A DNA stretch of 39,869 nucleotides, from positions 1-39,869 of the forward strand of contig JALGUG010000008.1 in assembly GCA_029820995.1 (NCBI GenBank). The letters are read 5' to 3'. The stretch comes from Candidatus Zipacnadia bacterium. Its GTDB lineage: Bacteria > Armatimonadota > Zipacnadia > JALGUG01. The position numbers and the translations under genes were made by a program. The notes beneath the pieces were generated by a model that was not told where the DNA came from, did no database searches, and worked only from the letters and a program-made list of their open reading frames with translations. Shown here piece after piece: positions 1 to 39,869 of the stretch (positions are counted from its first letter, which is position 1; each line of letters starts with the position of its first letter).

Positions 1-93
1 TACCGCGCCGCCGGCGCCTCCTCCGCGTTGACTGCTCATTCCCGGCGCGCCACGAACAAGCAAATCGCCGACTGGATCGCCGGCACTGGCTAG
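1..93 (+). CDS. 3' end of a truncated upstream CDS (…SALTAHSRRATNKQIADWIAGTG*)
   Basis: Open in frame 1 from the window edge to TAG at 91-93; followed by a repeat-b fragment, as after other + strand stops here. Too short for family assignment. Confidence 0.45.
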   Translation, partial: YRAAGASSALTAHSRRATNKQIADWIAGTG

Positions 94-116
94 AAGCTGT
101 TCCGTCACCCTTGCAG
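90..116 (+). repeat. Intergenic repeat family b, left-end fragment
   Basis: ctagaagctgttccgtcacccttgcag resembles ccagaagctgtttcataacccctgtag at 6630; right half missing. Confidence 0.6.
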
Positions 117-157
117 CAGCCGCACTGGAGGGCCCGGATGGAGCACGGGCCCAGGTC

Positions 158-196
158 GGAGGGGCCGCGATGGGGTTGGGGTCCCATCCGGCCCGC
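158..196 (+). repeat. Intergenic repeat family a, short form, copy 1
   Basis: ggaggggccgcgatggggttggggtcccatccggcccgc. Confidence 0.85.
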
Positions 197-288
197 CTCT
201 TGCTGTTCGTTCGATCCAACCCAACCATGAAGGCCAAGACCTCCTGATGCCGAAGACAGCCCTATCCTCCCTCCTCTGGTGATCCCTC

Positions 289-1374
289 ATGACAAAGGTC
301 GCCCTTGGCTTTCTCGGTTGTGGCTTCATGGGCCAGCGCGCCCACCTGCCGAACTTCCTCCAGTCCGACAAGTGCGGCCAGCGCGCCCACCTGCCGAACT
401 TCCTCCAGTCCGACAAGTGCGAGGTCCTTGCCCTCTGTGAGGCGCGTCCCCGCCTGGCGAAACTCGTCGCGGAGCAGCATCAGATCCCGAAGATCTACCA
501 TTCCGTGGAGCAACTCGCCGCCGACAACGACATCCAGGCCGTCGCGGCCATCGCGCGCGAGACCCTCAACGCCCGGCTAGCGTGCACGCTCCTGGCCGCG
601 GGCAAACACGTCTATCTCGAAAAGCCGATGACCACCAACTCCGAGGCCGGGCGCCGGATGCTCCAGGCGGCCCGGGCCGGCGGCGCCAAGCTGATGATCG
701 CCTACATGAAACGCTACGATGAGGGCGTCCGCCGAGCGAAGGCCCTCCTGGACGATCTCCTTGCCTCCGGCGAACTCGGCGCTCTCACCTTTGTGCGAGC
801 CGAGTGCTTTGGCGGCGACTGGATCACCGGCATGAGCCCCGCGATTACCACTGACGAGCCCTATCCCGACCTCCCCGCCACCGGCCCGCCCGACTGGCTG
901 CCGGCCGACCGCCGCGCCGACTTCAATCGCTTGAACAACGTCTATTGCCACAACATCAACCTCGTCCGCTTCCTCTTGGACCGCGACCTCACCGTGGCAC
1001 ATGCTGATCTGTCCCGCGCCGCCTGGGTCATCATTTTCGACGCCGACGGTGTTACCGTGACCCTCGAAGTCGGCATGATGTCCGCCCATGCCTGGCATGA
1101 ACGCACCGAGCTCTACTTCGAGCGCGGCAAGTTGGAGCTGCTCACGCCTCCGCCCCTCTTGCGCGAAGTCCCCGCAAGGGTTAGACTCTACCAGGCAGGT
1201 GACGCGAAGCAGTACCTGGAGCCGATCGCGCCCTGGTCCTGGGCCTTCCGTAACGAGGCCGAGCACTTCCTGGACTGCCTTCGGGAGAACCGCGAGCCCG
1301 CCTCCTCGGGCGCCGATTCCCTGCGCGATCTGCTGCTCGTCGAAGAGGCCTTTCGGCGCGACCTGCAGGTCTAG
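289..1374 (+). CDS. Gfo/Idh/MocA-family NAD(P)-dependent oxidoreductase
   Basis: N-terminal Rossmann motif GFLGCGFMGQRAHL, EKP motif (YLEKPMTTNSEAGRRML). Contains an in-frame tandem duplication of GQRAHLPNFLQSDKC. Confidence 0.9.
   Translation: MTKVALGFLGCGFMGQRAHLPNFLQSDKCGQRAHLPNFLQSDKCEVLALCEARPRLAKLVAEQHQIPKIYHSVEQLAADNDIQAVAAIARETLNARLACTLLAAGKHVYLEKPMTTNSEAGRRMLQAARAGGAKLMIAYMKRYDEGVRRAKALLDDLLASGELGALTFVRAECFGGDWITGMSPAITTDEPYPDLPATGPPDWLPADRRADFNRLNNVYCHNINLVRFLLDRDLTVAHADLSRAAWVIIFDADGVTVTLEVGMMSAHAWHERTELYFERGKLELLTPPPLLREVPARVRLYQAGDAKQYLEPIAPWSWAFRNEAEHFLDCLRENREPASSGADSLRDLLLVEEAFRRDLQV
331..420 (+). repeat. Perfect 45-bp tandem duplication (331-375 and 376-420)
   Basis: ggccagcgcgcccacctgccgaacttcctccagtccgacaagtgc occurs twice back to back, identical. 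Confidence 0.98.
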
Positions 1375-1440
1375 CTCCGCAGAGGTGCCTGTTCAGCTTC
1401 GGGCCGAGCGGAACCCGACTGATTCACACAACAGCACATT

Positions 1441-2334
1441 ATGCAGCGCCTCATCGAATCCTATCTGGACTACCTGCTGGTCGAGCGCCGATTGGCGCGC
1501 AACTCCGTCGCCGCCTATCGCCGCGACCTGGACCAATGGCGCCATTTTCTCCAGAGCCGAAACAAGTGGCGCTTTGCCGACGCGGACCCGGAGGACGTCC
1601 GCGTCTTCGTCGAGCAGCTCTACCGGCTGCGTCGGGCCCGCACCACCGTCGCCCGCAAGCTCAGCAGCCTCCGCGGTCTGCACAAGTTCCTGGTGCGCGA
1701 AGGCATCCTGGACCAGAACGTCGCAGTCGATCTTGACCTCCCCAAGCCCGGCCGTCGCCTGCCGCACACGCTCTCGCGCCAAGAAGTGGACCGGCTCCTG
1801 GCGGCCCCCGATACCTCCACCCCCGAGGGCCTCCGGAACGCCGCCATGATCTGGCTGCTCTACGCCACGGGCCTCCGCGTCTCCGAACTCGTCAACCTCG
1901 AGCTCAAGGAGTTGAACCTCCCGGCCCGGATCGTTAACACCATCGGCAAGGGCGGAAAACAACGCCTGATCCCCGTCGCCGACTGCACTGCGGCCCTCGT
2001 CCGCCGCTACCTTGAAACCGCTCGCGGGCGATTTGTCCGCAGCGGGCGGCAGGATGATGCCGTGTTTCTCACGAACAGGGGAACACGATACACGCGAGCC
2101 GGCTTCTGGAAGCTGCTGCGCCGCTACTCCGTCGCCGCGGGCCTGGAGCGTCCCGTATCGCCCCACGTCCTGCGGCACTCCTTTGCCACTCACCTTCTAG
2201 ACGGCGGCGCCGACCTGCGCGTTATTCAGCAGCTCCTGGGACATGCCGATCTTACTACTACTGAGATCTACACCCAGGTCTCGCGTGCGCGTCTCCGGGA
2301 AGTCTACGATACCGCACATCCGCGCGCGCGGTGA
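1441..2334 (+). CDS. Tyrosine recombinase XerC/XerD family
   Basis: N-terminal SAM-like domain (ESYLDYLLVERRLARNSVAAYRRDL) and catalytic motifs TGLRVSEL, HVLRHSFATHLL, LLGHADLTTTEIYTQV. Confidence 0.95.
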   Translation: MQRLIESYLDYLLVERRLARNSVAAYRRDLDQWRHFLQSRNKWRFADADPEDVRVFVEQLYRLRRARTTVARKLSSLRGLHKFLVREGILDQNVAVDLDLPKPGRRLPHTLSRQEVDRLLAAPDTSTPEGLRNAAMIWLLYATGLRVSELVNLELKELNLPARIVNTIGKGGKQRLIPVADCTAALVRRYLETARGRFVRSGRQDDAVFLTNRGTRYTRAGFWKLLRRYSVAAGLERPVSPHVLRHSFATHLLDGGADLRVIQQLLGHADLTTTEIYTQVSRARLREVYDTAHPRAR

Positions 2335-3500
2335 GCGATCTCATGCCGACTAACCCTACCTCAGCTACCCAGTTCCCCCCGGACCTCGCCGCCCACCTTC
2401 GTGCCGAGCAGCCGGCCATCGCTCAACGCTGGCTGGACGCGATCACCAAGCAGGCCCTTCTCCCTCCTCGTATCGCCCGCCGTCTACCCGCCGACCAAGC
2501 GGTCAGATGGGGCCTCGAGTGCCTGCTGCAGGACCGGGAAGAACCGCTTACCGCCTGGCTGCAGTACATTGCCCGTCTGGCGCCGCGCCTGAATGTCACC
2601 GTCGCCCAGGCCATGGACATCGCGGGCCTGTTTTGCGGCGAGATTGCCGCCGTTATAGACCACTTCTACGCTGATGCCGATCGCCTGTCCGACGAGATCC
2701 GCCTCTCTCACACCGCCCTGGCCCTCGGCACCGCACGGCTCTGCCGCCTGGCCGCCGATGCCTTCCACCGGGCCCACAATCGCCAACTCGAACTGGCCCT
2801 CGCTCGTCTGGCGGATTCCCAGGCCCGCTACAGCGCCCTCGTCGAGTACGCCAACGATCTCGTTCTCCAGTCCGACGCCGAGGGCCGCTTCGTGTTCGTC
2901 AACCACCGCGTCCACGACGTTCTCGGCTACCACCCCGACGAGATGATTGGACGCCCCTTTAGCGACTTCATGACGCCCGAAAGCGCGCGCCGTGCCGAGC
3001 AAATGTTTGAGGAAGGGCGTCATATACCCGGCCACACTACGGTCATCACTCTCGACTTCGTCAAGAAGGGATCCCGGGAAACTGTCCCTCTCGAGATCAG
3101 CCGTGTGGCCTTCCACGACCGTAGCGGGCGCTTCCGCGGCGCTATGGGCGTCGGCCGCGACGTTTCCGCCCAGTTGGCCGAGCGTGCCGCTCGCGAGCGA
3201 CAGCTCCAGCTCCGCGCCATCGTCGGCACGGTCATGGGCGCCAACCACGAGATCAACAATCCGCTGGCCTCGATCTTGACTCATGTCGAGGTCATCCGCC
3301 AGCGTGTGGACCCCGATAACGCCGAAGTCCAGGCCTCGCTCGACGCCATCGCCGTCCAGGCCCGACGCATCGCCGACTTCACTCAGCGCCTCCGCGAGAC
3401 CGCTGAGCCGGCCTTCGTCGAGTATCAGCAACATATCCCCATGTTGGACCTGCGCAATTCCCACACCGAGTCCGAACCTGAGCCCTCTCCGGAGGAATAG
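2331..3500 (+). CDS. PAS-domain protein with HisKA-like H-box but no HATPase_c domain; RsbRD-N-like N-terminus
   Basis: PAS region (YSALVEYANDLVLQSDAEGRFVFVNHRVHDVLGYHPDEMIGRPFSDFM), H-box NHEINNPLASILTHVEVI; ends about 75 aa later. GTGA overlap with the preceding gene. Confidence 0.8.
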   Translation: MSDLMPTNPTSATQFPPDLAAHLRAEQPAIAQRWLDAITKQALLPPRIARRLPADQAVRWGLECLLQDREEPLTAWLQYIARLAPRLNVTVAQAMDIAGLFCGEIAAVIDHFYADADRLSDEIRLSHTALALGTARLCRLAADAFHRAHNRQLELALARLADSQARYSALVEYANDLVLQSDAEGRFVFVNHRVHDVLGYHPDEMIGRPFSDFMTPESARRAEQMFEEGRHIPGHTTVITLDFVKKGSRETVPLEISRVAFHDRSGRFRGAMGVGRDVSAQLAERAARERQLQLRAIVGTVMGANHEINNPLASILTHVEVIRQRVDPDNAEVQASLDAIAVQARRIADFTQRLRETAEPAFVEYQQHIPMLDLRNSHTESEPEPSPEE

Positions 3501-3502
3501 CC

Positions 3503-6500
3503 ATGCTCGCCTCCCCTCGCCGATCCTTGATTCCAGCGGCGGTGTTCTGTGCCGCCCTCATCCTCGCAGCCGGCGCGCTCGCCGCGCCGCCAAGTCTGCA
3601 AGCCTCCCGCGTGCCGACCCCGCCCCGGATTGACGGCCGCCTTTCAGATGCCTGCTGGCAGCAGATCCCGCCGGTCGCCGACTTCAAGCTCCTGAAGTCC
3701 GGCGAATCCCCGACGCAGGCAACCGCCGCCCGCGTCGCCTTCACCGACGACGCCCTGTTCTTCGCCTTCGATTGCCGTGAAGACCGGCCCGCCCAGATCC
3801 AGACGAAGATCTCCCGGCCCGATGGCGGCGTCTATCACGATGATTGCGTCGAGGTCTTCCTCGCTCCCTTCCCGGATCGCTCGCGCTACTACCATCTCAT
3901 CGTCAACGCCGCCGGCGTGCTCCAGGACGAACTGCGCCAGGACATCTCCTGGCAATCCAAGGCCGGCGCGGCGGCCCGGAAAACCGATACGGGCTACACG
4001 GTGGAGTTGGCCGTGCCGCTTGCTCGTCTCGAGCTCGACGCCGACGTCACCCCGACCTGGGGCCTCAACCTCTGCCGCGAGGAGCGGCCCCACGGCGAAA
4101 TCAGCTCCTGGGCCCCCATGGCCTCCGGCTTCCACGATCCCGACCGCTTCGGCACGCTCTCCGGCCTTGATCTCGACCTCGCGCCACACGTGCGCCGGAC
4201 CCTCGCCTCCCGTGCCGAGCTCAACGCCGAGCGCGCCGACTGCCTGTTCCACTCGCTGAGCGACTACCGCTTCTCGCTCGGCCGCCGTACGGCAGCCCGG
4301 ACCCGCCGCTGTTGGAAGGCGCTCACCGCCATCGGCGAGCAGCTCCGCGGGGCCGCTGCGATGCCCCGGCTGCGGGAGATCCAGACCGAGCTAAATCGCC
4401 TCGTGGCCGATCTGGACCGGCTGCACAGCCTCGCGGGTAAGGTCGAACTCGCCGCGGCCATGCACAAGGCCGGTCGCCCCACGTCCTATGCCGTCTGCTC
4501 CGTCAGCACGATGAGCAAGCGCGGCCCCAATTCCTCCTTGGGCCATCCCGTCACCAAAGCCGTCAGCCTCTCCGCCGCCCGGAACGAGTACGAGCCGCTC
4601 CAGCTTCTCGTTGTGCCCCTCGAGAAAGACCTCCACCAGGTCAAGGTCCGGGCCTCCGGGCTGAAGTCCGGCCCGCACTCGATCCCCGCCGAGAACGTCA
4701 CCGTCAACGTCGTCGGCTTCGTCAACATCAAGCAGCCCTCCGGCCGCTCCGGCGCCCCGCCCGGACTGTATGCCGATCCCCTGCTCGACAACCACCCCGT
4801 GGACATCGAGGCCTCCGGCTGCCGGCCCTTCTGGATCACCTACTACGTGCCGCCCAATACGCCGGCGGGCACCTACGAGGGCGCCATCACCGTTGCTCCC
4901 GCCGGCGAAGAGCCCGCCACGTACCCGGTGCTGCTCCGCGTCTTCGACTTCGAGCTGCCGCGCGCCAGCTTCCTCCGCACCTCCTTTGGCCTCAGCGAAG
5001 GCTCTATCCTCAGCCGCTACGGCCTGCCACCCGCGCCCAACATCCCCTCCGGCTACCACTTCGGCACGTGGACCGGCGCCGACATCCGCGGCATCGCCAA
5101 CTACTTCGGCTCGGGCGTCTTTGAGGGGGCCCTCGACACCCGGGTCAAACACACGGGCCGGCGTTCCATCCGCATTGACTGCGAGCGAGCCGAGAAAGGC
5201 ACGCACGAGGCGCCCCGCGCCTGCTACTACCACGACCCGCCGCTGAAGCTCGCCCCGAAGCACAAGTACTCCGTCAAGTTCTTCTATCGCACCACCGGGG
5301 TGCCCGACAACGGCGCCTACTGCTCGGCGCTGGGCGGCGCCGGCGGCGGAGTAGGCCTCAAGGCCTCCGACCAGTGGACCGAGGCTCACTTCACCATGAC
5401 CACGGGGGACGAAGGAACCGCGCGCCTGTACTTCGGCCTCCGCCGTCCGGGCCAGGTCTGGTTTGACGACGTCACGATCGAATCGGAGGACCGGCCCGGC
5501 GAGAACCTCTGCCCCAACCCGGGCTTCGAGGCCGGCGACTTCGCCCTGCGCCGGAAGATCCTGCGCGCCTATCGCCTCAACCTGCTCCGGCACCGCGCTT
5601 CGCCGACCAACATCGTCTCACCCCGGATCACCGTCGCCGATGACGGCAAAGTCACCATGGATTGGACCGAGTTCGACGAGGAGATCTCCTTCCTCCTGGA
5701 CCACGGCCTGACCGCCTTCAACATGCCCTGGTGCCGAGTCGCCCGCGGCTGGGGCAAGGTCACGCTTACAGAGGACCCCAAGCAGCTCAAACAGCAAGAG
5801 GAGATCTTGCGGCAGACCGAGGCCCACATGGTCGCCAAAGGCTGGGACCGGATCGGCTATCTGTACATCGTGGACGAGCCCGGCAAGCAGTACTTCCCCG
5901 AGCTGAAGCAGGCCTTCGGGCTGATTCACAAGGTCGCGCCCCGGCTCAAGATCCTGCTCACCTTCGGGTACGGCGCCACTCGCCCGCACGAGCCCGGCAA
6001 GCCGCAGTATGCCGACCTCGCCGGCTTCGTGGACATCTGGGTGCCCCACAGCGACTGCTTCGACCGCGAATTCCTGGACACCCGCCGCCGGGCCGGCGAC
6101 GAGATCTGGGACTACGTCTGCATCTCCGCCCAGAAGCCCTACGCCAACATCTGGGGCATTGACTACCCCGGCACCGATCACCGCATCGTCTTCTGGCAGT
6201 GCTTCGCCGAGAACATGACCGGCTTCCTCTATTGGCAAACCACCTACTGGAAAGAGAACCCCTGGGAGAACCCGCTCACCTATCCGGGCGGCAACGGCGA
6301 CGGCTCGATGTTCTACCCCCGGAAGGAACTGGCCGAGGGGCGCTACGGTCCCATCAACTCCATCCGCTGGGAGCTCTGCCGCGACGGCATCGAGGACTTC
6401 GACTACTTCCGTCTGCTGGAGCAGCTCGTGCAACGCTGCGAGAAACTTGGGAAGAGGAAACTGGCCCGGGAGGGCCGCAAGCTCCTGGACCTCTCGCCCC

Positions 6501-6616
6501 TCACGAAGTCCTTCACGGAGTACACCGACCAGCCGAACGCCCTCGAGAACCGCCGCCTCCGCATCGGCTCCTTCCTCAGCCGCAATGCCGACCTGCTGAC
6601 GCAAGCGGCGCAATAG
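3503..6616 (+). CDS. Secreted CBM9-like plus DUF4091-like carbohydrate-active protein
   Basis: Signal peptide; CBM9-like PPRIDGRLSDACWQQIP…DDCVEVFLAPFPD; C-terminal DUF4091-like RWELCRDGIEDFDYFRLLEQL. SD ggagg upstream of ATG. Confidence 0.82.
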   Translation: MLASPRRSLIPAAVFCAALILAAGALAAPPSLQASRVPTPPRIDGRLSDACWQQIPPVADFKLLKSGESPTQATAARVAFTDDALFFAFDCREDRPAQIQTKISRPDGGVYHDDCVEVFLAPFPDRSRYYHLIVNAAGVLQDELRQDISWQSKAGAAARKTDTGYTVELAVPLARLELDADVTPTWGLNLCREERPHGEISSWAPMASGFHDPDRFGTLSGLDLDLAPHVRRTLASRAELNAERADCLFHSLSDYRFSLGRRTAARTRRCWKALTAIGEQLRGAAAMPRLREIQTELNRLVADLDRLHSLAGKVELAAAMHKAGRPTSYAVCSVSTMSKRGPNSSLGHPVTKAVSLSAARNEYEPLQLLVVPLEKDLHQVKVRASGLKSGPHSIPAENVTVNVVGFVNIKQPSGRSGAPPGLYADPLLDNHPVDIEASGCRPFWITYYVPPNTPAGTYEGAITVAPAGEEPATYPVLLRVFDFELPRASFLRTSFGLSEGSILSRYGLPPAPNIPSGYHFGTWTGADIRGIANYFGSGVFEGALDTRVKHTGRRSIRIDCERAEKGTHEAPRACYYHDPPLKLAPKHKYSVKFFYRTTGVPDNGAYCSALGGAGGGVGLKASDQWTEAHFTMTTGDEGTARLYFGLRRPGQVWFDDVTIESEDRPGENLCPNPGFEAGDFALRRKILRAYRLNLLRHRASPTNIVSPRITVADDGKVTMDWTEFDEEISFLLDHGLTAFNMPWCRVARGWGKVTLTEDPKQLKQQEEILRQTEAHMVAKGWDRIGYLYIVDEPGKQYFPELKQAFGLIHKVAPRLKILLTFGYGATRPHEPGKPQYADLAGFVDIWVPHSDCFDREFLDTRRRAGDEIWDYVCISAQKPYANIWGIDYPGTDHRIVFWQCFAENMTGFLYWQTTYWKENPWENPLTYPGGNGDGSMFYPRKELAEGRYGPINSIRWELCRDGIEDFDYFRLLEQLVQRCEKLGKRKLAREGRKLLDLSPLTKSFTEYTDQPNALENRRLRIGSFLSRNADLLTQAAQ

Positions 6617-6630
6617 CCGAAGGCCGTGAC

Positions 6631-6712
6631 CAGAAGCTGTTTCATAACCCCTGTAGGATAACATAGAGCGCCTTCAGGCGCGATTGCCGTTTGTCGTTGA
6701 GGTTATGAAACC
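6631..6712 (+). repeat. Intergenic repeat family b, copy 1 (nested hairpin)
   Basis: GTTTCATAACC (6639-6649) / GGTTATGAAAC (6701-6711) enclosing GCGCCT-tc-AGGCGC (6668-6681). Confidence 0.85.
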
Positions 6713-6779
6713 ACCTCAAGTACTACAACGTGAGTTCTGCGCGACCTGAGGGGGGCCGAATGAGCTATGGGCCTAGGCT

Positions 6780-6818
6780 GGAGGGGCCGTGACGGGGTCG
6801 GGGCCCCATCCGGCCCGC
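6780..6818 (+). repeat. Intergenic repeat family a, short form, copy 2
   Basis: ggaggggccgtgacggggtcggggccccatccggcccgc; matches 158-196 and 16454-16492. Confidence 0.85.
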
Positions 6819-6921
6819 AGTCGTCCTTACCTCGTCGGTTGCGACTCCGCGCTCGATATGATAAACTCAAGTTACGATTCCCCGCGCGCCGGCCTCCGTT
6901 CTGTCCGGCGCGTTCATCATC

Positions 6922-8115
6922 ATGGATACGGCAGCATACGACTATCGCGCCGTGTGGCGCGCCAAGCGGCTGAGCCTCTACCGCCGCCGGCTTCTGCTGA
7001 CCGTCGTTGCGCTCCTCGTGGTCGGCCTCGCCCTTTTCCTGCGCTGGCCCCGGGACCACGTCGAGCTGATCTGGCAGTTCGATCTCGGCCATGCCGGCAC
7101 CCCCAGATTGGCCCTCCGCGGCAAGACCCTCTACGTTGCCTGGGAACAGGGCCGCGTTGACGCCCTGCACGCGCGCCGCGGCCACACTCAGTGGCCGGGA
7201 CCCGCGCAGCTTCCCTTCTCCACCAAATCGGAGCCGGCAGCCAGTGCCGAAGCGCTCATCGTCGGCGCCGAGGACGGCGGCATTCGCGCCCTGGACGCGC
7301 TTGACGGCCACCAGCTCTGGGAGTACCGCACCACGGGCCCTGTCGAGGCCCAGCCCGTCGTCGTGGACGGCGCCGTGTACGTCGGCACCGATGATGGTCT
7401 GCTCTACGCGCTCAACGCCCGCACCGGCCTGCCGCTCTGGCGGTTCGAAGGCAGCCCCAACGGCCCCCCCGGCGGCGGCAGCGACACTGCGCCGCCCGGA
7501 CCTCGCGCGCCCATCGCCGCCGCGGTCGCCGCCGATGACCGCCGCATCTTCGTGGCCTCGCTGGATCACTGTGTCTATGCCCTGAATAGGGCCACCGGCC
7601 GGCCCGTCTGGGCGCGGCCGTACAAAGCCGACGCGCCGATCTACGTCCCGCCGCTGCTGGTGGCCGACACGCTCATCGTCGGCTCCGACAACGGTATCCT
7701 CCATTTCTTGGGAGCTGCCGACGGCCGCGCTCTCGGTCTGTCCCGCGGCCGCGGGCCCATACGTCGCCCCCTGTGCTCCGACGGGCGCATAGTCTACTGG
7801 TGCGCCAACGACGATACGATCTACGCCTCCGCCCTCCCGTCGCGGACTCTCCTCTGGGCCCATCGGTACTCTGGAAGCATGACTGTAGGACCGCTGCTCT
7901 GCGGAGCCGCCCTGGTCTATGGAACCGCTGACGGCGATCTGGTGCTTCTCCAGCGATCCTCCGGCCGCCGACTCTGGCACCAACGCACCGGCTGGCCCCT
8001 CACTGACGGCCTGGTGGGACGCTCCGGACCGGCCGCCGGTCTTCTCTTCCTCGCCGGCCGCGACGGAATCGTCCGAGCCATCGCTCTACCGCCTGCCGGC
8101 CGCCGGACATCGTAG
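6922..8115 (+). CDS. Membrane-anchored PQQ-like beta-propeller repeat protein
   Basis: N-terminal TM (LLLTVVALLVVGLALFL) then repeats such as VGAEDGGIRALDALDGHQLWEYRTTGPVEAQPVVVDGAVYVGTDDGLLYALNARTGLPLWRF. Confidence 0.88.
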   Translation: MDTAAYDYRAVWRAKRLSLYRRRLLLTVVALLVVGLALFLRWPRDHVELIWQFDLGHAGTPRLALRGKTLYVAWEQGRVDALHARRGHTQWPGPAQLPFSTKSEPAASAEALIVGAEDGGIRALDALDGHQLWEYRTTGPVEAQPVVVDGAVYVGTDDGLLYALNARTGLPLWRFEGSPNGPPGGGSDTAPPGPRAPIAAAVAADDRRIFVASLDHCVYALNRATGRPVWARPYKADAPIYVPPLLVADTLIVGSDNGILHFLGAADGRALGLSRGRGPIRRPLCSDGRIVYWCANDDTIYASALPSRTLLWAHRYSGSMTVGPLLCGAALVYGTADGDLVLLQRSSGRRLWHQRTGWPLTDGLVGRSGPAAGLLFLAGRDGIVRAIALPPAGRRTS

Positions 8116-8153
8116 CGGCGTCGCCCACGCCCTTCCTCATCAGGAGCTGCAAC

Positions 8154-9050
8154 ATGGCCGCCCGCAAGATCCAACCTCTGAGCTACCGCGACCTGCCCCA
8201 GATGATCCGCCTAGCCGCCCAGAGCTTTCGGGAGCTGCCCGCCCGCCAGCCTGCCCAACTCGCAGGCTATCTGCTGCCCATTCTACAACGGCACCCCGAC
8301 TGGGGCTGGAAAGCCGTCCGCGGCGCTCGCCTCGAAGGCTACATCGTCGGCCAACCCCATCCAGCCACTGCCTCCGTCAGCATCATGCACCTCGCCGTCA
8401 GCCCCGAATGCCAGCGCAAGGGCCTGGGTAGCAAGCTGCTGGCGGTCCTGGAAGACCGGGCGCGCCGGGAGGAGCTCTCGCGCGTCCGACTGGCCACCGT
8501 CTACGCGGCCCGCTTCTATGAGCAGCACGGCTATCACCCCCTGGGCGCCGATCACAAGCTCATCAAGGAGATCTGCGGCCATTCCTGCCCCCCGGTTTCC
8601 GACCCGCGGTTCTCTCTCGCCCAACCGGATGACCTCAAGCACCCCCTGCGGGCCTTGGACGAAGATGTCGCCTGTCGCTTCCTGCAAGCCTATTACCGCT
8701 GGTACGGCCCGGGCTTCTGCCTGCTAGCCCGGTCCGGCCACCGGCTGAAGGCCCTGCTCGTCGCCGGACCTCGCGCCCTGGAGGAGATCGGCGGCCTCAA
8801 CCACGCCGCTCACCCCCCGGCCTACGACCTCTTCGCCACCGAGTTCTGGTACGCCGCCGATGACGCCCTCTATCCCGTCCTGGCCGCTGCCTTGGCCCAC
8901 GAGGCCTCTCAACGCGGCGCCCGCTTCATCGGCCTCCAACTCGAGCGCGGCCGCGAAGACCTCTTGCCTCGCCTCGAGAAGCACGGGTTCATTGACTCGG
9001 ACTGGCCTTCCTGGCACACGCTGTACTGGTACGAGAAGGACCTTGCCTGA
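8154..9050 (+). CDS. GNAT-family N-acetyltransferase, probably two GNAT folds
   Basis: MHLAVSPECQRKGLGSKLLAVLEDRAR acetyl-CoA motif, then a second GNAT-like half. SD caggag. Confidence 0.85.
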   Translation: MAARKIQPLSYRDLPQMIRLAAQSFRELPARQPAQLAGYLLPILQRHPDWGWKAVRGARLEGYIVGQPHPATASVSIMHLAVSPECQRKGLGSKLLAVLEDRARREELSRVRLATVYAARFYEQHGYHPLGADHKLIKEICGHSCPPVSDPRFSLAQPDDLKHPLRALDEDVACRFLQAYYRWYGPGFCLLARSGHRLKALLVAGPRALEEIGGLNHAAHPPAYDLFATEFWYAADDALYPVLAAALAHEASQRGARFIGLQLERGREDLLPRLEKHGFIDSDWPSWHTLYWYEKDLA

Positions 9051-9094
9051 GCAACGCGAAGGACCCCCTCCGCCTTCGAAGGAGCGATGCCCCC

Positions 9095-10972
9095 ATGTTC
9101 CGACTCGACTTCGCCCTCCCGCTGCTTTGCGCTTCCATTGCCCTGGCCGGAACCGTCGAAGACCTGGGCATCCCGATCAAGGCCGTGGTCTTCGGCAACA
9201 GCCACGGCGTGCTCGCCAGGGGGCCCCGCGGCACGCCGGACATGTTCTACATCTCCTACTATTCCACCACTGGCAGTCAACTCATCGGCTACCACGCCGC
9301 CACCGGCGAGAAGGTCGCCCTCCCCGTCGGCTCCGCCGGAGGCTACGGCCTGACCAAAGGCCTGGATGGCGCCCTGTACCTCGGCGGAGTCGGACCCGGC
9401 AATCTGTACCGCTACCGACCCGGCGACCAAGCGCTCGAAAGTCTCGGCGGCGCCCAGTTCGGTGTCCAGTACATTTGGGACGCCGCCACGGCCCCCGACG
9501 GCAAGATCTACGGTGCCTGTTACCCGCAGGCCAATCTCATCGAGTTCGATCCGGCCACCGGCGTCCTGCGCGACCTCGGACGCCTCCGCGAGGATGTCCA
9601 GTACGTCCGCAGCGTCTGCGTGGATCGCCTCGGCCGGGTCTGGGCCGGCCTGGGAACCCGCGCCCACCTGATCGTCTACAACCCCGGCGACGGCTCCCAG
9701 CGCGAGGTGCTGCCCGAGGAGTATCACGGCAACTCCAGCGTTTACAGCCTGCAGGCCAACGGCGACTACGTCTTCGCCTCAGTGCTCTATGCCGGCGTCC
9801 TGCTCGTGTACCGCATTGATACCTGCGAGGTCGTCCGCACGCTCCAGCACCCGCCCGGCGACTTCATGTGGATGAACTGCGCCGGCGCGCCCGCAGGCCA
9901 CGCGTACCTTTACGGCAGTCCCAGCGGCAGCCTATACGACTACGATGTGGAGGCCGACAAGGTCACCTTGCTCGCCCGGAACCTCGGCCAGTGCGAGCTC
10001 GTCGCCGACGGCCGCTTCGTCCACGCCATCAACGATCAAGACTACGTGCTCTACGATCTGCAAGAGAAGAAGGCCCTCTACCGCGAGCGCCTGGCCGAGG
10101 CCCGCGACGGCATGGCCCTGTTCACGCTGACCTCCGGGCCCGACGGAATGATCTACGGCAGCACCTACATCAACCAGCATCTCTTCCGCTGCAATCCCCA
10201 GACGGGGGACCTAACTGATCTGGGCAAAGTCATTCGCGGTGGCGGCCAGGTGGACAGCATCTGCTGCGGGCGCAACGGCAAGATCTACATCGGCGCCTAC
10301 GCCCGCGCCATTCTGGCCGTCTACGACCCCTCCCGCCCCTGGCAGCCCGGAATCGCCGCCGACTCCAATCCTCGCGAGCGCGGCCCCATCGGCCAGGGCC
10401 AGTACCGCACCCGCTGCATCGTCCAGGGCCCCGACCACAACGTCTATGTCGGCTCGATCCCCTCCTATAACTCCGGCCCCACCGGAGCCTTTTCGCGCTG
10501 GAACACTGCCACTGACCGGGTCACCGTCTGGACCGACCTCGTGCCCGGCGGCGCGGTACACCATGTCGCCGCCGATGACCGCTACGTCTACGGCGCCGGC
10601 GGCGGCCTGCTCTTCGTCTTCGATCCGCAAACGGGGAAGAAGGTCCACGAGGAGCAGCAACCTGTGTCAGCCATGGCCGTCGGCCCCGACAAGCTGCTCT
10701 ATCTGAGCCTCGGCGACGAAATCGCCGTCTTCTCGCCGACCGAATTGAACATCGTCGCCCGCTTCCCTTGCCCGGCCGGCGCTCTGGGCTGGATGATCTT
10801 GGCTCCGAACGGCAAGCTCTGCGGGATCAACGGCAAAACGCTGGTGGAGATTGATCCGGAGGCCCGTACCGCCACAGTCCTGGCCGCTGAAGGCGGCAAA
10901 TTCCTCGCCGCGGACAGCAACTCCAACCTCTACTTCGCCCGCGGCTCACGCCTGTTCCGCTGGCGACGGTGA
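9095..10972 (+). CDS. Secreted beta-propeller protein of unknown function
   Basis: Signal peptide and repeated propeller blades (PDGKIYGACYPQANLIEFDPATGVLRDLGRL; GPDGMIYGSTYINQHLFRCNPQTGDLTDLG). Confidence 0.8.
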   Translation: MFRLDFALPLLCASIALAGTVEDLGIPIKAVVFGNSHGVLARGPRGTPDMFYISYYSTTGSQLIGYHAATGEKVALPVGSAGGYGLTKGLDGALYLGGVGPGNLYRYRPGDQALESLGGAQFGVQYIWDAATAPDGKIYGACYPQANLIEFDPATGVLRDLGRLREDVQYVRSVCVDRLGRVWAGLGTRAHLIVYNPGDGSQREVLPEEYHGNSSVYSLQANGDYVFASVLYAGVLLVYRIDTCEVVRTLQHPPGDFMWMNCAGAPAGHAYLYGSPSGSLYDYDVEADKVTLLARNLGQCELVADGRFVHAINDQDYVLYDLQEKKALYRERLAEARDGMALFTLTSGPDGMIYGSTYINQHLFRCNPQTGDLTDLGKVIRGGGQVDSICCGRNGKIYIGAYARAILAVYDPSRPWQPGIAADSNPRERGPIGQGQYRTRCIVQGPDHNVYVGSIPSYNSGPTGAFSRWNTATDRVTVWTDLVPGGAVHHVAADDRYVYGAGGGLLFVFDPQTGKKVHEEQQPVSAMAVGPDKLLYLSLGDEIAVFSPTELNIVARFPCPAGALGWMILAPNGKLCGINGKTLVEIDPEARTATVLAAEGGKFLAADSNSNLYFARGSRLFRWRR

Positions 10973-10981
10973 CTCCCACGA

Positions 10982-11044
10982 GGAGGGGCCGAATGGGGAC
11001 TGGCGGATTGCGCTAGCAAGACGCAGGGGCCCCATCCGGCCCGC
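10982..11044 (+). repeat. Intergenic repeat family a, long form, copy 3
   Basis: ggaggggccgaatggggactggcggattgcgctagcaagacgcaggggccccatccggcccgc; matches the reverse complement of 28231-28290. Confidence 0.85.
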
Positions 11045-11048
11045 ACTT

Positions 11049-11921
11049 CTACTTCCCACTGAGGATAAGCCGCCGCCATCCGACCAGCCCCACCACTGCG
11101 TACCACAGCGCCCGCGCTTCCTCCTCCGGCACGGTGCCGCCGCTCGGCTTCGGCGCCGGTTTGAGCTTCGTCGCCGCCAGTCCCCACAGCATATTCGCTG
11201 CCATCACCACGAGCGCGACAATGCTGATCCACAGCGTCATGGAGCCCAGGGCCTTGCTCTCCGGGTCCCCACCGATCATCAGCCCGATCCCGAAGATGAT
11301 CCCCAGTGGCGGGCAGAAGATCCCGAACAGCAGCACTCCGAACTTCGTCGCCGCGCTAATCCCCACGATCTCCGGCTTCTGTCCCGCCGCCACCAGTGCC
11401 ACCGAGTGACCGATTCTCAGCCCGCGCACGAGCTGCCCCGCGAAGCACAGGCCCATCGAGATCGTCATGCCCAGAAACCACACGCCCGACACGGCCGGAT
11501 CCGTAGCCACGCCCCAGCCCAGGCTGCGCACGGAGGCCGGCGACAGCTCCTTCAGCCTCTCCATCCCGGCCGTCTTCAGGCCGGACACGGCCATCACGGC
11601 GAACCCCAAACCCACGCACAGCGCAATCGCGGCCGTTGCGTACGCCGTGGGCTGCTCCTTCTTCAGCCGGTCCGCCTCTTGCCGGTCGAAGCCCCGCATC
11701 CGCGTGGCCTCCGACGTCTCCCCCGCCACCACCACCCCGCGGGCCGCCAGCCGCTCCATCGTCGCGCCCTTCTGGCGCCCAAAGGTCGCCGGCTTCGCCT
11801 TCTTGGCCTCCTCCTGGATGCGTTTCCTCTCGGCCACGATGTCCGCGCCGCATTCCATACACACCAGATCGGTCGGTTGAATCGCGGCCCCACATTTCGG
11901 ACAATTGCGCACAACGCCCAT
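11049..11921 (-). CDS. Zinc-ribbon membrane protein of unknown function
   Basis: N-terminal CPKCGAAIQPTDLVCMECGADI, then several hydrophobic helices. SD ggaggt upstream of ATG. Confidence 0.8.
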   Translation of the reverse strand: MGVVRNCPKCGAAIQPTDLVCMECGADIVAERKRIQEEAKKAKPATFGRQKGATMERLAARGVVVAGETSEATRMRGFDRQEADRLKKEQPTAYATAAIALCVGLGFAVMAVSGLKTAGMERLKELSPASVRSLGWGVATDPAVSGVWFLGMTISMGLCFAGQLVRGLRIGHSVALVAAGQKPEIVGISAATKFGVLLFGIFCPPLGIIFGIGLMIGGDPESKALGSMTLWISIVALVVMAANMLWGLAATKLKPAPKPSGGTVPEEEARALWYAVVGLVGWRRLILSGK

Positions 11922-11984
11922 GCTTTGCTAACCTCCAGCCCAAACCATGATCCTACGGCGCAACCCGTGTGCCGCCGACTGAAG

Positions 11985-12010
11985 CGGAGGCCCGACTACC
12001 CGGGCCTCCG
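11985..12010. terminator. Perfect 10-bp hairpin downstream of the 12070 gene (possible terminator)
   Basis: CGGAGGCCCG-actacc-CGGGCCTCCG; no clear U tract. Confidence 0.45.
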
Positions 12011-12069
12011 TGGTTCATCACTTGCTTCCTCGTCAAAGCGGCTGCTCGCGCGGCCCACACCTGGCCCGG

Positions 12070-13269
12070 CTACTGCGCCGCCAGGGCGATTGCCTGCAGC
12101 GACCGGCCGCTCTTGGTCGAGACGCCCTGGAACTCCGGGCTTGAGGCGCCCTGGCCCAGCAGCCGCACGTGAGCGTAGTCCAGATCTCCCAGCCGCTGCG
12201 TGCCGATGTTGAAGCTGAAGTTGAAGTACCAGCCTTCCTTGTACTCCAGGTTCAGCCGTCCGCCTTCGAACGTATTGTCCTCCGTGGGCCACACCAGCCG
12301 ATGCCGCGGCAGCCGATTGATCTCCGGCTGCTCCACCATCTCGCACGGTGTCGCGCCCGTATGCCCCGCACCGGTCGTCGCCCGGGCGATCACTGTTCCG
12401 TCCGATGAATACAGCGTCAGCTCGACCTGATTGGACGGCCACAACGAGTTCCACGTCGCGATTGCCTCCGGGCAGAGCTGCAGGTGAATTGGGTGGTAAA
12501 AGCCGCCTCGGTACGTGATAAAGCTGAACGTCTCTCGCCGCCCGGCCCGCGGGTCCGCGTGGTCGAACTTCTTCAGCTTCCGCAGCATCCGATCAGGAAA
12601 GCTCTTGCACGCATGCATGACCACCGGGATGTCCATATCCACTGACAGGGGGTCGTTGGCGTTCGTTTGGATCTGCGGGTAGCCGACCTCGAACCAGAAG
12701 CAATGCTCCACCGCGTACTCGTACAGTTCCCGCATCGCGTCCATCTCATTCTGCTTGACTGCCAGCTCCTTCAGCGCCGCTTTCGCCAGCCGGCCGCCCG
12801 GTTGCGCCTCCGCCGCGGCCAGGGCCGCCGGCTCCTCGTAGATCTGCCGCACTTGATACCAGGCATTCTTCGTGCGCTTGTGAGTGAAGTAGAACTCCGG
12901 GATCGCTACGTTGTTGGGCAGACCCTCCTGTGCCAGAAACTCCGGGTACGTCATGGTGATGTCTTCCGGCATCTTCTGCCATCCCGGCGGCGTCGGGCCC
13001 TTTTGGGCCGGCGCCGCCGGCGCGCCGGCGCCCGCTCCGGGCATCCCCGGCATTCCGGGCATCCCCGGCATCCCCCCTGCTCCGGGCATCCCGGGCTCCA
13101 TCGGCATTCCGCCTCCCGGCCCCACGCCCGGCGCCGGCGCCATCGGTGGCTCCTGGGCCCTCAGCGTCGGCATGAACAGCACTACTCCGGCCACGACCAC
13201 GGCCACTAGAGCGATAATTGCCGCCACCGTCACTCGCTTCGGCAAGCGAATCACTTCCTCACGCAACAT
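12070..13269 (-). CDS. Membrane-anchored hypothetical protein with Gly/Met/Pro-rich linker
   Basis: TM segment VTVAAIIALVAVVVAGVVLFM, then PGMPGAGGMPGMPGMPGMPGAGAG; start chosen at MLREEVIRL, ORF extends to 13374. Confidence 0.75.
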   Translation of the reverse strand: MLREEVIRLPKRVTVAAIIALVAVVVAGVVLFMPTLRAQEPPMAPAPGVGPGGGMPMEPGMPGAGGMPGMPGMPGMPGAGAGAPAAPAQKGPTPPGWQKMPEDITMTYPEFLAQEGLPNNVAIPEFYFTHKRTKNAWYQVRQIYEEPAALAAAEAQPGGRLAKAALKELAVKQNEMDAMRELYEYAVEHCFWFEVGYPQIQTNANDPLSVDMDIPVVMHACKSFPDRMLRKLKKFDHADPRAGRRETFSFITYRGGFYHPIHLQLCPEAIATWNSLWPSNQVELTLYSSDGTVIARATTGAGHTGATPCEMVEQPEINRLPRHRLVWPTEDNTFEGGRLNLEYKEGWYFNFSFNIGTQRLGDLDYAHVRLLGQGASSPEFQGVSTKSGRSLQAIALAAQ

Positions 13270-13431
13270 CATAGCCACGCGCCGACATGACGTGCATGTA
13301 CGATTATAGGCGAACGTTTCCGCGCAAGTCAAGCTTGTCGTCACGGCGGAGCGGCAGACCGACGGAAGCAGCACCGCAGCTCTTCACTGGCCCCGTCCCC
13401 TCTTGACCTCTGCGTGTCGCCCGATGGGGCC

Positions 13432-14625
13432 CTAAGGGAAGTATTGAAGCTGCACTACCCACGCCGAGAACCTCTGGTCCAGCCCTCGGTGGCCGGTCAC
13501 ATAGTTGAGCTGCACCTGGCGACGGTAGTCCCGCAACCGCCAGGTGAGGCCCAGCGTGGTCAGGTTTACCTCCCGGTGGTCGGCATGGTCGTCGTACGGA
13601 TCGAACCGTTCGACTCGAGCCGCGACCGTACATCGCTTGGTCAGGTCCCTGGCCAGTTGCAGATACCATCCACTGGCGTCACGAGAGCGCAGTGAGCCGT
13701 CCGCCTCATAGCGCGCCGAGAAATACTCGGCGCGCGACCGCCATTTGCTCTTCGCCGCCGCGAACTGTATGTTCCAGCGCGTGTCCCGTCCGGAGAAGTG
13801 GTCGTAGCCGTCAGCCCGAGAGCCCGGGAGCTGTCCCGTGAAGTTGATGTCCTGGTCGCGGCGCGTCGCGGCTGCGATCCCCAGCTTGAGCCGGTCCAGG
13901 GTGCCGGATACGGGAGGACGCCAAGTGACCCAGCCGCAAAGCAACGGGCCGTTGCAGTGAAAACCGCCACGGGCTCCCTCGCCGCCGAAAGCTCCCAGCG
14001 CCCACCATACTCGGCCGCTCCCGGTGGTGCGTTCAATCTGCAGTCCCAGATCGCGCGCTAATGATTCCCCCAGCTTCCCCGCGGGGATTAGTCGGTCAGT
14101 GGCCTGAGTCCGGTCCACAAGATCCAGCCGATAGTCATTGGTGAAACGCTCCATGCCCATCGGAGGCTTGAACACCCCCAGCGTCAGACGCGTGGCGCCC
14201 CACCTTTGCATCAACCTGGCATCCTGAAGATATAGGTGCTCGTCGGTGGCACTCGCATTGCCTGACTTGTAGAGCAATTGGATCCGGGCAGACAGGCCCC
14301 GCGCCAGACCATATCGCCCGATCAGCTTCGACCGACGCAGGGAAATGTGGTCGTTCTTGCCCTGGGGCGAGCTTAGACGAACCTGAACGTAGCTCTGCCA
14401 CGCGGCAGGCTCCGCGGTTCGCGAGGGTTTCGCCGAATAGCCCTTGGTCCGCTTCAGCCCCTGTGCCGCCAGCGGGCACGTGAGCAACAGGATGATCGCC
14501 CCGGTAATGTACCTCGTCTGCAGTCCTCCCAATGCATCACAGCGGTCCGGCTTTGCAGTCTGTGCGCAACTTCCGTCCGCAGGCCGGTCGCGTTGGGCCC
14601 TTCGGGTGGGCGTCTCACTGTCCAT
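13432..14625 (-). CDS. Outer-membrane porin-like protein (porin O/P-like)
   Basis: Signal-like ITGAIILLLTCPLAAQG; amphipathic beta-rich pattern (SLRRSKLIGRYGLARGLSARIQLLYKSG; LGVFKPPMGMERFTNDYRLDLVDRTQATDRLIP). Start uncertain. Confidence 0.65.
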   Translation of the reverse strand: MDSETPTRRAQRDRPADGSCAQTAKPDRCDALGGLQTRYITGAIILLLTCPLAAQGLKRTKGYSAKPSRTAEPAAWQSYVQVRLSSPQGKNDHISLRRSKLIGRYGLARGLSARIQLLYKSGNASATDEHLYLQDARLMQRWGATRLTLGVFKPPMGMERFTNDYRLDLVDRTQATDRLIPAGKLGESLARDLGLQIERTTGSGRVWWALGAFGGEGARGGFHCNGPLLCGWVTWRPPVSGTLDRLKLGIAAATRRDQDINFTGQLPGSRADGYDHFSGRDTRWNIQFAAAKSKWRSRAEYFSARYEADGSLRSRDASGWYLQLARDLTKRCTVAARVERFDPYDDHADHREVNLTTLGLTWRLRDYRRQVQLNYVTGHRGLDQRFSAWVVQLQYFP

Positions 14626-14649
14626 CTCGGGCGCTTTGGTCTCCGGTCG

Positions 14650-16290
14650 TCAATCCATCTGCGCCAGCTTCTCCCGGTCCTCCAGCACCAGCACCCAGTC
14701 CTCTCGGCTCGGGACCGCCGCGAACCGCGTCACCGGCGGCGGGCTCCACTCCGGCGCCGCGGGCGCCGGGCCTTCCACCGCCCGGCTTTCGCCCGTTCGC
14801 GGGTTGAGCCACCGCGCCTCGTACTTGCTGCCGGCCTCCAGGCTCACCACCTTGAGCTGCCTCGTCGTGCGTGCCGCCCAGCCCGGCCCGGGGAGGTAGA
14901 TGACCCGCAGGGCCCCCGGAATGCCGGCGCACCACGGCAGCGCCGGGTCTTCTCTGGTGGCATGAGGCTCCACCCACTCCTGATGCGGCTCCAGCAGCCA
15001 CCAGGGGAGCTGCTCCAGCGCCCGCTTGCTCGCCCCCACCTGCCCCGAGCCCGGGTATTGCGCCGCCTCCTCCCACGTCCCGCTCCCCCACGACCCTGTG
15101 ACGCTGTAGCACGGCTCCTCCTCGGTCGCAAACTGCCAGATCCCGTTGGCCCCATAGGTGTGTCCGCAGCTTCCGCTGAGCATGTTCACCCAGTACGCAT
15201 ACCGTTGCGCATCCTGCCAGCAGGTCCCCATGATCCCCTCGTACCATGGCTCCCCGTTCACCACCGGCATTCGCGGCTCCCGCTCGTTCGCCGTCACGAT
15301 TAGGTCCACCATGCTGCTGAGCGCGCCCATCCCATGCCCGGTCTGCAGCATGTCAATGTCAACCAGTTGCTCCTCCTTCAACTGCATCCTCCCGGTCCGC
15401 CCGCCCCCCGGGTGCACCGTGATCGGGTGTCCGTACGGGTCCAGTTCCCGCAGGTACGCGGCGATCTCGCTCCAGCCGGTGACCAGCTTCTCGCGCACCT
15501 CATCGCCGCGCTCACCCAGATACCACGGCATGTCCACCTCTCCGCACAGGCACCACACCACGGGATAGGCCCCGTACCGCGCCACCAGGTTCCGCCAGTG
15601 CTGCTTGAGCACCTCGACCCCCGCAAATTGCAGGTAGTACCCCCAGCACGCCACGATGCACGGCACCAGCCCCCGGTCCACCAGGTGCGCGATCCGCAGG
15701 TCCGCCATGTCAAAATAGCTCGGATTGATCCGCGCATACTCCGGCTCCCACGGGAAGCCCGCCTCGTTGGCACCCTTGGGATCGAACCCCGGCATGTCCG
15801 GGAACAGGCCCATCACGATCTGAATCAGCGAGAACCCTTTCGCCACTCGGTCGGCCACCAGCCGCTGAAAGCCCTCCGGCCACGTGATCCGCGTCGTCAG
15901 CCCCATCCACCACGTATCGCCCAGCCAGAGGAACGGTGTCCCGTCGGCGTGCTCGAGATAGCGCTTGCTCTCGTGCACGCGCAGCGGACCATGGCGCAGC
16001 AGCGGATTCTCTCCTTCGTACTCAGTCACTTCCAGCTCGCCCTCTTGTCCGTGCAGGTCCGCATTCGTCTCGTCGGAGCACACGGTCCGATACCGATGTC
16101 GCCCCACCACCGGCGAGGCAAACCGCACTCGCCAGGTCTGGCCCCCGGTCCAGAAGGCCGGCACTAGTCTTTCCCGCCCTTCCGGGTCCGTGACGGCGAC
16201 GTTTAGTTCCACCTCATTGAACGGGTCCGCGTATGCCTTGCCGGACGAATAGGACCACTCACTGGCGCAATTCCGGATCGCGTAACGCAT
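14650..16290 (-). CDS. DUF5060/DUF4038-like putative glycoside hydrolase
   Basis: N-terminal beta-domain, then DGTPFLWLGDTWWMGLTTRITWPEGFQRLVADRVAKGFSLIQIV and VVWCLCGEVDMPWY. SD gaggt upstream of ATG at 16290. Confidence 0.8.
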   Translation of the reverse strand: MRYAIRNCASEWSYSSGKAYADPFNEVELNVAVTDPEGRERLVPAFWTGGQTWRVRFASPVVGRHRYRTVCSDETNADLHGQEGELEVTEYEGENPLLRHGPLRVHESKRYLEHADGTPFLWLGDTWWMGLTTRITWPEGFQRLVADRVAKGFSLIQIVMGLFPDMPGFDPKGANEAGFPWEPEYARINPSYFDMADLRIAHLVDRGLVPCIVACWGYYLQFAGVEVLKQHWRNLVARYGAYPVVWCLCGEVDMPWYLGERGDEVREKLVTGWSEIAAYLRELDPYGHPITVHPGGGRTGRMQLKEEQLVDIDMLQTGHGMGALSSMVDLIVTANEREPRMPVVNGEPWYEGIMGTCWQDAQRYAYWVNMLSGSCGHTYGANGIWQFATEEEPCYSVTGSWGSGTWEEAAQYPGSGQVGASKRALEQLPWWLLEPHQEWVEPHATREDPALPWCAGIPGALRVIYLPGPGWAARTTRQLKVVSLEAGSKYEARWLNPRTGESRAVEGPAPAAPEWSPPPVTRFAAVPSREDWVLVLEDREKLAQMD

Positions 16291-16453
16291 TGCAGACACC
16301 TCCCGCCGCACTGGGCGGCAAGCTTGTTTGCGCAGACGACACGCAAGCCAGTGGTTCCGCGGGCCCCGGTAACTTCCCTTCGCATCCAGCGCGATGAAGC
16401 CGGAGGACTGTCTCCGCGCCGCACGGCCACCCTCGCCTCGAGAGCCTCCCTCA

Positions 16454-16492
16454 GGAGGGGCCGCGATGGGGCAGGGGCCCCATCCGGCCCGC
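16454..16492 (+). repeat. Intergenic repeat family a, short form, copy 4
   Basis: ggaggggccgcgatggggcaggggccccatccggcccgc. Confidence 0.85.
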
Positions 16493-16571
16493 GCTGCTGT
16501 GGCCCGCGCTGCCGCTCGCCTTGACGAGACGGCCCGAATTCTCTATATTGCCCTAAACTGAACCGGACAAT

Positions 16572-16857
16572 GGCGCTGACGGGGAGGAGTAGGCGCTGCC
16601 GACAAGCCAGAGAGCCGATCTCAGGCGGCTGCGAGGATCGGCCTTGACCAGCGGCGCTGAAGGTCGCCCCCGAGCCGGACGCTGAACAGGCGGCTTGCCG
16701 GCCGTCTTGCGTAAGCGTTCCCCGGTTGGCGTCCGTTATCGCGCCCCAAAGAGGTCCGCAGGCTGTCGGCGCGGGCAAGTTGGGTGGTACCGCGGGAGCA
16801 TGGCGCCTCTCGTCCCGGCGATGAAGTCCTTCATCGGCGAGGCGAGGGGCGTTTTCC
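16572..16857 (+). ncRNA. T-box leader (riboswitch) controlling valS
   Basis: Stem I signals (ggggaggagtag; gccagagagccg…ggctgcgaggatcggc), specifier GTC at 16663-16665 (ctgaagGTCgcccccgag), T-box core gggtggtaccgcgg (about 16782-16795), then an intrinsic terminator and a valS ORF. Confidence 0.93.
16803..16857 (+). terminator. Intrinsic terminator of the T-box leader
   Basis: gcgcctctcg…GATGAA-gtcc-TTCATC…cgaggggcg followed by TTTTccgTTTT. Confidence 0.85.
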
Positions 16858-16925
16858 GTTTTGGGCTTTCCGTCTGTAGAACCTGCGGTCGCCGGTGACC
16901 AAGCACAAGAGGTGAGGTACGAATC

Positions 16926-19598
16926 ATGGTCAAGCCCGAAATACCAACGGTGTACGACCCCCGAGCGGCGGAGAACAAGTGGTATGACTACTGGATGCAG
17001 CAGGGGGTCTTCAACGCCGAGGTGGGCGAACAGGGCAGCCCGCGATACTGCATCGTGATCCCACCGCCCAACGTCACCGCCCCGCTGCACATGGGCCACG
17101 CGCTGGACAATGCGATCCAGGACTTCCTCATCCGCTGGCACCGCATGGCCGGCCTGGAGACGCTCTGGATGCCCGGCACCGATCACGCCGGCATCGCCAC
17201 TCAGAATGTCGTCGAGCGCATGCTTCGGCAGGAGGGGCTGACGCGCCACGACCTGGGCCGCGAGAAGTTCGTCGCCCGCACCTGGGAGGTGAAGGAGAAG
17301 CACCACGGGATCATCACCGGCCAGCTCAAGCGCCTGGGCTGCAGTTGCGACTGGCGCCGCGAACGCTTCACCCTGGACGAGGGGCTCTCGCGCGCTGTGC
17401 GGGAGGCCTTCGTGCGCCTGTACGAGCGCGGCCTGATCTACCGGGGCCGGCGGATGATTAGCTGGTGCCCGCGCTGCAGCACCGTGCTCAGTGATGTGGA
17501 GGTGGAACACCAGGACCGGAGGGGCAAGCTCTGGCACATCCGCTACCCCTTCCCCGGAGGCCCGTCCACCGAGGGCATCGTCGTCGCGACTACGCGGCCC
17601 GAGACCATGCTCGGCGACACTGCGGTCGCGGTCCACCCTGACGATGACCGCTACCGGCGCCTGCACGGCCGCAGGGTAGTCCTCCCGCTGATGGACCGGG
17701 AGATCCCCGTCATTGCCGATGAGCACGCCGATCCTGACATGGGCTCCGGCGCCGTCAAGGTCACACCCGCCCATGACCCCGACGACTTCGCCGTCGGCGA
17801 ACGCCACAATCTGCCGCACGAAGTCGTGATCGGCCCGGACGGCAAGATGACCCCGAGCGCGGGCCGCTACGCGGGCCTGGACCGCTTCGAGGCCCGCGAG
17901 CGCGTGCTGGAGGACCTGGAACAGCTTGGGCTGTTGGTGAAGGTGGAGGACCATGAGCTGGCCATCGGGCAGTGCCAGCGTTGCGGCACCATCGTCGAGC
18001 CGTTGGTCAGCCTGCAATGGTTCGTGAAGATGGAGCCGCTGGCCCGGCTCGGCATCGAGGCCGTCAACAGCGGCAGCATCCGCTTTGTCCCTGAGCGCTG
18101 GGCCAGAGTATACCTCGACTGGATGGAGAACATCCGCGACTGGTGCATCTCGCGCCAGCTCTGGTGGGGGCATCAAATCCCCGTCTGGTACTGCCGCGAC
18201 TGCGACGCCGAGATCGTGCCCCGCGAGGACCCGACCCAGTGCCCCCGGTGCGGCAGCCAGAACATCGAGCAAGACCCCGACGTGCTGGACACCTGGTTCA
18301 GCTCCGGCCTCTGGCCCTTCTCGACCATGGGCTGGCCCGAAGAGACGCCCGAACTCGAGTACTTCTATCCCACCTCGGTTCTGGTGACCGCCTATGACAT
18401 TATCACCTTCTGGGTTGCGCGCATGATCGTGATGGGCCTGGAGCTCATGGGCCAAAAGCCCTTCCACGAGGTGTTTATCCACGGTCTGGTGCGTGACGCG
18501 CGCGGCCGCAAGATGAGCAAGAGCCTCGGCAATGCCGTGGACCCGCTGGAGCTGATGGACGAATACGGCACCGACGCCCTGCGCTTCGCGCTCCTGAGCC
18601 TGATTACCCACGGCCAGGACATCAGCTACACGCCCGACAAGATGGTCGGCGCCCGCAACTTCTGCAACAAGCTCTGGAATGCGTCGCGACTGGTGCTGAT
18701 GAATCTCGAAGGCGCGCCCGCGGCCTGGGACCAGGCCCAGCTTGACCTGGCCGATCGCTGGATCCTCTCGCGCCGCGCCGCCGTCGTGCGCCAGGCGCAC
18801 CAGCACGTGGCGGCCTACAACGTCGCCCAGTACTGCGGCCGGCTCTACGAGTTCATCTGGAACGAGTTCTGCGACTGGTACCTGGAGCTCGCCAAGCTCG
18901 CCCTCTACGGCTCCGACACGGCGCGCAAGGCCACCGTGCAGGCCGTCTTGCGCTCGATCCTGACCGACATCCTCAAACTCCTGCACCCGATCACGCCCTA
19001 TCTCACCGAGGAGATCTGGCAGTCCTTCCGGCCCGAGGACGGCAGCCTCGCCGTGCAGCCGCTCCCGCAGCCGGCCGACTATCAGGCCCACGAGGCGCCG
19101 CAGGCCGAGGCCGACTTCGCGACCATCATGGAGCTGGTCCAGGGCTTCCGCGTGGGCCGCGCTGAGCTGGGCGTGCCCACCAATCAGATGCTGCACGAGA
19201 TCCGGCGCCGCGTGCCTGCCGACGCCGACCGCGATATCGTACGCCAGTGCGAGCACTACGTGACCAGCCTCGTGCGCGCCGAACAGCTCGCCCATTCCGC
19301 AGAGAGCCTGCAGGGCTCGGACTGCTGGTTCGGCGTGGCCGCGGGCATGGAGATCGCGATCCCGCTGGCGGGCAATATTGATGTCGCACAGGAGCTCGCG
19401 CGCACAAGGAAACGGCTCGCCGAGCTGGAGCAGGACCGCGACCGCTCCGCCAGGAAGCTGGCCAACGAGGGGTTCCGCAGCAAAGCCCCGGCCGACGTGA
19501 TTGCCAGAGAACAGGCCAAGCTGACCGAGGCAGAGGCCGAACTGGCGAAACTGCAGGCGAGGGCAGAGATGCTGGGGAAGGCACAAGGCGAGAGTTGA
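16926..19598 (+). CDS. valS: Valyl-tRNA synthetase
   Basis: PPPNVTAPLHMGHALDNAIQDFLIRW (HIGH motif), KMSKSLGNAVDPLELMDEYGTDALRF (KMSKS motif), C-terminal coiled coil; 890 aa. Confidence 0.98.
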   Translation: MVKPEIPTVYDPRAAENKWYDYWMQQGVFNAEVGEQGSPRYCIVIPPPNVTAPLHMGHALDNAIQDFLIRWHRMAGLETLWMPGTDHAGIATQNVVERMLRQEGLTRHDLGREKFVARTWEVKEKHHGIITGQLKRLGCSCDWRRERFTLDEGLSRAVREAFVRLYERGLIYRGRRMISWCPRCSTVLSDVEVEHQDRRGKLWHIRYPFPGGPSTEGIVVATTRPETMLGDTAVAVHPDDDRYRRLHGRRVVLPLMDREIPVIADEHADPDMGSGAVKVTPAHDPDDFAVGERHNLPHEVVIGPDGKMTPSAGRYAGLDRFEARERVLEDLEQLGLLVKVEDHELAIGQCQRCGTIVEPLVSLQWFVKMEPLARLGIEAVNSGSIRFVPERWARVYLDWMENIRDWCISRQLWWGHQIPVWYCRDCDAEIVPREDPTQCPRCGSQNIEQDPDVLDTWFSSGLWPFSTMGWPEETPELEYFYPTSVLVTAYDIITFWVARMIVMGLELMGQKPFHEVFIHGLVRDARGRKMSKSLGNAVDPLELMDEYGTDALRFALLSLITHGQDISYTPDKMVGARNFCNKLWNASRLVLMNLEGAPAAWDQAQLDLADRWILSRRAAVVRQAHQHVAAYNVAQYCGRLYEFIWNEFCDWYLELAKLALYGSDTARKATVQAVLRSILTDILKLLHPITPYLTEEIWQSFRPEDGSLAVQPLPQPADYQAHEAPQAEADFATIMELVQGFRVGRAELGVPTNQMLHEIRRRVPADADRDIVRQCEHYVTSLVRAEQLAHSAESLQGSDCWFGVAAGMEIAIPLAGNIDVAQELARTRKRLAELEQDRDRSARKLANEGFRSKAPADVIAREQAKLTEAEAELAKLQARAEMLGKAQGES

Positions 19599-19614
19599 GC
19601 GCAGACGCACACTT

Positions 19615-21021
19615 ATGCAACTCACGATCAGGGAGGTCGTCATGGCCACGATTGTCGAGCCGCAGAGAGAGATTCCCGTCATTGCGGACGTGGACGTGTG
19701 CGTCGTCGGCGGCGGCCCCGGCGGGCTGCCCGCCGCCCTGGCGGCCGCTCGCCGAGGCGCGAAGACGTTGTTGCTGGAAATGCAGGGCTGCCTGGGTGGG
19801 ATGGCCACTACGGGCCATATCGGGCCCATCCTGGGGATCACGGCCAGCCGTGCCGACAAGGCCACCGTCGGCGGCATCCCCCGGGAGCTCTGCGAGCGGA
19901 TGGCCGAGATCGGCGAGGCGCGAAGCTGGGAGCAGTCGCTGAAGGCGCATGCAGTGGCCTTCAATGTCGAGGGCCTGAAGATCGTGGCTGACCGCATGGT
20001 GCGGGAGGCCGGCGTTGAGCTACTCCTGCACGCCCTGTTCGTTGACAGCGTCGTCGAGAACGGCCGGATGACCCACGCCGTTGTCGAGAGCAAGTCCGGG
20101 CGCCAGGCAGTCAGGGCAAAGGTTTTCGTGGATGCCACGGGAGATGCGGACCTCGCCTTTCGCGCCGGAGCGGCTTGCACCAAGGGTCGGCCCGCCGACG
20201 GCAAGGCCATGGCGATGGGAAGCATGTTCCGCATCGGCGGCGTGGCCGCGCTGACCGCAGATGTGAGGACCGCGGTACTGGACAAGACGCGCGAGGCCGT
20301 GCGAGCGGGCGAACTGAACCTATATAGCGTGCAGCTCGGCGGCTTCGGCTCGACCATCCGCGACGGCGAGGCGACGGTCAACTGCACGCGCACCGCGGGC
20401 GATTGCACCAATGTCCGTGACCTGACGGAGGCCGAGCAGTCCATCCGAGAGCTCACCTGGCGCACGATCGAGCTTTGGCGGTCAGTCCGCGGCGCAGAGG
20501 GGCTCCACCTCATCAGCACGCCGGCCCACGTCGGCCTCCGGGAGTCGCGGCAGGTCGTCGGTGAGCGGCGTATCACCGGCGAGGACGTGGTGCAGGCCCG
20601 CAAGTACGAAGACGCCGTCGCGCGCTGCGGCTACTGGATTGACATCCATTGCCCCCGCGGCCTGGTCGGCGGCGGCGACGTGCATCTCTGCTCGGTCAAC
20701 TGCAAGAACAGGGACTGCTACATGATCACGGACTATGCGGACCAGTTGCCCGACGAGCTCTACCCGCCCGACGGCGAGTGGTTCGACATCCCGTACCGAA
20801 CCCTCGTGCCGGAGAAGGTGGACGGAGTGCTTGTCTCCGGCCGCTGCATCTCGGCGGACCACCAGGCGATGGCCGCCCTGCGAGTGATGGGTCCTTGCAT
20901 GGCTATCGGCGAGGCGGCCGGAACAGCCGCAGCCCTGGCGGCCCAGGCAAGCATCCAGCCCCGCCAGGTGGATGTCCAGGCCCTTCGCGCTGCACTCACG
21001 GAAGCCGGGGCACTGGTCTAG
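19615..21021 (+). CDS. FAD-dependent oxidoreductase
   Basis: DVDVCVVGGGPGGLPAALAAARRGAKTLLLE dinucleotide-binding motif; KVFVDATGDADLAFRAG. Start 19615 or 19642. Confidence 0.92.
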   Translation: MQLTIREVVMATIVEPQREIPVIADVDVCVVGGGPGGLPAALAAARRGAKTLLLEMQGCLGGMATTGHIGPILGITASRADKATVGGIPRELCERMAEIGEARSWEQSLKAHAVAFNVEGLKIVADRMVREAGVELLLHALFVDSVVENGRMTHAVVESKSGRQAVRAKVFVDATGDADLAFRAGAACTKGRPADGKAMAMGSMFRIGGVAALTADVRTAVLDKTREAVRAGELNLYSVQLGGFGSTIRDGEATVNCTRTAGDCTNVRDLTEAEQSIRELTWRTIELWRSVRGAEGLHLISTPAHVGLRESRQVVGERRITGEDVVQARKYEDAVARCGYWIDIHCPRGLVGGGDVHLCSVNCKNRDCYMITDYADQLPDELYPPDGEWFDIPYRTLVPEKVDGVLVSGRCISADHQAMAALRVMGPCMAIGEAAGTAAALAAQASIQPRQVDVQALRAALTEAGALV

Positions 21022-21083
21022 GCGCAGATTCCCTTCGCCGGTGCCCGCCGATTCAGACGGGCGAGAAGCACGAACACCCAACC

Positions 21084-21557
21084 ATGAACCGCCAACGCCT
21101 CTGGACCTATGTCCTGCTGGTGGTCGCCTTCGGCATCGCCATGGGCTATCTCGAGGCCATGGTCGTGGTCTACATTCGCAAGATCCTCGGGATTGTCCCG
21201 ACCCCGGTGAACCTCGACCGAAGCGTCTCTGAGCAGATCCCGCAGTGGCTGGTGCAGTGCGAGATCACGCGCGAGGCTGCCACCATCGTGATGCTGGTCT
21301 GCTTCGCGATTCTGGCCGCCGACACCCTGGCCCGCAAGGTCGGCACCTTCTTGCTCGTCTTCGGCGTGTGGGACATCTTCTACTACGTGAGCCTGTGGTG
21401 CCTGATGGATTGGCCGCCGTCCCTGGCGACCATTGACCTGCTGTTCCTGATTCCTGTGCCGTGGATTGCGCCGGTGTGGGTCCCACTGGCCTGCTCAGCG
21501 ACCATGATCGCCATCGGCCTGTTGCTGCTGGCCGGTCGGAGGAGGGCCGAGGCATGA
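21084..21557 (+). CDS. Small multi-pass membrane protein of unknown function
   Basis: MNRQRLWTYVLLVVAFGIAMGYLEAMVVVYIRKILG… about four TM segments; stop overlaps the next start (ATGA). Confidence 0.8.
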   Translation: MNRQRLWTYVLLVVAFGIAMGYLEAMVVVYIRKILGIVPTPVNLDRSVSEQIPQWLVQCEITREAATIVMLVCFAILAADTLARKVGTFLLVFGVWDIFYYVSLWCLMDWPPSLATIDLLFLIPVPWIAPVWVPLACSATMIAIGLLLLAGRRRAEA

Positions 21558-22582
21558 ACGCTTTGCGCTACGACGGGCATGACTTGCGGCTGGAGGACAT
21601 TCCCCGCCCCGAGCCGGGGCCGGGCGAGGTGCTGGTCCAGGTCCAGGCCGCGGGTATCTGCCGGACCGACATCGAGATCGTCACCGGCGGTCACGGCGAC
21701 TACGTGGCCGGGCGCGCGCGGGTGCCGATCACCCTGGGGCACGAGTGGTCCGGCCGAGTGGAGGCCGTCGGCGAGGGCGTCGAGCACCTCAAGCCCGGCA
21801 TGTTGGTCACCGGCGAAACGGGGATCGGCTGCGGCCAGTGCGAGCTGTGCCGCCGCGGGCACTACAATCTCTGCCCGCAAGTGACCGAGACCGGGATCAT
21901 CAACCGCGACGGCGCCATGGCCGAATACCACCTTCACCCGGCCGGATTCACGTACGATATCGCCGGCCTGCCCTTCGACCAGGCGGCGGTGCTGGAGCCG
22001 GCCACCTGCGGCGTCTACGCCTGCCGTCAGGGCCGCGTGACGCCCGCCGACCGCGTGCTGATCACGGGCGGCGGCTCCATCGGCCAGCTCGCCGCCCAGG
22101 CCGCACGCGCCTTCGGGGCCTGGCAGGTGGTCGTGACCTCCCACAGTCGGACGAAGCTCGAACTGGCGGAGAAGTTGGGCGCAGATGCGGCACTCCAGAG
22201 CGACGACAGCCTACTCCAGGCGGCACGCCGGGTCACTCAGGGCGAGATGTTCGACGTGGCCATCGAGTGCTCCGGCTCCGGCTCGGCGCTGGGTGACTGC
22301 GTGCAGCTCGTCAAACCCCGGGGCCGGATTGTGCTCATCGGCGCGGCCCATCGCTGGCCCGAGGCGCCGCCTCCGGGCCGCATCGTCGGCGCCGAGCTGC
22401 AAATCATTGGTGTCCGTGGCAGCCCGCACGTCTGGCCGGAGACCATCGAGCTGGTGCGGAAGGGAAAGATCAAGACCGGGCCGGTGATCAGTCACCGCCT
22501 TCCACTGGCCCAGTGGCGTCAGGCCTTCGACCTCGTCCAGAGCAACGATCCCACCGTCCTGAAAGCGCTGCTGTTGCCCTAG
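21554..22582 (+). CDS. Zinc-dependent MDR alcohol dehydrogenase family
   Basis: GHEWSGRVEAVGEGVEHLKPG, structural-zinc cysteines GCGQCELCRRGHYNLC, Rossmann ITGGGSIGQLAAQAA. Confidence 0.93.
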   Translation: MNALRYDGHDLRLEDIPRPEPGPGEVLVQVQAAGICRTDIEIVTGGHGDYVAGRARVPITLGHEWSGRVEAVGEGVEHLKPGMLVTGETGIGCGQCELCRRGHYNLCPQVTETGIINRDGAMAEYHLHPAGFTYDIAGLPFDQAAVLEPATCGVYACRQGRVTPADRVLITGGGSIGQLAAQAARAFGAWQVVVTSHSRTKLELAEKLGADAALQSDDSLLQAARRVTQGEMFDVAIECSGSGSALGDCVQLVKPRGRIVLIGAAHRWPEAPPPGRIVGAELQIIGVRGSPHVWPETIELVRKGKIKTGPVISHRLPLAQWRQAFDLVQSNDPTVLKALLLP

Positions 22583-22684
22583 TTGCCCCGGTTGAGCACG
22601 CTGGCGGCCAAATACATGACCTATTCGGGGAGGAATTACTGCGCCCCACCCGGAATGCCCTCCGCATCGGACTCCGAGCCTCGT

Positions 22685-22766
22685 CTAGAAGTGGTTTGAC
22701 AACTCCTGTACGAGCGCGTTTACGCGCGACTGTCGTTGGCCGTTCAGGTGAGCAAACCGCTTCTAG
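22685..22766 (+). repeat. Intergenic repeat family b, copy 2 (nested hairpin)
   Basis: CTAGAAGTGGTTTG / CAAACCGCTTCTAG ends (13 of 14 paired) enclosing GCGCGT-tt-ACGCGC (22714-22727). Confidence 0.85.
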
Positions 22767-22809
22767 TCTGGCTAGTGCGCAGATCCGGCTTTCCTGGAGG
22801 TGCTGATCG

Positions 22810-24138
22810 GTGCATCTGGCGAAGCGTCTTCGGCTCGTGGCATCGGTCGCGACACTGCCGGCCCTGTTGCTGCTGCTGGTGGGCTGTGGCGGCAGCGGCG
22901 GCCCGGCGGCCGTGCGCCGCGACATCACGGGCCCGCAGCTTCTCGCCATGATGGACGATGGCCGGCCGCTTCAGCTTGTAGACGTCCGCACGCCCGCTGA
23001 ATACGCCGCCGGCCACATCCCCGGCACCGTCAATCTTCCGCATACTGAGGTTGACATCTGGGCGGATAGTCTGATCAAGCAGCAGCGCGTTGTGTGCATC
23101 TGTCGGTCGGGCGTCCGCAGCAAGCTGGCGGCCGACGCGCTGATTGCCAAGGGTTTCCACCAGGTCTATAACCTGCTGGGCGGGATGCTCGAATGGACCG
23201 GGCCGGTGGAGACCGAGGACGCTTACCGGATCAACAATCTGGCGAATGTCCAGCTCAACGGCGCCGGCGATTCCGCCGCGGTGGACCCCGGAGAGAATAT
23301 CACCGGCCGGTTCGATTGCGCCCTCTACAACGGCGGAAGCCACGCCGGGGAGGTCCACACTGTGGCGGTCGGCTTGCGCAACGACGTGGGCGACTGGGTC
23401 GGCGGCGAGCCCGTGGTGCCGGCCCAGCTAGCGGCCCAACCCGGTGACGCCGGCGGAATCGCCTACAGCAATTGCCAGTTCATGCTCTCGACCGCCGGCC
23501 TCCCGGCCGGGGCCACGTGTACAGTGTGGGTGCATGACCAGTCCACAGACCTCGACGCCGAGGCGATCCAGGGATTCAAGGCCGCTCGGCCGATGGCGCC
23601 CGGTGACACCGACAAGCCTCTCGGCACCGTCACGATCAACCAGCCGCCGGCGCCGAGCTACTACTACATCGCTCAGATCGCCAATGTGCACCTCACCACT
23701 GAGGGCTGCGGCGCAACGGCGGCTTGCGCCGGCTGCGCCCAATTCGGGCCCGACCTATCGGTCAAACAGGGCAAGAGCTTCCGAGGCTGGTTTGACTGCC
23801 GGCTGTACGACAGCGGCGACTACGCTGATGCCGTACACACAGTCGTTGTGGGTCTGCGCGACGCCGGCGGCCATTGGATCGGAGGCACGCCGGTCATACC
23901 CGGGCAACTCTCTGCGGCCCCCGGCAGCACCGGCGGCACCTTGTATACCCACTGCGAGTTCGATCCACTCTCAACCGTCGGCATAACGCCGGGCGCGACC
24001 TACGACCTCTGGGTCCACGACGAGCCGACCGGCAGCCCTGATGACGCGATCGGAGCCTTTCAGGCGCTTACGGTCCAGGTCGAAGGCCCCCGCGACAAGA
24101 TCATCGGGCTCGTCGAGATCACTCCCGGCGGCGGCTGA
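22810..24138 (+). CDS. Rhodanese-domain lipoprotein with two tandem copies of an unrecognised domain
   Basis: Lipobox-like LLLLLVGC; rhodanese LVDVRTPAEYAAGHIPGTVNLP and CRSGVRS active-site loop; two homologous about 140-aa units follow. SD tggaggtg before GTG. Confidence 0.85.
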   Translation: MHLAKRLRLVASVATLPALLLLLVGCGGSGGPAAVRRDITGPQLLAMMDDGRPLQLVDVRTPAEYAAGHIPGTVNLPHTEVDIWADSLIKQQRVVCICRSGVRSKLAADALIAKGFHQVYNLLGGMLEWTGPVETEDAYRINNLANVQLNGAGDSAAVDPGENITGRFDCALYNGGSHAGEVHTVAVGLRNDVGDWVGGEPVVPAQLAAQPGDAGGIAYSNCQFMLSTAGLPAGATCTVWVHDQSTDLDAEAIQGFKAARPMAPGDTDKPLGTVTINQPPAPSYYYIAQIANVHLTTEGCGATAACAGCAQFGPDLSVKQGKSFRGWFDCRLYDSGDYADAVHTVVVGLRDAGGHWIGGTPVIPGQLSAAPGSTGGTLYTHCEFDPLSTVGITPGATYDLWVHDEPTGSPDDAIGAFQALTVQVEGPRDKIIGLVEITPGGG

Positions 24139-24188
24139 GGCTAGCGGTTCGTGACCCGGTTCGGGTCAGACGATACGAGTCGCTCGCA

Positions 24189-24254
24189 GTGTGCCACCGT
24201 CGGCGCAGCCGGCAGTGCAGCCTTCTCTGCACGGCTCAGGATGAGCCGTGCCAC
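24189..24254. repeat. Intergenic repeat family c, copy 1 (two hairpins)
   Basis: gtgtgccaccgtcggcgcagccggcagtgcagccttctctgcacggctcaggatgagccgtgccac; contains GCACGGCTCA-gga-TGAGCCGTGC. Confidence 0.85.
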
Positions 24255-24275
24255 AGGACGCCGACCCTCGTCAGA

Positions 24276-24983
24276 TCAGCCGCCGCTCCTGCTTCCCGCG
24301 ACGACGAAATACGCGCCGGCCCACGGCCAGACGCGTCGCCCGAAGTTCTCGGCTGTCGGCCGCCACCCGAGCCGATCGAGGAACTTCAGCGGCGGCGAGA
24401 AGATCGCGCGACCGACCACTTCGGCGTCGCAACCGTGCTCGCCGAGCAGCCGGACCAACTCGCGCGGCTGCCGCCACGTTACCCCTTGGAAGTCCCTGCG
24501 CCCCAACCAGGTCGCCGCGCGGCGCCAGAGCTGCCAGGGCGCATACGGATTCAGCTCACCCACAATCATCCGTCCGCCCCGGCGGCAGACGCGGACCATT
24601 TCGCCGATCACTGCGTCGGCATCGGGAGCAAAGCACAGGGCCGTGTTGGCAAACACCACATCACAGCATTCGTCGGCCAGCGGCAAGTGCGCATTGTCGG
24701 CCAGCACCCACTTGCAGCACTCTGGAGAGTGCGCCGGCATGTTTCGACGTGCCAGTTCGAGCCGCTGGGCATCATGATCCGTCCCCACCGCCAGGCGAGT
24801 GCCCTCGGCAAGCTCGCGCAGGAACCGCCCGGTGCCGCACCCGATCTCAAGCATGACCCCGCCCGGCGCGGCCGCGCCCGCTTCGCGCAGCAAGTCCAGC
24901 TCAGCTCGCAGACACGCCGCGCCCAAGGGGATATCATACCAGGCGTCATATCGCTCTGCCGGACTCAGGTCAGCCATCTGCAT
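24276..24983 (-). CDS. Class I SAM-dependent methyltransferase
   Basis: MLEIGCGTGRFLRELAEGTRLAVGTDHDAQRL, DVVFANTALCFAPDADAVIGEMVRVCRRGGRMIVGEL. Start trimmed from the longer ORF. Confidence 0.9.
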   Translation of the reverse strand: MQMADLSPAERYDAWYDIPLGAACLRAELDLLREAGAAAPGGVMLEIGCGTGRFLRELAEGTRLAVGTDHDAQRLELARRNMPAHSPECCKWVLADNAHLPLADECCDVVFANTALCFAPDADAVIGEMVRVCRRGGRMIVGELNPYAPWQLWRRAATWLGRRDFQGVTWRQPRELVRLLGEHGCDAEVVGRAIFSPPLKFLDRLGWRPTAENFGRRVWPWAGAYFVVAGSRSGG

Positions 24984-25169
24984 CCTCGCATCCTCCAGCG
25001 CGCTCCGCGCGAAGTGCTCTTGACCTCCACGCTCCTGCCCTCTTCGTTTTCGCGTTCCAAGAGACGCGAACCTGCACGCAGCAATGGGCCTCCCGGCAGG
25101 ACTTCGCTCGACTACGGGCGAAATCACAGGAGCTGGACGAGGAGTTGCCGCGCCAGGACGCAAGGAATC

Positions 25170-25838
25170 ATGATGCCCAGCGAGCAGCAATTGCGGGCGG
25201 ACATCTGCGAGGTCGGCCGGCGGATGTGGCAGCGAGGCTTGACGGCAGCCTCGGACGGCAACATCAGCGTGCGGCTGTCGGCGGAGGAGTACCTGGCCAC
25301 GCCCACCGGCGTCAGCAAGGGATTCATGACGCCGGAGATAATCGTGAGAGTCGACGCCCAGGGCCGGCCGCTGCCGGGTGAGGGCCGCCCGTCCAGCGAG
25401 TTCCTCCTCCACCTCGCAGTCTACCGCCGCCGCCCCGACGTCTGCGCCGTCGTGCACGCGCATCCGCCCCTGGCTACCGGCTTTGCCGCTGCGGGCATCT
25501 CGCTGGAAAGCCCCATTCTCACCGAAGTGGTCGGCGGACTGGGGCCGATCCCGTTGGCCGAGTACGGCACCCCGTCCACCGAGGAGCTGCCGCGCTCCAT
25601 CGAGCCGCTGCTGGACGAGCATGACGCTTTCCTACTGGCCAACCACGGCGCGCTCACGGTGGGGCGAGACGTCTTCGAGGCCTATTTCCGTATGGAGACC
25701 GTGGAGCAGTGCGCCCAGGTGACGCTGGTGACACACCAGCTCGGCGGAGCGCGGCTGATCCCGGCCGAGAAGCTGACGGCCCTTCAGGCCATCCGCCGGG
25801 CGGCCCTCAACCGCGGGCCCTGTCGGCCCGAATCCTAG
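25170..25838 (+). CDS. Class II aldolase/adducin family (fuculose-phosphate aldolase-like)
   Basis: GLTAASDGNISVRLSAEEYLATPTGVSKG, VVHAHPPLATGFAAAG, LLANHGALTVGRD. Start trimmed. Confidence 0.92.
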   Translation: MMPSEQQLRADICEVGRRMWQRGLTAASDGNISVRLSAEEYLATPTGVSKGFMTPEIIVRVDAQGRPLPGEGRPSSEFLLHLAVYRRRPDVCAVVHAHPPLATGFAAAGISLESPILTEVVGGLGPIPLAEYGTPSTEELPRSIEPLLDEHDAFLLANHGALTVGRDVFEAYFRMETVEQCAQVTLVTHQLGGARLIPAEKLTALQAIRRAALNRGPCRPES

Positions 25839-25869
25839 CGCTGCGCTGAACGCGATCCCGAGAGCATCC

Positions 25870-26202
25870 ATGAGCCGCGACCTCGGCGCCAGACTGGAGT
25901 TCCTGGAGGCTTCCTGCACTCGCCTGCGCGAGCAGCTCGAGCGCGCCAACGCGGAGTTGAATGTCGAGATCCGCCGTCTGGAGCGCACGGTTCGTACTGC
26001 GCGGGATCTGATCGGCGAGCCCACGGAATCCGAACAAGGCCCCCAGGCGGAGCACGAGGCCACCAAACAGACGGTCAGGGAAGCCATTCTCCGCTCGGCC
26101 CAAGGCACACGGGCCCGCGAGCTCCTGGGGCGGGTTCAGAAGCTCGAGCAGCGACTGCGACAGGTGGAGCAGCAGCTTCAGGTCTTGCGAAAAGCCCGCT
26201 AG
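25870..26202 (+). CDS. Small coiled-coil protein of unknown function
   Basis: 110 aa heptad-like sequence (LGARLEFLEASCTRLREQLERANAELNVEIRRLERTV; LLGRVQKLEQRLRQVEQQLQVLRKAR). Confidence 0.65.
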   Translation: MSRDLGARLEFLEASCTRLREQLERANAELNVEIRRLERTVRTARDLIGEPTESEQGPQAEHEATKQTVREAILRSAQGTRARELLGRVQKLEQRLRQVEQQLQVLRKAR

Positions 26203-26311
26203 AGCCGGTCTGCAGGCCTCAGGCCCCCGGCTCGGTCGCATCCTCATTCCCCCTGAGTGCGACGCATGTGATTCTTATCACGCATCGAACCTCTTGCCCT
26301 TAAGCCTCGTC

Positions 26312-26326
26312 GCGTATACTATACGC
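26312..26326. promoter_or_regulatory. Perfect dyad GCGTATA-C-TATACGC upstream of the pseudokinase gene
   Basis: 15-bp palindrome containing TATACT (possible -10) about 30-45 bp upstream of the annotated start. Confidence 0.5.
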
Positions 26327-26358
26327 AATAGTGGTAGTCCGAGTGCGGCAGGCAACCT

Positions 26359-28011
26359 GTGTCGGTAGATCGAGGGTTAGGGGTGATCGCCGTGGCCGAA
26401 CGACTAGGCGACCGGTATGAAGCAGTTAAGGAGTTGACGCGGCAGGACCACTGTCGCGGTCTGCGCGCCCGCGATGTGTTGCTGGGCCAGAGCGTGCTGG
26501 CGGTGGCTCTGGAGCCCTCGGCGGCGGTGCTCGGAGCACAGCGAGACCGTCTGGCGGAGGCTTTCCGGAAGGAGTTGCGGGCTGTGTCGCACTGCGCCGA
26601 CGCACGAATCGCGGCGCCGATCGAGTTGCGATTGGAGGGAACGGAGCCCTTTGCGATCTTCGAAGATCCGGCTCGTCCCTCGCTGGCCGAGCGACTGCAG
26701 CGCTCCGTGTCCTGGGAGCACGCCATTACGCTGGCTCGCGATCTCTGCGATGTCCTGAGCTTACTCCAACAGCAGGGGCTGCAGTTCACCGCGGTCCCGC
26801 TGCCGTTCCTGTTCCGCACCGACGAGGACCGCCTGCGGTGGGTGCATCTGGGGATCGGCAACCTGACGGACAGCCCCACGTCGCTGGCCGCGGCCGGGCG
26901 GACCGTCTCCGCGCCGCACGCCTCGCCCGAGGAACTGCGCGGCGGGCCGGTGAGCGGGCGGTCACTGGTGTTCTCCGTCGCGGCCGTGCTGTATGAACTC
27001 CTATGCGGCGCCCGTGCCTTCCCCGGAGAGACGGTGCCGGAGATTCTGGCTGCGATGGACCGCGGTGAACCCGAGCCACTGTGGCTGAAGGATAGCATGA
27101 TCCCGGGCGATCTGGCGGACCTGGTTCAGCGTTCGCTGCAGGCCGATCCGGACCGCCGTCCGGCCGACCTGCAGGCCTTCGCGCAAGAGCTGGCCGCGGC
27201 CGCCGAGAGCTTGACGCCGGGCGTGCCGGCCGAAGAGCACGCCGCCGCCGTCCCGCTGCCGCCGGCAGCTCCGCTCGCTGAGCCGCAGCCCGAGCCGGAG
27301 GAAGCTCCGGAGCCTGTCGAGACGGCCGCGGCCGTGGAAGTACCGGAGACGGCCCAGGCAGCCGGGCAGCAGCCGCAAGAGCCCGTGGAGCCGACCTTGG
27401 CTGTGCCCGCCGAGCCGGTGGAGGCTCCCGCGGAGGCCGTCGGGGCTGCTCCCGAGCCCGCTGAGGAGAAGGCGACTGCCGAGCCGGGCAAGTCATACCT
27501 GAAGGCGATCCTCATCGGCGGCGCCGCGGCGGTTTGGCTGGCGCTGACCATCGGGGCGTTGGCTCTGACCTGGAGCAAGTTCGCCGGGCAACCGGAGCCG
27601 GCAGTGCCGAGCGCCGCGGCTGTGCCCATTCAACCCGCCGCACCCGTGGAGCAGCCGCCGGCCGTTGCTCCGAGGGCCGAAGCGCGACCGGCTGCGCCTC
27701 CGACAGCGGCTCCCGAGCTCCCGGCACCTCGCGTGCCGCCGAGCGCGGCAGCGCCCGCCGCACCGTCCCGCCCGCCGACGGCGACCGTGCCCCGGGTGCG
27801 CGTTCGCAGACTCCGTCGGGCACGGCCGCACGCAGCACCGCCGCGGTACGTCCGTCTGCCGGGAATGACCCGCGCGGTTGACATCCGCCATTCGCCGGTG
27901 GCGAGCCCGGTCCCGGGCGGTTCGTACGGCCGCAGCTCCGGGTACGCTTTCCGCAATCCGAGCTTCCATCCGAACTCCAAGGCGGCGAGGATCAGGCGCG
28001 CGGGCTGGTGA
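26359..28011 (+). CDS. Membrane-anchored Hanks-type kinase-like protein, probable pseudokinase
   Basis: Kinase-fold traces (ASPEELRGGPVSGRSLVFSVAAVLYELLCGARAFPGETVPEILAAM; ADLVQRSLQADPDRRPADLQAFAQEL), Ala/Pro/Glu linker, TM AILIGGAAAVWLALTIGALAL, Pro/Ala-rich tail. Lys, HRD and DFG motifs not found. Confidence 0.7.
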   Translation: MSVDRGLGVIAVAERLGDRYEAVKELTRQDHCRGLRARDVLLGQSVLAVALEPSAAVLGAQRDRLAEAFRKELRAVSHCADARIAAPIELRLEGTEPFAIFEDPARPSLAERLQRSVSWEHAITLARDLCDVLSLLQQQGLQFTAVPLPFLFRTDEDRLRWVHLGIGNLTDSPTSLAAAGRTVSAPHASPEELRGGPVSGRSLVFSVAAVLYELLCGARAFPGETVPEILAAMDRGEPEPLWLKDSMIPGDLADLVQRSLQADPDRRPADLQAFAQELAAAAESLTPGVPAEEHAAAVPLPPAAPLAEPQPEPEEAPEPVETAAAVEVPETAQAAGQQPQEPVEPTLAVPAEPVEAPAEAVGAAPEPAEEKATAEPGKSYLKAILIGGAAAVWLALTIGALALTWSKFAGQPEPAVPSAAAVPIQPAAPVEQPPAVAPRAEARPAAPPTAAPELPAPRVPPSAAAPAAPSRPPTATVPRVRVRRLRRARPHAAPPRYVRLPGMTRAVDIRHSPVASPVPGGSYGRSSGYAFRNPSFHPNSKAARIRRAGW

Positions 28012-28030
28012 CCCGACGGCGGTCGGCGAC

Positions 28031-28101
28031 TGGGCTGTTTCACAATCCCGGTGGGAGCGCCTTCAGGGGCGATTATGCTTCGTCGTTGAGGTTCGGGAAC
28101 G
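28031..28101 (+). repeat. Intergenic repeat family b, copy 3 (degenerate)
   Basis: tgggctgtttcacaatcccggtgggagcgccttcaggggcgattatgcttcgtcgttgaggttcgggaac. Confidence 0.75.
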
Positions 28102-28230
28102 ACTGCCGGTCCTGCAGCGACGGTTGGCTCAGGTCACGCATCTGGGCGACCTTGGAGGGGCTGGATACGAGGCTACAGGCCGTCTGCAGCCGAAGTATCC
28201 AGCCCGACACGGGGTCCGGGAGGTCCAAAT

Positions 28231-28290
28231 GCGGTCCGAATGGGGCCCCTGCGTCTCGCTAACGCGAGCCGCTTGTCCCTATCCGGCCCT
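28231..28290 (-). repeat. Intergenic repeat family a, long form, copy 5 (inverted)
   Basis: Reverse complement agggccggatagggacaagcggctcgcgttagcgagacgcaggggccccattcggaccgc aligns with 10982-11044. Confidence 0.82.
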
Positions 28291-28370
28291 TCCACGGCAC
28301 GCTCCGCGCGAAGTGTTGTTGTGGTATTGGTAGTGCCGTCAGTCCCAGTCCCGCCTTGCGGCACACAAAG

Positions 28371-28396
28371 GAGGCGCGGCCCGAAGGCCGCGCCTC
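28371..28396 (-). terminator. GC-rich UUCG-tetraloop terminator of the 28425 gene
   Basis: On minus strand GAGGCGCGGCC-TTCG-GGCCGCGCCTC followed by ctttgtgt; 28 nt past the stop. Confidence 0.75.
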
Positions 28397-28424
28397 GATT
28401 ACTCCACACGCGTTTGCGGCGTGC

Positions 28425-28784
28425 TCACCAGGACCGGTACCGATTGTAACGGTCGTAGTGGCGGTAATGGCGGTCGTAGCGATGGCTGCGATGCCGGCTC
28501 CGGCGATGGTCGTCGTAGCGGTGCTCGTAGCGCGGGTAATGGCCGCGACGATGGTGACGGTAGTGGCGATAGTTGTAGCTGTGATGACGATAGTGGTCGT
28601 TATCATTGTCCGCCAGGATACTCAGGAGCGCCAAACCGCCGATGATCGCCAGGGCCGTGTTCCGGCGCCCTTCACGCGAAGCCTGCGCCGGAGGGATCGA
28701 GGTTGCCAGCAGGGCCACTGTGATCAGGGCCACGACAAACAGTCCGAAGTAGCTGCTGCGACTGTAGGTTAGGTTGCGGGTCAT
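28425..28784 (-). CDS. Small secreted or anchored His/Arg/Tyr-rich protein
   Basis: Hydrophobic signal SSYFGLFVVALITVALLATSIPPAQA; tail DNDNDHYRHHSYNYRHYRHHRRGHYPRYEHRYDDHRR…; SD-like gagagagg upstream of ATG. Confidence 0.7.
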   Translation of the reverse strand: MTRNLTYSRSSYFGLFVVALITVALLATSIPPAQASREGRRNTALAIIGGLALLSILADNDNDHYRHHSYNYRHYRHHRRGHYPRYEHRYDDHRRSRHRSHRYDRHYRHYDRYNRYRSW

Positions 28785-28843
28785 CTTATTCACCCTCTCT
28801 CCTCAACTGTCGAGGTGCTTCTGTTGGCTCCCCCAGAGCAATC

Positions 28844-28879
28844 TACTATGGCCTATCGTAATTACTATACCCTATAGTA
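28844..28879. promoter_or_regulatory. Two tandem 17-bp dyads (28844-28860, 28863-28879)
   Basis: TACTATGGCCTATCGTA and TACTATACCCTATAGTA, centres 19 bp apart, upstream of the 28784 minus start. Confidence 0.6.
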
Positions 28880-29146
28880 GCAATTCATAGTGTGAACAAG
28901 CCAACAGAAACGCCGCCACCAGCGGCCGGCTTCAGGCGGCTCTGTCGCGTCCGAGGGACCCAATCGGCAACGGCAAGAAGTGGAGGAGGCGATTCTGCGG
29001 AGGACGCACCGTCGAGGAGAACGGCAAACGCGGGGAGAACCGGCCCTCAACGCTCCCGGAGGCCTTTCCTCCCCACGCTTGCAGATGCTCTTAAGCGCCG
29101 GGCTAAAGCCCGACTACGGTCTTCCTGAGCCCGCCCGCTGGCGCCG

Positions 29147-29773
29147 CTAGAAGTCGTAGCTGGGGTGCCAGTACCGCTGGTCGTCGAGGTCGTTCTTCTT
29201 CATCCACTTGGCGTGTCCGTCGTAGAACCCCACATTCAGGCCGTCGTTGTGCGGATCCTGAACGCGGCTGGTGAAGTAGTACCGATGACTATCGCCGGCG
29301 GGGCGCCAGGCTGCATAGCCGTAGTAGTCGTTGTCGCCGATCATCACTTTCTGCGAGGGCGTGTTGCACTGCGCCAGTGAGCGATTGTCCATGTCCATAT
29401 TGTCCCAGTAGGACAGCCCGACTCCCTGTCGGCCCGCGGGAGCGTTGGGCCGCAGAACCTGGTCCCCCGTCTGGGCTGCGTCCGACGGGCAGACGAAGAC
29501 CTGAAAGTTCTTCACATAGGGCATCACAACTTCGTGGGTGCAGTACAGCCAGTTGTGGCCCGAGTCTCCGCAGCGATGGATGCACGTTCGCTCGTCGTAG
29601 TCCTGGAAGTACATCAAATACCCGAGGCTGATCTGCTTGACATTCGACAGGCAGCTTGTCTGCCGCGCCTTCTCCCGCGCCCTTGCGAACACCGGGAACA
29701 GGATCGCGGCCAGGATCGCGATGATCGCGATTACCACCAACAACTCAATCAAGGTGAAACCTCTGTTGCGCAC
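29147..29773 (-). CDS. Type II secretion/type IV pilin-like prepilin with DUF1559-like C-terminus
   Basis: [47 protein letters not shown] aggagg spaced for GTG at 29773. Confidence 0.92.
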
Positions 29774-29898
29774 TCGCAGCACCTCCTGTAGTTTGTCCCG
29801 ACCAGAACATCAAGACTTCTTCGTCATCAGAACACAACCTACCGCCTTTATTAACCCGCTGGCACCGCAATGGTTCCAACAATCTCAGTATACGCCGC

Positions 29899-30876
29899 TT
29901 AGGACCGCGGCCGATACCGTGAGGGGAACGCCGCCCCGTACTCCTTCACCGGCGGCGGGCCGTACATGTCGAAGTACTCCTGGTCGAGGAACACGCCGAA
30001 GGTGGTGGCGCGGCGAAAGCCCAGCGAGGCGTAGAACTCCAGGTCGGCGGCCATCACCTCCGGCGTCACCGGCAGCATCTTCGCCGGACGCTTCCAGCCC
30101 GAATGCCGCGAGGCGTCCAGCCAATACTCCAGCACCTGCGCGCCCTCGGTCCCAAAGAACTCGACCAGGCGCCGCAAGCTCGCCACGTGCTCCCGGTTGG
30201 CCGCGCAGTCCGGATCGTTCAGCGGCACTTCCCATGAGCGCCGGATCGGCGCGTACTCCAGGAACACGCCCGGCTCCGGCGCGATGTGCTCGGGTGGTGT
30301 GAGCGTGTCGTGATAGGCCAGCGCGGCCGCCCGGGCCCGGGGATCGAACTCGCGCAGGCCCCTCAGGATCGCGTGGACCGCCACCAGGTTCTGGTCCGCG
30401 GGCGACAGCTCCCGGCACGTTGGACAGCGGCACCAGGGCCTTCCGTCGTCGCCCCAGTAGTAGTACCGATGCGTGGTCGGCGTCAGCCGGGCCGCCAGCT
30501 TGGCCGCGTTCTCGCCGATGACCTCCAGCGCCGCCGGCGAGGAGACGCACAGGTTGCAGTCCGGCTTACGTTCGCCGTCCTCGTCCATGCGGAACATCTC
30601 CGGGTCGCGCTCGAACAGCTCGCGCGGCAGCAGCTCCCCGCAGGCGTGCAGCTCATACTCCAGATCCAGCCCTGCTGCGGCCACCTGGTTGAGGAACGCC
30701 TGTCCGCCGTCCGTTTCCACGAACGACACGAGCTTGGAGGGCGGCCCGCCCAGCACGTGCAGCGCAATCACGTTCAGACCGCACTGCGCTACCAGCTCCG
30801 GCCAGTGCGGATAGCTGAGGTCGGGCTCCGTGAGCACGATGCCCCGGGCCTCGTACGGTCCGCTCGTTTGACTCAT
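29899..30876 (-). CDS. DUF4838-like protein, probable carbohydrate-related
   Basis: THRYYYWGDDGRPWCRCPTCRELSPADQNLVAVHAI; FLEYAPIRRSW; start MSQTSGPYEARG. Confidence 0.7.
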   Translation of the reverse strand: MSQTSGPYEARGIVLTEPDLSYPHWPELVAQCGLNVIALHVLGGPPSKLVSFVETDGGQAFLNQVAAAGLDLEYELHACGELLPRELFERDPEMFRMDEDGERKPDCNLCVSSPAALEVIGENAAKLAARLTPTTHRYYYWGDDGRPWCRCPTCRELSPADQNLVAVHAILRGLREFDPRARAAALAYHDTLTPPEHIAPEPGVFLEYAPIRRSWEVPLNDPDCAANREHVASLRRLVEFFGTEGAQVLEYWLDASRHSGWKRPAKMLPVTPEVMAADLEFYASLGFRRATTFGVFLDQEYFDMYGPPPVKEYGAAFPSRYRPRS

Positions 30877-30905
30877 GTCATCATCTCCCTGATGGCAGCA
30901 GTCTC

Positions 30906-30940
30906 GTGCATGGCTCGGGATGAGCCGTGCCACAGGACCG
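30906..30940. repeat. Intergenic repeat family c, partial copy 3 (second hairpin)
   Basis: gtgcatggctcgggatgagccgtgccacaggaccg matches the 3' part of 24189-24254. Confidence 0.7.
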
Positions 30941-31008
30941 AAGGAACTGGAGGCTGTGCCACGGAACTAGCGTGGTGGTGCCATTGTCGTTCATTGGAGG
31001 TCTGTGCC

Positions 31009-31980
31009 GTGAAGAAGCTGATCTCTCCCGAACCCGACAAGGTGGCCGTCGTGGATGTTGAGGCGCCGGAAATGGGCCCGCGCGACGTTCTGGTGCAGGT
31101 CGTGCGCTCGCTGATTAGCCCCGGCTCGGAGCTCAATCGCGTGCGCAAGCTGCCCGGCGACAAGCCGGAGAAGTGGCCCAACTACGACCTGGGCTATGCG
31201 GCCGCGGGCAAGATCATCGAGATGGGCCCGGAGGTCGAGGGCTTCCATGTGGGGCAGCGGGTCGTCGTAGTCCGGCACCACCAGCAGCTCGTGACCTCCC
31301 CGTACGCCGGGGACCGGGTTCGCGCGACCATTCCCCTTCCCGACGAGATCTCGTGGGACCAGGCGCCCTTCGTCATGTGGGGCCGAAGCTGCTACAACTG
31401 GACCAATCAGGCGAACATTCAGCTCGGCGATACGGTGGCCATCACGGGGCTCGGCCTCGTGGGCCTGCTGATGGCCATGTGGTGCCGCCTGCGCGGTCCC
31501 GGGCAGATCATCGGCCTGGACCTGTACGAGAAGCGCCGGGAGCTGGCGGGCAAGGTCGGGGTTGAGCACGTTATTGATCCACGGGAGCCCGAAGTCGTGA
31601 GCCGAGTGAAAGCCCTGACCGACGGCCGCGGGGCCGATGTCACCATCCACTGCGTTTCCGGGGCGGCGACGGAGGCCTTCGAGCTGTCGCAGCAGCTCAC
31701 GCGCACCGGCGGGCGCGTTGTGCTGCTCGGGATCCATTCGGGCCCGCTGACCATTCGCCGCGGCGAGTTCCTGCACAAGGACCTGGTCGGCGGCGGAACT
31801 GATTACGACTACAGCCACGACATTTTCCGCATTGGGATCAGATTCATCGCCGACGGCCGCTGGCCGGTGCTGGACATCGTGACGCACAATGTGTCCTTCG
31901 AACAAGCGCCTGAGATCTACGACCTGCTCAATTTCCGCCCGCAGGAGACCGGCGCCGTTCTGCTCCGGTGGGACGCCTGA
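31009..31980 (+). CDS. MDR-family zinc-type dehydrogenase
   Basis: LGYAAAGKIIEMGPEVEGFHVGQRVVV, VAITGLGLVGLLMAMWCRLRG, EHVIDPREPEVVSRVKALTDGRGADVTIHC; GTG start. Confidence 0.9.
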   Translation: MKKLISPEPDKVAVVDVEAPEMGPRDVLVQVVRSLISPGSELNRVRKLPGDKPEKWPNYDLGYAAAGKIIEMGPEVEGFHVGQRVVVVRHHQQLVTSPYAGDRVRATIPLPDEISWDQAPFVMWGRSCYNWTNQANIQLGDTVAITGLGLVGLLMAMWCRLRGPGQIIGLDLYEKRRELAGKVGVEHVIDPREPEVVSRVKALTDGRGADVTIHCVSGAATEAFELSQQLTRTGGRVVLLGIHSGPLTIRRGEFLHKDLVGGGTDYDYSHDIFRIGIRFIADGRWPVLDIVTHNVSFEQAPEIYDLLNFRPQETGAVLLRWDA

Positions 31981-32000
31981 TCCAGCGCCCGGCCCTCTGT

Positions 32001-34121
32001 CTACTTGACCAGGATCGCCGCCTCGCCGTGGCGCAGCCGGACTCTGGTGATTGGCGGCCCCAGCGTGCCGTCCATCTTCAGGCGACGGTACGTTCCGCCC
32101 AGATCGTGGACCGATTCCGTCTGCTCGCCGTAGTCTCCGCCGCCCGGTGTCGGCTTGACCAGCACCAGCCCACGGGTAAACTCCCGCCCCAGGACCTTCC
32201 ACGCGTAATACGCGCCCTCCACGAGTGAGAGGTCGTCAAACCACGCCCGGCCCGTGCTCTGGTACACCCGGAAGTTGATCCGCCCCTCGGGGTCCTCGCC
32301 GGTCTTGAACACCGTGGAGTACAGCTTCCAGTCCGTCGTGCCGTGCACGACGATATTAATGCCGCCCCCTTGCGCGCCCTCGAATTCGTACGGGTAGATC
32401 TGCGCGCCCTGGCCTCCGGCGAGGTTCTCCGTCCTGATCCAGCCGCTCAGCGTGTAGAACGTGTTCGGCTTGAGCGTCACGTACTGCTTGTTGATGTTGT
32501 TGATCGTCGGATCGGCCGCGTCCACTCGCACCGACGACCTCCCGCCGCGCTTCACCTGCGGATCAATCGCCACCGGCTCCGCCGCGACCCAGTCGGCGGG
32601 ATTGCCGTCCGCGTCCGCCTGCTCGAAGCCGCCGTTCTTGAGCAGATTGCCCGCGGTCGGCAGCGTCTCCCCGCTCTCGGCCCAGACCTTATAGGGCCCA
32701 GTCGGCCGGCCGATATCTCGCTCGATGGCCGGGAACCACTTCTGCTCCGACTTCCGGTACGGGTGCTGACCGATGCCGAAGTACGTGTAGTTCCCGTGCA
32801 CCAGATAGTAGAGCCCGAGCCCGTACATGCGGTCCTGCTCCACCGGGACATCCGCCTTCACGCCGAACTCCCCGAACTCGGGATCGTAGACCGGGTTGTA
32901 CTGCACCATCTGAAACGCTCCGCGCCGGTCCAGGTCCGCGACTGCCTTCAGGCGCGGTTCGACTCGTGACAGCGGCGCCGCAATGTTCAGCCAGTTTTCC
33001 CACTCGGTGCCGTCAATCACAAAGGGCTTCGCATGCCAGCCGTTCGCGCTCAGCAGCTTGTCGCCGATGGCGATCTTCACCTTGGCCAGCATGACCTGCA
33101 TGTCGCGCAGCCACTGGGAGCGCTGCTCTGTCGGATACTCCAGGATCTCGCCGCCGCCTCCGGGGCCGGGAATGTGGGCCGGCGTGGTGTCAATGAACAG
33201 CCCGTCGAAGCCCTCCAACCGATCCTGCACGTAGACCTGGGCCAGGTACCGCTGATACTCCGGATGGCCCACGTACATCACGAAGTCATCGCGCGGCGGT
33301 CCCCAGAAGTAGATCGGCACGCGGCAATCCTGCTTGCGCCGGCCGGTCGCCTGGGGATTGACGAGGTTCTTCGCCTCCCGGTCGTCCACGATTCCGTCGC
33401 CATTGCGGTCATTCGCCGGGTCCCAGCCGGGACAGCGCCGCGTCTCCCTTGGATTGCCGGCCCGCTCGGCGCCGACGTGGAGCGTGACGTTGTGGTCCTC
33501 TCGGAAATGCAGGAACATGTCCTCCAGGATGCCCTCCTTGGTGAGCCCCTGTTGCACGCAGAACTCGGCCAGCCGCTTCGCCTTGTCCGAGGGAATGACC
33601 ATGGTCGCCAGCAGAGAGTAGTTCACCGCGCGGACCCGCGGATTGTGGTCCTTGACCTCTTTGCGGAAGCTCAGGTCGTACAGCTTGGCGATGGTCTCAG
33701 GCCTGCTGCCGAAGTTGAGGAAGGTGCGAATGTGGGCCAGCCGGCCCGGCAGCGGCCCGAACTTCGTCGTGAACTGGCGCACCGGCGACCACTGCCCGGC
33801 TCGCCCGTCGGCGTCCCAGACCCGCAGGCGCCAGAAGTACGTTCGCCCGCTCTCCAGCGGCCGGCCCTCGTACTCCGCGATGGGCAAGTTCGTCTTGACC
33901 CGGCCGCTGTCCCACAGGTCCGGCGCGCCGAGCCCCTCCGCGCTGCCCGCCACCTGCACCTGGTAGGCCGTCTGTCCCGGCGCCTCCCAGTAGAACTCCG
34001 GGCAGGGGTCCGCCATCGCCGACGGAGTCGCCTGCCATTCGCACAGCACGTTCGCCGGCTCCAGCGCCCACACGGCGCCGGCCGCGGCAACTGCCAGGAG
34101 GCCGATCAGTGCTCGGTCCAT
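32001..34121 (-). CDS. Secreted multidomain protein: Fn3/rhamnosidase-N-like domain, TIM-barrel-like core, C-terminal CBM-like domain
   Basis: Signal peptide MDRALIGLLAVAAAGAVWA; Fn3-like YWEAPGQTAYQVQVAG…FWRLRVWDADGRAGQWSPVRQFTT; DGLFIDTTPAHIPG; CBM-like NLLKNGGFEQADADGNPADW. Confidence 0.7.
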   Translation of the reverse strand: MDRALIGLLAVAAAGAVWALEPANVLCEWQATPSAMADPCPEFYWEAPGQTAYQVQVAGSAEGLGAPDLWDSGRVKTNLPIAEYEGRPLESGRTYFWRLRVWDADGRAGQWSPVRQFTTKFGPLPGRLAHIRTFLNFGSRPETIAKLYDLSFRKEVKDHNPRVRAVNYSLLATMVIPSDKAKRLAEFCVQQGLTKEGILEDMFLHFREDHNVTLHVGAERAGNPRETRRCPGWDPANDRNGDGIVDDREAKNLVNPQATGRRKQDCRVPIYFWGPPRDDFVMYVGHPEYQRYLAQVYVQDRLEGFDGLFIDTTPAHIPGPGGGGEILEYPTEQRSQWLRDMQVMLAKVKIAIGDKLLSANGWHAKPFVIDGTEWENWLNIAAPLSRVEPRLKAVADLDRRGAFQMVQYNPVYDPEFGEFGVKADVPVEQDRMYGLGLYYLVHGNYTYFGIGQHPYRKSEQKWFPAIERDIGRPTGPYKVWAESGETLPTAGNLLKNGGFEQADADGNPADWVAAEPVAIDPQVKRGGRSSVRVDAADPTINNINKQYVTLKPNTFYTLSGWIRTENLAGGQGAQIYPYEFEGAQGGGINIVVHGTTDWKLYSTVFKTGEDPEGRINFRVYQSTGRAWFDDLSLVEGAYYAWKVLGREFTRGLVLVKPTPGGGDYGEQTESVHDLGGTYRRLKMDGTLGPPITRVRLRHGEAAILVK

Positions 34122-34143
34122 GCTTGACACCTGCCTTCCCACG

Positions 34144-35646
34144 CTAGGCCGTTCCTCCGCGCTCCCACTTCTCCCGGAGACCCTTCAGCCGCTGGTATGA
34201 TTCCTTCGGCGTCATGTCGGGCCGGAGGAAGCCGCCGTGGGGCCAGAAGTGGCCCCGGTCGGCGAAGTCCCACCAGGTGATCGCGTGGATATACGGCTTG
34301 CCGTAGCAGAGCGTGTAGAACTGCTCGACCCAATCGGCCTGCACCCTCTCGCTCCACTCGGCGTGCCAGTAGGAATTGCTCGGCTCCCTGCCGTGGGCAG
34401 TCGGGTCCGGTTCATTCTTGGAGGATACGCCGAGCTCCGTGATGTGGATCGGTTTGCCGAGCTGCGCAAACCGCTCCAACATCCGCTCGATCTCCAGCAT
34501 GTCGTACCCCGGGTAGTACACCTGCAGGCCGACCACGTCGAAATCAATCCGGGCGTCCAGGCAGGTACGGAGATACTCATGCGGCGCTCGCAGGTCGCGG
34601 CCCATGTCGCCGAAGTAGGTCCGGCCCGTGGACACGTACTCGCCCCACAGGCAGCAGTTGTTGACGATGACCGTGGCCCTGGGATTCGCCCGCCGGGTCG
34701 CTGCGGCCGACATCCGCGTCAGGTCCAACAACTGCTCCGGGGAGAACTTCAGCTCGTTGCCCCAATCGTGCGCCTCGTTGATCACGTCCCAGACGTCAAT
34801 CCGCCCGGCATAGCGCGACACGATCTCCGCGATCCGCTCCTCGCTGAGCCTGCGGATCTCGTCGAAGCTCCGGCCCTTGATCCAGTCGGGAATGCCCGCG
34901 TTGTGGAACCAGGTCAGCGGATGGCCTTTGGCGGTAATGCCCTCCCGCGCGCACCACTCGGCCATCCGATCCACACGGGCGAATCCCTTCTGCCCCGGCT
35001 CCGGCTCGAACCCGCGCCAGTAGAAAGGCAGCGTGGCGAAGTTCAGCAGCTCGGAGAACAGGCGGGCATATTGTTCGCCGTGGTCCGGGTATCCGAAGGC
35101 GTTGCAGCCGAACAGAAAGCCTCGCCGCGGCGCCAGCTTGGCCGCCTCGTGCCGGGCCCGCTCGAAAACGGCCAGCTCGCCCGCCCAGAGCGATTCGCCG
35201 AGTGACTCGTACGCCCGCGCAATGCGCTCGGTGTCGCTGTCCGCTCGGCGCGCGTGCTGGAGCGCTGCCGCGGCGCGCTCCAGACGCTGAGACACGACCT
35301 GGACCTCCGGACAGCCGGCCTTCCGGGCCGCGCGCCAGGTCTGGTCGCCCGCTCTGGCCCGCGAGCGAGCGAACTCCATTAGCAGGTCCACCTCGCCCTC
35401 GGACGCGTACCCACGGCCGCCGTTGTCGGCGACCTGATAGACTCGCCCAAAGCCCGGCACGGCCAGCTTCATCAGCAGCACGCTCGGCTCGTCCGGCAGG
35501 TCGAGCACGGCGCGCCCGTCCGTCACTTGTCGCGGCAGAAGCGGCCGCGGATCGCGCTGCAGATTCGTGCAGTACAGCGTGCGCATTTCGCTCGCCGGAA
35601 CGGGCGTTCCGTCCGGCTGCCGGCACGTCACAGTCAATTGCGCCAT
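34144..35646 (-). CDS. GH10-like endo-xylanase-family protein with N-terminal extension
   Basis: GHPLTWFHNAGIPDWIKG, VWDVINEAHDW (acid/base Glu), PIHITELGVS (nucleophile Glu). Confidence 0.87.
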   Translation of the reverse strand: MAQLTVTCRQPDGTPVPASEMRTLYCTNLQRDPRPLLPRQVTDGRAVLDLPDEPSVLLMKLAVPGFGRVYQVADNGGRGYASEGEVDLLMEFARSRARAGDQTWRAARKAGCPEVQVVSQRLERAAAALQHARRADSDTERIARAYESLGESLWAGELAVFERARHEAAKLAPRRGFLFGCNAFGYPDHGEQYARLFSELLNFATLPFYWRGFEPEPGQKGFARVDRMAEWCAREGITAKGHPLTWFHNAGIPDWIKGRSFDEIRRLSEERIAEIVSRYAGRIDVWDVINEAHDWGNELKFSPEQLLDLTRMSAAATRRANPRATVIVNNCCLWGEYVSTGRTYFGDMGRDLRAPHEYLRTCLDARIDFDVVGLQVYYPGYDMLEIERMLERFAQLGKPIHITELGVSSKNEPDPTAHGREPSNSYWHAEWSERVQADWVEQFYTLCYGKPYIHAITWWDFADRGHFWPHGGFLRPDMTPKESYQRLKGLREKWERGGTA

Positions 35647-35747
35647 GTCCCTTGACCTCCTGCGCCGGACCGCTCCGGGTGCCGAGCTCGCCGGCCACCG
35701 CGCACCGCCGCTGCGCGTGCTTTTCCGGGTACGCAGTGCCTGCGCCT

Positions 35748-36515
35748 TCAGACCTGCGCCAGGTACTCGCGGAATAGGGCGGCGTAGAGCTTGATCACGC
35801 GCTGCGGGTCGGCGCTGGGGCTGCATTCCAGCGACATGTAGCCGTCATAGCCCGCCGCGCTCAACAGGCGGAAGGCCTCCTTGTACGGGAAGCGGCCGTC
35901 CTCGCAGTCGTGCAGATGCACGTGCTTGATGTAGGGCAGCACGTGGGGCAGAGTGTCGGCCAGCGGCCCGTGCTGCAGCTCGCGCGGGTCGGAGTTGTAC
36001 ACGATGTTCACGCGCGGGCGGTCGGCCAGTTGCACTGCGCGCAGGGCGTGCTCCCAGTAATAGAAGTCGCCGTGCATCTCCAGGCCCACCTCCACGCCAA
36101 CCTCCTCGGCGTAGTCGCCCAGCTCGCGCAGGCAGTCGCCGACGTTCCCGATGACTTGCTCGCGGTCCGAGCCCTGGGGGAAGGCATTGCCGAACACACG
36201 GATGCGCGGCGCGCCGATGTCGCGGGCCAGGTCCATGAACTCCTTGCCGCGCGCGACCTGCTCGGCGCGTTCGTCCGGGTCGGGCGATTCAAACTTGCAG
36301 CCCGTCGCCAGGCAGACGAGCGGCACCTGGGCCGCCTCCGCGGCGGCCTTGATCTGCGCCCGCTCCTGCTGCGTGCGCTCCAGCTCCACGCCGTGCTTGT
36401 GGCCCAGCTCGGCCCGCAGTTCCAGACCGTCCAGCTCGGCCTCGTTCACGATCGCCAGCAGCTCCTCCAGCGCCAGGTCCTTGCCCAACTGGTACGTGAG
36501 AAGACTGAGTTTCAT
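35748..36515 (-). CDS. Sugar phosphate isomerase/epimerase (AP-endonuclease-2-like TIM barrel)
   Basis: MKLSLLTYQLGKDLALEELLAIVNEAELDGLELRAELGHKHG…VGLEMHGDFYY…YIKHVHLHDCEDGRFPYKEAF; SD gggagg. Confidence 0.88.
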   Translation of the reverse strand: MKLSLLTYQLGKDLALEELLAIVNEAELDGLELRAELGHKHGVELERTQQERAQIKAAAEAAQVPLVCLATGCKFESPDPDERAEQVARGKEFMDLARDIGAPRIRVFGNAFPQGSDREQVIGNVGDCLRELGDYAEEVGVEVGLEMHGDFYYWEHALRAVQLADRPRVNIVYNSDPRELQHGPLADTLPHVLPYIKHVHLHDCEDGRFPYKEAFRLLSAAGYDGYMSLECSPSADPQRVIKLYAALFREYLAQV

Positions 36516-36591
36516 GTTTCATCCTCCCGTCAGGAACACCGCAGCACGATTTCGCGAGACGAGGGCCGGAAGCCTCCCATGAAGTCGCGGC

Positions 36592-36632
36592 GTGTGCCAC
36601 TGCCGACGAAGCCGGCAGTGCACATGGACCGA
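36592..36632. repeat. Intergenic repeat family c, partial copy 4 (first hairpin)
   Basis: gtgtgccactgccgacgaagccggcagtgcacatggaccga. Confidence 0.7.
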
Positions 36633-36742
36633 AAGGCCTGTTCCTAGACAGGCTGCGCACAAGCCCCGCTGGAGAGGGCGCCGGTCGCTGGAAGGCGAAG
36701 ACGGGATTGCATACGCGCAATTCGCTGTCGGGAGGCCGAGAC

Positions 36743-38005
36743 ATGGCTGAGACGCTGCGAGAGGAATTGCTGGCCGAGATGCAGGCGCTGCGAACGGTGG
36801 ATTGTCATTCGCACACCTGCCTGGAGAAGGAGTACCGTGACGCCGCGCCGCTGACGCTGTTTAGCCTGATGAGCTACTTCGAGCGCGACATCAACAGCGT
36901 CACGGGCAAGAGCTCCGCACAGCTCTACGAAGGCGCCGAGACGGACGCTCAGCGCTGGGCGGCGCTCAAGGCGGTTCTGGAGCGGGCGCGCAACGTGTCC
37001 TACTGGCGGCACAACGTCGTGGTGTACCGAGAGCTATTCGACTTGCCCGACGAGGAGCTGCATGACGACAATTGGGAGGCGCTCAACGAGCGCATCAAGG
37101 AGCGGACCGCCGACGAGGATTGGTACCGTCACGTGACCGAGGACGTCTGCCGGCTTGAGACGCAGGTGCGAAACGTGCCCTGGTTTGAGGACTGGGAGCC
37201 GCAGTATTTTACGGCGATTCTGCGCATGGAATCGGCGCTGGATCTGTACACCGAGCAGACGCGGCAGTCGCTGGCGGAGCACGTCGGGCGCGAAATCAAG
37301 GACCTGCACACGGCCAAGCTAACGCTGGCCGAACTGGTCGAGGAGTACCGCAAGCGCGGCGCGCGGGGCCTCAAGCTCGCCCACGCGTACCGCCGCACGC
37401 TGCACTCGGAGCCGGTGCCGGAGGCCGACGCCGCGGCGGTTTTCGCGCGGGCCCTGGCGGGGCAGGAGCTGTCATGGCCGGACCGGAAGGCGCTGGAGGA
37501 TCACCTCATTTTCTGGATGGCGGGCCTGGCCGGAGAGCTGGACCTGGTGTTCCAGATCCACACCGGCGTGCAGGGCAACTGGGGCCGGATCCCCGATTCC
37601 AATCCGCTGCACCTGCTGACGCTGATCCACGCCCGCCGCAACGTCAAGTTCGACCTGTTCCACGCGGGCTACCCTTACAGCCGCGAGATGGGGATGCTGG
37701 GCAAGCACTGCCCGAACGTCTGGCTGAACATGTGCTGGATGTACGTAATCACCATGGAGGGGAGCCGGCAGAGCCTGAGTGAGTGGATTGACCTCGTCCC
37801 CGGGCATCGGCTGCTCGGGTTCGGCTCGGACGTGCGCTGGCCGGAGATGATCTACGGGCACCTGGTGATGGCCCGCGCCTGCCTCGCCGATGTGTTGGCC
37901 ACGAAAGTCGAGCGGGATTTCCTGAGCGAGGAGGCGGCGCTCGACCTGGCCCGCAAGATGCTGCGGGAGAACCCGAGGGAGCTGTACCAACTCGACCAGC
38001 AGTGA
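36743..38005 (+). CDS. Amidohydrolase-superfamily protein
   Basis: TVDCHSHT metal motif near N-terminus, FQIHTG, FDLFHAGYPYSREMGMLGKHCPNVWLNMCW, LLGFGSDVRWPEMIYGHLV. Confidence 0.82.
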   Translation: MAETLREELLAEMQALRTVDCHSHTCLEKEYRDAAPLTLFSLMSYFERDINSVTGKSSAQLYEGAETDAQRWAALKAVLERARNVSYWRHNVVVYRELFDLPDEELHDDNWEALNERIKERTADEDWYRHVTEDVCRLETQVRNVPWFEDWEPQYFTAILRMESALDLYTEQTRQSLAEHVGREIKDLHTAKLTLAELVEEYRKRGARGLKLAHAYRRTLHSEPVPEADAAAVFARALAGQELSWPDRKALEDHLIFWMAGLAGELDLVFQIHTGVQGNWGRIPDSNPLHLLTLIHARRNVKFDLFHAGYPYSREMGMLGKHCPNVWLNMCWMYVITMEGSRQSLSEWIDLVPGHRLLGFGSDVRWPEMIYGHLVMARACLADVLATKVERDFLSEEAALDLARKMLRENPRELYQLDQQ

Positions 38006-38024
38006 AAACGCACCGGCATCCGTA

Positions 38025-38088
38025 TGGCACGGCTCATCCTGAGCCGTGAACAAGAGGCCAGACTGCCGGCTGCGCCGACAGTGGTACA
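38025..38088. repeat. Intergenic repeat family c, copy 2 (inverted relative to copy 1)
   Basis: Reverse complement tgtaccactgtcggcgcagccggcagtctggcctcttgttcacggctcaggatgagccgtgcca aligns across the full length of 24189-24254. Confidence 0.85.
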
Positions 38089-38106
38089 CCGAGGCCCGCT
38101 GGTTTC

Positions 38107-39869
38107 ATGTCCCAGACCAAGATTTCGCGGACCACCGAGATGACCCGCACAAGCGCGCAGCGCGTGACGCTGCGGGCCGTGGTCCTGGGGCTGCTGCTGG
38201 TCCCCCTTAACGCCTGGTGGCTGACGCAGATCGAGTACGTACGGTACTCGGACAATGCGACCACCTCCGCGCTGTTCTTCAACGCGATCGCGGTCCTGCT
38301 GCTGCTCCAGGGGACGAACTGCGTGCTGCAGCGGCGTCTGCCCCGGCTGGCGTTCACGCGGGCCGAGCTGCTGACGGTCTACATCATTCTCGTGATCGCC
38401 AGCGCTCTGGGCGGACACGATCAGCTTCAGATCCTGTTCACGACGCTCACCTGGGTGTTCCGCAACGCGACGCCGCAGAACGGCTGGGCCGAGGACCTTC
38501 AGCCGCTGCTGCCGGCGCATCTAGTCGTCTCGAATCCCCGCGTTATTGACCCGCTCTACCTGGGAGACAGCTCGCTCTACGAGCGAGGACACGTCCTGGC
38601 CTGGGCGGGCCCGCTGGCCTGGTGGTCGCTGTTTGCGCTGGGGCTGGTGTGGACCGTGCTGTGCCTGAGCGCGATCTTCCGGCGGCAGTGGGAGGCGGAG
38701 CGGCTCAACTATCCGATCACCGAGCCGCCGCTGGAGATCACGGCGCCGGGCGGACCGCTGTTTCGGCAGCGCCTGTTCTGGGCGGGAGCCCTCCTGGCGG
38801 CCGTGCTTCAGACCTGGAATCTGCTCCACACGCTCTATCCCATCGTCCCGGGCATCGCGATCGGGGTCCACAACTACCGGCTGCGCGGTCTGCCCTGGAG
38901 CGCCGCCGGCTCCATCCCGATATCGTCCTTTCCCTTCGCCTATGGCCTGGCGTACCTCTTGCCGATCCAGCTCTCGTTTTCCGTGTGGTTCTTCCTGTGG
39001 TTCGCGCGGCTGGAGATGATCGGCGCCGCAGCTCTCGGGCACGTGAAGTGGGGCGGATTCCCGTACGTGCAGCAGCAGGGCGTCGGCGCGTACTTCGGCG
39101 TAATGCTGTTCGTGGTCTGGGCGGCGAGGGGTCACTTGGTCCGCGTCTGGCGCGCGGCGATCGGCCGGCAGGACCTCGAAGACGCCGGCGAGCCGCTACC
39201 CTATCCGTGGGCCTTCTGGGGCTTCGGGGCCGGGCTGGCGTTGTTAGGCACGTTCTCGGTCGCGGCCGGAATGCGACCCGTGACTGCGATTGTGTTCTTT
39301 GCGCTGCTCCTGCCGATCATGCTGACCATCGCCCGGCTGCGCGCGGAGATCGGCCTGCCCACGATTGAGCTGTATCAGGTCGGCGCCGAGGACATTCTAC
39401 AGCGCGTGGCCGGCGGCCGGGCCTGGACGGGCCGAGACCTCACCGTCATGAGCCTGTACTTCTGGCTCACGCGAACCCACCGGCAGCTCCCGATGCCGTG
39501 CCAGGTGGACGCCCTGAGAATGGGGCAACAGTGCCCGATGCCGCTGCGGTCCGTGGCGGCGATCATTCTGGCGGCGAGCGCAGTGGGCATTGTCGCCTCG
39601 TTCTGGGCGCAGCTCCACGTGATGTACCAGGTCGGGTACGAGTCCGCGAAGTTCACCGGCCCGGCGGGTTGGGCCTTCGGCAACGCGCCCTGGCAAAAGC
39701 TCTCCTCGTGGCTGCACGTGCCGCGCGAGTCGGAGCCGGGGCCCAGCCTGGCGTATCTGGCGGGGATCGCGATCACGCTGTTCCTGGCGGCGATGCGGAC
39801 GCGGTTCGTCTGGTGGCCCTTTCACCCGGCCGGCTTCCTGGTCCTGGGCAGCTTCGGGCTGTTTCGCCT
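38107..39869 (+). CDS. Large multi-pass membrane protein (DUF6785/DUF6784-like), truncated at window end
   Basis: ATG at 38107 (MSQTKISRTTEMTRTSAQRVTLRAVVLGLLLVPLNAWWLTQIEYVRYSDNATTSALFFNAIAVLLLLQGTN…), open to the last base (…LVLGSFGLFR). Confidence 0.85.
   Translation, partial: MSQTKISRTTEMTRTSAQRVTLRAVVLGLLLVPLNAWWLTQIEYVRYSDNATTSALFFNAIAVLLLLQGTNCVLQRRLPRLAFTRAELLTVYIILVIASALGGHDQLQILFTTLTWVFRNATPQNGWAEDLQPLLPAHLVVSNPRVIDPLYLGDSSLYERGHVLAWAGPLAWWSLFALGLVWTVLCLSAIFRRQWEAERLNYPITEPPLEITAPGGPLFRQRLFWAGALLAAVLQTWNLLHTLYPIVPGIAIGVHNYRLRGLPWSAAGSIPISSFPFAYGLAYLLPIQLSFSVWFFLWFARLEMIGAAALGHVKWGGFPYVQQQGVGAYFGVMLFVVWAARGHLVRVWRAAIGRQDLEDAGEPLPYPWAFWGFGAGLALLGTFSVAAGMRPVTAIVFFALLLPIMLTIARLRAEIGLPTIELYQVGAEDILQRVAGGRAWTGRDLTVMSLYFWLTRTHRQLPMPCQVDALRMGQQCPMPLRSVAAIILAASAVGIVASFWAQLHVMYQVGYESAKFTGPAGWAFGNAPWQKLSSWLHVPRESEPGPSLAYLAGIAITLFLAAMRTRFVWWPFHPAGFLVLGSFGLFR

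Follow-up and report, generated by a model that had tools for sequence, protein, structure and literature searches.

The window analysed here, a stretch of 39,869 bp, is one whole contig of a 5.5-Mb draft assembly (481 contigs, 5.27% contamination). Based on the open reading frame, its translation and codon usage, positions 22810..24138 on the + strand were assigned to a gene for a predicted rhodanese lipoprotein with two C-terminal beta-sandwich units; it starts with GTG at 22810, runs to the stop at 24138 and encodes 442 aa. A GGAGG motif at 22796..22800 (+), 9 nt 5′ of the start codon, is a probable ribosome-binding site as read from the sequence. Over the part that encodes the units (23221-24135), codon usage scored +0.235 bits per codon in the annotated frame vs −0.097 or less in the five others, so that only the annotated frame is supported there. 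The gene lies between an MDR dehydrogenase gene and a convergent methyltransferase gene; valyl-tRNA synthetase and FAD oxidoreductase genes are also found upstream and a class II aldolase gene downstream. None of these five flanking genes offers a sulfur-related context.

Several other features of the window were recorded. On the − strand, positions 13432-14625 carry a gene for a Porin_O_P-like outer-membrane channel (PF07396, E = 3.9e-7) and positions 29147-29782 a gene for a prepilin-like protein of the type IV-pilin-like kind. The product of 26359-28011 (+) contains a protein-kinase-like domain (PF00069, 28.3 bits, below the cut-off of 31.7) followed by a Pro/Ala-rich C-terminal half, and is possibly a degenerate kinase. 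A MocA-type oxidoreductase gene contains, close to its 5′ end, a perfect tandem duplication of 45 bp (331-421; 2.0 copies, 100%), through which GQRAHLPNFLQSDKC occurs twice within the Rossmann region of the protein; the duplication is either a recent mutation or an assembly artefact.

The first 26 residues of the rhodanese protein (22810..22887, +) read as a lipoprotein signal peptide. By eye, the leader VHLAKRLRLVASVATLPALLLLLVGC contains a charged n-region, a hydrophobic stretch and a lipobox with its cysteine (LLLLLVGC; lipobox LVG/C26), of which the Gly-Cys pair is invariant in ten aligned relatives from the same bacterial class. Judged from this leader, the protein is predicted to be an exported lipoprotein. 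Residues 43-130 (22936..23199, +) form the rhodanese domain, which matches PF00581 with 73.2 bits (curated cut-off 22.2; E = 2.6e-20) and has relatives in the PDB. Its active-site loop, C96-x-C98-RSGVR (23095..23118, +), was located in the alignment of the ten relatives; the six-residue loop proper, CRSGVR (residues 98-103), opens with the catalytic C98 and closes with R103, and C96 sits two residues before C98. Arg-type rhodanese loops have been catalogued, and yeast Rdl2 depends on its loop-end arginine to cleave thiosulfate (PMC8533005). By its Pfam score and active-site loop the protein is a rhodanese, with predicted enzyme activity, and an extracytoplasmic sulfurtransferase is the best reading of leader and intact domain together. 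An earlier note made from the sequence had called it a lipoprotein with an intact rhodanese (CRSGVRS); both descriptions hold, and the lipoprotein-type leader speaks against a non-exported protein.

Curated models for named rhodaneses all scored below their cut-offs: the PspE models TIGR02981 and NF007627 reached 26.5 and 26.3 bits (cut-offs 126.3 and 102), the GlpE model NF001195 43.5 bits (cut-off 102), and the ExtH model NF040901 10.6 bits (cut-off 200, E = 0.2). Identity as PspE, GlpE or ExtH was rejected on these grounds. PspE, the periplasmic rhodanese of Escherichia coli, which is not known to be a lipoprotein, resembles the catalytic half of our protein in being a single-domain rhodanese, but it lacks C-terminal units and its models match the window protein well below cut-off. 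ExtH of Geobacter sulfurreducens is a rhodanese-family lipoprotein discussed as an outer-surface component (PMC6148476), and it is this outward-facing rhodanese lipoprotein character that the window protein is predicted to share. One might imagine that the protein works like ExtH, as the outer-surface rhodanese in an electron-transfer conduit, given the same broad layout of a rhodanese lipoprotein of similar size (ExtH, 49 kDa) and the Porin_O_P-type gene about 8 kb upstream (13432-14625). However, the NF040901 score falls far short of family membership, the window differs from the ExtH setting in its lack of cytochrome-type genes, and a check of the 30 main ORFs of the window turned up no CXXCH motif. 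We consider this role extremely unlikely.

A search with the first 137 residues detected rhodanese matches in 23 of 46 genomes of the class. The best matches are lipoprotein rhodaneses; lower-scoring matches are rhodanese proteins of other kinds. Short, mostly single-domain lipoproteins of about 140-165 aa predominate among the closest relatives. Identity to the window protein over the rhodanese domain is about 40-67%, and the closest relatives reach up to 58-68%. Ten of these unnamed short lipoprotein rhodaneses (L100-L106 and L108-L110) were compared. In the alignment the lipobox Gly-Cys, D58-V-R60, C98, L122, G124, G125 and W129 are invariant, and R103 is kept in at least 90%. The relatives thus share with the window protein the lipobox, the D-V-R motif and the catalytic Cys loop, and mostly also the extra cysteine two residues before the catalytic one, but most of them stop at about 140-165 aa and none of the ten carries the beta-sandwich units. 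By sequence comparison the rhodanese half is therefore ordinary for its lineage, a member of a class-wide lipoprotein family, and since it corresponds to a common short lipoprotein of the class, the window protein is less special than it first appeared.

The same comparison yielded further observations. The C-x-C arrangement occurs in eight of ten aligned lipoprotein rhodaneses; its carriers are the window protein (23095-23103), L100, L101, L103-L106 and L108, and it could form a vicinal redox pair. Cys-rich tails (e.g., CGCGS or CGCGP) close some of the aligned proteins. L101 (G008:C3, a 251-aa ORF) is a tandem rhodanese lipoprotein, in which domain 1 has lost the catalytic loop (CIGADTEDGASAR) and domain 2 retains CASGAR. 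Directly upstream of L105, L106, L108 and L109 lies a gene for a PF01663 phosphodiesterase-type protein of 270 aa that is conserved among them (59-73% identity), and a small HTH protein further upstream is common to L104, L105, L106 and L108. Around the class relatives we found no sulfur operon; the shared upstream neighbour is the PF01663 protein, which offers no link to sulfur.

C-terminal to the rhodanese domain, unit 1 comprises residues 138-282 (23221..23655, +) and unit 2 residues 283-442 (23656..24135, +), the latter with an extra loop that contains C300, C306 and C309. Both were delimited by their match to each other and by AF2 models. The two units are 44% identical (E = 1e-37), and their raw alignment score of 303 compares with at most 70 in 5000 shuffles. 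Their aligned codons show 58.5% nucleotide identity, and the same codon is used at only 29 of 67 identical residues, which indicates an old duplication at the protein level rather than an assembly duplicate. In line with the earlier note, which had proposed two homologous units of an unrecognised domain within similar limits, a Pfam search of the units returned nothing above cut-off; the best match was DUF5979 (13.9 bits vs 25, E = 0.087), to unit 1 only.

The units themselves were encountered in this protein only. Searching with a two-row profile of the units revealed no credible match in 290 further genomes from the phylum of the window, in 340 from that of a Chloroflexi genome or in ten others, and a PDB sequence search with the unit profile gave no match. 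Likewise, no unit relative was found by degenerate-peptide scans of collections of genome contigs and viral contigs or by tblastn in plasmids and phages. Weak profile matches from the phylum of the window (L004-L009; E-values between 4e-4 and 1e-2) and from the source genome (L091-L093) were rejected after residue-by-residue reading; several of them have internal stop codons or only short or low-complexity aligned stretches. L129 and L130, from the phylum of the Chloroflexi genome, are equal in strength to these rejected matches and were not accepted. In the phylum of a Verrucomicrobia genome, of which 388 genomes were searched, the two-row profile detected one marginal relative. This protein, L096 (G601:C27, a 1726-aa frame), is an NHL-repeat protein with a domain that resembles unit 1, including WVGGEP and a closing LGSVTV; the domain scored 94 against unit 1 (shuffle maximum 59) and 93% in hhalign. 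Since its E-value of 1.2e-4 per genome implies roughly 0.1 chance matches over about 1000 genomes, kinship is not established, and on sequence the L096 domain is a possible distant relative. No further relatives of it were found in 240 genomes of its class, and a profile that included it retrieved nothing new in the phylum of the window or in the PDB. At the sensitivity used, the units thus look like orphans seen in this protein only; the source genome is the only one of its family among the genomes searched, so their absence elsewhere may reflect sampling.

Because the fusion is known from one draft assembly of 481 contigs with 5.27% contamination, and from none of the relatives, it could be an artefact, a frame or assembly error that joined two genes. 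The gene is, however, a single open frame with coherent codon usage throughout, and the valyl-tRNA synthetase of the same contig is closest (61%) to that of MAG CSMAG_2321, which belongs to the same phylum as the assembly; searches of the phylum of the MAG and of that of the window returned the same two matches at identical coordinates. An artefact is therefore, in our judgement, very unlikely.

AF2 modelling of single units, one of the checks that the earlier note had proposed, gave a beta-sandwich, for which Foldseek returned only generic Ig-like folds. Unit 1, modelled with unit 2 and the L096 domain as input, reached a pLDDT of 83 and a pTM of 0.81, and unit 2, for which unit 1 was the sole partner sequence, a pLDDT of 74 and a pTM of 0.74. 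Both models show strands, one helix and a last strand in the same order, and hence the same kind of beta-sandwich. Their Foldseek neighbours include Ig-like domains, Wzt carbohydrate-binding domains, NPC2, adhesin repeats, S-layer domains and beta-sandwich accessory domains of glycoside hydrolases. No match had E ≤ 0.001 for either model; the best reached E = 1.6e-3, TM-scores were low and query TM-scores mostly 0.25-0.5, and the fold therefore does not reveal any binding function. From these fairly confident models, the beta-sandwich class of the units is fairly clear, with Ig-like as the candidate fold. The units share this overall class with the Wzt, NPC2, adhesin and glycoside-hydrolase accessory domains, but differ from them in the helix before the last strand and in the lack of any sequence match.

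The presence of adhesin repeats, S-layer domains and carbohydrate-binding domains among the Foldseek neighbours would suit a protein in which the units are the functional part, in surface adhesion or ligand binding, and the rhodanese is passive or has lost its function. Non-catalytic rhodanese domains do exist, e.g., domain 1 of L101, which is devoid of the Cys loop. The window protein, however, has kept its catalytic loop and the family residues that flank it, all of them conserved throughout the class, and we regard a passive rhodanese as unlikely.

Each unit retains two cysteines, as had been claimed before: C170 of unit 1 (in FDC; 23317..23319, +) is equivalent to C330 of unit 2 (23797-23799), and C222 (in NC; 23473..23475, +) to C382 (23953-23955). 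Further cysteines, which the earlier note did not mention, are C237 in unit 1 and C300, C306 and C309 in the extra loop of unit 2. Within each unit the paired cysteines are 52 residues apart. In the AF2 model of unit 1 they occupy unit residues 33 and 85 on strands 26-36 and 80-90, and in that of unit 2 residues 48 and 100 on strands 41-51 and 95-106. The pairs do not make up a CXXC-type motif, and the units, being mainly beta domains with one helix, do not show a thioredoxin fold; in the marginal relative L096 both positions are occupied by other residues. With the pair placed on two beta-strands and absent from L096, a structural disulfide is a better explanation than a sulfur acceptor. According to the models, one disulfide per unit (C170/C222 and C330/C382) is most likely, and a cross-strand disulfide is plausible.

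The competing view is that the units form a sulfur-acceptor or thiol-disulfide module, whose Cys pairs would receive sulfane sulfur from C98 and then serve as a store, as a carrier to a further acceptor or as the reductant of the persulfide. It can draw on the retention of two cysteines at equivalent positions despite the deep divergence of the units, on the three additional cysteines in one loop of unit 2, and on known rhodanese-redox fusions; TsoB, a rhodanese/DsbD fusion-like selenoprotein (NF045694), was matched via its rhodanese part. Against it, the pairs form no CXXC-type motif, and the two cysteines are placed on sandwich strands, not in a loop or a thioredoxin-like site. L096 has other residues at both positions, and the rhodanese relatives do without the units altogether. 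Nothing tested favours the unit cysteines as sulfur carriers. We rate such a module as improbable, and its boldest form, a new envelope sulfur-relay domain whose Cys pair is loaded with sulfane sulfur by the rhodanese of the same lipoprotein and supplies an extracytoplasmic target, as highly improbable. Where a disulfide or a sulfur-acceptor pair had been put forward, the disulfide is the likelier and the acceptor or redox function is not supported; of the proposed extracytoplasmic sulfur-transfer or redox protein, sulfur transfer is supported by the leader and the intact rhodanese, and a redox role of the unit cysteines is not.

Overall, the protein is likely an extracytoplasmic rhodanese of the single-domain type, held by a lipid anchor and extended at its C-terminus by two tandem Ig-like beta-sandwich units. 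For such a lipoprotein, the lipobox cysteine would be lipidated and anchor the protein to an envelope membrane. C98 would accept sulfane sulfur from thiosulfate or a persulfide, assisted by R103 at the loop end, as the conserved residues suggest, and would hand it to a small thiol or a protein thiol, as in PspE-like and Arg-type rhodaneses. The units, each stabilised by one disulfide, would, to judge from their fold class, keep the catalytic domain at a distance from the membrane, bind a partner protein or a polysaccharide of the envelope, or do both. A precedent for the chemistry is PspE, which makes sulfane sulfur from thiosulfate with glutathione as acceptor (PMC10215317).

ExtH shows that rhodanese lipoproteins at the cell surface have a precedent. 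The new element is the pair of uncatalogued units, an extension of a known kind of protein, and with them comes one small domain family absent from the catalogues. While the fusion is known from one genome, its practical importance is limited. Extracytoplasmic rhodaneses are common and their targets mostly obscure, and a lineage rich in lipid-anchored ones offers a handle on substrate or partner. One rhodanese of this lineage that has gained binding-type domains may provide a route toward either.
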